From positions 1 to 54,472 of the forward strand of contig NZ_JAGQEG010000035.1 of assembly GCF_018305005.1 (NCBI RefSeq): DNA of 54,472 nucleotides, read 5' to 3'. This DNA comes from Collimonas silvisoli. GTDB lineage: Bacteria > Pseudomonadota > Gammaproteobacteria > Burkholderiales > Burkholderiaceae_D. Of this stretch, positions 1 to 54,472 are shown one piece after another. A model generated the notes under the pieces. The model did not search any database. It was given only the letters and a program-made list of their open reading frames with translations, and was not told the origin of the DNA. Positions within the stretch are counted from its first letter, which is position 1, and each line of letters begins with the position of its first letter. Position numbers and translations under genes: made by a program.

Positions 1-74
1 CGAACAGGACCGTGAAACGACTTTGCGCCGATGATAGTGCTGCAACCAGTGTGAAAGTAGGTCATCGTCAGGCT
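1..74 (+). rRNA. rrf: 5S ribosomal RNA, 3' part
   Basis: The first 74 bases align by eye with the 3' two thirds of bacterial 5S rRNA. Recognisable segments are CGAAC, then GTGAAACGAC, GCGCCGATGATAGTG, and the closing GTGTGAAAGTAGGTCATCG followed by CAGGC. The 5' part lies outside the window, so an rRNA operon probably ends here. A rho-independent terminator follows within 10 bases, which fits the end of an rrn transcript. Confidence 0.85.
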
Positions 75-80
75 CTTATT

Positions 81-116
81 AAAAAACCCTCTGAACTAAT
101 CATTCAGAGGGTTTTT
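81..116 (+). terminator. rrn operon terminator
   Basis: The stem AAACCCTCTGAA pairs with TTCAGAGGGTTT across a 7-base loop, and the T run follows directly. It lies just after the 5S rRNA end. Because an A run precedes the stem, it could also serve the convergent lipase gene on the minus strand. Confidence 0.85.
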
Positions 117-164
117 GCTTTGCGCGTACGTTTTACACCGCAGCTTGTCCGGACCGGCCGATTC

Positions 165-1022
165 TTAATCAATCTTGGCATGAGAATGCGGCCTGAGTGC
201 GCTGGGAATCTCATGATTATCCAGTCCGCCAGCCGCCAGCCAACGACGGGTTTCGGCTGCCGCGCGGTCTATCAGCATGCCGCACTGGCTGTAGTCGTAA
301 GGCGAGACGTCCAGCGGACATAACGGCGCCACCACGGCTATCGCTGCCTGTGATGCCCAACGCTCCAGATCGGATACCAACTGACGCGCTACCAACAAGT
401 TGAGCGCGCTCATGGCGTGCTCAAGCGCTCCCTTGGGTTGCCGTCGCTCGGCACAACTAAAGCCGGTAGTAAGCACGATGAGGCGCGTCGCGCCAAGTCG
501 TATCGCCGTGGAGATTGGCGTATTGTTGGCCACGCCGCCATCAATCAACATGTTTCCAGCCAGGGAAACTGGTGGGAAAACACCTGGGATCGCTGTGCTC
601 GCCAGCACTGCTTCAACTGCCGGTCCGGAGGAAATAACTATCTCGTTGCCGCTGCTCATCTCAGTAGCGACAACATGTACCGGGAGATCGGCATCTTCCA
701 GCGCACGACTGCCAAAGTGTTCATAAAGAAGAGCGCGCAATTTCGCCGGATTGACCAGGTGTGTGCCTCGGGCAGCGCCAAGGATCGAAAGAATCGACCA
801 CGGCATGATCTGTTGGCGGCGGATGCCGCGCCATAAATATTCCAGGCGCATCGTGCCGGCGGTATGCGGTTGATAAGCGAAGAACACGCTGTTGATCGCG
901 CCGGCAGAGGCGCCGACCAGGAAATCCGGATGTATGCCGGAAGCGATCAGTTCTCGCAGCATGCCGGCTTCGATGGCGCCAAGACTCCCTCCACCGGCGA
1001 ATACAAATGCGGTCTTTTCCAT
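165..1022 (-). CDS. patatin-like phospholipase family protein
   Basis: This 285-residue protein belongs to the patatin/RssA-like serine hydrolases, which cleave acyl esters of lipids with a Ser-Asp dyad. The glycine-rich oxyanion loop GGGSLG is near residues 10-15, the nucleophile elbow GASAG near 37-41 (Ser39), and the DGG motif with the catalytic Asp near 161. The ATG at 1022 is chosen because the frame upstream begins with a TTG and the family motif starts at once after this Met; an AGG lies a few bases upstream. No signal peptide is seen, so a cytoplasmic or inner-membrane-associated enzyme is likely. The substrate cannot be told from sequence. It is convergent with the rRNA operon. Confidence 0.85.
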   Translation of the reverse strand: MEKTAFVFAGGGSLGAIEAGMLRELIASGIHPDFLVGASAGAINSVFFAYQPHTAGTMRLEYLWRGIRRQQIMPWSILSILGAARGTHLVNPAKLRALLYEHFGSRALEDADLPVHVVATEMSSGNEIVISSGPAVEAVLASTAIPGVFPPVSLAGNMLIDGGVANNTPISTAIRLGATRLIVLTTGFSCAERRQPKGALEHAMSALNLLVARQLVSDLERWASQAAIAVVAPLCPLDVSPYDYSQCGMLIDRAAAETRRWLAAGGLDNHEIPSALRPHSHAKID

Positions 1023-1170
1023 AGTGGCAACCTGCGAACGGCCATCGCTGGTACATGGCAATGTGTATAGCCTACCCCAGCAGGCGTCAATGCGCTAGCA
1101 GCCTGAGGTGGGAGGCGTTAGATTCAGATAAAATTGCCGAATCAATTGAAAGAGGATTCTGAAAGCGCAC

Positions 1171-1626
1171 ATGTCCGTACCGAACACACCACACGTCATT
1201 CTGGTTCCGGCAGTTGAAACGGATTTTGACGAACTCGTCGCATTACGCATAGCTGCCATGCGCGACAGCCTGGAACGCATCGGCCGGTTTGATCCGGTTC
1301 GCGCAAGAGAACGATTTCGCGCCAGCTTTTCGGCGATGTATACACGGCATGTGACGGTTGAAGGCCGGCGCGTAGGTTTTGTGGTCGTTAGACCTGCTCA
1401 GGATCAACTGCTGCTGGAGAATCTATATATTCGTCCAGGTAACCAGGGGCAGGGAATTGGGGCAGCGGTGCTTGCCCAAGTCTTTAAAGAAGCAGATGCG
1501 TTAGCCATGCCGCTACGCGTAGGTGCCCTGAGGGAAAGCGATGCCAATCGTTTCTACCAACGCAATGGTTTTGAATTTCTCGCAGAAGAGGAATGGGACC
1601 TTTACTATCTTCGCCCCAGTCGGTGA
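1171..1626 (+). CDS. GNAT family N-acetyltransferase
   Basis: This 151-residue protein has the GNAT acyl-CoA-dependent acetyltransferase fold. The acetyl-CoA pyrophosphate loop is seen as NQGQGIGAAV near residues 91-100, after the strand LLENLYIRP. The C-terminal motif B region ANRFYQRNGF is near 125-134, and its Tyr is a usual general acid in the family. The start is supported by an AGAGGA about 15 bases upstream. The substrate is unknown; small-molecule or protein N-acetylation are both possible. It stands alone, divergent from the lipase and convergent with the barstar-like gene. Confidence 0.85.
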   Translation: MSVPNTPHVILVPAVETDFDELVALRIAAMRDSLERIGRFDPVRARERFRASFSAMYTRHVTVEGRRVGFVVVRPAQDQLLLENLYIRPGNQGQGIGAAVLAQVFKEADALAMPLRVGALRESDANRFYQRNGFEFLAEEEWDLYYLRPSR

Positions 1627-1676
1627 GTTTGACGTGGCGTGGCGTCTGACGACGATCTGATTGATTAAATCTAGCT

Positions 1677-2003
1677 CTAACGCAGCGTGAGTTTTAGCGC
1701 CGGTTTTTCGCCGTAATCTTCGTAGCGCTCATTGATTGCCGCGATGCAGAATTCCAGTTCTTCGACGATTTCAGGAGCGCGCTGGCGTAGTTTTTCACTG
1801 TGCAGTATCTCGATGTTCAGCACTTCGTTTTCTTGCAGACGGAACTTGCTCATTCCATCTTCATCGCGCAGATAGCTGAGGCAGTCTATCCAGGCGCTCA
1901 TATTGCGGCCATAAAATTCGGGAAAACCGAATACCTCTGCACACTCGGTATGAAAGCTGTCCCAGTCGGTGATGATTTCGCCATTCAGGCGGGCGCTTGG
2001 CAT
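1677..2003 (-). CDS. barstar family protein (predicted ribonuclease inhibitor)
   Basis: The 108-residue product resembles barstar, the small protein that blocks barnase-type ribonucleases by covering the active site. The opening RLNGEIITDWDSFHTEC, the central FPEFYGRNMSAWIDCLS with the conserved Tyr-Gly-x-Asn, and the acidic stretch after it follow the barstar pattern. The usual family length is about 90-110 residues. A GGAGAAACC-type ribosome site precedes the ATG. No ribonuclease or toxin gene is next to it, so it may be an orphan immunity protein or protect against a nuclease encoded elsewhere. Confidence 0.8.
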   Translation of the reverse strand: MPSARLNGEIITDWDSFHTECAEVFGFPEFYGRNMSAWIDCLSYLRDEDGMSKFRLQENEVLNIEILHSEKLRQRAPEIVEELEFCIAAINERYEDYGEKPALKLTLR

Positions 2004-2079
2004 AATGGTTTCTCCTGCTTAAATTCCAGATCGTTCGCACAACTTATCATATCTGCAGCGACAATTTGCGCGATTCATT

Positions 2080-2290
2080 TCACAGTATCCAGATCTTCAG
2101 GATCAAACCGGATATCGCACACCCGGCAATCACGTGAATCACGTTCCGCTTGAAGCGGAACAGCGCTATAGCCGCGCCCAATGCGATCAATGCCGATAGC
2201 CAGTCAAAGCGGCCGTCAAAGCAGAAAAAAACAGGCTATCAGGTCCGAATATGGCTTTCACGTAGCCGATTGCACTTCTGCTTGGCTCAT
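2080..2290 (-). pseudogene. possible remnant of a chromate transporter C-terminus
   Basis: Reading the minus strand up to the TGA at 2080-2082 gives about 40 residues of membrane-like sequence: FDWLSALIALGAAIALFRFK, then a second hydrophobic stretch ending in LILKIWIL. This resembles the last two membrane segments of ChrA-type transporters. Upstream the frame is broken by stop codons near a T run at about 2222-2230, and no start with a ribosome site is seen. I read it as the tail of a decayed gene. The family assignment is from memory and is weak. Confidence 0.3.
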
Positions 2291-2452
2291 TGAAATGTCG
2301 GATTCGTATAAACATTGTTGAGACGGTGGCAATGGCCACGACCTCAAGCGCATATTAAGTATCTACGCGCATTACAGCATGTTGCGGACATAAAAAACGT
2401 CTCTTTTGCGTGGTGCGGGAGACGTGGGTTTTACACAAACTGGTTCTGCAAA

Positions 2453-2486
2453 GAAAAAAGGATTCCGATTGTGGAATCCTTTTTAA
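2453..2486. terminator. bidirectional hairpin terminator
   Basis: The stem AAAAAGGATTCC pairs with GGAATCCTTTTT around a 6-base loop. Flanking A and T runs let it work in both directions. It is 26 bases past the stop codon of the solute-binding protein gene on the minus strand, which is its most likely client. Confidence 0.8.
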
Positions 2487-2511
2487 TCCGGTGCAGGTTG
2501 GCCCTGCCGCC

Positions 2512-3327
2512 TTATTCGACAGCGCTATGCAACACGCTGTCGGGCAACGGCGCCTTGAACCAGCGTTGGGCATTGACGTTGAGCATGCCGTTTTGTTTGA
2601 TGCGGCTCAGCATGGTGTTGATCTTACTGAGCAAGGCTGTTTCGTTTTTGTTAACACCGATAAAGCAGGGAGAGTCTTTCAACACTATTTTCAGCTGGGT
2701 TGTTTCCACCTGTTCCTTGGTGAAGGCGGAAATCAAGACATTGCCCGCCGCCAGCAACTTGGATTCTCCCTGCAGATAGGATTTCACGGCCTCCGGTTCG
2801 GTGTCGAAGCGTTTGATGCTGGCTGACGCCGGTGCAATCTTGCTCAACTCACCGTCTTCGATCGACCCTTTGAGTACGGCGATGGTCTTGCCAGCCAATC
2901 CCGCAGCATTCTTGACATCGAGATCCGGTGCACCGAAGACGCCAAGATAAAACGGCGCGTAAGCCTGTGAAAAGTCGATTTGTTTCTGACGTTCCGGATT
3001 TTTACCGAGGCTGGAGACCACCAGATCGACATGCCGGTTCAACAGCGCCGGGATACGATCGCCACTAGCCAGCGGCACCATGTCCAGCTTGACGCCCAGT
3101 TCCAGCGATATCATCTTGGCGATCGATACATCAAATCCTTCCAGCGTCTTGTATTGATTTGCCGAGCCGAAAGGCGGCGTATCTTTAGGCACCGCAATGC
3201 GAATCGCGCGGCGGTTTTGCACATCTTCCAGTGCATCGGCGCGGCTTTCACGTACCGGCAGCAGGGTGCCAGCCAAGGCGATGGAATAGACAAGAATGCA
3301 TGCAAATACACCGGCGTAACGCTTCAC
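2512..3327 (-). CDS. ABC transporter substrate-binding protein, polar amino acid type
   Basis: This 271-residue periplasmic protein belongs to family 3 of bacterial solute-binding proteins, which deliver amino acids to ABC importers. A signal peptide covers about residues 1-30, with a Lys-Arg start, a hydrophobic core and cleavage near ESRA. The mature part starts with the family pattern RAIRIAVPKDTPPFG and has the lobe motifs LEGFDVSIAKMI and ERQKQIDFSQAY. The start is a GTG at 3327, with GGGAG eight bases upstream. No permease or ATPase gene is adjacent, so it is an orphan component or a sensory binding protein. The ligand cannot be called. Confidence 0.85.
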   Translation of the reverse strand: MKRYAGVFACILVYSIALAGTLLPVRESRADALEDVQNRRAIRIAVPKDTPPFGSANQYKTLEGFDVSIAKMISLELGVKLDMVPLASGDRIPALLNRHVDLVVSSLGKNPERQKQIDFSQAYAPFYLGVFGAPDLDVKNAAGLAGKTIAVLKGSIEDGELSKIAPASASIKRFDTEPEAVKSYLQGESKLLAAGNVLISAFTKEQVETTQLKIVLKDSPCFIGVNKNETALLSKINTMLSRIKQNGMLNVNAQRWFKAPLPDSVLHSAVE

Positions 3328-3602
3328 AAGAAGACTCCCAGAATTAATTGAACGAACCCATGCCGATTTTTCAATGGCTCAAGATGCTGCTGCAACGCTT
3401 GCTGCGCACAAGATTTTATGTCTGCACAGAAAGTTTGTATACGGAATAATCGGGAATTGTTTCGCGCTGTTTCTTTCCCGCAAATTGACGCGGAAATTAC
3501 CAGCATGCCGTGTGAAAAGTCATGGAAGATGCGTCAAATCTGACGTGACCCATTGTTTCTTTATCGCATCGGATTGAATCCAGATGCGAGGTTTTGAAGC
3601 GC
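3328..3602. other. intergenic, no gene seen
   Basis: About 275 bases separate the solute-binding protein start from the ssrA terminator. I see no ORF with a ribosome site, no tRNA and no clear repeat. The promoter of the minus-strand solute-binding gene must lie in its left part, but no good -35/-10 pair could be fixed by eye. Confidence 0.5.
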
Positions 3603-3633
3603 AAAATAAAACGGCCCCCATTTCTGGAGGCCG
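3603..3633 (-). terminator. ssrA terminator
   Basis: On the minus strand the 8-base stem CGGCCTCC pairs with GGGGGCCG (one G-T pair) around the loop AGAAAT, and TTTTATTTT follows. It lies about 30 bases after the tmRNA 3' end. Confidence 0.8.
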
Positions 3634-3664
3634 CATACGCCGGTCATTGATGTTAATGAAATAT

Positions 3665-4027
3665 TGGTGGAGGCGGCGGGAATCGAACCCGCGTCCGCAA
3701 ATCCTCTACAGACAGTTCTACATACTTAGTGCTGCCATTTGATTTAACCCAGCCGACGCGGACGCACGCGCTTCGTTCAGGCGAGTCACCTAAATTTAAC
3801 CGTTAGCCAAGTAACCCGACCAACAGCGATTCCCTGTATATGACTCTACTGCTGTTTTACCAGCCCACCCCAGGGACGAGATGGTGTAGAGCTAACCGGT
3901 TATTAAGCGGCTAGTGCGTACGAGTTATCGTTTGCAGTTAGATCTATTCCGATTGTATTTACGAGGTAGTCGGTCCTCGGTATGCCCTGCGCTGCTTTGT
4001 AACCCACGTCGAAACCAGGTCGCCCCC
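3665..4027 (-). ncRNA. ssrA: transfer-messenger RNA (tmRNA)
   Basis: One-piece tmRNA of about 363 bases. The 5' end GGGGGCGACCTGG and the 3' end CGGGTTCGATTCCCGCCG-CCTCCACCA form the alanyl tRNA-like domain with an encoded CCA. The tag frame at 3903-3935 reads ANDNSYALAA followed by two stop codons, matching the ANDxxYALAA form of beta- and gamma-proteobacterial tags. tmRNA with SmpB rescues stalled ribosomes and marks the broken product for ClpXP and related proteases. It has its own promoter and terminator. The 3' end looks like a tRNA gene on its own, but the complete molecule is clear. Confidence 0.97.
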
Positions 4028-4039
4028 AAGCAGAATGCT

Positions 4040-4069
4040 ATTGTAGCGTACTTGGGGTTTCCATGTCAG
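4040..4069 (-). promoter_or_regulatory. ssrA promoter
   Basis: On the minus strand a -35 element CTGACA (4064-4069) and a -10 element TACAAT (4040-4045) are separated by 18 bases. Transcription would begin about 12 bases on, at the first bases of the tmRNA. This is a near-consensus sigma-70 promoter. Confidence 0.7.
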
Positions 4070-4104
4070 TGCGTTGCCGGCATTGAAAGTAGTGCGGTAC
4101 AGCC

Positions 4105-7100
4105 TTATTTCAGTGCGAAATCGACACGGTTCGGCTGGCCCTTGTCCTTGATGCCGTCGGCGGTCAGTTTCGGCGCTATCAGGAAGATGCGTTCCAGTGG
4201 GATCTGCCCCTTGGTTTCCAGATACTTGCGGACCGCCTCGGCGCGCCTGGTTGCCAGTGCGCTCAAAGCGTCCTGGGTTACCGCGGTATTGGCGACGATC
4301 AGTTTTTCCATGTCCGCGGCCGGCAGCGATTTTGTCAGGCCGATGACGTTGCGCGGCTTGTCGAATTTTTCCGAGCTATATACCTTCCCCATGTATTTCT
4401 CTTTATCGGCATCGGTCAGGGCGACATCGTCCGATTGCGCATCGTCGCTTTGGTTGACCGAATCCTTGAGTTTCAACGCTTTCAGCTTGCGGTTGAGGAT
4501 TTGCTGACGGACGCCCTCGGTATCGCTTTTCGGATCGACCCGGCCGATCAGGTCCAGCTTCAGGGCCGGGCGGTCGGTCAGCGCCTTGGCGATAGTGTCC
4601 AGCTTGCTTTGCGTGGTCGCGGTGAGGGTGGCTGAGCCGGGTGCGAACTCAGCGTAGCCGAGTTCGTCGCCGCCGCTGCCGCCGAAGGCCGAACTGATGA
4701 GTGCGAATGGCGAGGTGACGGCTTTGACGATCAGATTGACGAAGATGCGGACGATGATGCCGCCTATCGAAAATTCCGGATCGGACAAGGTGCCGGAAAT
4801 CGGCAGGTTGATGTTGATCTGGCCGTTACGGTCTTTCAGCAGAGCGACCGCCAGCAGCACCGGCAGTTTGGTGGCGGTCGGGCTGTCGATCTTGTCGCCG
4901 AAGGTCAGTTGGTCGATGCGGACACTGTTCTGGGCTACCAGCTTGTCGTTCTCGATGTGATAGTTGACGTCCATCGACAGCTTGCCCTTTTCGATGGCAT
5001 AGCCGGCGTACTTGGCGGCATACGGCGTCAGGCGCGGCAGTTCAACGCCATTGGCGCTGGCCTTGATGTCGAGGAACATCGGTTTGAACAAGGGGTTCAG
5101 GGAACCGGAAATGGCTACCGGCGCGTCGTTGTCGATCTTGCCGTTTAGGTCTATCGGCGCTGGCTGCGGCTTGTCGGAGGCGATCGCGCCGACGGTGCCG
5201 TTCATGCCGGTCATGTTGGCGGTGTAGTTCGGCTTGACGAAATTATCGGTGTAGTTGATGTTGCCGCCCTTGATGACGACTTGGCCGATCTTGATCATCG
5301 GCGCGTTGGGCTTGGGCGCGGCGGGTGCGATCGGCGCCACGGTGGTGCTGCCTTCGGAGGTGGCTTTCGTGGTTTTTTGCGGTGCCGGGCCTGGTTCAGT
5401 CGAGGTTAGCGAAGGCGTCGGCGCGCCTGTCGGTGCGTTCTTCGACGCCACGATATCTTGCAAGTTGAGTTTGGCCGACTCCGACAAGATGATGCGCGCA
5501 TAGAAATCGTTGAGGGCGACTTTTGCCAGAGTAACGTATTGCTGGGCGCCGCCGATACTGGCGTTGATGCCGCTGACGTCAAGCAGTTTCCACTTCAGGA
5601 AATCCGCTGAATTTTCCTTGTCGAGCACGCGGAAATTGGCCAGGCGCAGGTTGCCGTTATAACTGGTAGCGAGTTGCTGGCGGCCGCTAGGCGGCGTCAG
5701 TAATAATTTGCCTTTGGTGCTGGCCAGGCCAGAGGTCAGCGTCACATTCAGGTAATCGGTGAAATACGGCTGCAGTGCGGCGACCGGCAGATTTTGCGCA
5801 TCGAGGTCGAGAGCGATGGATTTCATTTGCGCTGCGACGTTGCCGTCGACCGATAATTTGCCGGTTTTATTGAGTTGGCTGCGCAGCGAAATCTTGATCG
5901 GCTTATCAAGCTTGCTGGAGATATTGTCGGCGCTCAGATTGAGGCCGTCGGCGCGCAGATTGACTGCTGGCTTCACCGCGTTATCGAGATAAGTCAGACT
6001 ACTGTCGCTGACGGCAAACTGATTCAGAGTGGCGACCCAGTCCGGTCCGGCTTTCTTGGCGGATGCGCCAGGGGCTGCCTTGCTTGAACTACCCGTAGTG
6101 GCGACGAATTGTTGCAGATTGAGTTGACCCTGGGCGTCGCGACGCACATCGCCCTGTATCCCGGCCAGTCGCAATGCATCGGCATTGAAAGTGTGCGCTT
6201 CGGTATCGACGCTGGCATTTTCCAGGCTGATTTTCTTGGCGCCGATGCTGCCGCCGGCACTGGTTTTTGCCGCCACTTTGAGGTCATCTACGTCGATGCC
6301 TAGCTGATGCAGCCGGACGCGGCTGCCGTCGATTGCGAGCAAGGTGTTGAGCGATAACTGACCGGACAGCACCGCCGCCAGGGAGCGGTTGACATAGGGC
6401 TGGTACTGCGCAAGCGACAAGGCATTGATGCTGGCCTTGCCGGCGACGATGCCTTTGGCGGGAGTGATCTGGCCGATGAACTGGATGTGCTGATCGTTTT
6501 CCGTGCCGCTTGAAAGTGTCACGGTTGCAGGTTTGGCGTCAGCTGCCAGCGACAGCTGGGTCGCATTCAGCGCCACGTTTTTTACCTGCAGGTTCAGTGT
6601 CGGCGATGCGTTGGCTGCATCCAGCCAGTTGACCGTGCCGCCGTGGATACTGAGCTTGGCCAGCGTCATTTGCGGTGGCGGGCTTGCTGTCTTTTTCGGC
6701 GCGTCTTTCACAATTTCCTGCTTGGCAGCCGGTGTGCTCAGCGCTGCCCAGTTCAGGTTGCCGTTGGCGTTCAGATTGACCCAGACTTCCGGTTGCTGGA
6801 TCTCGATCTGATCGAGTGCGGCGCTGCCGGTGAGTACATTGAGTTTGTTGATCTGGGTGTTGATCGCCTGCGCTTTGAGCAGCGGCGCCGCATTCTTGTC
6901 GGCCAATGCGACGTCAGCCAGCTTGATCGCACCGGACAGCAAGACTTCGGGCTTGTCCTTGTTACGCAAGAACGACAGATCGAGCTTGGTCGATAATTTG
7001 GTGCTTTGAATCGCCAGCGGCAGCGCCACCGGAGAAAACGCCACGAAGCTGGCGACATCAAGCTGGTCGATATCGATCGCCAGAGCGGTCTCCAGGCTGC

Positions 7101-7761
7101 CGGCGAATGGTTTGCTGCGTCCTTTCAGATCGAACGGCGTGCCGTTGATCTTGGCCGAGACATGCGGCTGCACGAAAGTGTCGACCTTGCTGGGGAAGTT
7201 CGATATATAGGGCAGGCCGATGTTGAGCGCTTGTATATCGACCAGCTTGCTGGTTACTTTGTCGTCGAATTTGATGCTGCCGTTTTCGAGCTGGATATTC
7301 GACACTGAAAACAGAGCCGGCTTCTCGCTTTTTGGCATCGCCAGGATACGGTCTATGATGTCGGAGAAGTTGTAGCGGCCGATGCCGTCGGCGCTGCTGC
7401 GCACGATATGCAGATTGGGATTAACCAGTTTGACTTCATTCAGCACCGGCGCCAGTCGAAACAACGAAGCGGATGAAGCATTGACCAGCAGTGTTTTTGC
7501 CGAGAATGCCGCGGTGGTTTTATCCTGCTCATAGAGAGTGAAATCGGATGCCGTGAGCGTCAGGATGAAAGGGTTGAAGGCGATGTTGCCGACGCTTGCC
7601 TTGCGGCCGATCTGAGTTTCAATTTGTTGTTCTATCAAGTGTTTGGCGACAGGCGGCACCGCCAGCCAGCTGATGAGCGCCAGCACCAGTAAAGTGACGA
7701 CCGTGACGCCGGCCCAGCGTATCGCGCGTGGCAGCCATGAGGGACGAGGGATATTTACCAT
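4105..7761 (-). CDS. AsmA-like DUF748 domain envelope protein
   Basis: A protein of about 1218 residues with one N-terminal membrane segment (about residues 14-35) followed by a very long periplasmic part rich in beta-strand repeats. Opening motifs such as the GRKASVGNIAFNPFILTLT stretch (about 55-75) are typical of DUF748/AsmA-like proteins. In this superfamily long beta-groove proteins bridge the periplasm and are linked to lipid transport. Low-complexity Pro/Ala/Thr linkers lie in the middle (around 5280-5460 in DNA). The last 180 residues resemble an OmpA-like fold, with GYAEFAPGSATLT and RRAEAVRKYLETKG. The ATG at 7761 has AAGGA seven bases upstream; the frame extends to a TTG at 7791, which I reject as the start. 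The precise function is unknown. Confidence 0.85.
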   Translation of the reverse strand: MVNIPRPSWLPRAIRWAGVTVVTLLVLALISWLAVPPVAKHLIEQQIETQIGRKASVGNIAFNPFILTLTASDFTLYEQDKTTAAFSAKTLLVNASSASLFRLAPVLNEVKLVNPNLHIVRSSADGIGRYNFSDIIDRILAMPKSEKPALFSVSNIQLENGSIKFDDKVTSKLVDIQALNIGLPYISNFPSKVDTFVQPHVSAKINGTPFDLKGRSKPFAGSLETALAIDIDQLDVASFVAFSPVALPLAIQSTKLSTKLDLSFLRNKDKPEVLLSGAIKLADVALADKNAAPLLKAQAINTQINKLNVLTGSAALDQIEIQQPEVWVNLNANGNLNWAALSTPAAKQEIVKDAPKKTASPPPQMTLAKLSIHGGTVNWLDAANASPTLNLQVKNVALNATQLSLAADAKPATVTLSSGTENDQHIQFIGQITPAKGIVAGKASINALSLAQYQPYVNRSLAAVLSGQLSLNTLLAIDGSRVRLHQLGIDVDDLKVAAKTSAGGSIGAKKISLENASVDTEAHTFNADALRLAGIQGDVRRDAQGQLNLQQFVATTGSSSKAAPGASAKKAGPDWVATLNQFAVSDSSLTYLDNAVKPAVNLRADGLNLSADNISSKLDKPIKISLRSQLNKTGKLSVDGNVAAQMKSIALDLDAQNLPVAALQPYFTDYLNVTLTSGLASTKGKLLLTPPSGRQQLATSYNGNLRLANFRVLDKENSADFLKWKLLDVSGINASIGGAQQYVTLAKVALNDFYARIILSESAKLNLQDIVASKNAPTGAPTPSLTSTEPGPAPQKTTKATSEGSTTVAPIAPAAPKPNAPMIKIGQVVIKGGNINYTDNFVKPNYTANMTGMNGTVGAIASDKPQPAPIDLNGKIDNDAPVAISGSLNPLFKPMFLDIKASANGVELPRLTPYAAKYAGYAIEKGKLSMDVNYHIENDKLVAQNSVRIDQLTFGDKIDSPTATKLPVLLAVALLKDRNGQININLPISGTLSDPEFSIGGIIVRIFVNLIVKAVTSPFALISSAFGGSGGDELGYAEFAPGSATLTATTQSKLDTIAKALTDRPALKLDLIGRVDPKSDTEGVRQQILNRKLKALKLKDSVNQSDDAQSDDVALTDADKEKYMGKVYSSEKFDKPRNVIGLTKSLPAADMEKLIVANTAVTQDALSALATRRAEAVRKYLETKGQIPLERIFLIAPKLTADGIKDKGQPNRVDFALK

Positions 7762-7916
7762 TTTTTTCCTTATGGGCAAGGATGTCGACAATATACCGTC
7801 AGACAGTATTGCCCGCTGATTTATTCAATTCTTCGGAACGGCTGGCGGCAGGCTGCCGTGGGACCGATCAATCTTCAGTCATGCGCAAGCGTATGCGCCG
7901 ATTCTGTACGTGGAAA

Positions 7917-8579
7917 TTACCGTTGCGGCAGCAAGGCCAGCAATTGGAGCGGAGTATCGATCAGGGCGTCTGCTTCCCAGGAACTCGGCGCGCTCTCGCC
8001 GCAATAACCCCAGGCTACGGCCACGGTCGCCATGCCGGCTGCACGGCCGGCTTGGATGTCGCGCAGATCGTCGCCCACATACCAGCATTCCCGTGGTTGC
8101 AAATTGAGGCGCCGGGCGGCTTCCAGCAGCGGCGCCGGGTGGGGTTTTGCATGGGCGGTGGTATCGCCGGAAATGACGCAATCCGCATCTGCCAGGCCGA
8201 TTTGTGAAACCAGGGGATCGGTAAACCTGGCCGCCTTATTAGTGACCACGCCCCAGCCTAGATTGCGCTGGCGCAAGTCGTTGAGCAAGGCCGGAATGCC
8301 GTCGAACAGGATGCTGTCGACTGCCAGCGCGGCGGCGTAATGATCAAGGAAGCCGACCCGCAATTCTTCATAGTCAGGATCGCCCGGTTTCAGGCCGAAG
8401 GCGGCGCCTATCATGCCGCGCGCACCGGCAGAAGTATGCGGCCGCAGTTGTTCGTATGGCGTGCTGCTCAAGCCGCGGTCGTTGCGCAGGCGGTTAAGCG
8501 CCGCTGCCAAGTCAGGCGCAGTGTCGGCAAGCGTACCGTCAAGATCGAACAGAATGGCGCGCGGCATCGGCAGGGGCAT
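7917..8579 (-). CDS. gph: HAD family phosphoglycolate phosphatase
   Basis: A 220-residue HAD hydrolase. Motif I is FDLDGTLADT (residues 11-20), with the nucleophile Asp12 and acid/base Asp14. Motif II is the Thr of VVTNKAAR and motif IV is GDDLRDIQAG. The helical cap between motifs I and II matches the Gph subfamily, which removes 2-phosphoglycolate formed during DNA repair. It follows ubiG by 70 bases, a pairing common in proteobacteria, so both are probably co-transcribed. The ATG at 8579 has AGGAA close upstream; the upstream extension to 8630 starts at a poor site. Other small phosphoesters are possible substrates. Confidence 0.85.
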   Translation of the reverse strand: MPLPMPRAILFDLDGTLADTAPDLAAALNRLRNDRGLSSTPYEQLRPHTSAGARGMIGAAFGLKPGDPDYEELRVGFLDHYAAALAVDSILFDGIPALLNDLRQRNLGWGVVTNKAARFTDPLVSQIGLADADCVISGDTTAHAKPHPAPLLEAARRLNLQPRECWYVGDDLRDIQAGRAAGMATVAVAWGYCGESAPSSWEADALIDTPLQLLALLPQR

Positions 8580-8649
8580 GGGAATTCCTAAAATACAAAA
8601 AATGGCTGGCAATGCGATGTCACAATGCAATGTCTAGCAGAGCGAGGCT

Positions 8650-9345
8650 TTATCCGGGCCGGGTGCAGGCCATCAGATAGTTGACGCTGGTATCCTGGTT
8701 GAGCGAATAGATCTGAGTGAGCGGGTTGTAGTTCATGCCGCGCATGACATCGACCGTCAGTCCGGCGTTGCGGGCGAATTGCGCCAGTTCCGCCGGCGTG
8801 ATGAACTTGCCGTAGTCATGCGTGCCTTTGGGCAACATGCGCAACAGGTATTCGGCCGCCAGGACCGCCTGCAGATAAGCTTTCAGATTGCGGTTTATGG
8901 TGGAGAAAAACACTTGTCCGCCGGGTTTCACCAGCGTGGCGCAGGCGCGCACGATGGAGGCCGGATCTGGTACATGCTCCAGCATCTCCATGCAAGTCAC
9001 GACATCGAATTGCCCGGCTTCGCGGCTGGCCATTTCCTCAGCGGCAATTTTCTCATAACGGACATGAATGCCCGATTCCAGGCTATGCAGATCGGCCACC
9101 TTCAATGCTTTGTCGGACAGATCGATGCCGGCAACGGTAGCGCCTTTCCTAGCCATGGATTCTGCCAGGATGCCGCCGCCGCAGCCGATATCCAGCACAT
9201 TCCTGCCGGCCAGCGAGGCACGCGAATTGATCCACTCCAGGCGCAAGGGATTGATTTCATGCAGAGGGCGGAATTCGGATTCAGGGTCCCACCACCGGTG
9301 AGCCAGGTCGCTGAATTTCTTGAGTTCTGATGGGTCTGCGTTCAT
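8650..9345 (-). CDS. ubiG: ubiquinone biosynthesis O-methyltransferase UbiG
   Basis: This SAM-dependent methyltransferase carries out both O-methylations of the ubiquinone ring. The N-terminus has the UbiG signature [18 protein letters not shown] and INPLRLEWI. The SAM-binding motif I is [16 protein letters not shown] at about residues 50-65, and the family motif [12 protein letters not shown] follows. The C-terminal GMNYNPLT is also typical. The start could be 9345 or 9357; 9345 is preferred because it matches the family N-terminus, though neither has a strong ribosome site. It lies between ompA and gph. Confidence 0.95.
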
Positions 9346-9456
9346 AGGCTGAATCATAGCTGGAAAGTACGGTGTTGCGGTTTGTTACCTGATTAAAAAC
9401 CAGCGCCGAAAGTTTCCAGGTTGCCCGAAGTTTCTTGCGAGGTTTCTTATTTATGC

Positions 9457-9485
9457 GAAAAAAAACCCCGCCGAGGCGGGGTTTT
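9457..9485 (-). terminator. ompA terminator
   Basis: CCCCGCC pairs with GGCGGGG around a very short loop, flanked by A and T runs, just after the ompA stop codon. On the minus strand it ends the ompA transcript before ubiG, so ubiG needs its own promoter or read-through. Confidence 0.85.
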
Positions 9486-9502
9486 GATCGAGTTTGAATC
9501 GA

Positions 9503-10135
9503 TTACTTGTTTGTACCAACAACTTCGATTTCAACGCGACGGTTTTTAGCGCGGCCAGCAGCGGTCTTGTTATCAGCGACCGGTTGCGACTTGCCTTTAC
9601 CTTCGGTGTAAACACGGTTAGCTTCGACACCCTTGTGTACCAGGTATGCCTTAACAGCTTCAGCACGACGAACCGACAGTTTTTGGTTGTAAGCAACCGA
9701 ACCGACCGAGTCAGTATGGCCAACAGCGATGATGACTTCCAGGTTGATTGCGCCCAGTTTCGATGTCAGGTCATCCAGTTTTGCTTTGCCTTCTGGCTTC
9801 AGGACAGCTTTGTCGAAGTCAAAGAATGCGTCAGCAGCAAAAGTAACTTTTTGCGAAACTGGAGCTGGTGCTGGAGCAACTGGTGCTGGAGCTGGTGCAA
9901 CTGGAGCTGGTGCAGCTTGAGCGATTTCGCCGTCGCAACCTGGAACCGAGTCAGCTGGTGTCCAGTAGCCGGTGTGCCAGCACAGACCGTACGGGTCACG
10001 TGCGATTACACCACGTGCATCTTGCACGTAGGCACTGTTTGGAGTGTTTGCCTGGATATCTTTGATTTCCTGCGCGGAGGCAGAGAGTGCGACGACTGCG
10101 GACGCAGCGAAGACGAGTTTTGCTAATTTATTCAT
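9503..10135 (-). CDS. ompA: OmpA family outer membrane protein
   Basis: A 210-residue OmpA-domain protein. The signal peptide MNKLAKLVFAASAVVALSAS ends near residue 21. A short N-terminal part holds two cysteines (GLCWHTGYW and VPGCDGE), which may form a disulfide. A PAPAPV repeat linker of about 20 residues follows, then the C-terminal peptidoglycan-binding domain: FFDFDKAVLKPEG, GHTDSVGSVAYNQKLS and the closing NRRVEIEV. There is no eight-strand barrel, so this is the short Burkholderiales form. A strong ribosome site GAGAGGAG precedes the ATG, which fits high expression. It tethers the outer membrane to peptidoglycan. Confidence 0.92.
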   Translation of the reverse strand: MNKLAKLVFAASAVVALSASAQEIKDIQANTPNSAYVQDARGVIARDPYGLCWHTGYWTPADSVPGCDGEIAQAAPAPVAPAPAPVAPAPAPVSQKVTFAADAFFDFDKAVLKPEGKAKLDDLTSKLGAINLEVIIAVGHTDSVGSVAYNQKLSVRRAEAVKAYLVHKGVEANRVYTEGKGKSQPVADNKTAAGRAKNRRVEIEVVGTNK

Positions 10136-10414
10136 GTTTCTCCTCTCGGTTGAGATATCCGCAGATTAACTGCGCAACTAATATACGACATCAAAAATTG
10201 GATAGTACCACGTGGTTCAGGCCGTTACGTGTGGCATTGACCACACGCAATGAACTTGACCACCATTCTGCCACAGGCTTCAAGCGCTAGCGAAGGATGC
10301 CAAATGATCCAGCTCACGTTTTGCCTGCTTCGTTGTTTTCATACAACATAGCATTATGAAAACACCACCACGGGCGACATATTACATCGGCGCAAGGAAA
10401 CTATCTATTTTATT

Positions 10415-11101
10415 TTAATTTTCTTGCACTTTTATTATGGCTCTGCGATTTGGGCTGAGGCAACTAATGAGTTTTTTACGGTTCAGTTTGTTGCTGCAGC
10501 TCAATATCGGCTCGGATGCTCCGGCACCGGCAACCTCGATTTTGTTAGTGACGCCTTTGCTCTTCAAATAACTGGCGATATTGGCGGCGCGTTGCATTGA
10601 CAATTTTTGGTTATATTTCTCTGAGCCAAGGCGATCGGTATGGCCGGTTACTAATATATAGCCCGCGCCAGCGCAGCCGGTTAATTTAGCAATCACCTGC
10701 TGCTCAATACGCTGCTTGGCAGCATTCGTCAGTGTTGCTTTCCCGAAACTGAAATTCTGGTCGCTCGTCAGCGTTACGCTGCCATTGCACTGTGTGCTGA
10801 CAGTTGCCGGGGCGATTTCATTGCCTGCAATCGTCGGGTTTGCGACCAGAGCCGGTGCGCTGGCTTTCATTACCGGCGCCACCAGGGCGCCGTCGCAACC
10901 GGTAACGGCATCGTTCTGCTCCCAATAACCTGAGCGCCAGCACAAACCATCCTGGCTGCGCACAATCGGACCGCGTCCGTCTTGCAAATAAGCACTTTTT
11001 TCAGGGTTGGCCTGAACATCGGTGGTTTGGGCAAAACCGGAATTGGACGCAGAGCCGAGAGCCGAGCCTAATAACAGGCAGAGCGCAATTGAATAACGCA
11101 T
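10415..11101 (-). CDS. OmpA family protein, second paralogue
   Basis: This 228-residue paralogue of the neighbouring ompA product has the same plan. A signal peptide ends near FAQ (about residue 25). An N-terminal region with GLCWRSGYW and VTGCDGA matches the first copy, and the C-terminal OmpA domain has GHTDRLGSEKYNQKLS and SPNRRAIIKV. The Pro-Ala linker is replaced by an Ala/Val/Pro stretch, and extra cysteines occur in the OmpA domain (STQC, TGCAGAG, LSCSNK, ISCLSP). AGGAAA precedes the start by about 8 bases. The tandem arrangement and shared cysteine motifs point to a gene duplication followed by divergence. Confidence 0.88.
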   Translation of the reverse strand: MRYSIALCLLLGSALGSASNSGFAQTTDVQANPEKSAYLQDGRGPIVRSQDGLCWRSGYWEQNDAVTGCDGALVAPVMKASAPALVANPTIAGNEIAPATVSTQCNGSVTLTSDQNFSFGKATLTNAAKQRIEQQVIAKLTGCAGAGYILVTGHTDRLGSEKYNQKLSMQRAANIASYLKSKGVTNKIEVAGAGASEPILSCSNKLNRKKLISCLSPNRRAIIKVQEN

Positions 11102-11404
11102 GAATTATTTCCTGAGAGAAATGGTGGCGGCGGGATTGTTTTTAAAATCGCCTGATTGCCGGGCAAGGCGGCATTTAAACATATTTTTTTCCGGCAAGCC
11201 GGTTTTCGGCCTTGGCACAGAGGATTTCGTCTCGCCTCTGAAAAGCCGGAACAGGCCTCCCCGCGTGCTAAAATCATACGTCTTATTATCAGCGTTCCGA
11301 GCAGCATTCGACTAGGCGTCGGTATTGCAACTCTGAATGCTGGTTTATACCGGATATAGATATCTGTGATCGATCAACCCAAGTAAAGACTCGCCGACTC
11401 GCTA
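11102..11404. other. divergent intergenic region before gyrA
   Basis: About 300 bases lie between the second OmpA gene (minus) and gyrA (plus). No ORF with coding features is evident. It should hold both divergent promoters, but no pair of boxes stands out by eye. Confidence 0.5.
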
Positions 11405-14068
<2,664 letters not shown>

Positions 14069-14088
14069 AGAAGGTGCCAAAAAGTGTT

Positions 14089-14114
14089 GCGTCCTGGCTT
14101 GCAAGCCGGGACGC
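14089..14114. other. perfect hairpin after gyrA
   Basis: GCGTCC pairs with GGACGC, extended inward by GGCTT and AAGCC around a two-base centre. No T run follows, so it is not a standard rho-independent terminator. It may stabilise the gyrA mRNA end or act as a weak pause. Confidence 0.5.
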
Positions 14115-14206
14115 GCGAGATCCTGGGTTTAAACACTAGTAACAACACCGTAACGCCATCTGTTGGTTCGTAATCAATCTCGGTTTTTTATCTGACGACA
14201 TTCATC

Positions 14207-15307
14207 ATGCCTATCTATAATTTTTCTGCCGGCCCCGCTGTGTTACCGCAAGAGGTGCTGCAGCAAGCTGCCGCCGAAATGCTGGATTGGGAGGGCAGCG
14301 GCATGTCCGTGATGGAAATGAGTCATCGTGGCAAAGAGTTCATGTCGATTCTGGCGGCGGCCCAGCACGATTTCCGCGAGTTGTTTGCAGTCCCCGCCAA
14401 CTACAAGCTGCTGTTCATGCAAGGCGGCGCGATTGCCGAGAACGCGATTATTCCGCTCAACCTGCTTGGCCGCAAGAGCCAGCCGGCGACCAGCGATTAC
14501 ATCAATACCGGCTCGTGGTCGACCAAGTCGCTGAAGGAAGCGCGGCGCTATGGCAACGTCAATGTCGCCGCTTCTTCCGAGGACAGTCATTTCGCGCAAA
14601 TTCCCGAGCGCGATAGCTGGCAGTTATCCAAAGATCCGGCTTACGTCCATATCTGCACTAATGAAACCATTGACGGCGTCGAATATCAGTTCACGCCCGA
14701 CATCGCAGCTGAAACCAATGATGCACCGCTGGTGGCCGACATGTCGTCGCACATCTTGTCGCGCGTGGTGGACGTCTCCAAATACGGCGTGATCTATGGC
14801 GGTGCGCAAAAGAATATCGGCCCGGCCGGATTGACTTTGGTGGTGGTGCGCGAAGATTTGCTCGGCTACGCCTTGCCGGCTTGTCCTTCCGCATTCAACT
14901 GGAAAATCGTGGCCGACAACGATTCGATGTACAACACGCCGCCGACCTATGCGATCTATATCGCCGGACTGGTGTTCCAATGGCTCAAGAAGCAGGGCGG
15001 CGTCGCCGTGATGGAGCAGCGCAATATCGCCAAGGCAGCGCTGCTGTATGACTATCTGGATTCCACCGATTTCTATCGGACCAAAATCGCCAGCAACAGC
15101 CGCTCGCGCATGAACGTGCCATTCTTCCTCGCTGATGAAGCGCTGAACGAAGCGTTCCTGGCAGGCGCCAAAGAAAACGGTTTGTTGCAATTGAAGGGGC
15201 ATAAGTCGGTCGGCGGCATGCGCGCCTCGATCTACAACGCGATGCCTTTGGCCGGCGTACAGGCCTTGGTGGCGTACATGAAAGAATTCGAAAAGCAGCG
15301 CGCTTAG
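14207..15307 (+). CDS. serC: phosphoserine aminotransferase
   Basis: This 366-residue PLP enzyme turns 3-phosphohydroxypyruvate into phosphoserine and also acts in pyridoxal phosphate synthesis. The N-terminus [19 protein letters not shown] is the SerC signature. The PLP-binding lysine is Lys202 in [13 protein letters not shown]. The phosphate-binding MQGGA (residues 71-75) and the C-terminal [16 protein letters not shown] are present. Length is standard. It is the first gene after gyrA, 138 bases on, and leads the serC-pheA-hisC-tyrA-aroA group. Confidence 0.98.
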
Positions 15308-15364
15308 CCTTAGCGATGATTTGCTTAGCCAAGTAAGAGAACCAGAGATAGAAACACAGTTAAC

Positions 15365-16438
15365 ATGAGCGAAGATAAACTCCTCCCCCTGCGTCAGCAG
15401 ATCGATGCGATTGATGCCGAAATCCTGGCCTTGTTGAATCGTCGCGCCCAAATTGCGCAGGAAGTCGGGCACGTCAAGGCCGAGACCAATGCGCCGGTGT
15501 TCCGCCCTGAGCGCGAGGCGCAAGTCTTGCTCAAGGTTGCCGAGCGCAATCCCGGACCGCTGCAAGGCAGCGATGTGCAAACCATTTTCCGTGAAGTGAT
15601 GTCGGCCTGCCGCGCTCTTGAAAAGCGAGTCACGGTAGCCTATCTTGGTCCGGCCGGCACTTTTAGCGAGCAGGCGGTGTACCAGCAATTCGGCCATGCG
15701 GTGGAAGGCCTGGCTTGTGTGTCGATCGATGAAGTGTTCCGCGCGGCAGAAGCCGGCACTGCGGATTTCGGCGTGGTGCCGATCGAAAATTCATCCGAAG
15801 GCGTGATCAATCGCACTCTCGATTTACTGTTGCAGACCACGCTCAATATCAGTGGCGAAGTATCAATCCCGGTGCATCACAGCCTGATGAGCAAGGATGG
15901 CAGCATGGACGCTGTCACCCGCATTTGCGCGCACTCGCAAGCGCTGGCGCAATGCAACGCCTGGCTCAACCAGCATTACCCGAACATTGAACGGCAGGCG
16001 GTCGCTTCCAATGCCGAAGCGGCGCGCATGGCCAGCGAAAATGTCACGGTGGCCGGGATTGCCGGCGAGATCGCCGCGGAAAAATACGGTTTGCAAATTG
16101 TCAGCGCCCATATCCAGGACGATCCGCACAATCGCACCCGCTTTGCCGTAATCGGCCGCTTGAAAAACGGCGCCAGCGGCAAGGACCAGACTTCGCTGGT
16201 GTTGTCGGTAGCGAACAAGGCTGGCGCGGTATACAAGTTGCTGGCGCCGCTCGCCAAGCACGGCGTGTCGATGACGCGTTTCGAGTCGCGGCCTGCGCGC
16301 ATGGGCGCGTGGGAATATTATTTCTATGTCGACGTCGAGGGCCATGCGGACGACGACAAGGTCGCCAAGGCGCTGGCGGAATTGCAACAGAACGCCGCGT
16401 TCTACAAGCTGCTGGGATCGTATCCTCGCAGTTTTTAA
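15365..16438 (+). CDS. pheA: P-protein: chorismate mutase / prephenate dehydratase
   Basis: A 357-residue fusion enzyme for the two steps from chorismate to phenylpyruvate. The chorismate mutase domain covers about residues 1-90 (LRQQIDAIDAEILALLNRRA). The prephenate dehydratase domain runs from about 93 to 275, with YLGPAGTFSEQA, VPIENSSEGVINRT and the catalytic Thr-Arg-Phe motif in HNRTRFAVIG. The C-terminal ACT domain has the phenylalanine-sensing ESRP motif (TRFESRPARMG), so feedback inhibition by Phe is expected. It lies 57 bases after serC. Confidence 0.97.
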   Translation: MSEDKLLPLRQQIDAIDAEILALLNRRAQIAQEVGHVKAETNAPVFRPEREAQVLLKVAERNPGPLQGSDVQTIFREVMSACRALEKRVTVAYLGPAGTFSEQAVYQQFGHAVEGLACVSIDEVFRAAEAGTADFGVVPIENSSEGVINRTLDLLLQTTLNISGEVSIPVHHSLMSKDGSMDAVTRICAHSQALAQCNAWLNQHYPNIERQAVASNAEAARMASENVTVAGIAGEIAAEKYGLQIVSAHIQDDPHNRTRFAVIGRLKNGASGKDQTSLVLSVANKAGAVYKLLAPLAKHGVSMTRFESRPARMGAWEYYFYVDVEGHADDDKVAKALAELQQNAAFYKLLGSYPRSF

Positions 16439-16500
16439 GCAGGCATCTACATCAATATTTCGCAATATTTGATTTTAATAATTTGTTCTGAAAGCAGACA

Positions 16501-17607
16501 ATGTCAATTAAATTTGGTCCAGAATATGTGCGTGCTATCGCCCCATATCAAGGCGGCAAGCCGATTGCAGAAGTGGCGCGCGAGTTCGGCCTGGACGAAG
16601 CCAAGATCATCAAGCTGGCGTCCAACGAAAATCCGCTAGGCATGCCGGAATCCGCCCAGCTGGCAATGCAAAAGGCGGTGGCCGATATCGGCCGTTATCC
16701 GGATGCCAACGGCTTTGAGTTGAAAGCAGCAATCACCGCCAAGTACGATGTGCCGGCGGAGTGGATTACGCTTGGCAACGGCAGCAACGATATTCTCGAA
16801 TTGGCTACCCACGCTTTCGTGCAAGCGGGGCAAGCCGCCATGTATGCGGAATACTCTTTTGTGGTGTATGCGCTGGCTACCCAAGCTGTCGGCGCCCGCG
16901 CCATCGTGGTCAAGGCTAAGGATTACGGCCACGACCTGGAGGCGATGGCAGCCGCCATCACCGACGATACCAAGCTGATTTTCATCGCCAATCCGAATAA
17001 TCCTACCGGCAGCTTCGTACCGGCTGCTGAGCTTGAGGCTTTCCTGGCCCGGGTGCCGGCGCAGATCGTGGTGGTGCTGGATGAAGCTTACAACGAATAC
17101 CTGCCGCCGGAACTGCAATACGAATCGATTGCCTGGGTCCGCAAATATCCTAACTTGCTGGTTTCGCGCACCATGTCGAAAGCTTACGGTCTGGCCGGCT
17201 TGCGCATTGGCTTCGGCATCGCCCAGCCGGCGATCACCGATTTGCTGAACCGGATTCGCCAGCCGTTTAACGTCAATTCCTTGGCGCAGGCAGCCGCCGT
17301 GGCCGCCTTGAACGATACGGCTTTTCTGCAGCGTAGCGCACAGCTGAATCGTGACGGCTATAAGCAGCTGACACAGACCTTCGACGAAATGGGTTTGGAA
17401 TATGTGCCGTCGTTCGGTAATTTCGTGATGGTCAAAGTCGGCGAGGATGAAGCTGCCGGCGCTCGGGTCAATCTGGCGTTGTTGAAGCAGGGCATCATTG
17501 TGCGGCCAGTCGCCAACTACGGCCTGCCGCAGTGGCTGCGAGTCACCATCGGTTTGCCAAATGAAAACGCGGCCTTCATCGATGCGCTGAAAAAGCTGCT
17601 GAGCTGA
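16501..17607 (+). CDS. hisC: histidinol-phosphate / aromatic aminotransferase
   Basis: A 368-residue class I/II PLP aminotransferase of the HisC2 type. Motifs are LASNENPLGMPE (residues 39-50), NPNNPTG (164-170), VVLDEAYNEY (191-200) and the PLP lysine Lys227 in SRTMSKAYGLAGLRIG. Placed between pheA and tyrA, it probably transaminates phenylpyruvate and 4-hydroxyphenylpyruvate as well as imidazole-acetol phosphate. This second role is inferred from position. Confidence 0.93.
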   Translation: MSIKFGPEYVRAIAPYQGGKPIAEVAREFGLDEAKIIKLASNENPLGMPESAQLAMQKAVADIGRYPDANGFELKAAITAKYDVPAEWITLGNGSNDILELATHAFVQAGQAAMYAEYSFVVYALATQAVGARAIVVKAKDYGHDLEAMAAAITDDTKLIFIANPNNPTGSFVPAAELEAFLARVPAQIVVVLDEAYNEYLPPELQYESIAWVRKYPNLLVSRTMSKAYGLAGLRIGFGIAQPAITDLLNRIRQPFNVNSLAQAAAVAALNDTAFLQRSAQLNRDGYKQLTQTFDEMGLEYVPSFGNFVMVKVGEDEAAGARVNLALLKQGIIVRPVANYGLPQWLRVTIGLPNENAAFIDALKKLLS

Positions 17608-17649
17608 CGTTAACTCTGGTTTCGATTAATTTTTATTAAAGCGTCATTC

Positions 17650-18549
17650 GTGTTCAAGAAAATCGCAATATTCGGCGTAGGACTGATCGGCGGTTCTTTT
17701 GCCCTGGCGTTGAAAAAGGCCGACGCGGTGGAACAGCTGGTCGGAGTCGGCCGTCAGCTCTCGACCTTGCAGCGCGCCCGGGAATTGGGAATTATCGACA
17801 GCATCGCCAGCACCGTGGCCGACGCCGTCGCCGGCGCTGACCTGATCCTGATCGCGGCGCCGGTGGCGCAGACCGGCGCTATCCTGGCCGGCATCCGGCC
17901 GCATCTGCAGGCAGGCACTATCGTTACCGACGCCGGCAGCACCAAATCCGATGTGGTGCAAGCAGCGCGTGCAGCGCTGGGCGACAAGATTGCCCAGTTT
18001 GTGCCAGGGCATCCGATCGCCGGCCGTGAGCAGAATGGCCCCGAAGCGGCGTTGGCCGATCTGTATGTCGGCAAGAAAGTGGTGCTGGCGCCGTTGCCGG
18101 AAAATGCCGAGCAGGATGTCGCCAGGGTCGCCGCCGCATGGCAGCAGTGCGGCGCGTTGATACATCGTCTGTCGCCGCAGCAGCATGATGCCGTGTTTGC
18201 CGCGGTCAGCCATTTGCCGCATGTGCTGGCGTATGCATTGGTGGACGATATTGCCAACAAACCGCATGCCGCTTCGCTATTTCAATACGCCGCCAGCGGC
18301 TTTCGCGATTTCACGCGGATCGCCGGATCATCGCCGGAAATGTGGCGCGATATTTCATTGGCAAACCAGAGCGCCTTGTTGAGTGAACTAGATGCTTATC
18401 TGCTGCAACTGACGCGCTTGCGCGGCTTGCTGGCTGCCGGCGACGGCCCTGCGCTGGAAGCCATCTATAGCAATGCGCAACAGGCCAGGCACAACTGGAT
18501 CAGCACCATCGAGGCGGCGGAACAACAGAATAAGGAAGGTGGCGATTAA
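17650..18549 (+). CDS. tyrA: prephenate dehydrogenase
   Basis: A 299-residue NAD(P)-dependent enzyme making 4-hydroxyphenylpyruvate for tyrosine synthesis. The nucleotide-binding loop is GVGLIGGS (residues 9-16). The substrate-binding motif [12 protein letters not shown] and the helix with [17 protein letters not shown] are typical. It has no chorismate mutase or ACT domain. The start is a GTG with the family N-terminus [10 protein letters not shown]. The last base of its stop codon is the first base of the aroA ATG, which indicates translational coupling. Confidence 0.95.
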
Positions 18550-19889
18550 TGAGTACGCAACGCAAGCAACATTATCCCAAGTACATCGATTTGCATCCGG
18601 TAGCGAGGGTGCAAGGGGCAGTCCGGCTGCCCGGCTCCAAGAGTATTTCCAACCGCACCTTGTTGCTGGCGGCGCTGGCCAACGGCAGCACGCAGATTCT
18701 TGATTTGCTGGCATCCGACGATACGCTGGTCATGCTGATGGCGCTCAAACAATTGGGCGTGGTCTGGGAGCAGGCGGAAGGTACCCAGACTTATACGGTG
18801 CAGGGCAGCGGCGGCAGTTTTCCGGTGCATCAGGCCGATCTGTTCATGGGCAATGCCGGCACCGCAATTCGTCCGCTGACCGCAGCCTTGGCGGCAATGG
18901 GCGGCGACTATACCTTGCATGGCGTGGCGCGCATGCACGAGCGGCCGATCGGCGATCTGGTCGACGCCTTGAATGCCGTCGGTACCCGGATCGCCTATAC
19001 CGGCGTTGCCGGTTATCCGCCATTGCATATCCAGCGCGGCCAGTTGCATAGCCAGCGCATGCAGGTGCGTGGCAACGTATCGAGCCAGTTCCTGACCGCC
19101 TTGTTGATGGCTGCGCCATTGATGGCCAAGCACGATGCCGTCACGATCGAGGTGATCGGCGAATTGATTTCCAAGCCTTACATTGAAATTACCCTGAACC
19201 TGATGCAGCGTTTCGGCGTGACAGTCGAGCGCGATGGCTGGCAATCGTTCACGGTCGTCGCCGGCCAGCAATACCAAAGCCCCAAGATCATCCATGTCGA
19301 AGGCGATGCTTCGTCGGCCTCCTATTTCCTGGCGGCCGGCGCGATTGCGGGCGGCCCGTTGCGGGTCGAAGGCGTTGGCAAAAACAGCATCCAGGGCGAT
19401 GTCCGTTTTGTCGAAGCCTTGCAACAGATGGGGGCCACCATCACGCTGGGCGACAACTGGATTGAAGCGTCCTCAAGCGGTGTGTTAAAAGCCATCGACG
19501 CCGACTTCAACCATATTCCGGATGCTGCGATGACAATCGCGGTCGCGGCGCTCTACGCCGACGGCCCCAGCACCTTGCGCAATATCGCCAGCTGGCGCGT
19601 CAAGGAAACCGACCGGCTCAGCGCCATGGCGACCGAGTTGCGCAAACTGGGCGCGATCATCGAAGAGGGCAGCGACTACCTGCGCGTGACGCCGCCGTCG
19701 CAACTGCAAGCGGCGACTATCGATACCTATGACGACCATCGCATGGCGATGTGTTTTTCGCTGGCTTCGCTGGATGGCGCTGCGTTGCGCGGCACTACGG
19801 TGCGCATCAATGATCCGCAATGCGTCGCCAAAACCTTCCCCGATTATTTCACCGTGTTCGCGCAAATCGCCGAGCAGACTGTAGGGTAG
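18549..19889 (+). CDS. aroA: 3-phosphoshikimate 1-carboxyvinyltransferase (EPSP synthase)
   Basis: A 446-residue enzyme of the shikimate pathway that joins PEP to shikimate-3-phosphate. Motifs are [20 protein letters not shown] (near 24-43), [15 protein letters not shown] (near 101-115) and [13 protein letters not shown] near the C-terminus. The GNAGTAxRP form points to the glyphosate-sensitive class I type. It overlaps tyrA by one base in TAATG. Downstream, only 10 bases separate it from the helicase gene rather than from cmk. Confidence 0.97.
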
Positions 19890-19899
19890 CGGGCCGCGC

Positions 19900-22800
19900 A
19901 TGAATTTGACACTTGCCGATGTGCGCGACGTGTTGCACCAGGCAACCTATGATCGCGGTCAGGAATACGTCCGCCAGCGGCGCGTGCTGGCCGTTGAGCA
20001 GGATGGCGACGTTCTCAACGCAAGGGTTCAGGGTAGCGGCAGCAACATCTATCAACAGGAAATCACGCTGTCCGTATTTCGCGATACGCCGGACATCGAT
20101 AGCGTCTGTTCCTGCCCGGTCGGATCCAATTGCAAGCACGTGGCGGCGGCCTTGATTGAATATCTGCAGCGGCCGTCCACGGATCAGCTGGCGGTCCCTG
20201 TCGACGAGCTCTCATTGCCGCAACCGGCCGCTCCGGCAAAGCCTGCACTCGCACCAAAATCCAATCTGACGCCAGTGCTGGCACGGCCGATGGAGGCCTG
20301 GCTGACACGGGTTGAAAGCGAAATCGCAGTGGCCGGATCGGCTCCGGCGCAGCCGTCCGGATTGCGCCAGAAAGCTGCCACGCACCAGGTATTGTTTGTA
20401 CTGTCCGCTGCGTATAACGGCAAGAAAGCCGTGCTGCATTTATGCAAGGCGCAGCAGCGTCCGAACGGCCAGTTTCTGTCAGCGCAGCCGGCCACTGATG
20501 TGCCGCGCTTGCTGTCGGACCCCGCCGTATTCGTGCGCCCGGAAGATCGTGATCTGATTGGCTTGTTCGTTGCCCAAAATGACGGCAACCATGCGCAGCA
20601 TGCGGCCTGTGAATTGAGCGGCAAACTTGGCGCGCAATTGCTGCGTGCTTTATTGCAGCAGCAGCGTTTGCTGTGGGCCAATTCCCTGGCCGACCTGGCC
20701 AAGGGCACCGCCTATCCTTTGCAGCTTGCCGCTACGCGTTGCGCCAGCCTGGCTTGGCATGAAGCGGTGGACGACAGCCGCGACGCTGCGCGCGACAGGT
20801 GGCAACTGGGCTGGCAATTCGAAGCGGAGCCAGAGGCCGACGCCGAGATCAAATCCAGCTACACACGGAAAAATCTCGATTACCTGCTGCCGACCGAGCC
20901 GCCCTGGTACGTGGATAATCTGTCGTGTGGAGAGCTGCTGCTGCCGCATCTCGACACCAGGATTTCCAGCAAGGCGCTCAACGATCTGGTGATACAAGCC
21001 CCTTTGCTGGATCCAGATGACCGCTTGACTGTCGCCCAGCAATTGCTGAGCCAGGGTTTGAACGATGTAATCCCGTTCCCGCCGCAAGTGCCGCAGACGA
21101 TTCGCAAGAATATTGCGCCGCAGCCCTTGCTGGTCCTGGGAAGTTTGCCCAGCGTTAGCAATCCGCTGATGCAGGATTTCGCCGAACTGCATTTTCGCTA
21201 CGACGGTGAAATCGTCTCGACCCAGTTTACGCCGGCGCTGAGCCGCAACACGCCGGCCGGTATCGAACAGATCGTGCGGAACCAGGAAGCCGAGAGCGCT
21301 TTCAAGCAGGCATTGATGATGCTCGGCATGCAGCCTCTGCAGGGTACGCAACATCCCCTGGCGATGATGCCCGGCATGTTCATGCAGCCGGACCAGGCAT
21401 CGTGGTTGCGCTTTGCCAAAGAGGGTTTGCCAAGCCTGGCAGCGCAAGGCTGGCAGATCGATAAGCGTGCCGAATACCGTTTCGATGTGGTCGCGGTCGA
21501 AGACTGGTATGCCGAGATTGACGAGGCAGTCGATCAACCAGCCAACACGTCGTTCGATCTTGAGTTAGGGATCGTGGTCAATCATCAGCGCGTGCCCTTG
21601 CTGCCTTTGCTGGTCGATCTGATCCGCCAGGCTCCTCAGGATTTCGATCCGCGCAACATGGCTCAGCGCGACGATCAGGACGAGTTGCTGGTGCGCCTGT
21701 CCGACGGCGTTCATGTTGCCATGCCCTGGGGCCGGATCAAGCCGATCCTGAACACCTTGGGTGAGCTGTATTTCGCGGAAAAATCGGATGGCCCGGTGCG
21801 TTTGTCTGCGCTCGACGCCGCCCGCCTCGCGGAGCTGGATGCCGGCGCCAAGTTGCGCTGGGTAGGCGGCGATCGCCTGCGCAGCATGGGGCAGAAACTC
21901 CACACGTTTGGCGGCGTCAGGAAGATTGCCGCACCGGCTGGACTGCAAGCGACATTGCGCGATTATCAGCTGGACGGCCTGGCGTGGATGCAGTTTCTGC
22001 GCGAATACGACCTGGCTGGCGTCCTGGCCGACGATATGGGTTTGGGCAAGACGGTACAGACCCTGGCGCATATCCTGGTTGAAAAACAAAGTGGGCGCCT
22101 GACTGCGCCGGCGCTGGTGATCGCGCCCACCAGCCTGATGGATAACTGGCAGCAGGAAGCGGTGCGTTTCGCGCCCGAACTGCGTGTGCTGGTGCTGCAG
22201 GGAAAGCAGCGGCTGGAACAGTTCGAGCAGATCGCCCAGTTCGACCTGGTGCTGACCACGTATGCCCTGCTGCCGCGCGATGAAGAGCGCTGGCGCCAGC
22301 ATGTCTTTCATTTACTGATTCTGGATGAAGCGCATTACATCAAGAATCCTCGTTCCAAGGTGGCGCAAAGCGCGGCCTTGCTGAACGCACGCCATCGCCT
22401 CTGCCTCACCGGCACGCCGGTGGAAAATCATCTGGGCGAGTTGTGGGCGCAATTTCATTTCTTGCTGCCGGGTTTGCTTGGCGATGAAAAAACCTTCAAC
22501 CGCGATTTCCGGCAGCCGATCGAAAAACAGGGTGACGCTACCCGACGCACACTGTTAAGTCGCCGCATCAAGCCCTTCCTGCTGCGCAGAACCAAAGACA
22601 AGGTGGCCAAGGAGCTGCCGCCGAAAACCGAGATGCTGCGCTCCGTGGCACTGAGCGGGGCGCAACGCGACCTGTATGAAAACGTCCGTCTGGTGATGGA
22701 TAAAAAGGTGCGCGAAGAAGTCGCCAAGAAAGGCGTCGCGCGCAGCCATATCGTGATCCTCGAAGCCTTGCTGAAATTGCGCCAGGCTTGCTGCGATCCG

Positions 22801-23385
22801 CGTTTGCTCAAGACCGATCTGCCCGAAGCAGAGGCGGAAGAAGGGAAAGAGGCGGCCGAGGTGCCGTCAGCCAAGTTGCTGGAACTATTGGAAATGGTGG
22901 ACGAGTTGCGCCAGGAAGACAGGCGGATTCTGGTGTTTTCGCAATTTACCAGTATGCTGACGCTGATTGCCGCCGAACTGCGGCAGCGCGATATCGGCTA
23001 TGCCTTGCTGACCGGCGCCACGCTGGATCGGGCCGAGGCGGTGCGCAGCTTCCAGGAAGGCGAAGTGCCGGTGTTCCTGATCAGCCTGAAGGCCGGCGGC
23101 GTCGGCCTCAACCTGACCGCGGCGGATACCGTAATTCACTACGATCCATGGTGGAATCCAGCGGCGGAAAGCCAGGCTACCGACAGAGCCTGGCGCATCG
23201 GCCAGGACAAGCCGGTATTCGTGTACAAGCTGATTGCCAAAGGCACGGTAGAGGAAAGCATCCAGTTGCTGCAGCAGAAGAAAGCCGATCTGGCGCGGGC
23301 CATGCTGTCTCCCGAAGGTGAAACCCAGAATATCGGTTTGACGCAAGACGATTTACAGGCAATTTTTGCCCCCTTGTCCGAGTGA
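19900..23385 (+). CDS. SWIM zinc finger SNF2-family DEAD/DEAH helicase
   Basis: An 1161-residue SNF2-type ATPase. A SWIM zinc finger is near residues 70-80, with Cys70, Cys72, Cys78 and His80 in CSCPVGSNCKH. About 500 poorly defined residues follow. The ATPase core starts with GVLADDMGLGKTVQTLA (Walker A, about 707-723) and continues with LILDEAHYIKNP (DEAH at 809-812), LTGTPVENHLGELW, then the second RecA lobe with VFSQFTSML, SLKAGGVGLNLTAAD and QATDRAWRIGQDK. Such bacterial proteins are related to RapA/HepA and move along duplex DNA; their roles are mostly unassigned. It sits in the same direction between aroA and cmk with 10-base spacing, probably in the operon. Confidence 0.9.
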   Translation: MNLTLADVRDVLHQATYDRGQEYVRQRRVLAVEQDGDVLNARVQGSGSNIYQQEITLSVFRDTPDIDSVCSCPVGSNCKHVAAALIEYLQRPSTDQLAVPVDELSLPQPAAPAKPALAPKSNLTPVLARPMEAWLTRVESEIAVAGSAPAQPSGLRQKAATHQVLFVLSAAYNGKKAVLHLCKAQQRPNGQFLSAQPATDVPRLLSDPAVFVRPEDRDLIGLFVAQNDGNHAQHAACELSGKLGAQLLRALLQQQRLLWANSLADLAKGTAYPLQLAATRCASLAWHEAVDDSRDAARDRWQLGWQFEAEPEADAEIKSSYTRKNLDYLLPTEPPWYVDNLSCGELLLPHLDTRISSKALNDLVIQAPLLDPDDRLTVAQQLLSQGLNDVIPFPPQVPQTIRKNIAPQPLLVLGSLPSVSNPLMQDFAELHFRYDGEIVSTQFTPALSRNTPAGIEQIVRNQEAESAFKQALMMLGMQPLQGTQHPLAMMPGMFMQPDQASWLRFAKEGLPSLAAQGWQIDKRAEYRFDVVAVEDWYAEIDEAVDQPANTSFDLELGIVVNHQRVPLLPLLVDLIRQAPQDFDPRNMAQRDDQDELLVRLSDGVHVAMPWGRIKPILNTLGELYFAEKSDGPVRLSALDAARLAELDAGAKLRWVGGDRLRSMGQKLHTFGGVRKIAAPAGLQATLRDYQLDGLAWMQFLREYDLAGVLADDMGLGKTVQTLAHILVEKQSGRLTAPALVIAPTSLMDNWQQEAVRFAPELRVLVLQGKQRLEQFEQIAQFDLVLTTYALLPRDEERWRQHVFHLLILDEAHYIKNPRSKVAQSAALLNARHRLCLTGTPVENHLGELWAQFHFLLPGLLGDEKTFNRDFRQPIEKQGDATRRTLLSRRIKPFLLRRTKDKVAKELPPKTEMLRSVALSGAQRDLYENVRLVMDKKVREEVAKKGVARSHIVILEALLKLRQACCDPRLLKTDLPEAEAEEGKEAAEVPSAKLLELLEMVDELRQEDRRILVFSQFTSMLTLIAAELRQRDIGYALLTGATLDRAEAVRSFQEGEVPVFLISLKAGGVGLNLTAADTVIHYDPWWNPAAESQATDRAWRIGQDKPVFVYKLIAKGTVEESIQLLQQKKADLARAMLSPEGETQNIGLTQDDLQAIFAPLSE

Positions 23386-23438
23386 CGGCTGCGTTTCATG
23401 CTGGCAATAATTTTCAATAATAACCATCGAATGCTCCT

Positions 23439-24110
23439 ATGCCTAATCCCCACATCCCTGTTATCACGATCGATGGCCCAACGGCGTCCGGCAAAGGCAC
23501 GGTGGCGCAGAGGGTTGCGCAGCACCTGGGTTTTCATTATCTCGACTCCGGCGCCCTGTATCGGCTGACGGCCTTGTCCGTGATACGGCGCGATACGCCG
23601 CTGGACGATGAACATGCCTTGGCCAAGGCTGCCGAGCATTTGCATTGCCATTTCAACGGCGCCCATATTTTCCTGGCGAACGAGGATGTATCGAATGCTA
23701 TCCGGGCCGAAGAAGTCGGTAATCTAGCCTCGAAAATTGCCGCCATACCAACAGTCAGGCAAGCATTGTTCGGCCTGCAGTTAAGCTTTCGGCAACATCC
23801 TGGGCTGGTCGCCGATGGCCGTGACATGGGCACGGTGATTTTCCCGCACGCCGGTTTGAAAGTATTTTTGACCGCCAGCGTCGAGGCCAGAGCCGAACGG
23901 CGCTATAAGCAATTGATTGACAAGGGTTTTTCTGCTAATATGGAAGACCTCTCAAAGGATTTGGCGGAGCGTGATGCGCGCGATAGCAACCGCAGCTCGG
24001 CGCCGTTAAAGGCCGCGGAAGGGGCGTATTTGCTGGATACTTCTGCAATGACTGCCGATCAGGCGGTCGAACAAGTACTCCGTTGGTACGCTGCTACCAA
24101 GCCAATCTGA
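23439..24110 (+). CDS. cmk: cytidylate kinase
   Basis: A 223-residue kinase that phosphorylates CMP and dCMP with ATP. The P loop is [15 protein letters not shown] (residues 9-23). The CMP-specific region includes [26 protein letters not shown] and the lid [14 protein letters not shown]. Length is normal. It precedes rpsA as in many proteobacteria. Confidence 0.97.
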
Positions 24111-24146
24111 ATGAAGTCGTGAGGGGTGTTTAAGTCTCAGGCATTA

Positions 24147-24187
24147 ATTAATACGTTTTTTATTAATATTTTTATTAATACGTTTTT
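24147..24187 (+). repeat. direct repeat ATTAATACGTTTTT in the rpsA leader
   Basis: The 14-base sequence ATTAATACGTTTTT occurs at 24147-24160 and 24174-24187, 27 bases apart, with another TTAATATTTTT between them. The region is strongly AT-rich and lies 120-160 bases before rpsA. It could be a promoter-linked UP-like element or protein-binding site. Confidence 0.6.
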
Positions 24188-24306
24188 GCAGTACCTTGGT
24201 GTTCGGTCTGACGCAAAGTCTGGCCGGACGTTGAAAAACCTAACCCTTTATTGACCGCATCCTAGTAAATACCTTGCGCGGCAATACTGGCCAACTAGTC
24301 AAAACT

Positions 24307-26019
<1,713 letters not shown>

Positions 26020-26047
26020 GCAATAACTAAGTGAGCGAGTCAAGCTA

Positions 26048-26353
26048 ATGACAAAGTCGGAGCTGATTGCCCGCTTGGCCGAGCGTTATCCGCAGCTGGT
26101 AGCTAAAGATGCGGATTACGCGGTGAAAACCATACTCGATGCGATGACGGATGCCTTGGCAACCGGCCAGCGTATCGAGATTCGTGGGTTTGGCAGTTTT
26201 GCGCTGAATCGGCGGCCGCCGCGGATCGGACGCAATCCCAAGTCCGGCGACAAAGTGATGGTGCCCGAAAAACGGGTGCCGCATTTCAAGCCTGGCAAGG
26301 AATTGCGCGAACGGGTCGATGCGATGGTCGGGCAACCGATTCAAGAAGACTGA
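26048..26353 (+). CDS. ihfB: integration host factor subunit beta
   Basis: A 101-residue DNA-bending protein of the HU/IHF family, which pairs with IhfA. The start [17 protein letters not shown] and the DNA-arm region [20 protein letters not shown] with the intercalating Pro-containing loop are diagnostic. It follows rpsA by 28 bases, the conserved order, and a strong terminator closes the transcript. Confidence 0.97.
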
Positions 26354-26394
26354 GTTGTAGTTGCTGAGTTAGTGTTAGTGCGTGAGCAAAATCG

Positions 26395-26423
26395 AAACGG
26401 CATCTTCGGATGCCGTTTTTTTT
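26395..26423 (+). terminator. rpsA-ihfB terminator
   Basis: The 10-base stem AAACGGCATC/GATGCCGTTT is closed by a TTCG tetraloop and continues into a run of T. It lies 42 bases after ihfB. Confidence 0.92.
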
Positions 26424-26562
26424 CACGTACAATTTCGCATCGTTTAAAGTTATATTGTTTGTGTATTAGTTGTGAATTTGTAAAAATGGCAAGAGTAAAG
26501 CCAGCCAACTGCAAAGTAGCTCGCCTGCTACCCACTATTACTCAATCGCACGGAAAGGCATC

Positions 26563-26877
26563 ATGAAAATTATTTCCCGAATTCTTTCGATCTTGCTCTT
26601 TATTGTATTTTTCGGATTCGCTTTGCAAAACAAAGGTAACGTCGATCTCCAGTTCTTCCCTGGCACGACCATGCAAGGGCCGTTGGTATTGTTTCTGCTG
26701 GGTTTCTTTGTTTTTGGCGCGATCCTTGGCGTGCTGGCGATGGCACCATCCGTATTCCGTCACCGCCGCAACGCCGCAAAGACAAAAAAAGCGCTGACTT
26801 CCATGCAAAAAGAGCAGGAAGCACAACGGCTGGCCGAGTCACAAGCACCGCAACCGGACAGCATCAAGAATATATAA
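26563..26877 (+). CDS. lapA: LapA family membrane protein (DUF1049)
   Basis: A 104-residue inner membrane protein with two membrane segments (about 5-22 and 42-64) and a basic, charged C-terminal tail. The motif FALQNKGNVDLQFFPG between the two segments is typical of LapA/YciS. LapA works with LapB in controlling LPS synthesis. GGAAAGG precedes the ATG. It is followed by lapB, the usual pair. Confidence 0.9.
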   Translation: MKIISRILSILLFIVFFGFALQNKGNVDLQFFPGTTMQGPLVLFLLGFFVFGAILGVLAMAPSVFRHRRNAAKTKKALTSMQKEQEAQRLAESQAPQPDSIKNI

Positions 26878-26994
26878 TGCCGCTAAGTATCAAATTGAGT
26901 GAGCCGTTGTCATTGCAACGGCAGCTTCGATTTGCCGGCATTTTTACACCTGGGTTTTAGCTAAGGCTCAGGTCACGCATAAAGCACAGCCCGT

Positions 26995-28170
26995 ATGGAA
27001 TTTGAAATTTGGTGGTTACTCGGTATCCCGGTCTTTTTTGGATTAGGCTGGATCGCCGCACGGGTCGATATCAATCAGCTGATATCCGAGTCACGCAGTT
27101 TGCCCCGTGGTTATTTCAAGGGGTTGAATTTCCTGCTCAATGAGCAGCCGGACAAGGCCATCGATGCCTTTATCGAAATCGTCAAGCTTGATCCTGAAAC
27201 CGCCGAGCTGCATTTCGCACTAGGCAACCTGTTCCGCCGCCGCGGCGAAACCGAGCGCGCCATCCGGGTGCACCAGAACTTGCTGGCGCGTCCCGATCTG
27301 GCGCAAGAACATCGCCTGCACGCTCAATATGAACTGGGGCAGGATTACCTGAAAGCCGGTTTGCTGGATCGCGCCGAAGAGAGTTTCAATTTACTCGCCG
27401 GCAGCCAATACGGCGCGCAAGCAGGGCGCGCCTTGCTGGAAATTTATCAGCGCGAAAAAGAATGGCTGCGGGCGATCGAGGCGGCCCAGACCTTGCAGCA
27501 ATCGGGCGCCGGCGGCCGGCAAAAGGAAATCGCGCAGTTTTATTGCGAGCTGGCGCAAGATGAATTGGTGGACGGTCACCCCGAAGCCGCCATGTCCTTG
27601 CTAGAAAAAGCCTTAAGCAATGACCGCAACAGCGTGCGCGCCACCATGTTGCTGGGCGACGTGCATCTGGCGCAGGGCGACGTTGAGGCGGCCTTGCAGG
27701 TTTGGCGCCGGGTCGAGCAGCAAAGCGTGCCGCATGTGGCGCTGGTGGCGCAGCGTCTGATGGATGGCTATCGCGCTGTTGGGCGGCCGCATGAAGGCGT
27801 CAGCTTGCTGCGCTCTTATCTGGCCGAAGCATCTTCCATCGATCTGCTGGAAGTGGTGTTCAAGGCGGTGCTGGAGCTGGATGGCGTGGAAGCCACCAAT
27901 CAGCTGGTGAGCGATGAGCTGCGGCGTACGCCGACCTTGCTCGGGCTGGATAAACTGCTGGAAGCGCGCCTGATGAAAATAACGCCGGAAATGCATACCG
28001 AGCTGTCGGTAGTCAAGAACCTGGTGCATGGCTATACCCAGAAACTGGCGCGCTACCAGTGTAGTCACTGTGGTTTCAAGGCGCGCCAATTCTATTGGCA
28101 ATGCCCTGGTTGCAGCCGATGGGAAACCTATCCGCCGCGTCGTACTGAAGAGTTGAATGTAATGAATTAA
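26995..28170 (+). CDS. lapB: lipopolysaccharide assembly protein LapB
   Basis: A 391-residue protein (YciM) with an N-terminal membrane anchor (about residues 4-20), nine or so tetratricopeptide-like helical repeats (about 40-340), and a C-terminal rubredoxin-like zinc site of two CxxC motifs (CSHC and CPGC). LapB controls LpxC turnover through FtsH and so sets LPS levels. It lies 117 bases after lapA; a 7-base hairpin GCCGTTG/CAACGGC sits in the gap at 26903-26922. Ugd and the heptose kinase follow, in line with an LPS role. Confidence 0.94.
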
Positions 28171-28244
28171 ATCGGCTGGCCCGTAATGAAAATGGCAGTC
28201 GCATGGCGATTGCCGGGGTCAGCGTAGCGCTTTCACGGAATAAC

Positions 28245-29627
28245 ATGAAAATTACTATTATCGGTACCGGTTATGTCGGTTTGGTCACTGGAGCTTGCCT
28301 GGCCGAATTGGGCAACGATGTATTTTGCCTGGACCTCGATCAACGCAAGATCGCCTTGCTGAATGGCGGCGGCATACCGATCCACGAACCGGGCCTGGCT
28401 GAGATCGTCAGCCGTAACCGTGCAGCCGGACGCCTGCATTTCTCCACCGACATCGCCGCCAGCGTGGCGCACGGCCAGGTGCAGTTTATTGCGGTGGGTA
28501 CGCCGCCGGATGAAGACGGCTCCGCCGATCTGCAATACGTGTTGGCCGCGGCGCGCAACATCGGTAAATACATGAACGGCTTCAAGGTGATTGTCGACAA
28601 GTCGACGGTGCCAGTAGGTACTGCCGACAAAGTGACGGCAGCGATCCAGGCCGAACTGGGCGCACGCCAGTTGAGCTGCGAGGCGCTGCAATTTTCCGTC
28701 GTCTCCAATCCGGAGTTCTTGAAAGAGGGCGCCGCAGTTGAAGACTTCATGCGCCCCGACCGCATCGTCATCGGTTGCGACGAGAGCGCCTCAGGCCAGC
28801 AGGCACAAGCGCTGATGAAGCAGTTGTACCTGCCATTCAATCGTAACCACGAACGTACTTTCTGGATGGATGTGCGTTCCGCCGAATTCACCAAATACGC
28901 AGCGAACGCCATGCTGGCGACCCGCATTTCATTCATGAACGAGTTGGCCAATCTGGCCGACAAGGTAGGCGCCGACATCGAAGCCGTGCGCCACGGTATC
29001 GGCTCCGATCCACGCATAGGCTACAGCTTCCTGTATGCCGGCTGCGGTTATGGCGGTTCCTGTTTCCCCAAGGATGTGCAGGCGCTGGAGCGGACCGCGC
29101 GCGACTATGGGCAGGAATTGCTGATCTTGCGCGCAGTGGAACAAGTCAATAACAACCAGAAGCATGTGCTGGGCCAAAAGATTACCGAGCGTTTTGGCGT
29201 AGACTTGAGCGGTAAGCATTTTGCTTTATGGGGCCTGGCTTTCAAACCGAATACCGATGACATGCGAGAAGCTTCATCGCGCGTGCTGTTGGGTGAACTG
29301 ATCGGGCGCGGCGCCACGGTGGCGGTGCATGACCCGGTTGCGATGACGGAGGCGCAGCGTGTGCTGGAGCTGGATTTTGCCGCAACCCCCGGCGCTTTTG
29401 AGCGCATACGGTTCTGCGAAAATCAGACCGATGCCTTGCAAAATGCCGATGCACTGATGATCGTTACGGAATGGAAGACCTTCCGCAGTCCCGACTTCGA
29501 TCAGCTTAAGACGCTGCTGAAAGCACCGATAGTGTTCGACGGCCGCAATTTGTATGAACCGGAAGTGATGCGCGAGCTCGGTTTCGAATATTACGGTATC
29601 GGCCGTTCGATGCTGGCGCGTGGATAA
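28245..29627 (+). CDS. ugd: UDP-glucose 6-dehydrogenase
   Basis: A 460-residue NAD-dependent enzyme making UDP-glucuronate for surface polysaccharides or aminoarabinose. The NAD site is [20 protein letters not shown]. The substrate-binding region [12 protein letters not shown] and the catalytic Cys in [17 protein letters not shown] are clear. The ATG at 28245 has a GGA shortly upstream; the frame extends to 28203, which I reject. The next gene starts at or just after its end. Confidence 0.95.
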
Positions 29628-29631
29628 GACG

Positions 29632-30573
29632 ATGAGTAAACCTGCCTACAAGCTGCCTGCTTCATTTGAAAATGTCCGGATCCTGGTGGTCGGCGACGTC
29701 ATGCTGGATCGTTACTGGTTCGGCGAAGTCAGCCGGATTTCGCCGGAAGCGCCGGTGCCCGTGGTCCGTATTGAACGGCGCGAAGAACGTCTGGGCGGCG
29801 CCGCCAACGTGGCGCGCAATATCGCCACTCTGGGCGGCGGCGCCGGTTTGCTGGGGGTGGTGGGCCAGGACGAAGCCGGCGACACCGTCGACAGCATGCT
29901 GAGCGAGATGGGGGTCAACAGTTTCCTGACCAGAGATCAGACCATCTCGACCATCATCAAGTTGCGCGTGATAGGCCGCCAGCAGCAATTGCTGCGCATC
30001 GATTTTGAAGAGGCGCCGACCGATGCCGTGCTGCGCGATAAACTGACGCGTTTCAATACCTTGCTGCCGCAATATCAGGTGATAGTCTTGTCCGACTACG
30101 CCAAAGGCAGCCTGGTCAACGTGGCGGACATGATTGCCGCTGCCAGGCAAGCCGGGAAATGCATTCTGGTCGATCCCAAGGGCGACGATTTCTCGCGCTA
30201 TGTCGGCGCCACCGTCCTGACGCCGAACAAGTCGGAGATGATCCGCATCGTCGGCAGCTGGAAGAACGAAGAAGAGCTGACTGCGAAGGCGCAGAAATTG
30301 CGCACCTCCCTGCAACTCGATGCGCTGCTGTTGACGCGCTCGGAAGAGGGAATGAGTTTGTATACCGAGAAGGAAATCAGGCATTTCCCAGCCATGGCGC
30401 GCGAGGTATATGACGTCTCCGGCGCCGGCGATACCGTGATTGCCACGCTGGCAGTGATGCTGGGTGCGGGTTTGCCAATTGCCGACGCCGTCGCGCTGGC
30501 GAATCGCGCCGGCGGCATTGTGGTCGGCAAACTCGGTACGGCAACCGTCAGCCGCGACGAGTTGCTAGGATAG
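29632..30573 (+). CDS. rfaE1: D-glycero-beta-D-manno-heptose-7-phosphate kinase
   Basis: A ribokinase-fold protein of about 313 residues corresponding to the N-terminal kinase half of HldE. It phosphorylates heptose-7-phosphate for LPS inner core synthesis. Motifs are VVGDVMLDRYWFGEV, RLGGAANVARNIATLGG and the anion-hole DVSGAGDTVIATLAV. The adenylyltransferase half of HldE is missing; in beta-proteobacteria that part is a separate gene elsewhere. The start may be the ATG at 29632 or a GTG at 29620 that overlaps the ugd stop. Confidence 0.93.
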   Translation: MSKPAYKLPASFENVRILVVGDVMLDRYWFGEVSRISPEAPVPVVRIERREERLGGAANVARNIATLGGGAGLLGVVGQDEAGDTVDSMLSEMGVNSFLTRDQTISTIIKLRVIGRQQQLLRIDFEEAPTDAVLRDKLTRFNTLLPQYQVIVLSDYAKGSLVNVADMIAAARQAGKCILVDPKGDDFSRYVGATVLTPNKSEMIRIVGSWKNEEELTAKAQKLRTSLQLDALLLTRSEEGMSLYTEKEIRHFPAMAREVYDVSGAGDTVIATLAVMLGAGLPIADAVALANRAGGIVVGKLGTATVSRDELLG

Positions 30574-30657
30574 TGCTTCTTCATTTGCGCAGCATCGCCC
30601 TGAGCTAAGTCAACTCTTGTTTGTGGTGTAAACGTCAATTTTCCATGTATCCGTGAC

Positions 30658-30686
30658 TATAATCAACCAGACGTTTTCGCGTCTGG
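30658..30686 (+). promoter_or_regulatory. promoter -10 box and 5' hairpin before the ComEA-like gene
   Basis: A perfect TATAAT stands at 30658-30663; no good -35 box could be fixed. Four bases on, CCAGACG (30667-30673) pairs with CGTCTGG (30680-30686) around a 6-base loop. A GGGAGAAAG ribosome site and the ATG at 30730 follow. The hairpin would be at the very start of the transcript, where it could protect the 5' end. Confidence 0.45.
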
Positions 30687-30729
30687 CTGATCGCTTCAGT
30701 CACCAACACATTCATGGGAGAAAGACGAA

Positions 30730-31041
30730 ATGCTGAAAAAATTATTGCTGATAGTTTGCATGTTGATGGCCACCGTCAGTTTTGCTCAGGTCGATGTCAA
30801 TAAGGGTGATCCGGCTGCCTTGGGCAGTATCAAGGGTATCGGCCCCGCCACCGCCAAGCGTATTGTCGATGAACGCAGCAAAGGCGGCAATTTCAAAGAC
30901 TGGACCGATTTCGAAAGCCGCGTATCAGGCATAGGCGAGAAAAAATCCGTCAAGTTGTCGCAAGCCGGTTTGCTGGTAAACGGCAAGCCGAAGAGCGGGG
31001 AGGCAGCAACGCCCACCAAAACTGCCGCCAAGAGCAAATAG
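30730..31041 (+). CDS. ComEA-like helix-hairpin-helix DNA-binding protein
   Basis: A 103-residue exported protein. A signal peptide MLKKLLLIVCMLMATVSFAQ is followed by a helix-hairpin-helix domain: VDVNKGDPAALGSIKGIGPA and IVDERSKGGNFKDWTDFESR, then GIGEKKSVKL. ComEA-type proteins bind incoming DNA in the periplasm during natural transformation. The tail is a Lys/Ala-rich segment. It lacks the membrane anchor of Gram-positive ComEA, as is usual in Gram-negatives. No other competence gene is in the window. Confidence 0.88.
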   Translation: MLKKLLLIVCMLMATVSFAQVDVNKGDPAALGSIKGIGPATAKRIVDERSKGGNFKDWTDFESRVSGIGEKKSVKLSQAGLLVNGKPKSGEAATPTKTAAKSK

Positions 31042-31087
31042 GAGGTCCATCCAATCCCGGTGGATAAAATGCGTAGTGAGTTTGCCT

Positions 31088-31121
31088 GGCCCCGTCTTTG
31101 ATTCCGGGGCTTTTTCTTTTC
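31088..31121 (+). terminator. terminator after the ComEA-like gene
   Basis: GCCCCG pairs with CGGGGC around a 10-base loop and TTTTTCTTTT follows. It separates the ComEA-like gene from cysM. Confidence 0.85.
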
Positions 31122-31236
31122 TGGGAGGGCTTGTGAGCCAGCCAAGTAGCGTAAGCATCCGGTTTGTCAGGCTTTCATACGCGTAGCAAAGTCTCATATT
31201 AAAATGGACTCTTTGCACAAGACGCTTGATCACACT

Positions 31237-32139
31237 ATGCCTTATCTGACTATCGAAGACACAATCGGCAATACGCCTCTGGTACAACTCAAACGTATCC
31301 CCGGCAGCGACGCCAAGCAGCGAAATAACATTATCCTGGGCAAGATGGAGGGCAATAATCCCGCCGGATCGGTGAAAGACCGGCCGGCATTGTCGATGAT
31401 CAAACGCGCTGAGGAGCGTGGCCGGATAAAGCCCGGCGACACCTTGATTGAGGCAACCAGCGGCAACACCGGCATTGCGCTGGCGATGGTGGCGGCCATG
31501 CGCGGCTACAAGATGGTGCTGCTGATGCCGGAAAACCTGAGCGAAGAACGGCGTCAAAGCATGGCGGCGTATGGCGCCAAGATCATTCTGACGCCCAAGA
31601 CCGGCGGTATGGAATATGCGCGCGACTTGGCTGAAAAGATGCAGAAAGATGGCGAGGGGCTAATTCTCGACCAGTTTGCCAATCCGGATAATACGCTGGC
31701 GCACTACGAAACCACCGGCCCGGAAATCTGGCGCGACACTGAAGGACGCATCACCCATTTTGTGAGTGCAATGGGCACTACCGGCACCATCATGGGTGTT
31801 TCTACTTATCTGAAGGAACAGAATCAGGCCATTCGCATTATCGGCGCACAACCGGAGGAAGGTTCGCAAATCCCGGGCATCAGAAAATGGCCGGAAGCCT
31901 ATCTGCCAAAAATATTCGATCGTTCGAGAGTGGACCAGATTGAGTCAGTCAGTCAGGCCGCGTCCGAACATATGGCGCGCAGACTGGCGAGTGAAGAGGG
32001 GATTTTCTGCGGGATATCCGCAGCGGGAGCTTGCGAGATAGCGTTAAGGATCTCGCAGCAAGTAGAAAACGCGACGATTGTTTTCGTCGTTTGCGATCGG
32101 GGCGACCGCTACTTGTCTACCGGCGTCTTCCCTGCCTAA
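31237..32139 (+). CDS. cysM: cysteine synthase B
   Basis: A PLP enzyme of about 300 residues that makes cysteine from O-acetylserine and sulfide or thiosulfate. The N-terminal TIEDTIGNTPLVQL, the PLP lysine in NNPAGSVKDRPAL, the phosphate cup EATSGNTGIALA and GTTGTIMG are all present. The substitution of the CysK loop by the shorter CysM-like sequence supports CysM. The ATG at 31237 (MPYLTIED) is preferred to 31204, though neither has a clear ribosome site. It ends convergent with the small HTH gene. Confidence 0.93.
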   Translation: MPYLTIEDTIGNTPLVQLKRIPGSDAKQRNNIILGKMEGNNPAGSVKDRPALSMIKRAEERGRIKPGDTLIEATSGNTGIALAMVAAMRGYKMVLLMPENLSEERRQSMAAYGAKIILTPKTGGMEYARDLAEKMQKDGEGLILDQFANPDNTLAHYETTGPEIWRDTEGRITHFVSAMGTTGTIMGVSTYLKEQNQAIRIIGAQPEEGSQIPGIRKWPEAYLPKIFDRSRVDQIESVSQAASEHMARRLASEEGIFCGISAAGACEIALRISQQVENATIVFVVCDRGDRYLSTGVFPA

Positions 32140-32159
32140 AGCAAGGCGCTTCAGGCAGG
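32131..32159. terminator. possible hairpin at the cysM end
   Basis: CCTGCCT and AGGCAGG pair, with an inner AAGC/GCTT extension and one mismatch. It overlaps the cysM stop codon. There is no T run, so it may end transcription only with Rho or mark an mRNA end between two convergent genes. Confidence 0.4.
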
Positions 32160-32178
32160 GGCGGGGGCGATATGCCGA

Positions 32179-32517
32179 TTACTTCAGCTTTTCGGCTTCG
32201 ATCTTGCTCTTTGGCTTGAATTGCTTGTCGCTGATACGGAATTTCTCGCGACGATCGCCCATCAAGGCGCGCAACTCACGAATCGTCAGATCGCTGACTT
32301 CATGCATACGAATCAGCAGCGAGGCGCCAACCGGCAAGCGACGATGACGGATTTTGCTGATGACCGGTGGCGCCACTTCGAGTGAGCGCGAGAGTGCCGC
32401 ATCATTTTTCAAATGCAACTTGTCGATCAACGAATCAAGCAGGTGATTTGGGTCATAGGTCACCTGTTCATCGAGCTTGTTGCTGGTAGGTGCGTCTGGG
32501 GTAGTGTTAATAGTCAT
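32179..32517 (-). CDS. small putative HTH DNA-binding protein
   Basis: A 112-residue protein, family not named with certainty. The middle segment LLDSLIDKLHLKNDAALSRS followed by LEVAPPVISKIRHRRLPVGA reads like a Cro/CI-type helix-turn-helix, with an Ala-Leu first helix and a recognition helix in VISKIRHRR. The C-terminus is rich in Lys and Arg (FKPKSKIEAEKLK). The ATG at 32517 is preferred; the frame extends two codons to a TTG. A long AT-rich spacer lies upstream. Autoregulation is possible but unsupported. Confidence 0.7.
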   Translation of the reverse strand: MTINTTPDAPTSNKLDEQVTYDPNHLLDSLIDKLHLKNDAALSRSLEVAPPVISKIRHRRLPVGASLLIRMHEVSDLTIRELRALMGDRREKFRISDKQFKPKSKIEAEKLK

Positions 32518-32921
32518 AATCAATTGATTCCGTTATCCTAGTTGATATATGGGAAGTGTTTGTGCAATTTGTACCGAACTATTACCAAATGCACCTCCCA
32601 GTTTTATTGGCGAAACTATATGTTTCGTATTTTATACTGATTTTGAGCACATATTTATCATAAAGAAACTCCCTATCTTTTTCTTCATGGAACAGCTGAT
32701 ACTGCTAAGTATATTGCACAGCATCTTGTACATTTGATCGGTAATAAACAACCTACCTCTGTTTAGTGACCAAATATACAAATAAGTTGCACAAGCTCAA
32801 TTTAAAATTTTCTTATTACGATGTCTATTACTATTTAGTAACTTTCCGTAAAAATTGCAAGGAACACCATTTTTACAACATTTTATCGTTAATAAAGTAA
32901 CAATTCAAATTGTTTTCTTTC
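32518..32921. other. AT-rich intergenic spacer
   Basis: About 400 bases of markedly AT-rich DNA lie between the small HTH gene and the DUF1415 gene. There are runs such as TTTAAAATTTTCTTATTACG and TCGTTAATAAAGTAACAATT. The short ORF at 32549-32737 has no ribosome site or recognisable product. It must contain the promoter of the minus-strand HTH gene. Confidence 0.6.
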
Positions 32922-33506
32922 CTATCCCTCCCTAAGTACTTTTTGCCAGCCGTCTAAACCCAATTGTTGCAGTGTCTGCATGTTCTTATTAAATATCTCG
33001 GCAGCGTCCGGGAACGCATCGACCGCACGCTCGACGCTGATTTCGCGTAACAGGTGCAAAGTCGGATAGGGCGCGCGATTCGTGTAATTGCTGATGTCGT
33101 CTACCTCAGTGCCGGCGAATTGATAGTCCGGGTGAAAGCTGGCAACCTGAATCTCGCCGCTCAGTTCAAGTTCATCGACTGCCGCATCGGCGACATCAAG
33201 AAAATCGTTGTAATCCAAAAAATCACGTAGTGCGTCAGGATGGATCAGCAAAGTAGTGTCGGTTGTCTCCGGATCAGCCTGTTGCAGAAATTTCAGCTCT
33301 TTCACCAGGTCCGCCAACAATTCTTCCGGCGTCTGCGCGGTGCTGACAACGTAGCGTATCTGATCCTTCATATACACCGCCTTGGCAAACGGGCAAAGAT
33401 TGAGCCCGATGACGGCACGCTCCAGCCACAATTTTGTGTGAGCGATTACTTCGCTGGAGAATGGCGATATGGTTGTTGATGAAGCGCTTGATGAAACAGT
33501 TTTCAT
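32922..33506 (-). CDS. DUF1415 domain protein
   Basis: A 194-residue protein of unknown function conserved in proteobacteria as DUF1415. Features include the Cys-Pro-Phe motif GLNLCPFAKAV and the segment EIQVASFHPDYQFAGT, which holds conserved His and Tyr. There is no signal peptide. The frame extends to a TTG at 33530; the ATG at 33506 is used. It is divergent from yaeQ. Confidence 0.85.
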   Translation of the reverse strand: MKTVSSSASSTTISPFSSEVIAHTKLWLERAVIGLNLCPFAKAVYMKDQIRYVVSTAQTPEELLADLVKELKFLQQADPETTDTTLLIHPDALRDFLDYNDFLDVADAAVDELELSGEIQVASFHPDYQFAGTEVDDISNYTNRAPYPTLHLLREISVERAVDAFPDAAEIFNKNMQTLQQLGLDGWQKVLREG

Positions 33507-33688
33507 TGGATGGGCAGCAATACTTTGCAAGTTGTTAAGATCAGTATAAGGGCGAACCTGGCAACATCAAGTCTTGCCGGCGCGCCGCATCATATATGTG
33601 CACCAATCGTGCTCCAATCGGGTTATTCTTCCGATCCCGTGATTGCGACACACCGGGTTTGATTCAACTATATATAACAATAGGCGTT

Positions 33689-34225
33689 ATGGCCCTTAAA
33701 GCAACTATTTTCAAAGCCGATCTGCAAATTGCAGATATGGACCGTCATTATTATCAGGAACATGCACTGACTTTGGCGCGTCATCCCTCGGAAACCGACG
33801 AACGCATGATGGTGCGCCTGTTGGCGTTCGCCCGTCACGCATCGGCTGCGCTGGTATTCGGCAAAGGCCTGTCGGATGCCGAGGAACCCGATTTGTGGGC
33901 CAAGGATCTGACCGGCGCTATCGATCTCTGGATTGAAGTCGGCCAGCCCGATGAAAAACGCATTCTCAAAGCCTGCGGAAGAGCCGCGCAGGTGGTGGTG
34001 TACAGCTACAGCAGCACCAGCCACATCTGGTGGAATCAGATCAGCAGCAAGGTGGCGCGTGCCCGTAATCTGACCGTCATCAATATCGCCGCCGCCAGCA
34101 GCGAGGCCCTGACCCGCTTCGCCCAGCGCAACATGCAACTGCAATGCACCATCCAGGATGGGCAGATCTGGCTGACCGCGAACGGTCAGACCGTCGAAGT
34201 CGAACTTAGCGTCAGCAATCCCTGA
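33689..34225 (+). CDS. yaeQ: YaeQ family protein
   Basis: A 178-residue protein starting with the family signature MALKATIFKADLQIADMDRH. Other conserved parts are ETDERMMVRLLAFA, EPDLWAKDLTGAIDLWIEVG and the YSYSS segment. YaeQ has a PD-(D/E)XK nuclease-like fold whose role is unproven; the DLWIEVGQPDEK stretch fits the core acidic residues. The frame extends upstream to 33596, but the ATG at 33689 matches relatives. It converges with mltB at a distance of one base. Confidence 0.92.
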   Translation: MALKATIFKADLQIADMDRHYYQEHALTLARHPSETDERMMVRLLAFARHASAALVFGKGLSDAEEPDLWAKDLTGAIDLWIEVGQPDEKRILKACGRAAQVVVYSYSSTSHIWWNQISSKVARARNLTVINIAAASSEALTRFAQRNMQLQCTIQDGQIWLTANGQTVEVELSVSNP

Positions 34226-34226
34226 T

Positions 34227-35354
34227 TTATTGTTGAGCGCGGTTCACCCGCACTGCACGTCCCAGATCCACCACTGACATCGCGTAAAAGAAACTGCGGT
34301 TGTATTGCGTGATGGCGAAGAAGTTATCGGTGCCCAGCCAGTATTCGGTCGGGTCCTGGCCGTTTTGCAAATCGATCAGGCCGAATCGGATATCATTCGG
34401 CGGCACCACGCCGGGCACCACGCCGGCGGCCGTCAATTCATCCAGCGAATATTTGGCTTCCAGGCCCTGCCCGATAAATGCCTGCCAGCGGTTTTCGGCG
34501 CTGGTGTCGGTCGACAAGGTTGCCGGGAAGACGATGGGCATGCCGGTTTTCCAGCCGTGTTCGGCCAGGTAATGGGCAACGCTGCCAATCGCATCGACCG
34601 GTGAATTGCGCAGATCGACTTTACCCTTGCCGTCAAAATCCACCCCGTACTGGCGTATGCTGCTCGGCATGAACTGCGGCCAGCCGATGGCGCCTGCATA
34701 TGAGCCCAACAGAGTAAATGGATCTATGCCCGATTCCCTGGCATACAGCAGGGTGTTCTCCAGCTCGCCGCGGAAAAAAGTCATACGTGCTTCGCGCGTG
34801 GGCGTATTCGGATAATAAAATGCCAGCGTGGTGATGGCGTCCATCACGCGGAAGTCGCCGACATTGCGGCCGTACACGGTTTCGACGCCGATGATGCCGA
34901 CGATGATTTCCGCCGGCACGCCATATTGCGCCTCGGCGCGGCTCAAGGCATCGGCATAGGCATTCCAGAAATCGACGCCGGCCTGGATCCGCACCGGTTC
35001 GACGAATCGGGCGCGGTAGGCCGCCCAATTCTTGGGTTTGCTGGCCGGGGCCGGTTTCATCAGTTGGATCGCGCGCTCGACATAGCGCACCTGGTTGAAC
35101 ATGGCGACCAGTGCGTTTCTATCGAAGCCATGTTTCTCGACCATCTGATCGATGAAAGCCGAGACCTCTTTCCATTCGGCGAAATTGGCGAACTCGCCGT
35201 CGTCGGCATTGCTGCTGGCTTTGCGGATTTTTGCCGCGCTGGCTTTGCCGGGGCTGCTTTGCTGGGCCAGCAGGTTGGGGCTGATCGAGATTGCCAGTGC
35301 GATAGCGCAAAGCTGGGCGGCAGTACGGAGAGCGGAAGTTGATTTTATCGACAT
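34227..35354 (-). CDS. mltB: membrane-bound lytic murein transglycosylase B
   Basis: A 375-residue periplasmic enzyme that cleaves peptidoglycan between MurNAc and GlcNAc, forming 1,6-anhydro ends. A signal peptide is at the N-terminus (cleavage near LLAQ). The catalytic Glu lies in IIGVETVYGRNVGDF. The MltB signature SYAGAIGWPQFMPSSIRQYG and DFDGKGKVDL follow. No lipobox is evident, so it may be a soluble form. Its start overlaps the end of the transglutaminase gene by 10 bases, so it is probably translated in the same operon. Confidence 0.92.
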   Translation of the reverse strand: MSIKSTSALRTAAQLCAIALAISISPNLLAQQSSPGKASAAKIRKASSNADDGEFANFAEWKEVSAFIDQMVEKHGFDRNALVAMFNQVRYVERAIQLMKPAPASKPKNWAAYRARFVEPVRIQAGVDFWNAYADALSRAEAQYGVPAEIIVGIIGVETVYGRNVGDFRVMDAITTLAFYYPNTPTREARMTFFRGELENTLLYARESGIDPFTLLGSYAGAIGWPQFMPSSIRQYGVDFDGKGKVDLRNSPVDAIGSVAHYLAEHGWKTGMPIVFPATLSTDTSAENRWQAFIGQGLEAKYSLDELTAAGVVPGVVPPNDIRFGLIDLQNGQDPTEYWLGTDNFFAITQYNRSFFYAMSVVDLGRAVRVNRAQQ

Positions 35355-37456
35355 TGGGAAAGCAGTAATTTTAGTTGTGCCATTAAAGGCGCAGGCGGTT
35401 TATTGTCAGGCCCGTAGCCGGCGCCATACTGCAGCGCCCCGTACAAAGCCATAAAGCGCTGGACCGCCACTTTGACAGAGGGCGAGAGCGGCGAATCACT
35501 GGCGCATAAGCGGCGGCCGTAGGTGCGCGGTCCTTCATGCTTGTTGCGCGCCATGCCACGCCGCGCCATCTGCGCGCACAGCGCGGAGTATACCGTATCG
35601 AGTGGCTTGGTCTTGTTTCGCGCCAGCAGCAAAGGCAAGGTGACGCTGCCGGCTGCCACCGTGCCGACGGTCAGCATCAGGAAGATCAGGGCGCGCCAGT
35701 CCAGCTGATCAAATCCCAGGCTATGCATCAGGCCCATTTGCCGTGCCGGCGTGTAATTCAAAACCCATTGATTCCAGCCGTTGCCCAACGCTTCCCAATT
35801 GGCGCGCAGCAGCGCCACCGAGTCGTTCAAGCCCGACCACCAGTTAGCCTGGCCGGCAGCGCCTCCTAGCAGATTGCCGAAGAAAGAGCGCGGCAGCAAA
35901 TGGCTGAGCTGGGTTTCGATCCGGTTCGGCGCCACCGCCGCCGTGGGATCGGCTCTGACCCAGCCGCGTGGCGGCAACCAGACTTCCGCCCAGGCGTGGG
36001 CGTCTGATTGGCGCACCGTCATCATATCGTCGACCGGGTTGATTTCGCCGCCCTGATAACCGGTCACCACGCGCGCCGGAATGCCTGCCGCACGCATCAG
36101 CACCACGAACGAGCTGGCGTAGTGTTCGCAAAAGCCGGCGCGGCTGGAAAACAGGAAATCGTCGACGCTATCTTTGCCCAGTAGCGGCGGCTCCAGCGTA
36201 TAGCTGAATTTTTCGTGGCGAAAGAAGCTCAGTACCGCATTCACGAGCGCCGTGTCGTTCGGCCATTTGCTGCGCAGGCTGGCGGCGAACTCCAGCGTGC
36301 GTGGATTGAAATCATGCGGCAATGCCAGCGCCTGCTGCATACCGCTTGGTGTGATCTGGTCGAACGTCGCAGGCCTGAGATTCGACATGACGTCGTAGCG
36401 TACGCGCTCGTCGATTGCACGCGCTGCGCGTAGCTGATGGTCCGCAGTCAATCGTACCGCGATGTTATCCAGGGTCGGCGCCAGTTGCGGCGTTTCCAGC
36501 GCAAACAGCCAGCGCTGGCCATTCGCCTCCATCGTGATTTGCTGGCGTACCGTGGCTCCCGGATTGGGAGCGCTGACTGCCTGAATACCATGTTCGGTAT
36601 CGACTGTAGAGCGGCTTGCCGGTCCTTGAGTCCAGGTGCGGCCATCGAAATCGTTCAGCACTGCGCCGCGCCAATACAACTTGGCCGGGGCAGGCGGCGC
36701 ATCGAAGAATTTGACGCGGAACGCAATCTCATCTGACAAGGCCAGTTGCGCGATATTCCCAGGCGCCATGCTGTCCGACAAACCTGTGCGGCCGCCGTGG
36801 GCATCGCCAGGCAAGCCCCACAACGGGCCTTGAATCCGCGGAAACAGCAGGAACAGGATCAGCGTCAGCGGCAGCGCCATGGCCAGTATCGTGGCGCCCA
36901 GGCGCAGCCGCTGTTTGAGCGGCGGCACCGCACCGGTATATTGAAACGATAGCTGTGCTGTCAGTATCAGCAGCAGGGTGGCGATCATCCACAACAAGCA
37001 CTGCATGGTTTGAGAATAGAAGAAAGTGGTGAGCAGTAAAAAGAAACTCAACAGCAGCACCACGAATAAATCCCGTCGGGCGCGCATTTCCAGCAATTTA
37101 AATGTCAGCAGCAGCGCCAGCATGGCGACCCCGGCGTCGCGTCCGAATAAGGTGCGGTAGTCGATATAGACCGCCGCCATGGCAAGCGCCGCCAGCGGCA
37201 GCAACAGCCACAGTGGCGGCAGGCGCTGGCCGCGCAAGGTGATCCAGGCGCGCCATAGCAGCAGCCCGCCGCAGATCAGGGAAGTCCACCAGGACAGATG
37301 CAGAAAATGCGGCAGCAGCACCATGGCGCAAGCGCTGAGCAGCAGCAAGGTGTCGCTCTTGTCGCGCGGCAGGGTGTGCATATACGTGCTTGAGACGCGG
37401 AACAAGGGTTTGCTCTCAAGCTCGGCCCTGAGCTGTTGCATGGGCTTGCTGTTCAT
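35345..37456 (-). CDS. transglutaminase-like membrane protein (TgpA/DUF3488)
   Basis: A protein of about 703 residues. The N-terminal third has five or six membrane segments (from about 35 to 190). A periplasmic transglutaminase-like domain follows, with the catalytic Cys in SRAGFCEHYASSF and the His and Asp in SDAHAWAEVWLPP and WVRADPTAAV. Another membrane segment is near 590, followed by a cytoplasmic DUF4129-like tail. The frame extends upstream to 37738, but the ATG at 37456 overlaps the DUF58 stop codon in ATGA, so that start is chosen. Related P. aeruginosa TgpA is essential for growth; the substrate is unknown. Confidence 0.9.
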   Translation of the reverse strand: MNSKPMQQLRAELESKPLFRVSSTYMHTLPRDKSDTLLLLSACAMVLLPHFLHLSWWTSLICGGLLLWRAWITLRGQRLPPLWLLLPLAALAMAAVYIDYRTLFGRDAGVAMLALLLTFKLLEMRARRDLFVVLLLSFFLLLTTFFYSQTMQCLLWMIATLLLILTAQLSFQYTGAVPPLKQRLRLGATILAMALPLTLILFLLFPRIQGPLWGLPGDAHGGRTGLSDSMAPGNIAQLALSDEIAFRVKFFDAPPAPAKLYWRGAVLNDFDGRTWTQGPASRSTVDTEHGIQAVSAPNPGATVRQQITMEANGQRWLFALETPQLAPTLDNIAVRLTADHQLRAARAIDERVRYDVMSNLRPATFDQITPSGMQQALALPHDFNPRTLEFAASLRSKWPNDTALVNAVLSFFRHEKFSYTLEPPLLGKDSVDDFLFSSRAGFCEHYASSFVVLMRAAGIPARVVTGYQGGEINPVDDMMTVRQSDAHAWAEVWLPPRGWVRADPTAAVAPNRIETQLSHLLPRSFFGNLLGGAAGQANWWSGLNDSVALLRANWEALGNGWNQWVLNYTPARQMGLMHSLGFDQLDWRALIFLMLTVGTVAAGSVTLPLLLARNKTKPLDTVYSALCAQMARRGMARNKHEGPRTYGRRLCASDSPLSPSVKVAVQRFMALYGALQYGAGYGPDNKPPAPLMAQLKLLLSQCR

Positions 37457-38454
37457 GGCGGCCCCTGATATAGCGCTAGCGCGCGCAGGCAGGCGCGCTG
37501 ATGGGCAGGCCCGAGCGCCGCGCCATAGACGCTGTCGCCGAGGCGGAAAGCATACGGCAGCTGGCGCGCTTCGGCCTCTAATATCCAGCGCGTCATGCGC
37601 GAGAGTTTGGCTTCGAGCGGCATGTCGTAAGGCAGGGCGGCAAAATCGATCGATAAATCGCTGACTGCGCCGCCTTCGAACTGCTTGGTGATCAGCTTGG
37701 CGTCGAGCTCGGTATCCAGCCTGGCGATCTGGCGCCAAGCCAGATGCTTGAGCGAGTCGCCGCTCTGGTAGGTTCTTATTCCAGCAAAATCCTGGTGGCC
37801 GGCAACGCCGTTGCCGTCGCTTCTTTCTATCGGCGCCAGCGGCAGCGGCGGGCTTGTTATCGATGCTTCCGGCTGCGGGTAGACCAAGGCTTTGCTGTCC
37901 GGTTGCCAGTAACTCCAGGCCCGCAGCAAACCAAGCGGAAAGCGGGTCCGCAAACGTATCCTCGGAGCCGGCTGCCAGCCGCGGTGGGTGGTGGTCATCG
38001 CCAATGTCAGGTGGCTGGCGCCATGGGCCGAGACATCCATCGCGCGCTCTATGGCGGGCAGGCCGGACCCGATGAAGCCGAGCCAGATCGCGTACCGGGC
38101 ATGCTTGCGGCGGTTCGTCAGATGCAACTCGAACAGCGCGTCTTCGCCGGCAAATACCGCTGCCACCTTGCCGGCCGTCAGATGCAGATAAGCCAGATTA
38201 CGGAACGTCAGATGCATGTCGATGACAGCGCAGGCAGCCAGCAGAAAGGTCAAACCAAAGCCGAGGCTCAGGTTGTAATTGATCGAGCATAAAAACAGCA
38301 ATACCAGCACGACGGCAAAGGCCAGCCCGGGCCGGCTCGGCACGATGAATACACGCCGCTGGGTCAGCACCACCTCTCCCGGTTCGGCCTCGCGCAGCTG
38401 AAACAGGGAGCGCTCCAGCCAATCTCGGAATCGTTTGCGGAGGGAGGTCAGCAT
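37453..38454 (-). CDS. DUF58 domain protein
   Basis: A protein of about 333 residues with two membrane segments near the N-terminus (about 40-75). A DUF58 domain follows, including the family motif DFAGIRTYQSGDSLKHLAWR and LDTELDAKLITKQFEGG. These proteins resemble von Willebrand factor A domains and act with MoxR ATPases. The start is either the ATG at 38454 or the TTG at 38472. It sits between moxR and the transglutaminase, overlapping the latter by 4 bases. Confidence 0.9.
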   Translation of the reverse strand: MLTSLRKRFRDWLERSLFQLREAEPGEVVLTQRRVFIVPSRPGLAFAVVLVLLFLCSINYNLSLGFGLTFLLAACAVIDMHLTFRNLAYLHLTAGKVAAVFAGEDALFELHLTNRRKHARYAIWLGFIGSGLPAIERAMDVSAHGASHLTLAMTTTHRGWQPAPRIRLRTRFPLGLLRAWSYWQPDSKALVYPQPEASITSPPLPLAPIERSDGNGVAGHQDFAGIRTYQSGDSLKHLAWRQIARLDTELDAKLITKQFEGGAVSDLSIDFAALPYDMPLEAKLSRMTRWILEAEARQLPYAFRLGDSVYGAALGPAHQRACLRALALYQGPP

Positions 38455-38491
38455 GGGGGCGGGTGCAGACAAGTAGTCACGAAAGAATGTT

Positions 38492-39436
38492 TTAAACCGC
38501 GACCGACTTCATCAACTGCAAAACCAGATCGCGCGCACCAAGGGCGCTGCCGGTGTGCGCCTTGAGCGGGCGCAGCCGATGCGCCGTGACCGGCACCAGT
38601 ACCGCCTGGATATCTTCGGGGATGACGTGATTGCGGCCCTCCAGAGCCGCCCAGGCCCGCGCCGCCTGCAACAGCGCAATCGCGGCGCGTGGACTCATGC
38701 CTTCCGCAAACAAGCCGTTTTGGCGCGAAGCATGGGCCAACGCCTGTATGTAATCGATCAACGAAGACGAGGTGTGGATTTGCTTCAATGCCTGTCTGGC
38801 TTCGATCAATTCAGCCGCTTGCATCACCGGCGCGATCGATTTCAGCAGGACGCGGCGATCTTCCCCCATCAGCAACGCGCGCTCGGCGGCGGCATCCGGA
38901 TAGCCGAGCGACAAGCACATCAGAAAGCGGTCCAGCTGCGATTCCGGCAAAGCGAAAGTGCCGACCTGATGCGCCGGATTCTGGGTCGCGATGACAAAGA
39001 ACGGTTCCGGCAGATCGCGCGTCACGCCTTCGGCAGTGACCTGGCGTTCTTCCATCGCTTCCAGCAGCGCCGACTGGGTTTTGGGCGTGGCCCGGTTGAT
39101 TTCATCGGCCAGCAGCACCTGGGTGAACACCGGTCCCGGGTGAAACACAAAGCTGCTTTTCTCGCGATCGAAAACTGAAATCCCCACCACGTCGGCCGGC
39201 AGCAGATCACTGGTGAATTGCAACCGGTTGAAGTGCAGCCCCAAGGAAATGGCGAGTGCATGCGCCAGGGTAGTCTTGCCGACCCCGGGCACATCCTCAA
39301 TCAAGAGATGGCCGCCCGCCAGCAGGCATACCAATGCCTGGCGGATCTGATGATCCTTGCCGACGACGATCTGACCGACTTGCTGGGCAACTGCGTGGAT
39401 TTTTGCGAACATGGGTTTGTTTGATGAGGGCAGCAT
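38492..39436 (-). CDS. MoxR family AAA ATPase
   Basis: A MoxR-type AAA+ chaperone-like ATPase of about 314 residues. Walker A is EDVPGVGKTTLAHALA, Walker B is LLADEINRATPKTQSALLEA, and sensor 1 is in FFVIATQNPAHQVGTF. The C-terminal lid contains SPRAAIALLQAARAWA. MoxR proteins assist the folding or activation of partners encoded beside them, here the DUF58 and transglutaminase proteins. Several in-frame starts exist (39457 TTG, 39436, 39412); none has a strong ribosome site. Confidence 0.92.
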   Translation of the reverse strand: MLPSSNKPMFAKIHAVAQQVGQIVVGKDHQIRQALVCLLAGGHLLIEDVPGVGKTTLAHALAISLGLHFNRLQFTSDLLPADVVGISVFDREKSSFVFHPGPVFTQVLLADEINRATPKTQSALLEAMEERQVTAEGVTRDLPEPFFVIATQNPAHQVGTFALPESQLDRFLMCLSLGYPDAAAERALLMGEDRRVLLKSIAPVMQAAELIEARQALKQIHTSSSLIDYIQALAHASRQNGLFAEGMSPRAAIALLQAARAWAALEGRNHVIPEDIQAVLVPVTAHRLRPLKAHTGSALGARDLVLQLMKSVAV

Positions 39437-39634
39437 GGCGGAGAGAGAATCATACAAACTTCCCCGCAGTTATCCTAGTTCCTTAAAGTGAAATATGATG
39501 GTTTTTTCAGGACTGTCGGATTTCAGGGAATTGATCGCGACGGATTCCACGGATCTGCTCATTCATTTTTCAGTTCTTGGGTACACTAGCGTAGTGCTGC
39601 GCATCATTCCCGGCAAGACTTTTGGCGAGATCAA

Positions 39635-40573
39635 TTGACTACTGCTTTTTATACCCATCCCGATTGCAAGCTGCACGACATGGGCGCCGGGCATCCGGAA
39701 TCGCCGGCCAGGCTGCAGGCGATCGAAGACCAGCTGATTGCCAGCCGCATCGACCAGTTGCTGGATTACCGCAGTGCGCCGCTGGCGCAAGAGAGCGATC
39801 TTGCGCAGGTGCACGGCGCAGCCATGATTGCTTTGATCAAAGAGCACAGTCTGGCCCTGGCCGGCAAGGGCGGCCGCTATCCGCTCGATCCCGACACTTC
39901 AATCAATGGCTATAGCTGGCAAGCGGCGCTGCGCGCTGCAGGGATGGCGCTGGCCGCGACCGACGCCGTGCTGGCGGGGGAGATCAACAACGCGTTTTGC
40001 GCGGTGCGTCCGCCCGGGCATCATGCAACCTCAAGCGCTCCCATGGGGTTTTGCCTGTTCAACAACATTGCACTAGCCGCCCGCCACGCGCTGGAAGCAC
40101 ATGGGCTGGAACGGGTGGCGATTGTCGATTTCGATGTGCATCATGGCAATGGCACTGAAGAGATTTTTGCGCATGATCCGCGGGTGCTGATGGTGAGTTT
40201 TTTCCAGCACCCTTTTTATCCGTTCAGCGGCGCCGAGGCGGAAGGGGGCAATGCGGTCAATGTTCCGGTGCCGGCCTATAGCGACGGCAAGATAGTGCGG
40301 CAGCTGGTGACGGAGCAATGGCTGCCGGCGCTGAACGCGCACCGCCCGCAGATGATCTTCGTTTCTGCCGGTTTTGATGCGCATAGAGAAGACGATATGG
40401 CGCAGATGGGCTTGGTCGAGGCCGACTACACCTGGCTTACCCGGCAAATCATGGAGGTCGCTGCGCAGCATGCGCAGGGCCGTATCGTCAGTTGCCTGGA
40501 GGGCGGCTACAACCTGTCGGCGCTGGGGCGCAGCGTGGTTGCGCATATGAAAGTATTGGCCGAACTCGAATAA
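39635..40573 (+). CDS. histone deacetylase family protein
   Basis: A 312-residue zinc amidohydrolase of the arginase/deacetylase superfamily. The active-site motifs are RPPGHHATSSAPMGFCLFNN, IVDFDVHHGNGTEEIF (zinc-binding Asp and His) and SAGFDAHREDDMAQMGL, with SCLEGGYNLSALG near the end. In bacteria such enzymes deacetylate small amines, acetylpolyamines or proteins; the substrate here is not known. The start is a TTG at 39635 in the family N-terminus TTAFYTHPDC. It is divergent from moxR. Confidence 0.93.
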   Translation: MTTAFYTHPDCKLHDMGAGHPESPARLQAIEDQLIASRIDQLLDYRSAPLAQESDLAQVHGAAMIALIKEHSLALAGKGGRYPLDPDTSINGYSWQAALRAAGMALAATDAVLAGEINNAFCAVRPPGHHATSSAPMGFCLFNNIALAARHALEAHGLERVAIVDFDVHHGNGTEEIFAHDPRVLMVSFFQHPFYPFSGAEAEGGNAVNVPVPAYSDGKIVRQLVTEQWLPALNAHRPQMIFVSAGFDAHREDDMAQMGLVEADYTWLTRQIMEVAAQHAQGRIVSCLEGGYNLSALGRSVVAHMKVLAELE

Positions 40574-40723
40574 TCGTGCTGCCGCAGGGCGCGACGAAGC
40601 GCCGAAAGCTCCGGGCGATGGCCGTTTACTATCCGGCATCATGTGGTGTGCGGCGTCAGGGTTGGGGTAGAACCGAAATAAGTCCGTACAATAGCGGTTT
40701 ATTTTAGTCAGACAAGACAACGC

Positions 40724-41650
40724 ATGTCCATACAATGGTTCCCCGGTCATATGAACGCCGCCCGCAAGAAGGCGGCGGAAGCTATGGAGAAGGTCGATCT
40801 CGTGATCGAGGTGCTCGACGGCCGTTTGCCGCAAGCCAGTTGCAATCCCATGATCGAACAGCTGCGCCTGTTTCGTCAGCGTCCCTGCCTGAAAATCCTG
40901 AACAAAAGCGATCTGGCCGATCCGGCCGTGACCCAGGCCTGGATTGCCTACTACAACAGCCAGAAAAACGTACACGCGGTGGCACTCAGCTGCAAGAAGC
41001 CTTCAGATGTCGCCAAGATACCGGGTTTGTGCCTGACGCTGGCGCCGCACCGCGGCACGCCGTTAAAGCCGTTGCGCATGATGATCATGGGAATTCCTAA
41101 CGTCGGTAAATCGACGCTGATGAACGCCTTGCTGAAGCGCCGTGTGGCGGCCGTAGGCGACGAGCCGGCCGTGACCAAGGTGCAGCAGCGTCTGTACCTG
41201 GGCAACAATATGGTGCTGATCGACACCCCTGGCATGTTGTGGCCCAAGATTGCCCATCCGAGCGACGGCCTGATGCTGGCTGCCAGCCACGCCATAGGCA
41301 CCAACGCATTGATCGAAGAAGAGGTCGCCACATTTCTGGCCGATGAGCTGCTGATTCGCTACGCACCTTTGCTGGCTGCGCGTTATGGCATCAAGACGGA
41401 TGGCATTGACGGCGTCAGCGTGATCGAAGGCGTGGCGGTGCGGCGGGGTTTTCGTCTCAAGGGCGGCGATCTTGATCTGGAGAAAGCTGCGCACACCCTG
41501 TTGCAAGATTATCGCACCGGCGCGCTTGGCCGCATCAGCCTGGAAACGCCGCAAACGCGCGCCGCACTGCTGGCGCGCCACCAGGAAGAAATGGCGCAGC
41601 GCCAAGCTGAAGCAGAGGCGGAAAGCGACGGTCAGGACGATATCAGATAG
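40724..41650 (+). CDS. ylqF: ribosome biogenesis GTPase YlqF (RbgA)
   Basis: A 308-residue circularly permuted GTPase that helps late assembly of the large ribosomal subunit. The order is G4 (NKSD, about residue 66) first, then G1 GIPNVGKSTLMNAL (about 124), then G3 DTPGMLWP. The N-terminal IQWFPGHMNAARK is the YlqF signature. The C-terminal acidic, Glu-rich tail is usual. A strong terminator follows. Confidence 0.95.
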   Translation: MSIQWFPGHMNAARKKAAEAMEKVDLVIEVLDGRLPQASCNPMIEQLRLFRQRPCLKILNKSDLADPAVTQAWIAYYNSQKNVHAVALSCKKPSDVAKIPGLCLTLAPHRGTPLKPLRMMIMGIPNVGKSTLMNALLKRRVAAVGDEPAVTKVQQRLYLGNNMVLIDTPGMLWPKIAHPSDGLMLAASHAIGTNALIEEEVATFLADELLIRYAPLLAARYGIKTDGIDGVSVIEGVAVRRGFRLKGGDLDLEKAAHTLLQDYRTGALGRISLETPQTRAALLARHQEEMAQRQAEAEAESDGQDDIR

Positions 41651-41669
41651 CCCATTTCAGCTCCGCAAG

Positions 41670-41704
41670 AAACCCGCAATGACCATGTTGTTGCGGGTTT
41701 TTTA
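41670..41704 (+). terminator. ylqF terminator
   Basis: AACCCGCAA pairs with TTGCGGGTT around an 11-base loop, followed by a T run. It starts about 20 bases after the ylqF stop codon. Confidence 0.9.
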
Positions 41705-42774
41705 TCACCTGGAGTTGATTGGCGCGTCGCCATGGAAACAGTAGTTTGATTGTTTAATTGGTAATCAACTTTACATTTCCATTTGCATCGTTACGTCTAG
41801 CCATGAAATAAGCCGAACTGTTTTTCAAGCAAGCTCACGTCACTGCGAATCCTCACTTTTAGCGGCCCCCTGGGACTTCCGTGCTTCAACGGAGCTCTGT
41901 CCCATTCCTAGGCAGAATTGCAATTACAGCTATACAAAATATCACTTTCCATGTGGCATCCGCCATGCGCTGTAGTGATTGTCCAATTTTCGCCTGGAAA
42001 CTCCTTTGGTTGTTACATGATTAATGCAAAGAAACATATTTATCATTTCCATGTGGAAATAAATTGATCGGATTGCTCTCCTTGGAAGATTTCGATTTTA
42101 AGAATGCAAATTACTGTTAATTATTTATATTCCCACATGGAAATTTGTTGTTTTTGATATTTACAATTCGTATAACTTGATAAAGCCAATATATATAAGG
42201 GGTTAAGCCATGTTTTTGCAGAAAATTCTTAAGAAAATCAGCGGTAAAGCTGGATTGGTTTGAAAAAAAATGATCGTCATATACAAATTTATTCGTTGTT
42301 TATTGGCGACTTTGGGGAACTTATTTTGATGACATAAATATTAATTGAAATTAACATTTGGCTCGTTTCTATAATTTACGAATTTTTACATCTATTGATG
42401 CGTGAGTTGAGGTAGTGAGCGAATCGTTAAGCTTCTAGATGCGAGTCCACGCGGTGTATAAATTGCAATATTTTGATTTCGGCCAAACGCCTTGATGGGT
42501 TTAACGAAATGCTGGCGTGGATTTAGTAGTGTTTATGCGGCGGGATGGTAGCGAAGAAGAACTTAAAGCGTCAACGAGTGTTGCATAAATCTAAAAATTG
42601 TTAACTATAAAGAGGCAAGAGCGGGGTCATATTCCGCCTGCCTTGCGAAATATCAGGCTCCAAATTTTTCAATCGATCTGAGGCAAGTATCCAAGTCACT
42701 TGAACTTCCCGTCTTTGATGCGATGAAGCTGAATTCTTTTTGATCATAGAACATCAAATTTTCAGGGTGAGAAG
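41705..42774. other. 1.07-kb AT-rich spacer upstream of the adhesin
   Basis: This is the longest stretch without a recognisable gene in the window. It is clearly more AT-rich than the flanking genes and has no tRNA, no ORF with a family match and no CRISPR. It contains several copies of a TTTCCATGTGG motif (listed separately). Its size and position suggest a regulatory region for the adhesin or the site of a lost gene. Confidence 0.6.
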
Positions 42775-43111
42775 ATGAATGAATTGCATCAAACGGTCCC
42801 GGTTAAAGCACCGATCGATGGGGCTGAACAACTCTTGCGCAGCAAGTTCGGCTCAGCACCTGACAAGCGATTCTGGCAGGCCATAGGGCGCCAGATCGAT
42901 CACTCCGGTCTGCCTCGCGGCGAGTTTGCCGGCGCGACCTTTGTGTCCGGCCATGCCAAAGCGCGCGCCGGGCGAAAAGTAGCATTGATCGGCGGGGCAA
43001 ACCTCGGGCGGGAATCGGTTCCCAGTACGGTCCTTTAGAGGCTACGGCCAAATAATGCTTTGCCGACATCCGCTTGGCTGTCCTTAGTTATTCCCCAATT
43101 TTTTCCATGTG
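41946..43111. repeat. recurring TTTCCATGTG(G) motif
   Basis: TTTCCATGTGG is at 41946-41956 and 42046-42056 on the plus strand and at 42133-42143 on the minus strand. TTTCCATGTG is at 43102-43111, 67 bases before the adhesin ATG. The copy at 42045-42060 is extended to ATTTCC-ATGT-GGAAAT, an imperfect dyad. Weaker relatives are TTTCCATTTG at 41776 and CCATGGAAAC near 41730. Dyad form and multiple copies fit a transcription factor site, which is inference. Confidence 0.55.
42775..43038 (+). CDS. hypothetical protein, 87 residues
   Basis: I do not recognise this protein. The ATG is preceded by GGGTGAGAAG, an acceptable ribosome site. The product is basic and mostly polar, with segments PDKRFWQAIGRQIDHSGLPR and RAGRKVALIGGANLGRES. 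There is no signal peptide or membrane segment. Its base composition is more GC-rich than the spacer before it and closer to normal genes, which supports coding. It may be a fragment of a larger gene, or chance. It ends 139 bases before the adhesin gene. Confidence 0.4.
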   Translation: MNELHQTVPVKAPIDGAEQLLRSKFGSAPDKRFWQAIGRQIDHSGLPRGEFAGATFVSGHAKARAGRKVALIGGANLGRESVPSTVL

Positions 43112-43116
43112 ATCTT

Positions 43117-43150
43117 GCTTGCGCAATCGGTCTGATTCCAAGTCGCAAGC
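43117..43150 (+). promoter_or_regulatory. inverted repeat in the adhesin leader
   Basis: GCTTGCG at 43117-43123 pairs with CGCAAGC at 43144-43150 across 20 bases, ending 27 bases before the adhesin ATG. It could be an operator or an mRNA structure that limits translation. A TTTCCATGTG copy ends 5 bases before it. Confidence 0.45.
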
Positions 43151-43177
43151 CTCATTACATTTTGAATAGAGTCATTC

Positions 43178-46100
43178 ATGAATAAGATTTACCGCACCGT
43201 CTACAGTGAAGTACTTGGCGCCTGGGTCGCTGTCTCCGAAAATACGGCGGCGCGCGGTAAGCGTAGTAGCTCAAAAGTGGCCGCCGCAATAGTGGCTGCC
43301 GGAGCCATTGCGCCGTTGTTCTTGTTTGCGCCGAATTATGTGTTTGCACAAACGACGCCAGAAGCGGCGTGTACTTCAGGCAGTGGCGGCACCATGTACC
43401 TTGCCGATGCTACTTGCGTTAACTACGTTAACAACACCAGAATTTACCTTAACAGTTTGTCGACATCCACATCGACGACAGTAGGCAGTTTGTCGACGAG
43501 CCTGAGCACCACCAATAGCAACGTAACATCACTGTCGATCTCTACTTCGACCGGTATCAGCACGTCACGAGTGGCGGAATCCTCTTTGTCCACCGGGTTG
43601 AGTACGACTAACAGCAATGTAACGTCACTGTCGACTTCAACTTCCACCGGCATCACATCGCTGTCGACCGGCCTGAGCACGACAAACAGCAACGTGACAT
43701 CGTTGTCTACCGGTTTGAGCACAACGAACAGTAACGTGACTTCGTTGTCGACGGGCTTGAGCACAACCAACAGTAACGTGAGTTCGTTGTCCTCTGGCCT
43801 GAGCTCCGCCAACAGCAGCGTTTCGTCGCTCTCGACCTCTACTTCGACTGGCATCAGCACATCGCGGGTGGCGGAAGCCTCCTTGTCGACTGGCCTAAGC
43901 ACCACCAACAGCAATGTGACTTCGCTGTCCACTGGACTGAGCTCCGCCAACAGCAGCGTGTCTTCGCTGTCGACCGGTCTGAGCACCACCAACAGCAATG
44001 TGGCATCGTTGTCGACCTCGGCTTCAACCGGCATCACATCGCTGTCGACCGGCCTGAGCACGACCAACAGCAACGTGACATCTCTCTCAACAGGTCTGAG
44101 CACAACCAACAGCAGTGTGGCATCGTTGTCGACCTCGGTGTCGACTGGCATCACTTCGTTGTCGACCGGCCTGAGCACCACCAATAGCAACGTGACATCG
44201 TTGTCGGCTTCGGCTTCAACCGGCATCACATCGCTGTCGACCGGTCTGAGCACCACCAACAGCAACGTAACATCTCTCTCAACAGGTCTGAGCACAACCA
44301 ACAGCAACGTGACTTCGCTCTCGACTTCTGCTTCGACTGGTCTTAGTGCGACGAATAGCAACGTGACTTCGTTGTCCACCGGATTGAGCACCACCAACAG
44401 TAACGTGTCGTCGTTGTCGACCTCGGCATCGACGGGCATCACCTCGCTGTCAACCGGTCTGAACACGACCAACAGCAATGTGACATCGTTGTCGACCTCG
44501 GCATCGACGGGCATCACCTCGCTGTCAACCGGTCTGAGCACGACCAACAGCAATGTGACATCGTTGTCGACCTCGGCATCGACTGGCATCACTTCGCTGT
44601 CGACCGGTTTGAGCACCACCAATAGCAATGTGACCTCGCTGTCGGCTTCGACTTCGACGGGCATCAGCACATCAAGAGTGGCGGAAACTTCCTTGTCCAC
44701 CGGTTTGAGCACAACCAACAGCAACGTGGCATCGTTGTCGACATCGGCATCGACGGGTATTACTTCGCTGTCGACTGGTTTGAGCACGACCAACAGCAAC
44801 GTATCGTCGCTGTCGACTTCGGCATCGACCGGCCTGAGCACAGCCAATAGCAACGTGACCTCGTTGTCGACCTCGGCATCGACTGGCATCGCCTCGCTAT
44901 CGACCGGTCTGAGCACCACCAACAGCAATGTGGCATCGTTGTCGACCTCGACGTCGACTGGCATCACTTCGCTGTCGACCGGCTTGAGCACGACCAATAG
45001 TAACGTGAGCTCGCTGTCGACCTCGGCATCGACTGGCATCACATCGCTGTCGACCGGCCTGAGCACGACAAACAGCAACGTGAACTCGCTGTCGACCTCG
45101 GCATCGACTGGCATCACATCGCTGTCGACCGGCTTGAGCACAACCAACAGCAACGTAACATCTCTCTCAGCAGGTCTGAGCACTACCAACAGCAACGTGA
45201 CATCGTTATCGACCTCGGCATCAACTGGCATCACATCACTGTCGACCGGCCTGAGCACGACAAACAGCAACGTGACCTCGTTGTCCACCGGTTTGAGCAC
45301 AACCAACAGCAACGTGACTTCGCTGTCCACCGGCCTGAGCTCCGTCAACAGCAGCGTGTCTTCGCTATCGACCTCAACCTCGACGGGTCTGAGCACGACC
45401 AACAGCAACGTGGCATCGTTGTCGACTTCGACTTCCACCGGCATCACTTCACTGTCAACCGGTCTGAGCACGACCAACAGCAATGTGACATCGTTGTCGA
45501 CCTCGGCATCGACCGGTATTACTTCGCTGTCGACCGGCCTGAGCAGCACCAATAGCAACATGACCTCGTTGTCGACTTCAACTTCGGCAGGCATCAGCAC
45601 ATCAAGAGTGGCGGAAACCTCCTTGTCGACAGGTCTGAGCACAACCAACAGTAATGTATCGTCGCTGTCGACTTCAACCTCGACAGGCTTGAGCACGGCT
45701 AGCAGCAACGTGACTTCGCTGTCCACCGGACTGAGCTCCGCCAACAGCAGCGTGACTTCGCTCTCGACTTCTGCTTCGACTGGTCTTAGTGCGACGAATA
45801 GCAACGTGACTTCGTTGTCCACCGGATTGAGCACCACCAACAGTAACGTGTCGTCGTTGTCGACTTCAACCTCGACGGGTTTGAGTGCGGCCAACAGCAA
45901 CGTGACCTCATTGTCGACATCGACTTCGACCGGTATCACTTCGCTGTCGACCGGCTTGAGTACCACCAACAGCAACGTAACATCTCTCTCAACAGGTCTG
46001 AGCACGACCAACAGCAACGTGTCGTCGTTGTCAACCTCGGCGTCGACTGGCATCACATCGCTGTCGACTGGCTTGAGCACTACCAACAGCAATGTGACAT

Positions 46101-49100
46101 TGTTGTCGACCTCGGCTTCTACCGGCATTACTTCGCTGTCGACCGGCCTGAGCACAACCAATAGCAACGTGAGCTCGCTGTCGACCGGCTTGAGCACGAC
46201 CAACAGCAGCGTGACCTCGTTGTCGACCTCGGCTTCCACCGGCATTACTTCGCTGTCGACCGGTCTGAGCACCGCCAACAGCAACGTGACATCGTTGTCG
46301 ACCTCGGCATCGACGGGCATCACCTCGCTGTCGACTGGCCTGAGCACGACCAACAGCAACGTAACATCTCTCTCAACAGGTCTGAGCACGACCAATAGCA
46401 ACGTGACCTCGTTGTCGGCTTCGGCATCGACCGGCATCACTTCGCTGTCGACCGGCTTGAGCACGACCAACAGCAGCGTGACCTCGTTGTCGACCTCGGC
46501 TTCCACCGGCATTACTTCGCTGTCGACCGGTCTGAGCACAGCCAACAGCAACGTGACTTCGCTGTCGACCTCGGCATCGACTGGCATCACCTCGCTGTCG
46601 ACCGGCTTGAGTACCACCAACAGCAACCTAACATCTCTCTCAACAGGTCTGAGCACCACCAACAGCAACGTGTCGTCGTTGTCGACCTCGGCATCGACGG
46701 GCATCACTTCGTTGTCGACTGGTCTGAGCACGACCAACAGCAACGTGACCTCGTTGTCGACCTCGGCTTCCACCGGCATTACTTCGCTGTCGACCGGTCT
46801 GAGCACAGCCAACAGCAACGTGACTTCGCTGTCGACCTCGGCATCGACTGGCATCACCTCGCTGTCGACCGGCTTGAGTACCACCAACAGCAACGTAACA
46901 TCTCTCTCAACAGGTCTGAGCACCACCAACAGCAACGTGTCGTCGTTGTCGACCTCGGCATCGACTGGCATCACTTCGCTGTCGACTGGCCTGAGCACGA
47001 CCAACAGCAACGTGACTTCGCTCTCGACTTCTGCTTCGACTGGTCTTAGTGCGACGAATAGCAACGTGACTTCGTTGTCCACCGGATTGAGCACCACCAA
47101 TAGCAATGTGACCTCGCTGTCGGCTTCGACTTCGACGGGCATCAGCACATCAAGAGTGGCGGAAACCTCCTTGTCCACCGGTCTGAGCACAACCAATAGC
47201 AACGTGGCATCGTTGTCGACCTCGGCATCGACTGGCATCAGTACCAACGCTAGCAATATTGGTTCATTGTCTACCGGCCTGAGCACGACCAATAGCAACG
47301 TGACCTCGTTGTCGGCTTCAGCATCGACTGGCATCACCTCGCTGTCGACCGGATTGAGCACCACCAACAGTAACGTGACATCGTTGTCGACCTCGGCGTC
47401 GACCGGCATCACCTCGCTGTCGACCGGCCTGAGCACAGCCAACAGCAACGTGACCTCGTTGTCGACCTCGGCATCGACGAGCATCACCTCGCTGTCGACC
47501 GGCCTGAGCACGACCAACAGCAACGTGTCGTCGTTGTCGACCTCGGCGTCGACCGGCATCACTTCGGTGTCGACCGGCTTGAGCACCACCAACAGCAATG
47601 TGACATCGTTGTCGACATCTACCTCAACGGGTTTGAGCACGACCAACAGTAATGTGTCGTCGTTATCTACATCCACTTCTACGGGCTTGAGCACAGCAAC
47701 GAGCGGTATCAGCTCGCTGTCTACCGGGTTGAGTTCGACCAACAGCAATGTGACATCGTTGTCAACGTCGGCCTCGACTGGCATCAGCACCAACGCCAGC
47801 AACATTGGCTCGTTGTCGACCGGCTTGAGCACGACCAATAGCAGCGTTTCATCGTTATCGACTTCAGCTTCGACCGGTCTGAGCACTGCCAATAGCAATG
47901 TCACGTCGCTGTCGACTTCAGCTTCAACTGGTATCAGTACCAACGCCAGCAACCTCGGCTCGTTGTCCACCGGTTTGAGCACGACCAACAGCAACGTGGC
48001 ATCGCTGTCTACCGGTCTGAGTACAACCAACAGCAGCGTTTCGTCGTTATCGAGTTCGACGTCAACCGGCCTGAGCATTGCCAGCAGCAATGTGGCTTCA
48101 TTGTCGTCCGGTCTGAGCACGACCAATAGCAGTGTGTCGTCGTTGTCGACTTCCACCTCGACCGGCATCAGCACCAACGCCAGCAATATTGGTTCATTGT
48201 CGACCGGCCTGAGCACGACCAACAGCAGCGTGACTTCGTTGTCGACTTCAACCTCGACTGGTTTGAGCACGACCAACAGCAACGTGGCATCGCTGTCGAC
48301 CGGTCTGAGTACAACAAACAGTAGCGTTTCGTCGTTATCGAGTTCGACGTCAACCGGTCTGAGCACTGCCAGCAGCAATGTGACTTCATTGTCGTCCGGT
48401 CTGAGCACGACCAACAGCAGCGTGACTTCGTTGTCGACGTCGGCATCGACCGGCATCACCTCGCTATCGACCGGCCTGAGCACCACCAACAGCAGTGTGT
48501 CGTCGTTGTCGACTTCCACCTCGACCGGCATCAGCACCAACGCCAGCAATATTGGTTCATTGTCGACTGGCCTGAGCACCACCAACAGCAACGTGGTATC
48601 GCTGTCTACCGGCCTGAGTACGAGCAACAGCAGCGTGACTTCGTTATCGACGTCGGCATCGACCGGCATCACCTCGCTATCGACCGGCCTGAGCACCACC
48701 AACAGCAGTGTGTCGTCGTTGTCGACGTCAACTTCGACCGGCATCAGCACCAATGCCAGCAACATCGGCTCGTTGTCGACTGGCCTGAGCACGACCAATA
48801 GCAGCGTGACGTCGTTATCGACATCGGCTTCGACCGGTATTACATCGTTGTCCACCGGTTTGAGCACGACCAACAGCAACGTGGCATCGCTGTCGACCGG
48901 TCTGAGTACAACAAACAGTAGCGTTTCGTCGTTATCGAGTTCGACATCGACCGGTCTGAGCACTGCTAATAGCAATGTCACATCGCTGTCGACTTCAACT
49001 TCGACCGGCATCAGTACCAATGCCAGCAATATCGACTCGTTGTCGACCGGCTTGAGCACAACGAATAGCAACGTATCGTCGCTGTCGACCTCAGCTTCGA

Positions 49101-52100
49101 CCGGCATCAGCACCAACGCCAGCAATATCGGCTCGTTGTCTACCGGCCTGAGTACGACCAACAGCAGCGTGACTTCGTTGTCGACGTCGGCATCGACTGG
49201 CATCACCTCGCTGTCAACCGGTCTGAGCACTGCCAGCAGCAATGTGACTTCATTGTCTACCGGCCTGAGCACGACCAACAGCAGCGTTTCGTCATTATCG
49301 GCTTCGACATCGACCGGTCTGAGCACTGCTAATAGCAATGTCACATCGCTGTCGACGTCGACCTCAACCGGCATCACTTCGCTGTCAACCGGTCTGAGCA
49401 CTGCCAGCAGCAATGTGACTTCATTGTCGTCCGGCCTGAGCACGACCAACAGCAGCGTGTCATCATTGTCGACTTCAACTTCGACCGGCATTAGCACCAA
49501 TGCCAGCAACATCAGCTCGTTGTCGACTGGCTTGAGCACAACGAATAGCAGTGTCGATTCGCTGTCGACATCGACCTCAACCGGCATCACGTCGTTGTCA
49601 ACCGGTCTGAGCACGACCAATAGCAATGTGTCGTCGCTGTCGACATCGGCCTCGACCGGCATCACATCGTTGTCAAGCGGCCTGAGCACTGCCAGCAGCA
49701 ATGTGACTTCATTGTCGTCCGGCCTGAGTACGACCAACAGCAGCGTTTCGTCATTATCGACTTCGACATCGACCGGTCTGAGTACGACGAACAGTAATGT
49801 ATCGTCGCTGTCGACATCGACATCGACCGGCATCAGCACCAACGCCAGCAACATCAGCTCATTGTCGACTGGCTTGAGTACGACGAATAGCAGTGTCGAT
49901 TCGCTGTCGACGTCGACCTCAACCGGCGTCACTTCGCTGTCAACCGGTCTGAGCACCACCAACAGCAGCGTGTCGTCGCTGTCGACCTCAGCTTCGACTG
50001 GCATCAGCACCAACGCCAGCAACATTGGTTCGTTGTCGACTGGTTTGAGCACGGCCAACAGCAGCGTTTCGTCATTGTCAACATCGACATCGACCGGCAT
50101 CAGCACCAACGCCAGTAACATCGGCTTGTTGTCTACCGGCCTGAGTACGACCAACAGCAATGTATCGTCGCTGTCGACTTCCACTTCGACCGGTATCAGC
50201 ACCAACGCCAGCAACATTGGTTCGTTGTCGACTGGTTTGAGCACGGCCAACAGCAGCGTTTCGTCATTATCGACTTCGACATCGACCGGTCTGAGTACAA
50301 CGAACAGTAATGTATCGTCGCTGTCGACTTCGACTTCGACCGGTATCAGCACCAACACCAGTAACATCGGTTCGTTGTCGACTGGCTTGAGTACGACGAA
50401 TAGCAGTGTCGATTCGCTGTCGACGTCGACCTCAACCGGCATCACATCGTTGTCAACCGGTCTTAGCACCACCAACAGTAATGTGTCGTCGCTGTCGACT
50501 TCGACATCGACCGGCATCAGTACCAACGCCAGCAACATCGGTTCGTTGTCGACTGGTTTGAGCACGACGAATAGCAGTGTCGATTCGCTGTCGACATCGA
50601 CCTCAACCGGCGTTACTTCGCTGTCAACCGGTCTGAGCACAACCAACAGCAGCGTGTCGTCGCTGTCGACCTCAGCTTCGACTGGCATCAGTACCAACGC
50701 CAGCAACATCGGTTCGTTGTCTACTGGCCTGAGCACGACCAACAGCAGTGTGTCGTCGTTGTCGACTGGTCTGAGCACGACCAATAGCAATGTATCGTCG
50801 CTGTCGACCTCGACTTCGACTGGCATCAGTACCAACGCCAGCAATATCGGCTCGTTGTCTACCGGCCTGAGTACGACCAACAGCAGCGTGACTTCGTTGT
50901 CGACGTCGGCATCGACTGGCATCACCTCGCTGTCGAGCGGCCTGAGCACAACGAATAGCAATGTCGATTCGCTGTCGACATCGACCTCAACCGGCATCAC
51001 TTCGCTGTCGACCGGTCTGAGCACGACCAATAGCAATGTATCGTCGCTGTCGACCTCAGCTTCGACTGGCATCAGTACCAACACCAGCAACATCGGCTCG
51101 TTGTCGACTGGTCTGAGTACGACCAATAGCAATGTATCGTCGCTGTCGACCTCGACTTCGACTGGCATCAGCACCAACGCCAGCAATATTAGCTCGTTGT
51201 CGACTGGCTTGAGCACAACGAATAGCAATGTCGATTCGCTGTCGACGTCGACCTCAACCGGCGTCACTTCGCTGTCAACCGGTCTGAGCACAACCAACAG
51301 CAGCGTGACTTCGTTGTCGACGTCGGCATCGACTGGCATCACCTCGCTGTCCACCGGTCTGAGCACTGCTAATAGCAATGTCACATCGCTGTCGACTTCC
51401 ACTTCGACTGGCATCAGCACCAATGCCAGCAATATCGGCTCGTTGTCGACTGGTTTGAGCACGACCAACAGCAATGTATCGTCACTGTCGACCTCAGCTT
51501 CGACTGGCATCAGTACCAACGCTAGCAATCTTGGTTCATTGTCTACCGGCCTGAGCACTACCAACAGCAGTGTTTCGTCGCTGTCGACCTCGACTTCGAC
51601 TGGCATCAGCACCAACGCCAGCAACATCAGCTCGTTGTCGACCGGCTTGAGCACAACGAATAGCAATGTCGATTCACTGTCGACGTCGACCTCAACCGGC
51701 GTCACTTCGCTGTCAACCGGTCTGAGCACAACCAACAGCAGCATGTCATCATTGTCGACTTCAACCTCGACTGGCCTGAGCACGACCAATAGCAATGTAT
51801 CGTCGCTGTCGACATCCACCTCGACTGGCATCAGCACCAATGCCAGCAACATTGGTTCGTTGTCGACTGGTTTGAGCACGACCAACAGCAGCGTGTCATC
51901 GCTGTCGACCGGCTTGAGCACAACGAATAGCAATGTCAATTCGCTGTCGACGTCGACCTCAACCGGCATCACTTCGCTGTCGACTGGCCTGAGCACCACC
52001 AACAGCAGCGTGTCGTCGCTGTCGACCTCAGCTTCGACTGGCATCAGCACCAACGCCAGCAATATCGGCTCGTTGTCGACTGGTCTGAGTACGACCAACA

Positions 52101-54235
52101 GCAATGTATCGTCGCTGTCGACCTCGACTTCGACCGGCATAAGCACCAACGCCAGTAATATCGGCTCGTTGTCGACCGGCTTGAGCACGACCAACAGCAG
52201 TGTGTCATCGTTGTCGACCTCAGCTTCGACTGGCATCAGCACCAACGCCAGCAATATCGGCTCGTTGTCGACTGGTCTGAGCACAGCGAATAGCAATGTG
52301 GATTCCTTGTCGACATCGACATCGACTGGCATTACTTCGCTGTCTACTGGTCTGAGCACAACCAACAGCAATGTGTCGTCGCTGTCGACTTCAACCTCAA
52401 CTGGCATCACGTCGTTGTCTACCGGTTTGAGCACAACCAACAGTAACGTGACTTCGTTGTCGACATCGGCATCGACGGGCATCACCTCGCTGTCAACCGG
52501 TCTGAGCACAACCAACAGCAGCGTGTCGTCGTTGTCGACATCGGCTTCGACCGGAATTACTTCGCTGTCGACCGGTTTGAGCACGACTAACAGCAACGTG
52601 ACATCGTTATCGACATCGACTTCGACCGGAATCACTTCGTTGTCTACCGGCCTGAGCGCGACCAACAGCAACGTGTCGTCGCTGTCGACTTCAACTTCAA
52701 CCGGCATCATCTCACTGTCAACCGGCCTGAGCACGACAACCAGCAACATCGGTTCCTTGTCGACCGGTCTGAGCTCTACCAATAGCAACGTTTCCTCGTT
52801 GTCGAGCAGCTTGCAGGGCTCCGGAGTTGCCAACTACTTGAAGGCGGATGGCAAGCTGGACGGTTCGGATAATGCGGTAGTCAGCAAGGGTTCGAATTCG
52901 GTATCCATCGGCGCGAATTCGATCAATGAAACAGTGGCTGGCACGGCACGTAACAATGTGGTGTCGGTGGGTTCGGCTAACCGCGAGCGGCAGATCATCA
53001 ACGTCGCAGCCGGTACGCAGAATACCGATGCAGTCAACCTCAGCCAGCTGAATTCGCTGTCGACCGCCACTTCATCCAGTCTGTCGTCTGTCAACAGCAG
53101 CGTAAATTCTCTGTCGACTTCCACTTCAACAGGCATCGGTTCGTTATCGACCGGTCTGTCGAGCGCCAATAGCAGCGTGAGTTCTCTGTCGAGCGGGCTA
53201 TCGAGCAATACTTCGAACGTCAGTTCCTTGTCGACTGGCTTGTCTACGACCAATGGCAACGTGAGTTCATTGTCGACCTCCACCTCGACCGGCATCGCTT
53301 CGTTGTCAACGGGCTTGTCGTCCCTATCGACCGGCTTGAGCCAGGTGACTTCGCTCTCAACCGGCCTGCGCGGCATCGCCAACGGTACGGCTTCGTTGTC
53401 GACGTCGCTGACGGCGCTGGTGGATGCATCCACTAACGCGGCGGCCAACGGCGCCACGCTCGGCGGCACTACGATCGGCGGCTCCAATGGCAATGGCACG
53501 GTGCAGACCCGCGGCACCACCGGCACCGCTGTTGTTAACGTGGTGGCGGCGACCTGCAGCAGCGTCAATGGGGTGGACGCTAGCGCCTCCGGTTTGTGCG
53601 CGCAAGCGACCAAGGATGGCGCAACGGCTTTGGGTTCGAACGCACAAGCGACCGATACCAACACCACGGCAGTCGGCTTCCGTGCCCTGGCATCACAAGC
53701 AGGCTCGGTGGCGATTGGCTACAACGCCAGGGCGACAGGCGATCCGACGGTAGCGATTGGTAACAACGCGCTGGCCTCGGGCAATGACGCGGTGGCGATG
53801 GGAGCCGGGGCGCAAGCTACGGCGAGCCGCTCGGTGGCGCTGGGAGCATATTCGGTGGCGGACCAGGCCAATACGGTGTCGGTGGGTTCTGCCGGCAGCG
53901 AACGCCGGATCACCAATGTGGCGCCTGGGGTCAACCTGACTGATGCGGTCAATGTCCAGCAATTGAACAATGTGCAGAACCAGATTGGCGACATCAAACG
54001 TATCGCTTACTCGGGTATCGCGATGAGCATGGCGTTGTCGGGAGCGGTGATGCCGCCTTTGGAAGCGGGCGAAAAAGGTGTAGGCGTAGGCATGGGTTCT
54101 TACCAGGGTTACGGCGCATTGGCTTTGCAATTCAAATCCATCAGCAAGACTGGCAATAGCGCCTGGGGCGCCGGGGTAAGCACTACAGGCAACAACACCG
54201 GCTTCAGCGTTGGTTACGGCTTCAAGTGGAAATAA
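43178..54235 (+). CDS. giant trimeric autotransporter adhesin (YadA-like)
   Basis: A 3685-residue type Vc secreted surface fibre. The N-terminus MNKIYRTVYSEVLGAWVAVS is an ESPR-type extended signal, with the hydrophobic core at about 35-57 and likely cleavage near VFAQ. A short Cys-containing segment (Cys65, Cys80) is followed by a stalk of about 3,120 Ser/Thr/Leu/Asn-rich residues (91-3212). Next come a small head-like part (SKGSNSVSIGANS) and a neck (VSVGSANRERQIINVAAGTQ), then a second short stalk. A YadA head with 14-residue turns (DGATALGSNAQATDTNTTAV) carries Cys3460 and Cys3474 just before it. A second neck (VSVGSAGSERRITNVAPG) and the C-terminal membrane anchor end in GYGFKWK. Homotrimers self-insert into the outer membrane. 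Adhesion to a host, fungus or other cells is expected, but the ligand is unknown. Confidence 0.95.
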   Translation: MNKIYRTVYSEVLGAWVAVSENTAARGKRSSSKVAAAIVAAGAIAPLFLFAPNYVFAQTTPEAACTSGSGGTMYLADATCVNYVNNTRIYLNSLSTSTSTTVGSLSTSLSTTNSNVTSLSISTSTGISTSRVAESSLSTGLSTTNSNVTSLSTSTSTGITSLSTGLSTTNSNVTSLSTGLSTTNSNVTSLSTGLSTTNSNVSSLSSGLSSANSSVSSLSTSTSTGISTSRVAEASLSTGLSTTNSNVTSLSTGLSSANSSVSSLSTGLSTTNSNVASLSTSASTGITSLSTGLSTTNSNVTSLSTGLSTTNSSVASLSTSVSTGITSLSTGLSTTNSNVTSLSASASTGITSLSTGLSTTNSNVTSLSTGLSTTNSNVTSLSTSASTGLSATNSNVTSLSTGLSTTNSNVSSLSTSASTGITSLSTGLNTTNSNVTSLSTSASTGITSLSTGLSTTNSNVTSLSTSASTGITSLSTGLSTTNSNVTSLSASTSTGISTSRVAETSLSTGLSTTNSNVASLSTSASTGITSLSTGLSTTNSNVSSLSTSASTGLSTANSNVTSLSTSASTGIASLSTGLSTTNSNVASLSTSTSTGITSLSTGLSTTNSNVSSLSTSASTGITSLSTGLSTTNSNVNSLSTSASTGITSLSTGLSTTNSNVTSLSAGLSTTNSNVTSLSTSASTGITSLSTGLSTTNSNVTSLSTGLSTTNSNVTSLSTGLSSVNSSVSSLSTSTSTGLSTTNSNVASLSTSTSTGITSLSTGLSTTNSNVTSLSTSASTGITSLSTGLSSTNSNMTSLSTSTSAGISTSRVAETSLSTGLSTTNSNVSSLSTSTSTGLSTASSNVTSLSTGLSSANSSVTSLSTSASTGLSATNSNVTSLSTGLSTTNSNVSSLSTSTSTGLSAANSNVTSLSTSTSTGITSLSTGLSTTNSNVTSLSTGLSTTNSNVSSLSTSASTGITSLSTGLSTTNSNVTLLSTSASTGITSLSTGLSTTNSNVSSLSTGLSTTNSSVTSLSTSASTGITSLSTGLSTANSNVTSLSTSASTGITSLSTGLSTTNSNVTSLSTGLSTTNSNVTSLSASASTGITSLSTGLSTTNSSVTSLSTSASTGITSLSTGLSTANSNVTSLSTSASTGITSLSTGLSTTNSNLTSLSTGLSTTNSNVSSLSTSASTGITSLSTGLSTTNSNVTSLSTSASTGITSLSTGLSTANSNVTSLSTSASTGITSLSTGLSTTNSNVTSLSTGLSTTNSNVSSLSTSASTGITSLSTGLSTTNSNVTSLSTSASTGLSATNSNVTSLSTGLSTTNSNVTSLSASTSTGISTSRVAETSLSTGLSTTNSNVASLSTSASTGISTNASNIGSLSTGLSTTNSNVTSLSASASTGITSLSTGLSTTNSNVTSLSTSASTGITSLSTGLSTANSNVTSLSTSASTSITSLSTGLSTTNSNVSSLSTSASTGITSVSTGLSTTNSNVTSLSTSTSTGLSTTNSNVSSLSTSTSTGLSTATSGISSLSTGLSSTNSNVTSLSTSASTGISTNASNIGSLSTGLSTTNSSVSSLSTSASTGLSTANSNVTSLSTSASTGISTNASNLGSLSTGLSTTNSNVASLSTGLSTTNSSVSSLSSSTSTGLSIASSNVASLSSGLSTTNSSVSSLSTSTSTGISTNASNIGSLSTGLSTTNSSVTSLSTSTSTGLSTTNSNVASLSTGLSTTNSSVSSLSSSTSTGLSTASSNVTSLSSGLSTTNSSVTSLSTSASTGITSLSTGLSTTNSSVSSLSTSTSTGISTNASNIGSLSTGLSTTNSNVVSLSTGLSTSNSSVTSLSTSASTGITSLSTGLSTTNSSVSSLSTSTSTGISTNASNIGSLSTGLSTTNSSVTSLSTSASTGITSLSTGLSTTNSNVASLSTGLSTTNSSVSSLSSSTSTGLSTANSNVTSLSTSTSTGISTNASNIDSLSTGLSTTNSNVSSLSTSASTGISTNASNIGSLSTGLSTTNSSVTSLSTSASTGITSLSTGLSTASSNVTSLSTGLSTTNSSVSSLSASTSTGLSTANSNVTSLSTSTSTGITSLSTGLSTASSNVTSLSSGLSTTNSSVSSLSTSTSTGISTNASNISSLSTGLSTTNSSVDSLSTSTSTGITSLSTGLSTTNSNVSSLSTSASTGITSLSSGLSTASSNVTSLSSGLSTTNSSVSSLSTSTSTGLSTTNSNVSSLSTSTSTGISTNASNISSLSTGLSTTNSSVDSLSTSTSTGVTSLSTGLSTTNSSVSSLSTSASTGISTNASNIGSLSTGLSTANSSVSSLSTSTSTGISTNASNIGLLSTGLSTTNSNVSSLSTSTSTGISTNASNIGSLSTGLSTANSSVSSLSTSTSTGLSTTNSNVSSLSTSTSTGISTNTSNIGSLSTGLSTTNSSVDSLSTSTSTGITSLSTGLSTTNSNVSSLSTSTSTGISTNASNIGSLSTGLSTTNSSVDSLSTSTSTGVTSLSTGLSTTNSSVSSLSTSASTGISTNASNIGSLSTGLSTTNSSVSSLSTGLSTTNSNVSSLSTSTSTGISTNASNIGSLSTGLSTTNSSVTSLSTSASTGITSLSSGLSTTNSNVDSLSTSTSTGITSLSTGLSTTNSNVSSLSTSASTGISTNTSNIGSLSTGLSTTNSNVSSLSTSTSTGISTNASNISSLSTGLSTTNSNVDSLSTSTSTGVTSLSTGLSTTNSSVTSLSTSASTGITSLSTGLSTANSNVTSLSTSTSTGISTNASNIGSLSTGLSTTNSNVSSLSTSASTGISTNASNLGSLSTGLSTTNSSVSSLSTSTSTGISTNASNISSLSTGLSTTNSNVDSLSTSTSTGVTSLSTGLSTTNSSMSSLSTSTSTGLSTTNSNVSSLSTSTSTGISTNASNIGSLSTGLSTTNSSVSSLSTGLSTTNSNVNSLSTSTSTGITSLSTGLSTTNSSVSSLSTSASTGISTNASNIGSLSTGLSTTNSNVSSLSTSTSTGISTNASNIGSLSTGLSTTNSSVSSLSTSASTGISTNASNIGSLSTGLSTANSNVDSLSTSTSTGITSLSTGLSTTNSNVSSLSTSTSTGITSLSTGLSTTNSNVTSLSTSASTGITSLSTGLSTTNSSVSSLSTSASTGITSLSTGLSTTNSNVTSLSTSTSTGITSLSTGLSATNSNVSSLSTSTSTGIISLSTGLSTTTSNIGSLSTGLSSTNSNVSSLSSSLQGSGVANYLKADGKLDGSDNAVVSKGSNSVSIGANSINETVAGTARNNVVSVGSANRERQIINVAAGTQNTDAVNLSQLNSLSTATSSSLSSVNSSVNSLSTSTSTGIGSLSTGLSSANSSVSSLSSGLSSNTSNVSSLSTGLSTTNGNVSSLSTSTSTGIASLSTGLSSLSTGLSQVTSLSTGLRGIANGTASLSTSLTALVDASTNAAANGATLGGTTIGGSNGNGTVQTRGTTGTAVVNVVAATCSSVNGVDASASGLCAQATKDGATALGSNAQATDTNTTAVGFRALASQAGSVAIGYNARATGDPTVAIGNNALASGNDAVAMGAGAQATASRSVALGAYSVADQANTVSVGSAGSERRITNVAPGVNLTDAVNVQQLNNVQNQIGDIKRIAYSGIAMSMALSGAVMPPLEAGEKGVGVGMGSYQGYGALALQFKSISKTGNSAWGAGVSTTGNNTGFSVGYGFKWK
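43448..52813 (+). repeat. coding repeat array of the adhesin stalk
   Basis: About 9.4 kb built from units of 33, 42 and 54 bases, encoding 11 residues (SLSTSASTGIT type), 14 residues (SLSTGLSTTNSNVT type) and 18 residues (SLSTSTSTGISTNASNIG type). All are multiples of three, so gain or loss of units keeps the frame. Units vary mostly at silent positions. The array contains no Tyr, His or Gln codons. GTCGAC recurs in most units because Leu-Ser-Thr is written TTG/CTG-TCG-ACN. Confidence 0.95.
46234..47034 (+). repeat. three tandem copies of a 267-base higher-order unit
   Basis: Blocks starting at TTCCACCGGCATTACTTCGC at 46234, 46501 and 46768 are spaced by exactly 267 bases, or 89 codons. Each contains the unit order 11-14-11-14-14-11-14. 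The second and third copies are nearly identical, including the rare spelling ACATCTCTCTCAACAGGTCT, so their duplication looks recent. Confidence 0.8.
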
Positions 54236-54251
54236 ATAGCTTTCCCAAAGC

Positions 54252-54270
54252 TTGAGAGCGCTGCTCTCAA
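54252..54270. other. short perfect hairpin after the adhesin
   Basis: TTGAGAGC pairs with GCTCTCAA around a 3-base loop, 17 bases after the stop codon. There is no T run, so it is probably an accessory structure before the main terminator. Confidence 0.5.
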
Positions 54271-54285
54271 TTGAGCGGAAAACTC

Positions 54286-54325
54286 AAACGCAATGGCTTC
54301 GCAAGAATGCCGTTGCGTTTTTTTT
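54286..54325 (+). terminator. adhesin gene terminator
   Basis: AAACGCAATGGC pairs with GCCGTTGCGTTT (one mismatch) around an 11-base loop, followed by a run of T. It ends the adhesin transcript 50-90 bases after the stop codon. Confidence 0.85.
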
Positions 54326-54346
54326 AGAGCACGTGAAATAGGTCGG

Positions 54347-54472
54347 TGTCCAGTCCTAAAATAGGTTGACAGGTTTTATTGCAACACAAACGCTCGATGC
54401 ACCGCATCGGGCGTTTTGTATTTCAGGGCCGTATGCGGCCGTTCCCGGTTGTAGATCCGAACGGATTGCGCC
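54347..54472 (-). mobile_element. end of an IS3-type insertion sequence, cut by the window
   Basis: The likely inverted-repeat end TGTCCAGTCCTAAAATAGGT begins at 54347, 22 bases after the adhesin terminator. The transposase tail reads inward from it on the minus strand. The other end and the target duplication lie outside the window, so the copy cannot be judged complete. Confidence 0.75.
54376..54472 (-). CDS. IS3 family transposase, C-terminal fragment
   Basis: The last 31 codons are visible, ending at TAA 54376-54378. They include SVRIYNRERPHTALKYKTP and AVHRAFVLQ, the typical end of an IS3-family DDE transposase (the YNxxRPHxAL motif after the catalytic Glu). The catalytic residues themselves are outside the window. 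Confidence 0.85.
   Translation of the reverse strand, partial: AQSVRIYNRERPHTALKYKTPDAVHRAFVLQ

Follow-up and report, generated by a model that had tools for sequence, protein, structure and literature searches.

Near one end of contig NZ_JAGQEG010000035.1 of Collimonas silvisoli (assembly GCF_018305005.1), the 54,472 nucleotides of which form the window analysed here, lies a gene for an adhesin of giant size. The locus raises the question of what kind of fibre a low-complexity stalk of more than three thousand residues would form, and of what it carries at its end. The gene was found exactly where the first-pass annotation had placed it, as an open reading frame running from ATG to TAA with 3,685 codons and 0 internal stops (Table 1). 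A 3,129-aa open reading frame lying antisense over the stalk is trivial and is explained by composition, since its frame has 0 stops in 5/5 random recodings.

By its sequence features the protein is a trimeric autotransporter (type Vc) of the known SLST type. The type Vc features found are a YadA-like anchor (PF03895, 2.1e-6, 28.1 bits against a cut-off of 22.7, residues 3631-3684), an ESPR, the neck motif DAVNxxQL (DAVNLSQL at residues 3284-3291 and DAVNVQQL at 3589-3596) and beta-roll head repeats of YadA type; the ESPR is common, yet not universal, in trimeric autotransporter adhesins. Serine-rich repeats starting with SLST, which define the SLST-repeat adhesins, are present with 230 SLS unit starts. 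The earlier assignment to this family, made on ESPR, necks, YadA head and anchor, is therefore upheld by PF13018, PF03895, PF05658, PF05662 and PDB matches. The Pfam check proposed with it succeeded in part: ESPR and anchor match the full-length protein, in which YadA_head and YadA_stalk gave no match at E up to 1, and the C-terminal piece scanned alone yields PF05658 (YadA_head, 6.4e-21, five stretches) and PF05662 (YadA_stalk, 8.2e-20, at both necks). The YadA_stalk matches are confined to the surroundings of the necks, the one at residues 3272-3312 covering neck 1 and the first residues of the second SLST stalk. Matches of the main stalk to Pfam and NCBIfam models (Nucleoprot-TPR, CENP-F, HMMR, Cbp1, SMC and others) were rejected as coiled-coil or low-complexity resemblance, not homology. 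The PDB relatives by sequence are BpaC, BoaA, SadA and YadA; the head matches BpaC (7o23, 3.5e-28, residues 3465-3610) and the C-terminal head of BoaA (3s6l, 6.8e-22, residues 3448-3605). Foldseek of the AF2 model retrieved the anchors of Hia (2gr7) and AtaA (9vnj) at E 0.05-0.29 only.

Table 1. Features of the adhesin locus (positions in the window)
Feature	Position	Strand	Basis
Decayed DUF4019 gene remnant	42844..43056	+	alignment, frames
5' leader with conserved RNA hairpin	43077..43177	+	model R1, 110.5 bits; covariation
Whole adhesin gene, 3,685 aa	43178..54235	+	ORF reading
ESPR extended signal peptide, residues 1-48	43178..43321	+	PF13018, 7.3e-19
Distal tip module, residues 58-92, Cys65 and Cys80	43349..43453	+	alignment A2
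Ser/Thr stalk, residues 93-3206, units of 11/14/18 residues	43454..52795	+	unit analysis
Short YadA-type segment and neck 1 (DAVNLSQL), residues 3207-3292	52796..53053	+	4usx/2yo0/2yo3, PF05662
Second, short SLST stalk, residues 3293-3415	53054..53422	+	sequence reading
Membrane-proximal YadA-type head and neck 2, residues 3416-3610	53423..54007	+	PF05658, 7o23, 3s6l
YadA membrane anchor, T2-type sequence	54068..54229	+	PF03895 above cut-off; T2 by sequence comparison
End of multi-copy insertion sequence; contig break	54346..54472	+	genome repeat match

The main stalk comprises 3,114 residues or 84.5% of the protein, in agreement with the 85% first estimated. The eight-residue alphabet of Ser, Thr, Leu, Asn, Gly, Val, Ile and Ala noticed at that time accounts for 99.3% of it, Asp, Glu, Lys and Arg together for 19/3,114 residues. 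The commonest units are SLSTSASTGIT and SLSTGLSTTNSNVT. Successive SLS motifs are spaced by 14 residues in 117/229 cases, by 11 in 54/229 and by 18 in 48/229; of the remaining 10 spacings three (25, 25 and 32) are sums of units, and seven lie at the stalk start or past the stalk. Altogether 224/229 spacings have the form 7a+11b, a rule which 15/37 lengths between 4 and 40 fit by chance, and which has to be read with the units being copies of one another and the spacings not independent events. In six relatives the rule is obeyed by 204/206, 225/230, 235/236, 241/242, 203/210 and 202/204 SLS spacings, and in three further Collimonas loci by 7/7, 41/41 and 119/122 S[LVI]ST spacings. In other genera 352/354 S[LVI]ST spacings at seven loci obey it, including runs of pure 7-residue units (spacings above 40 were dropped, and four further loci yielded none).

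From residue 118 to residue 3206, 215 spacings follow each other without a break of the rule, at 3.559 residues per turn. This register-unbroken stretch of 3,089 residues is surpassed by those of G008 (3,347) and G013 (3,168) and approached by that of G003 (3,063 residues); the longest runs of G005 (2,418), G012 (2,279) and G006 (1,564 residues) are shorter, being in 3/7 genes far below the stalk length. As read from the units, the 18-mer equals the 14-mer plus 4 and also the 11-mer plus 7, and a coiled coil tolerates indels of 4 and 7 residues. Leu, Ile, Val, Met or Phe occupy 75% of the core positions in 14-mers, 67% in 11-mers and 58% in 18-mers, versus 0.1%, 0.2% and 1.1% off the core, the core having been defined by this very pattern and not in advance; hydrophobic residues are almost confined to 3-4 and 3-4-4 positions. 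The stalk can be read as a coiled-coil grammar which, if helical, would span 457 nm (3,089 residues x 0.148 nm), so that the arithmetic behind the roughly 460 nm of the first reading stands.

Unit-to-unit dN/dS among same-length units of this gene is 0.082, 0.079 and 0.193, and 0.042-0.115 in the other 16 rows of the comparison (each row limited to 1,500 random pairs). These low values indicate that the protein sequence of the units is held while their codons differ. The fraction of stalk DNA 45-mers common to relatives is 0.00-0.01; the C-terminal 270 residues are 77-98% identical. The idea that stalk DNA turns over faster than the remainder was dropped, because C-terminal DNA 30-mers are likewise rarely common (0.00-0.09). 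Stalk length and register appear to be kept among the relatives, and an unusual speed of change is not claimed.

The length estimate made at the outset presumes a fully coiled-coil stalk, and here residue pattern and structure prediction disagree. The pattern argues for a coiled coil: the hydrophobic periodicity peaks at 100-102 degrees in 7/7 stalks versus 180 degrees in the beta-roll head of the same protein, with a second peak near 158 degrees in the Fourier spectrum of the C. silvisoli stalk (3.3 vs 4.45). Searching the PDB with a 300-residue stalk piece gave 13 chains at E up to 10, reovirus sigma-1 being first at 5.4e-4; the top chains (reovirus sigma-1, M protein and gp26) we take to be coiled-coil proteins. 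Two AF2 models, run as monomers on thin alignments (9 and 12 rows), show strands instead. In residues 58-287 these fall in the SLST repeats at a mean pLDDT of 41.7, a value that leaves this model uninformative. The other model covers the C-terminal 606 residues and has regular strands at 3080-3189, in the final ~110 residues of the main stalk, with a pLDDT of ~70-85; it gives helix for the neck/anchor coil and strands for the known head, and leaves the second, short stalk without structure (pLDDT <50). Structure prediction was the refuting test set beforehand, and its predicted strands must count against the coiled coil.

These models would be accounted for if the stalk were a beta structure, either a solenoid or stacked strands, in which case the fibre would be much shorter and thicker. 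Such a structure would also suit the alternation of Ser at odd with Thr/Leu at even positions and the preference of Thr, Val and Ile for strands, and the composition of the stalk disfavours helix (mean penalty of 0.538 kcal/mol per residue vs 0.449 in the anchor coil). It is harder to reconcile with the strongest periodicity and with unit lengths of 7, 11, 14 and 18, which differ by the 4 and 7 residues tolerated in coiled coils. The AF2 result is itself weakened: for random perfect repeats the program predicts beta-solenoids in more than 40% of cases, mostly at pLDDT >=70, and the authors regard these as unrealistic (PMC11795689); a Foldseek search with the whole model found no PDB match at E<=0.001; and strand parity is inverted by the runs of odd 7-residue units present in Dechloromonas and Polaromonas. 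We consider the beta stalk unlikely, and the coiled coil is distinctly favoured over it. The stalk might instead be largely unfolded and O-glycosylated, a mucin-like brush in which the sugar coat sets the distance. Its content of ~59% Ser plus Thr would fit, and O-glycosylation has been suggested for such repeats in BCAM2418 of Burkholderia cenocepacia (PMC7142374). A random brush, however, needs no strict 3-4/3-4-4 placement of hydrophobic residues across 3,089 residues, and Pfam detects 0 glycosyltransferase families in the 27 other ORFs of the window, although such enzymes may be encoded in other parts of the genome. We regard the brush as very improbable.

As to the end of the fibre, a YadA-type head had been correctly announced, and its placement needs correcting. 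It lies at the membrane end; the distal tip is a cysteine module of ~37 residues, and a lollipop-type (YadA-like) distal N-terminal head is absent. The module is counted here as 35 residues, its alignment extending to Leu94 and the stalk units beginning at residue 93. In alignment A2 (13 sequences) 13/37 positions are invariant, including both cysteines and VNY-NNTR. No Pfam match was found for residues 58-140 (E up to 1), nor a PDB match for the tip profile. Counted from Leu94, positions -3, -7, -10 and -14 are Leu/Val, Thr, Val/Ile and Cys in 12/12 tips, the incomplete tip of a MAG being left out. The stalk register continues in this manner into the tip, and Cys80 would face the core if the tip is helical. 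A disulfide-clamped cap preventing the fraying of a weakly helical tip is plausible. The tip search across the order, which scored up to 19 candidates in each genome, gave at least 3/399 genomes at E<=0.001, namely two Collimonas (C. silvisoli included) and one marginal match at 8.7e-4; by contig search the tip is also present in Polaromonas, Dechloromonas, Azonexaceae and one Burkholderiales MAG, and none was found in viral contigs and plasmids.

The tip is not the only structure found at this place. Two relatives, G006 and G012, have a YadA head in place of the cysteine tip at the same locus (PF05658, 7.6e-22 and 6.2e-18), and leader and ESPR are common to both kinds of allele. The C-termini of G006 and G013 are 98% identical and those of G012 and G003 95%, G013 and G003 both bearing the cysteine tip; the adjoining GTPase gene agrees with this pairing (98.3 and 99.3%). 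By parsimony on these identity groupings, the tip would have changed at least two times under a common leader and ESPR, as expected of a cassette.

Taken together, we propose that the adhesin is a trimeric autotransporter built as an extreme spacer. In this family, Sec export led by the ESPR is followed by the C-terminal trimeric barrel letting three chains out. The membrane-proximal YadA-like head and neck would then seat the fibre, and the ~3,100 residues of SLST units would make up a single, almost straight trimeric coiled coil with parallel chains, ~450 nm long and with the small clamped cap at its end. Units of 14 residues would represent two heptads, those of 11 a hendecad and those of 18 a heptad plus a hendecad. 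Units of these lengths keep the Leu/Ile/Val/Thr core register in any order, and the array could therefore be shuffled, lengthened and fused without breaking the fibre. We consider this explanation as a whole, coiled-coil fibre and capped tip included, to be probable. It is possible, and put forward only tentatively, that the headless adhesins form a class with a disulfide-clamped, exchangeable cap, perhaps among the longest uninterrupted trimeric coiled coils in nature (up to ~0.45-0.5 micrometre for the register-unbroken stretches here and in G008, if coiled coil), in which neighbours can be fused in register.

The N-terminal 96 residues are 85% identical to those of Collimonas sp. OK242 and 91% to those of C. 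humicola, and 49-64% identical to sequences of Polaromonas, Dechloromonas and Azonexaceae. Among 40 genomes searched for the gene, that of C. silvisoli included, 17 gave a match, spread over 5/26 genera. Within the genus 13/15 genomes have YadA_anchor matches, up to 14 in one genome. The locus lies 3' of histone-deacetylase-like and GTPase genes in C. silvisoli (by Pfam) and in the relatives (by sequence), six of which carry an adhesin gene of 3,431-3,998 aa there. In G006 and G012 an intact DUF4019 gene lies upstream of the head-type allele (PF13211, 1.4e-21 on the G006 copy); PF13211 did not match the C. silvisoli remnant.

At this locus the relatives have two adhesin genes (G008) or three, called T1, T2 and T3; T3 of G003 and T2 of G006 are each split over two frames. 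The T1 product ends in AGVDFKLW in 6/6 relatives, and the C. silvisoli copy ends in the T2-type FSVGYGFKWK. Over the last 20 columns its mean identity is 0.85 to T2, 0.55 to T1 and 0.52 to T3; in the C-terminal region ahead of the anchor T1 and T2 are indistinguishable. The contig breaks off downstream of the gene within an insertion sequence, 105 nt of the end of which have 11 matches in the genome, this place included, and the reverse translation of which resembles the end of an IS3-type transposase. Another contig opens with what appears by eye to be the other end of the element, followed by a gene which in G013 is the far-side flank of the adhesin cluster; BLAST found no match of the two ends to each other. 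The simplest reading is a deletion that would have fused T1 to T2 and lost T3.

The assembly consists of 241 contigs, and the length of the C. silvisoli copy is that assembled, from which one might suspect that neighbouring adhesin genes were collapsed and that neither the combination of T1 tip and T2 anchor nor the exact array length is real. An anchor of the neighbouring gene's type, unlike 6/6 relatives, and a contig end inside a multi-copy insertion sequence would be expected of such an artefact. Exact DNA repeats within the gene, on the other hand, reach 150 bases and not 175, and the leftovers to be expected, a T1 anchor and a T2 N-terminal domain, were found nowhere else in the genome. 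Equally long genes in five genomes of one or two contigs (G003, 3,634; G005, 3,964; G008, 3,898; G006, 3,998; G012, 3,431 aa) show that the size of the adhesin is no accident of draft assembly. A partial artefact is in our view rather doubtful.

Upstream of the start codon the gene has a conserved leader. A 31-nt core element begins 72 nt upstream of the start in 27/27 listed places, counted with up to 8 mismatches and with several places being the same gene fetched twice. The leader comprises one hairpin. In alignment A6, 3/16 pairs are changed on both sides; 49/500 shuffles reach 3 pairs, and 0/500 reach the 6 such cells or the covariation score. Alignment A7, which is fitted to the hairpin model, has 6/16 pairs changed on both sides, a number reached by 0/500 shuffles. 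The score of model R1 (Table 1) is to be read with the C. silvisoli sequence being among those used to build it. The model finds 18 places in 13/15 Collimonas genomes, each directly 5' of an ESPR match: 13 are strong and, in the seven genomes for which the locus was read, belong to T1; the other 5 are weak and precede T2-type genes, none of these 5 having been used in model building. One weak match outside Collimonas, in G471, has no adhesin start after it and is taken as chance, and no Rfam family matches the leader. The hairpin may regulate how these very long adhesin mRNAs are translated or how stable they are.

Several known adhesins resemble that of C. silvisoli in part. SadA (2yo0, 2yo1, 2yo3) and BpaC (7o23) match by sequence in neck, YadA-type head and adjoining stalk, although the solved chains lack an SLST array as long as here. 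Much of the giant adhesin AtaA of Acinetobacter Tol 5 is not simple stalk, which would explain why its fibre is about half as long as that predicted here. AtaA likewise belongs to a non-pathogen and is of similar chain length (3,630 aa, measured fibre 225 nm), but it has globular parts both at the tip and near the base, so that its distal end is unlike the one described here (PMC4910087). BadA of Bartonella is also a very long trimeric autotransporter adhesin (3,082 aa, ~240 nm), described as beads-on-a-string in contrast to the one uninterrupted array of C. silvisoli (PMC7247746). BoaA and BoaB of Burkholderia share the serine-rich SLST repeats, the number and/or arrangement of which varies between strains; among the table rows listed BoaA has 1,535-1,766 aa, the array being far longer here, and of its two sets of head repeats one is distal (residues 208-362), where our protein has no head (PMC2955633). 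BCAM2418, likened here by description and not by sequence, is rich in Ser/Thr with repeats of varying size that keep the SLST signature, and the accessible part of its description mentions no tip or unit-length rule (PMC7142374). No account of the present adhesin was found in the literature searched. Within that search the following are new: the lack of a distal head combined with an exchangeable cysteine tip, the 7/11 rule kept by the units across more than 3,000 residues, what appears to be a fusion of T1 with T2, and the hairpin in the leader.

The genus Collimonas is known to live on fungi and on minerals (for minerals also PMC12542777). It is natural to guess that the adhesin would tether the cell, over a long distance, to fungal hyphae, minerals, neighbouring cells or similar surfaces. 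With regard to life on minerals, three autotransporter adhesins of C. pratensis PMB3(1), NKI72712/14/15, are among the genes most induced on biotite (log2 change vs BCP of 8.75, 7.7 and 5.94), and firm attachment to biotite was not seen by the authors (PMC12542777). Placed by their distance from the pil genes, these three are a poor fit to the present cluster: the gap between PilY1 and the cluster is ~121-178 kb, measured from the nearest PilY1 in six genomes with both on one contig (2-4 PilY1 matches each), versus 53-64 accession numbers (PMC12542777).

With residue pattern and AF2 in conflict, the stalk lends itself to a clean test of how structure prediction handles low-complexity repeats. 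Should the stalk be helical, a simple code of 7 and 11 residues would suffice for nearly uncharged Ser/Thr protein fibres of almost any length, and the relatives would constitute a natural series of genes in which the units differ and total length and register are kept. With two kinds of tip at one locus, the adhesin separates the spacer from the binding function. If the 7/11 code is true, the array would be freely recombinable, and neighbouring adhesin genes could be fused while the fibre stays in register.

Immediately 5′ of the adhesin genes lies an RNA hairpin leader that is conserved in 13 of 15 Collimonas genomes, exhibits covariation, and has no family in Rfam. Further upstream, the AT-rich gap 5′ of the adhesin contains the palindrome TTTCCATGTGGAAA at positions 41946, 42046 and 42130 (three or fewer mismatches). 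These are the only three copies on the plus strand of the window, and the palindrome is a possible regulator site.

A DUF4019 gene sits before the head-type T1 alleles of two relatives, G006 and G012, which carry a YadA head where others bear the two-cysteine tip; Pfam was run on the G006 copy for this assignment. Before the window adhesin nothing but a decayed remnant of such a gene persists, suggesting that this locus formerly had the layout of DUF4019 followed by a head-type T1 gene.

Positions of features in the window and in comparison stretches
Feature	Position	Strand	Remark
Two adjacent OmpA-family genes	window 9503-10135 and 10415-11101	-	
Decayed DUF4019 remnant	window 42844-43056		no intact gene at this locus
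RNA hairpin leader	window 43077-43177; also L098-L115	+	covariation
Insertion sequence end	window 54346-54472		11 matches in genome
Tip ORF and VAWRG repeat, Burkholderiales MAG (L036)	10001-10336 and 11504-11713		

The insertion sequence lies 110 bases past the adhesin stop codon, and a second contig opens with an apparent insertion sequence end adjoining the far flank of the adhesin cluster. The OmpA-family gene pair is located approximately 32 kb upstream of the adhesin. An antisense ORF of 3,129 aa (43444-52833, minus strand) spans the entire stalk, and a C. humicola relative likewise has one, of 3,184 aa. The former was rejected as a gene, being an artefact of composition.

In each of two relatives, one adhesin gene of the cluster is divided over two reading frames, namely T3 in G003 (L068) and T2 in G006 (L071), which may reflect decay or phase variation. 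Other Collimonas genomes contain as many as 14 YadA_anchor matches, the largest frame with such a match being 4,232 aa (G013 C11), whereas the window's own draft genome has just one, perhaps through broken repeats or losses. In the Burkholderiales MAG the cysteine tip is borne by a 111-aa ORF without SLST repeats, and the short tandem repeat lies at the contig end; the assembly is probably broken there. In C. pratensis PMB3(1), biotite is described as strongly inducing three adjacent autotransporter adhesins, NKI72712/14/15 (PMC12542777), which could represent the same cluster as the window adhesin or a different one.
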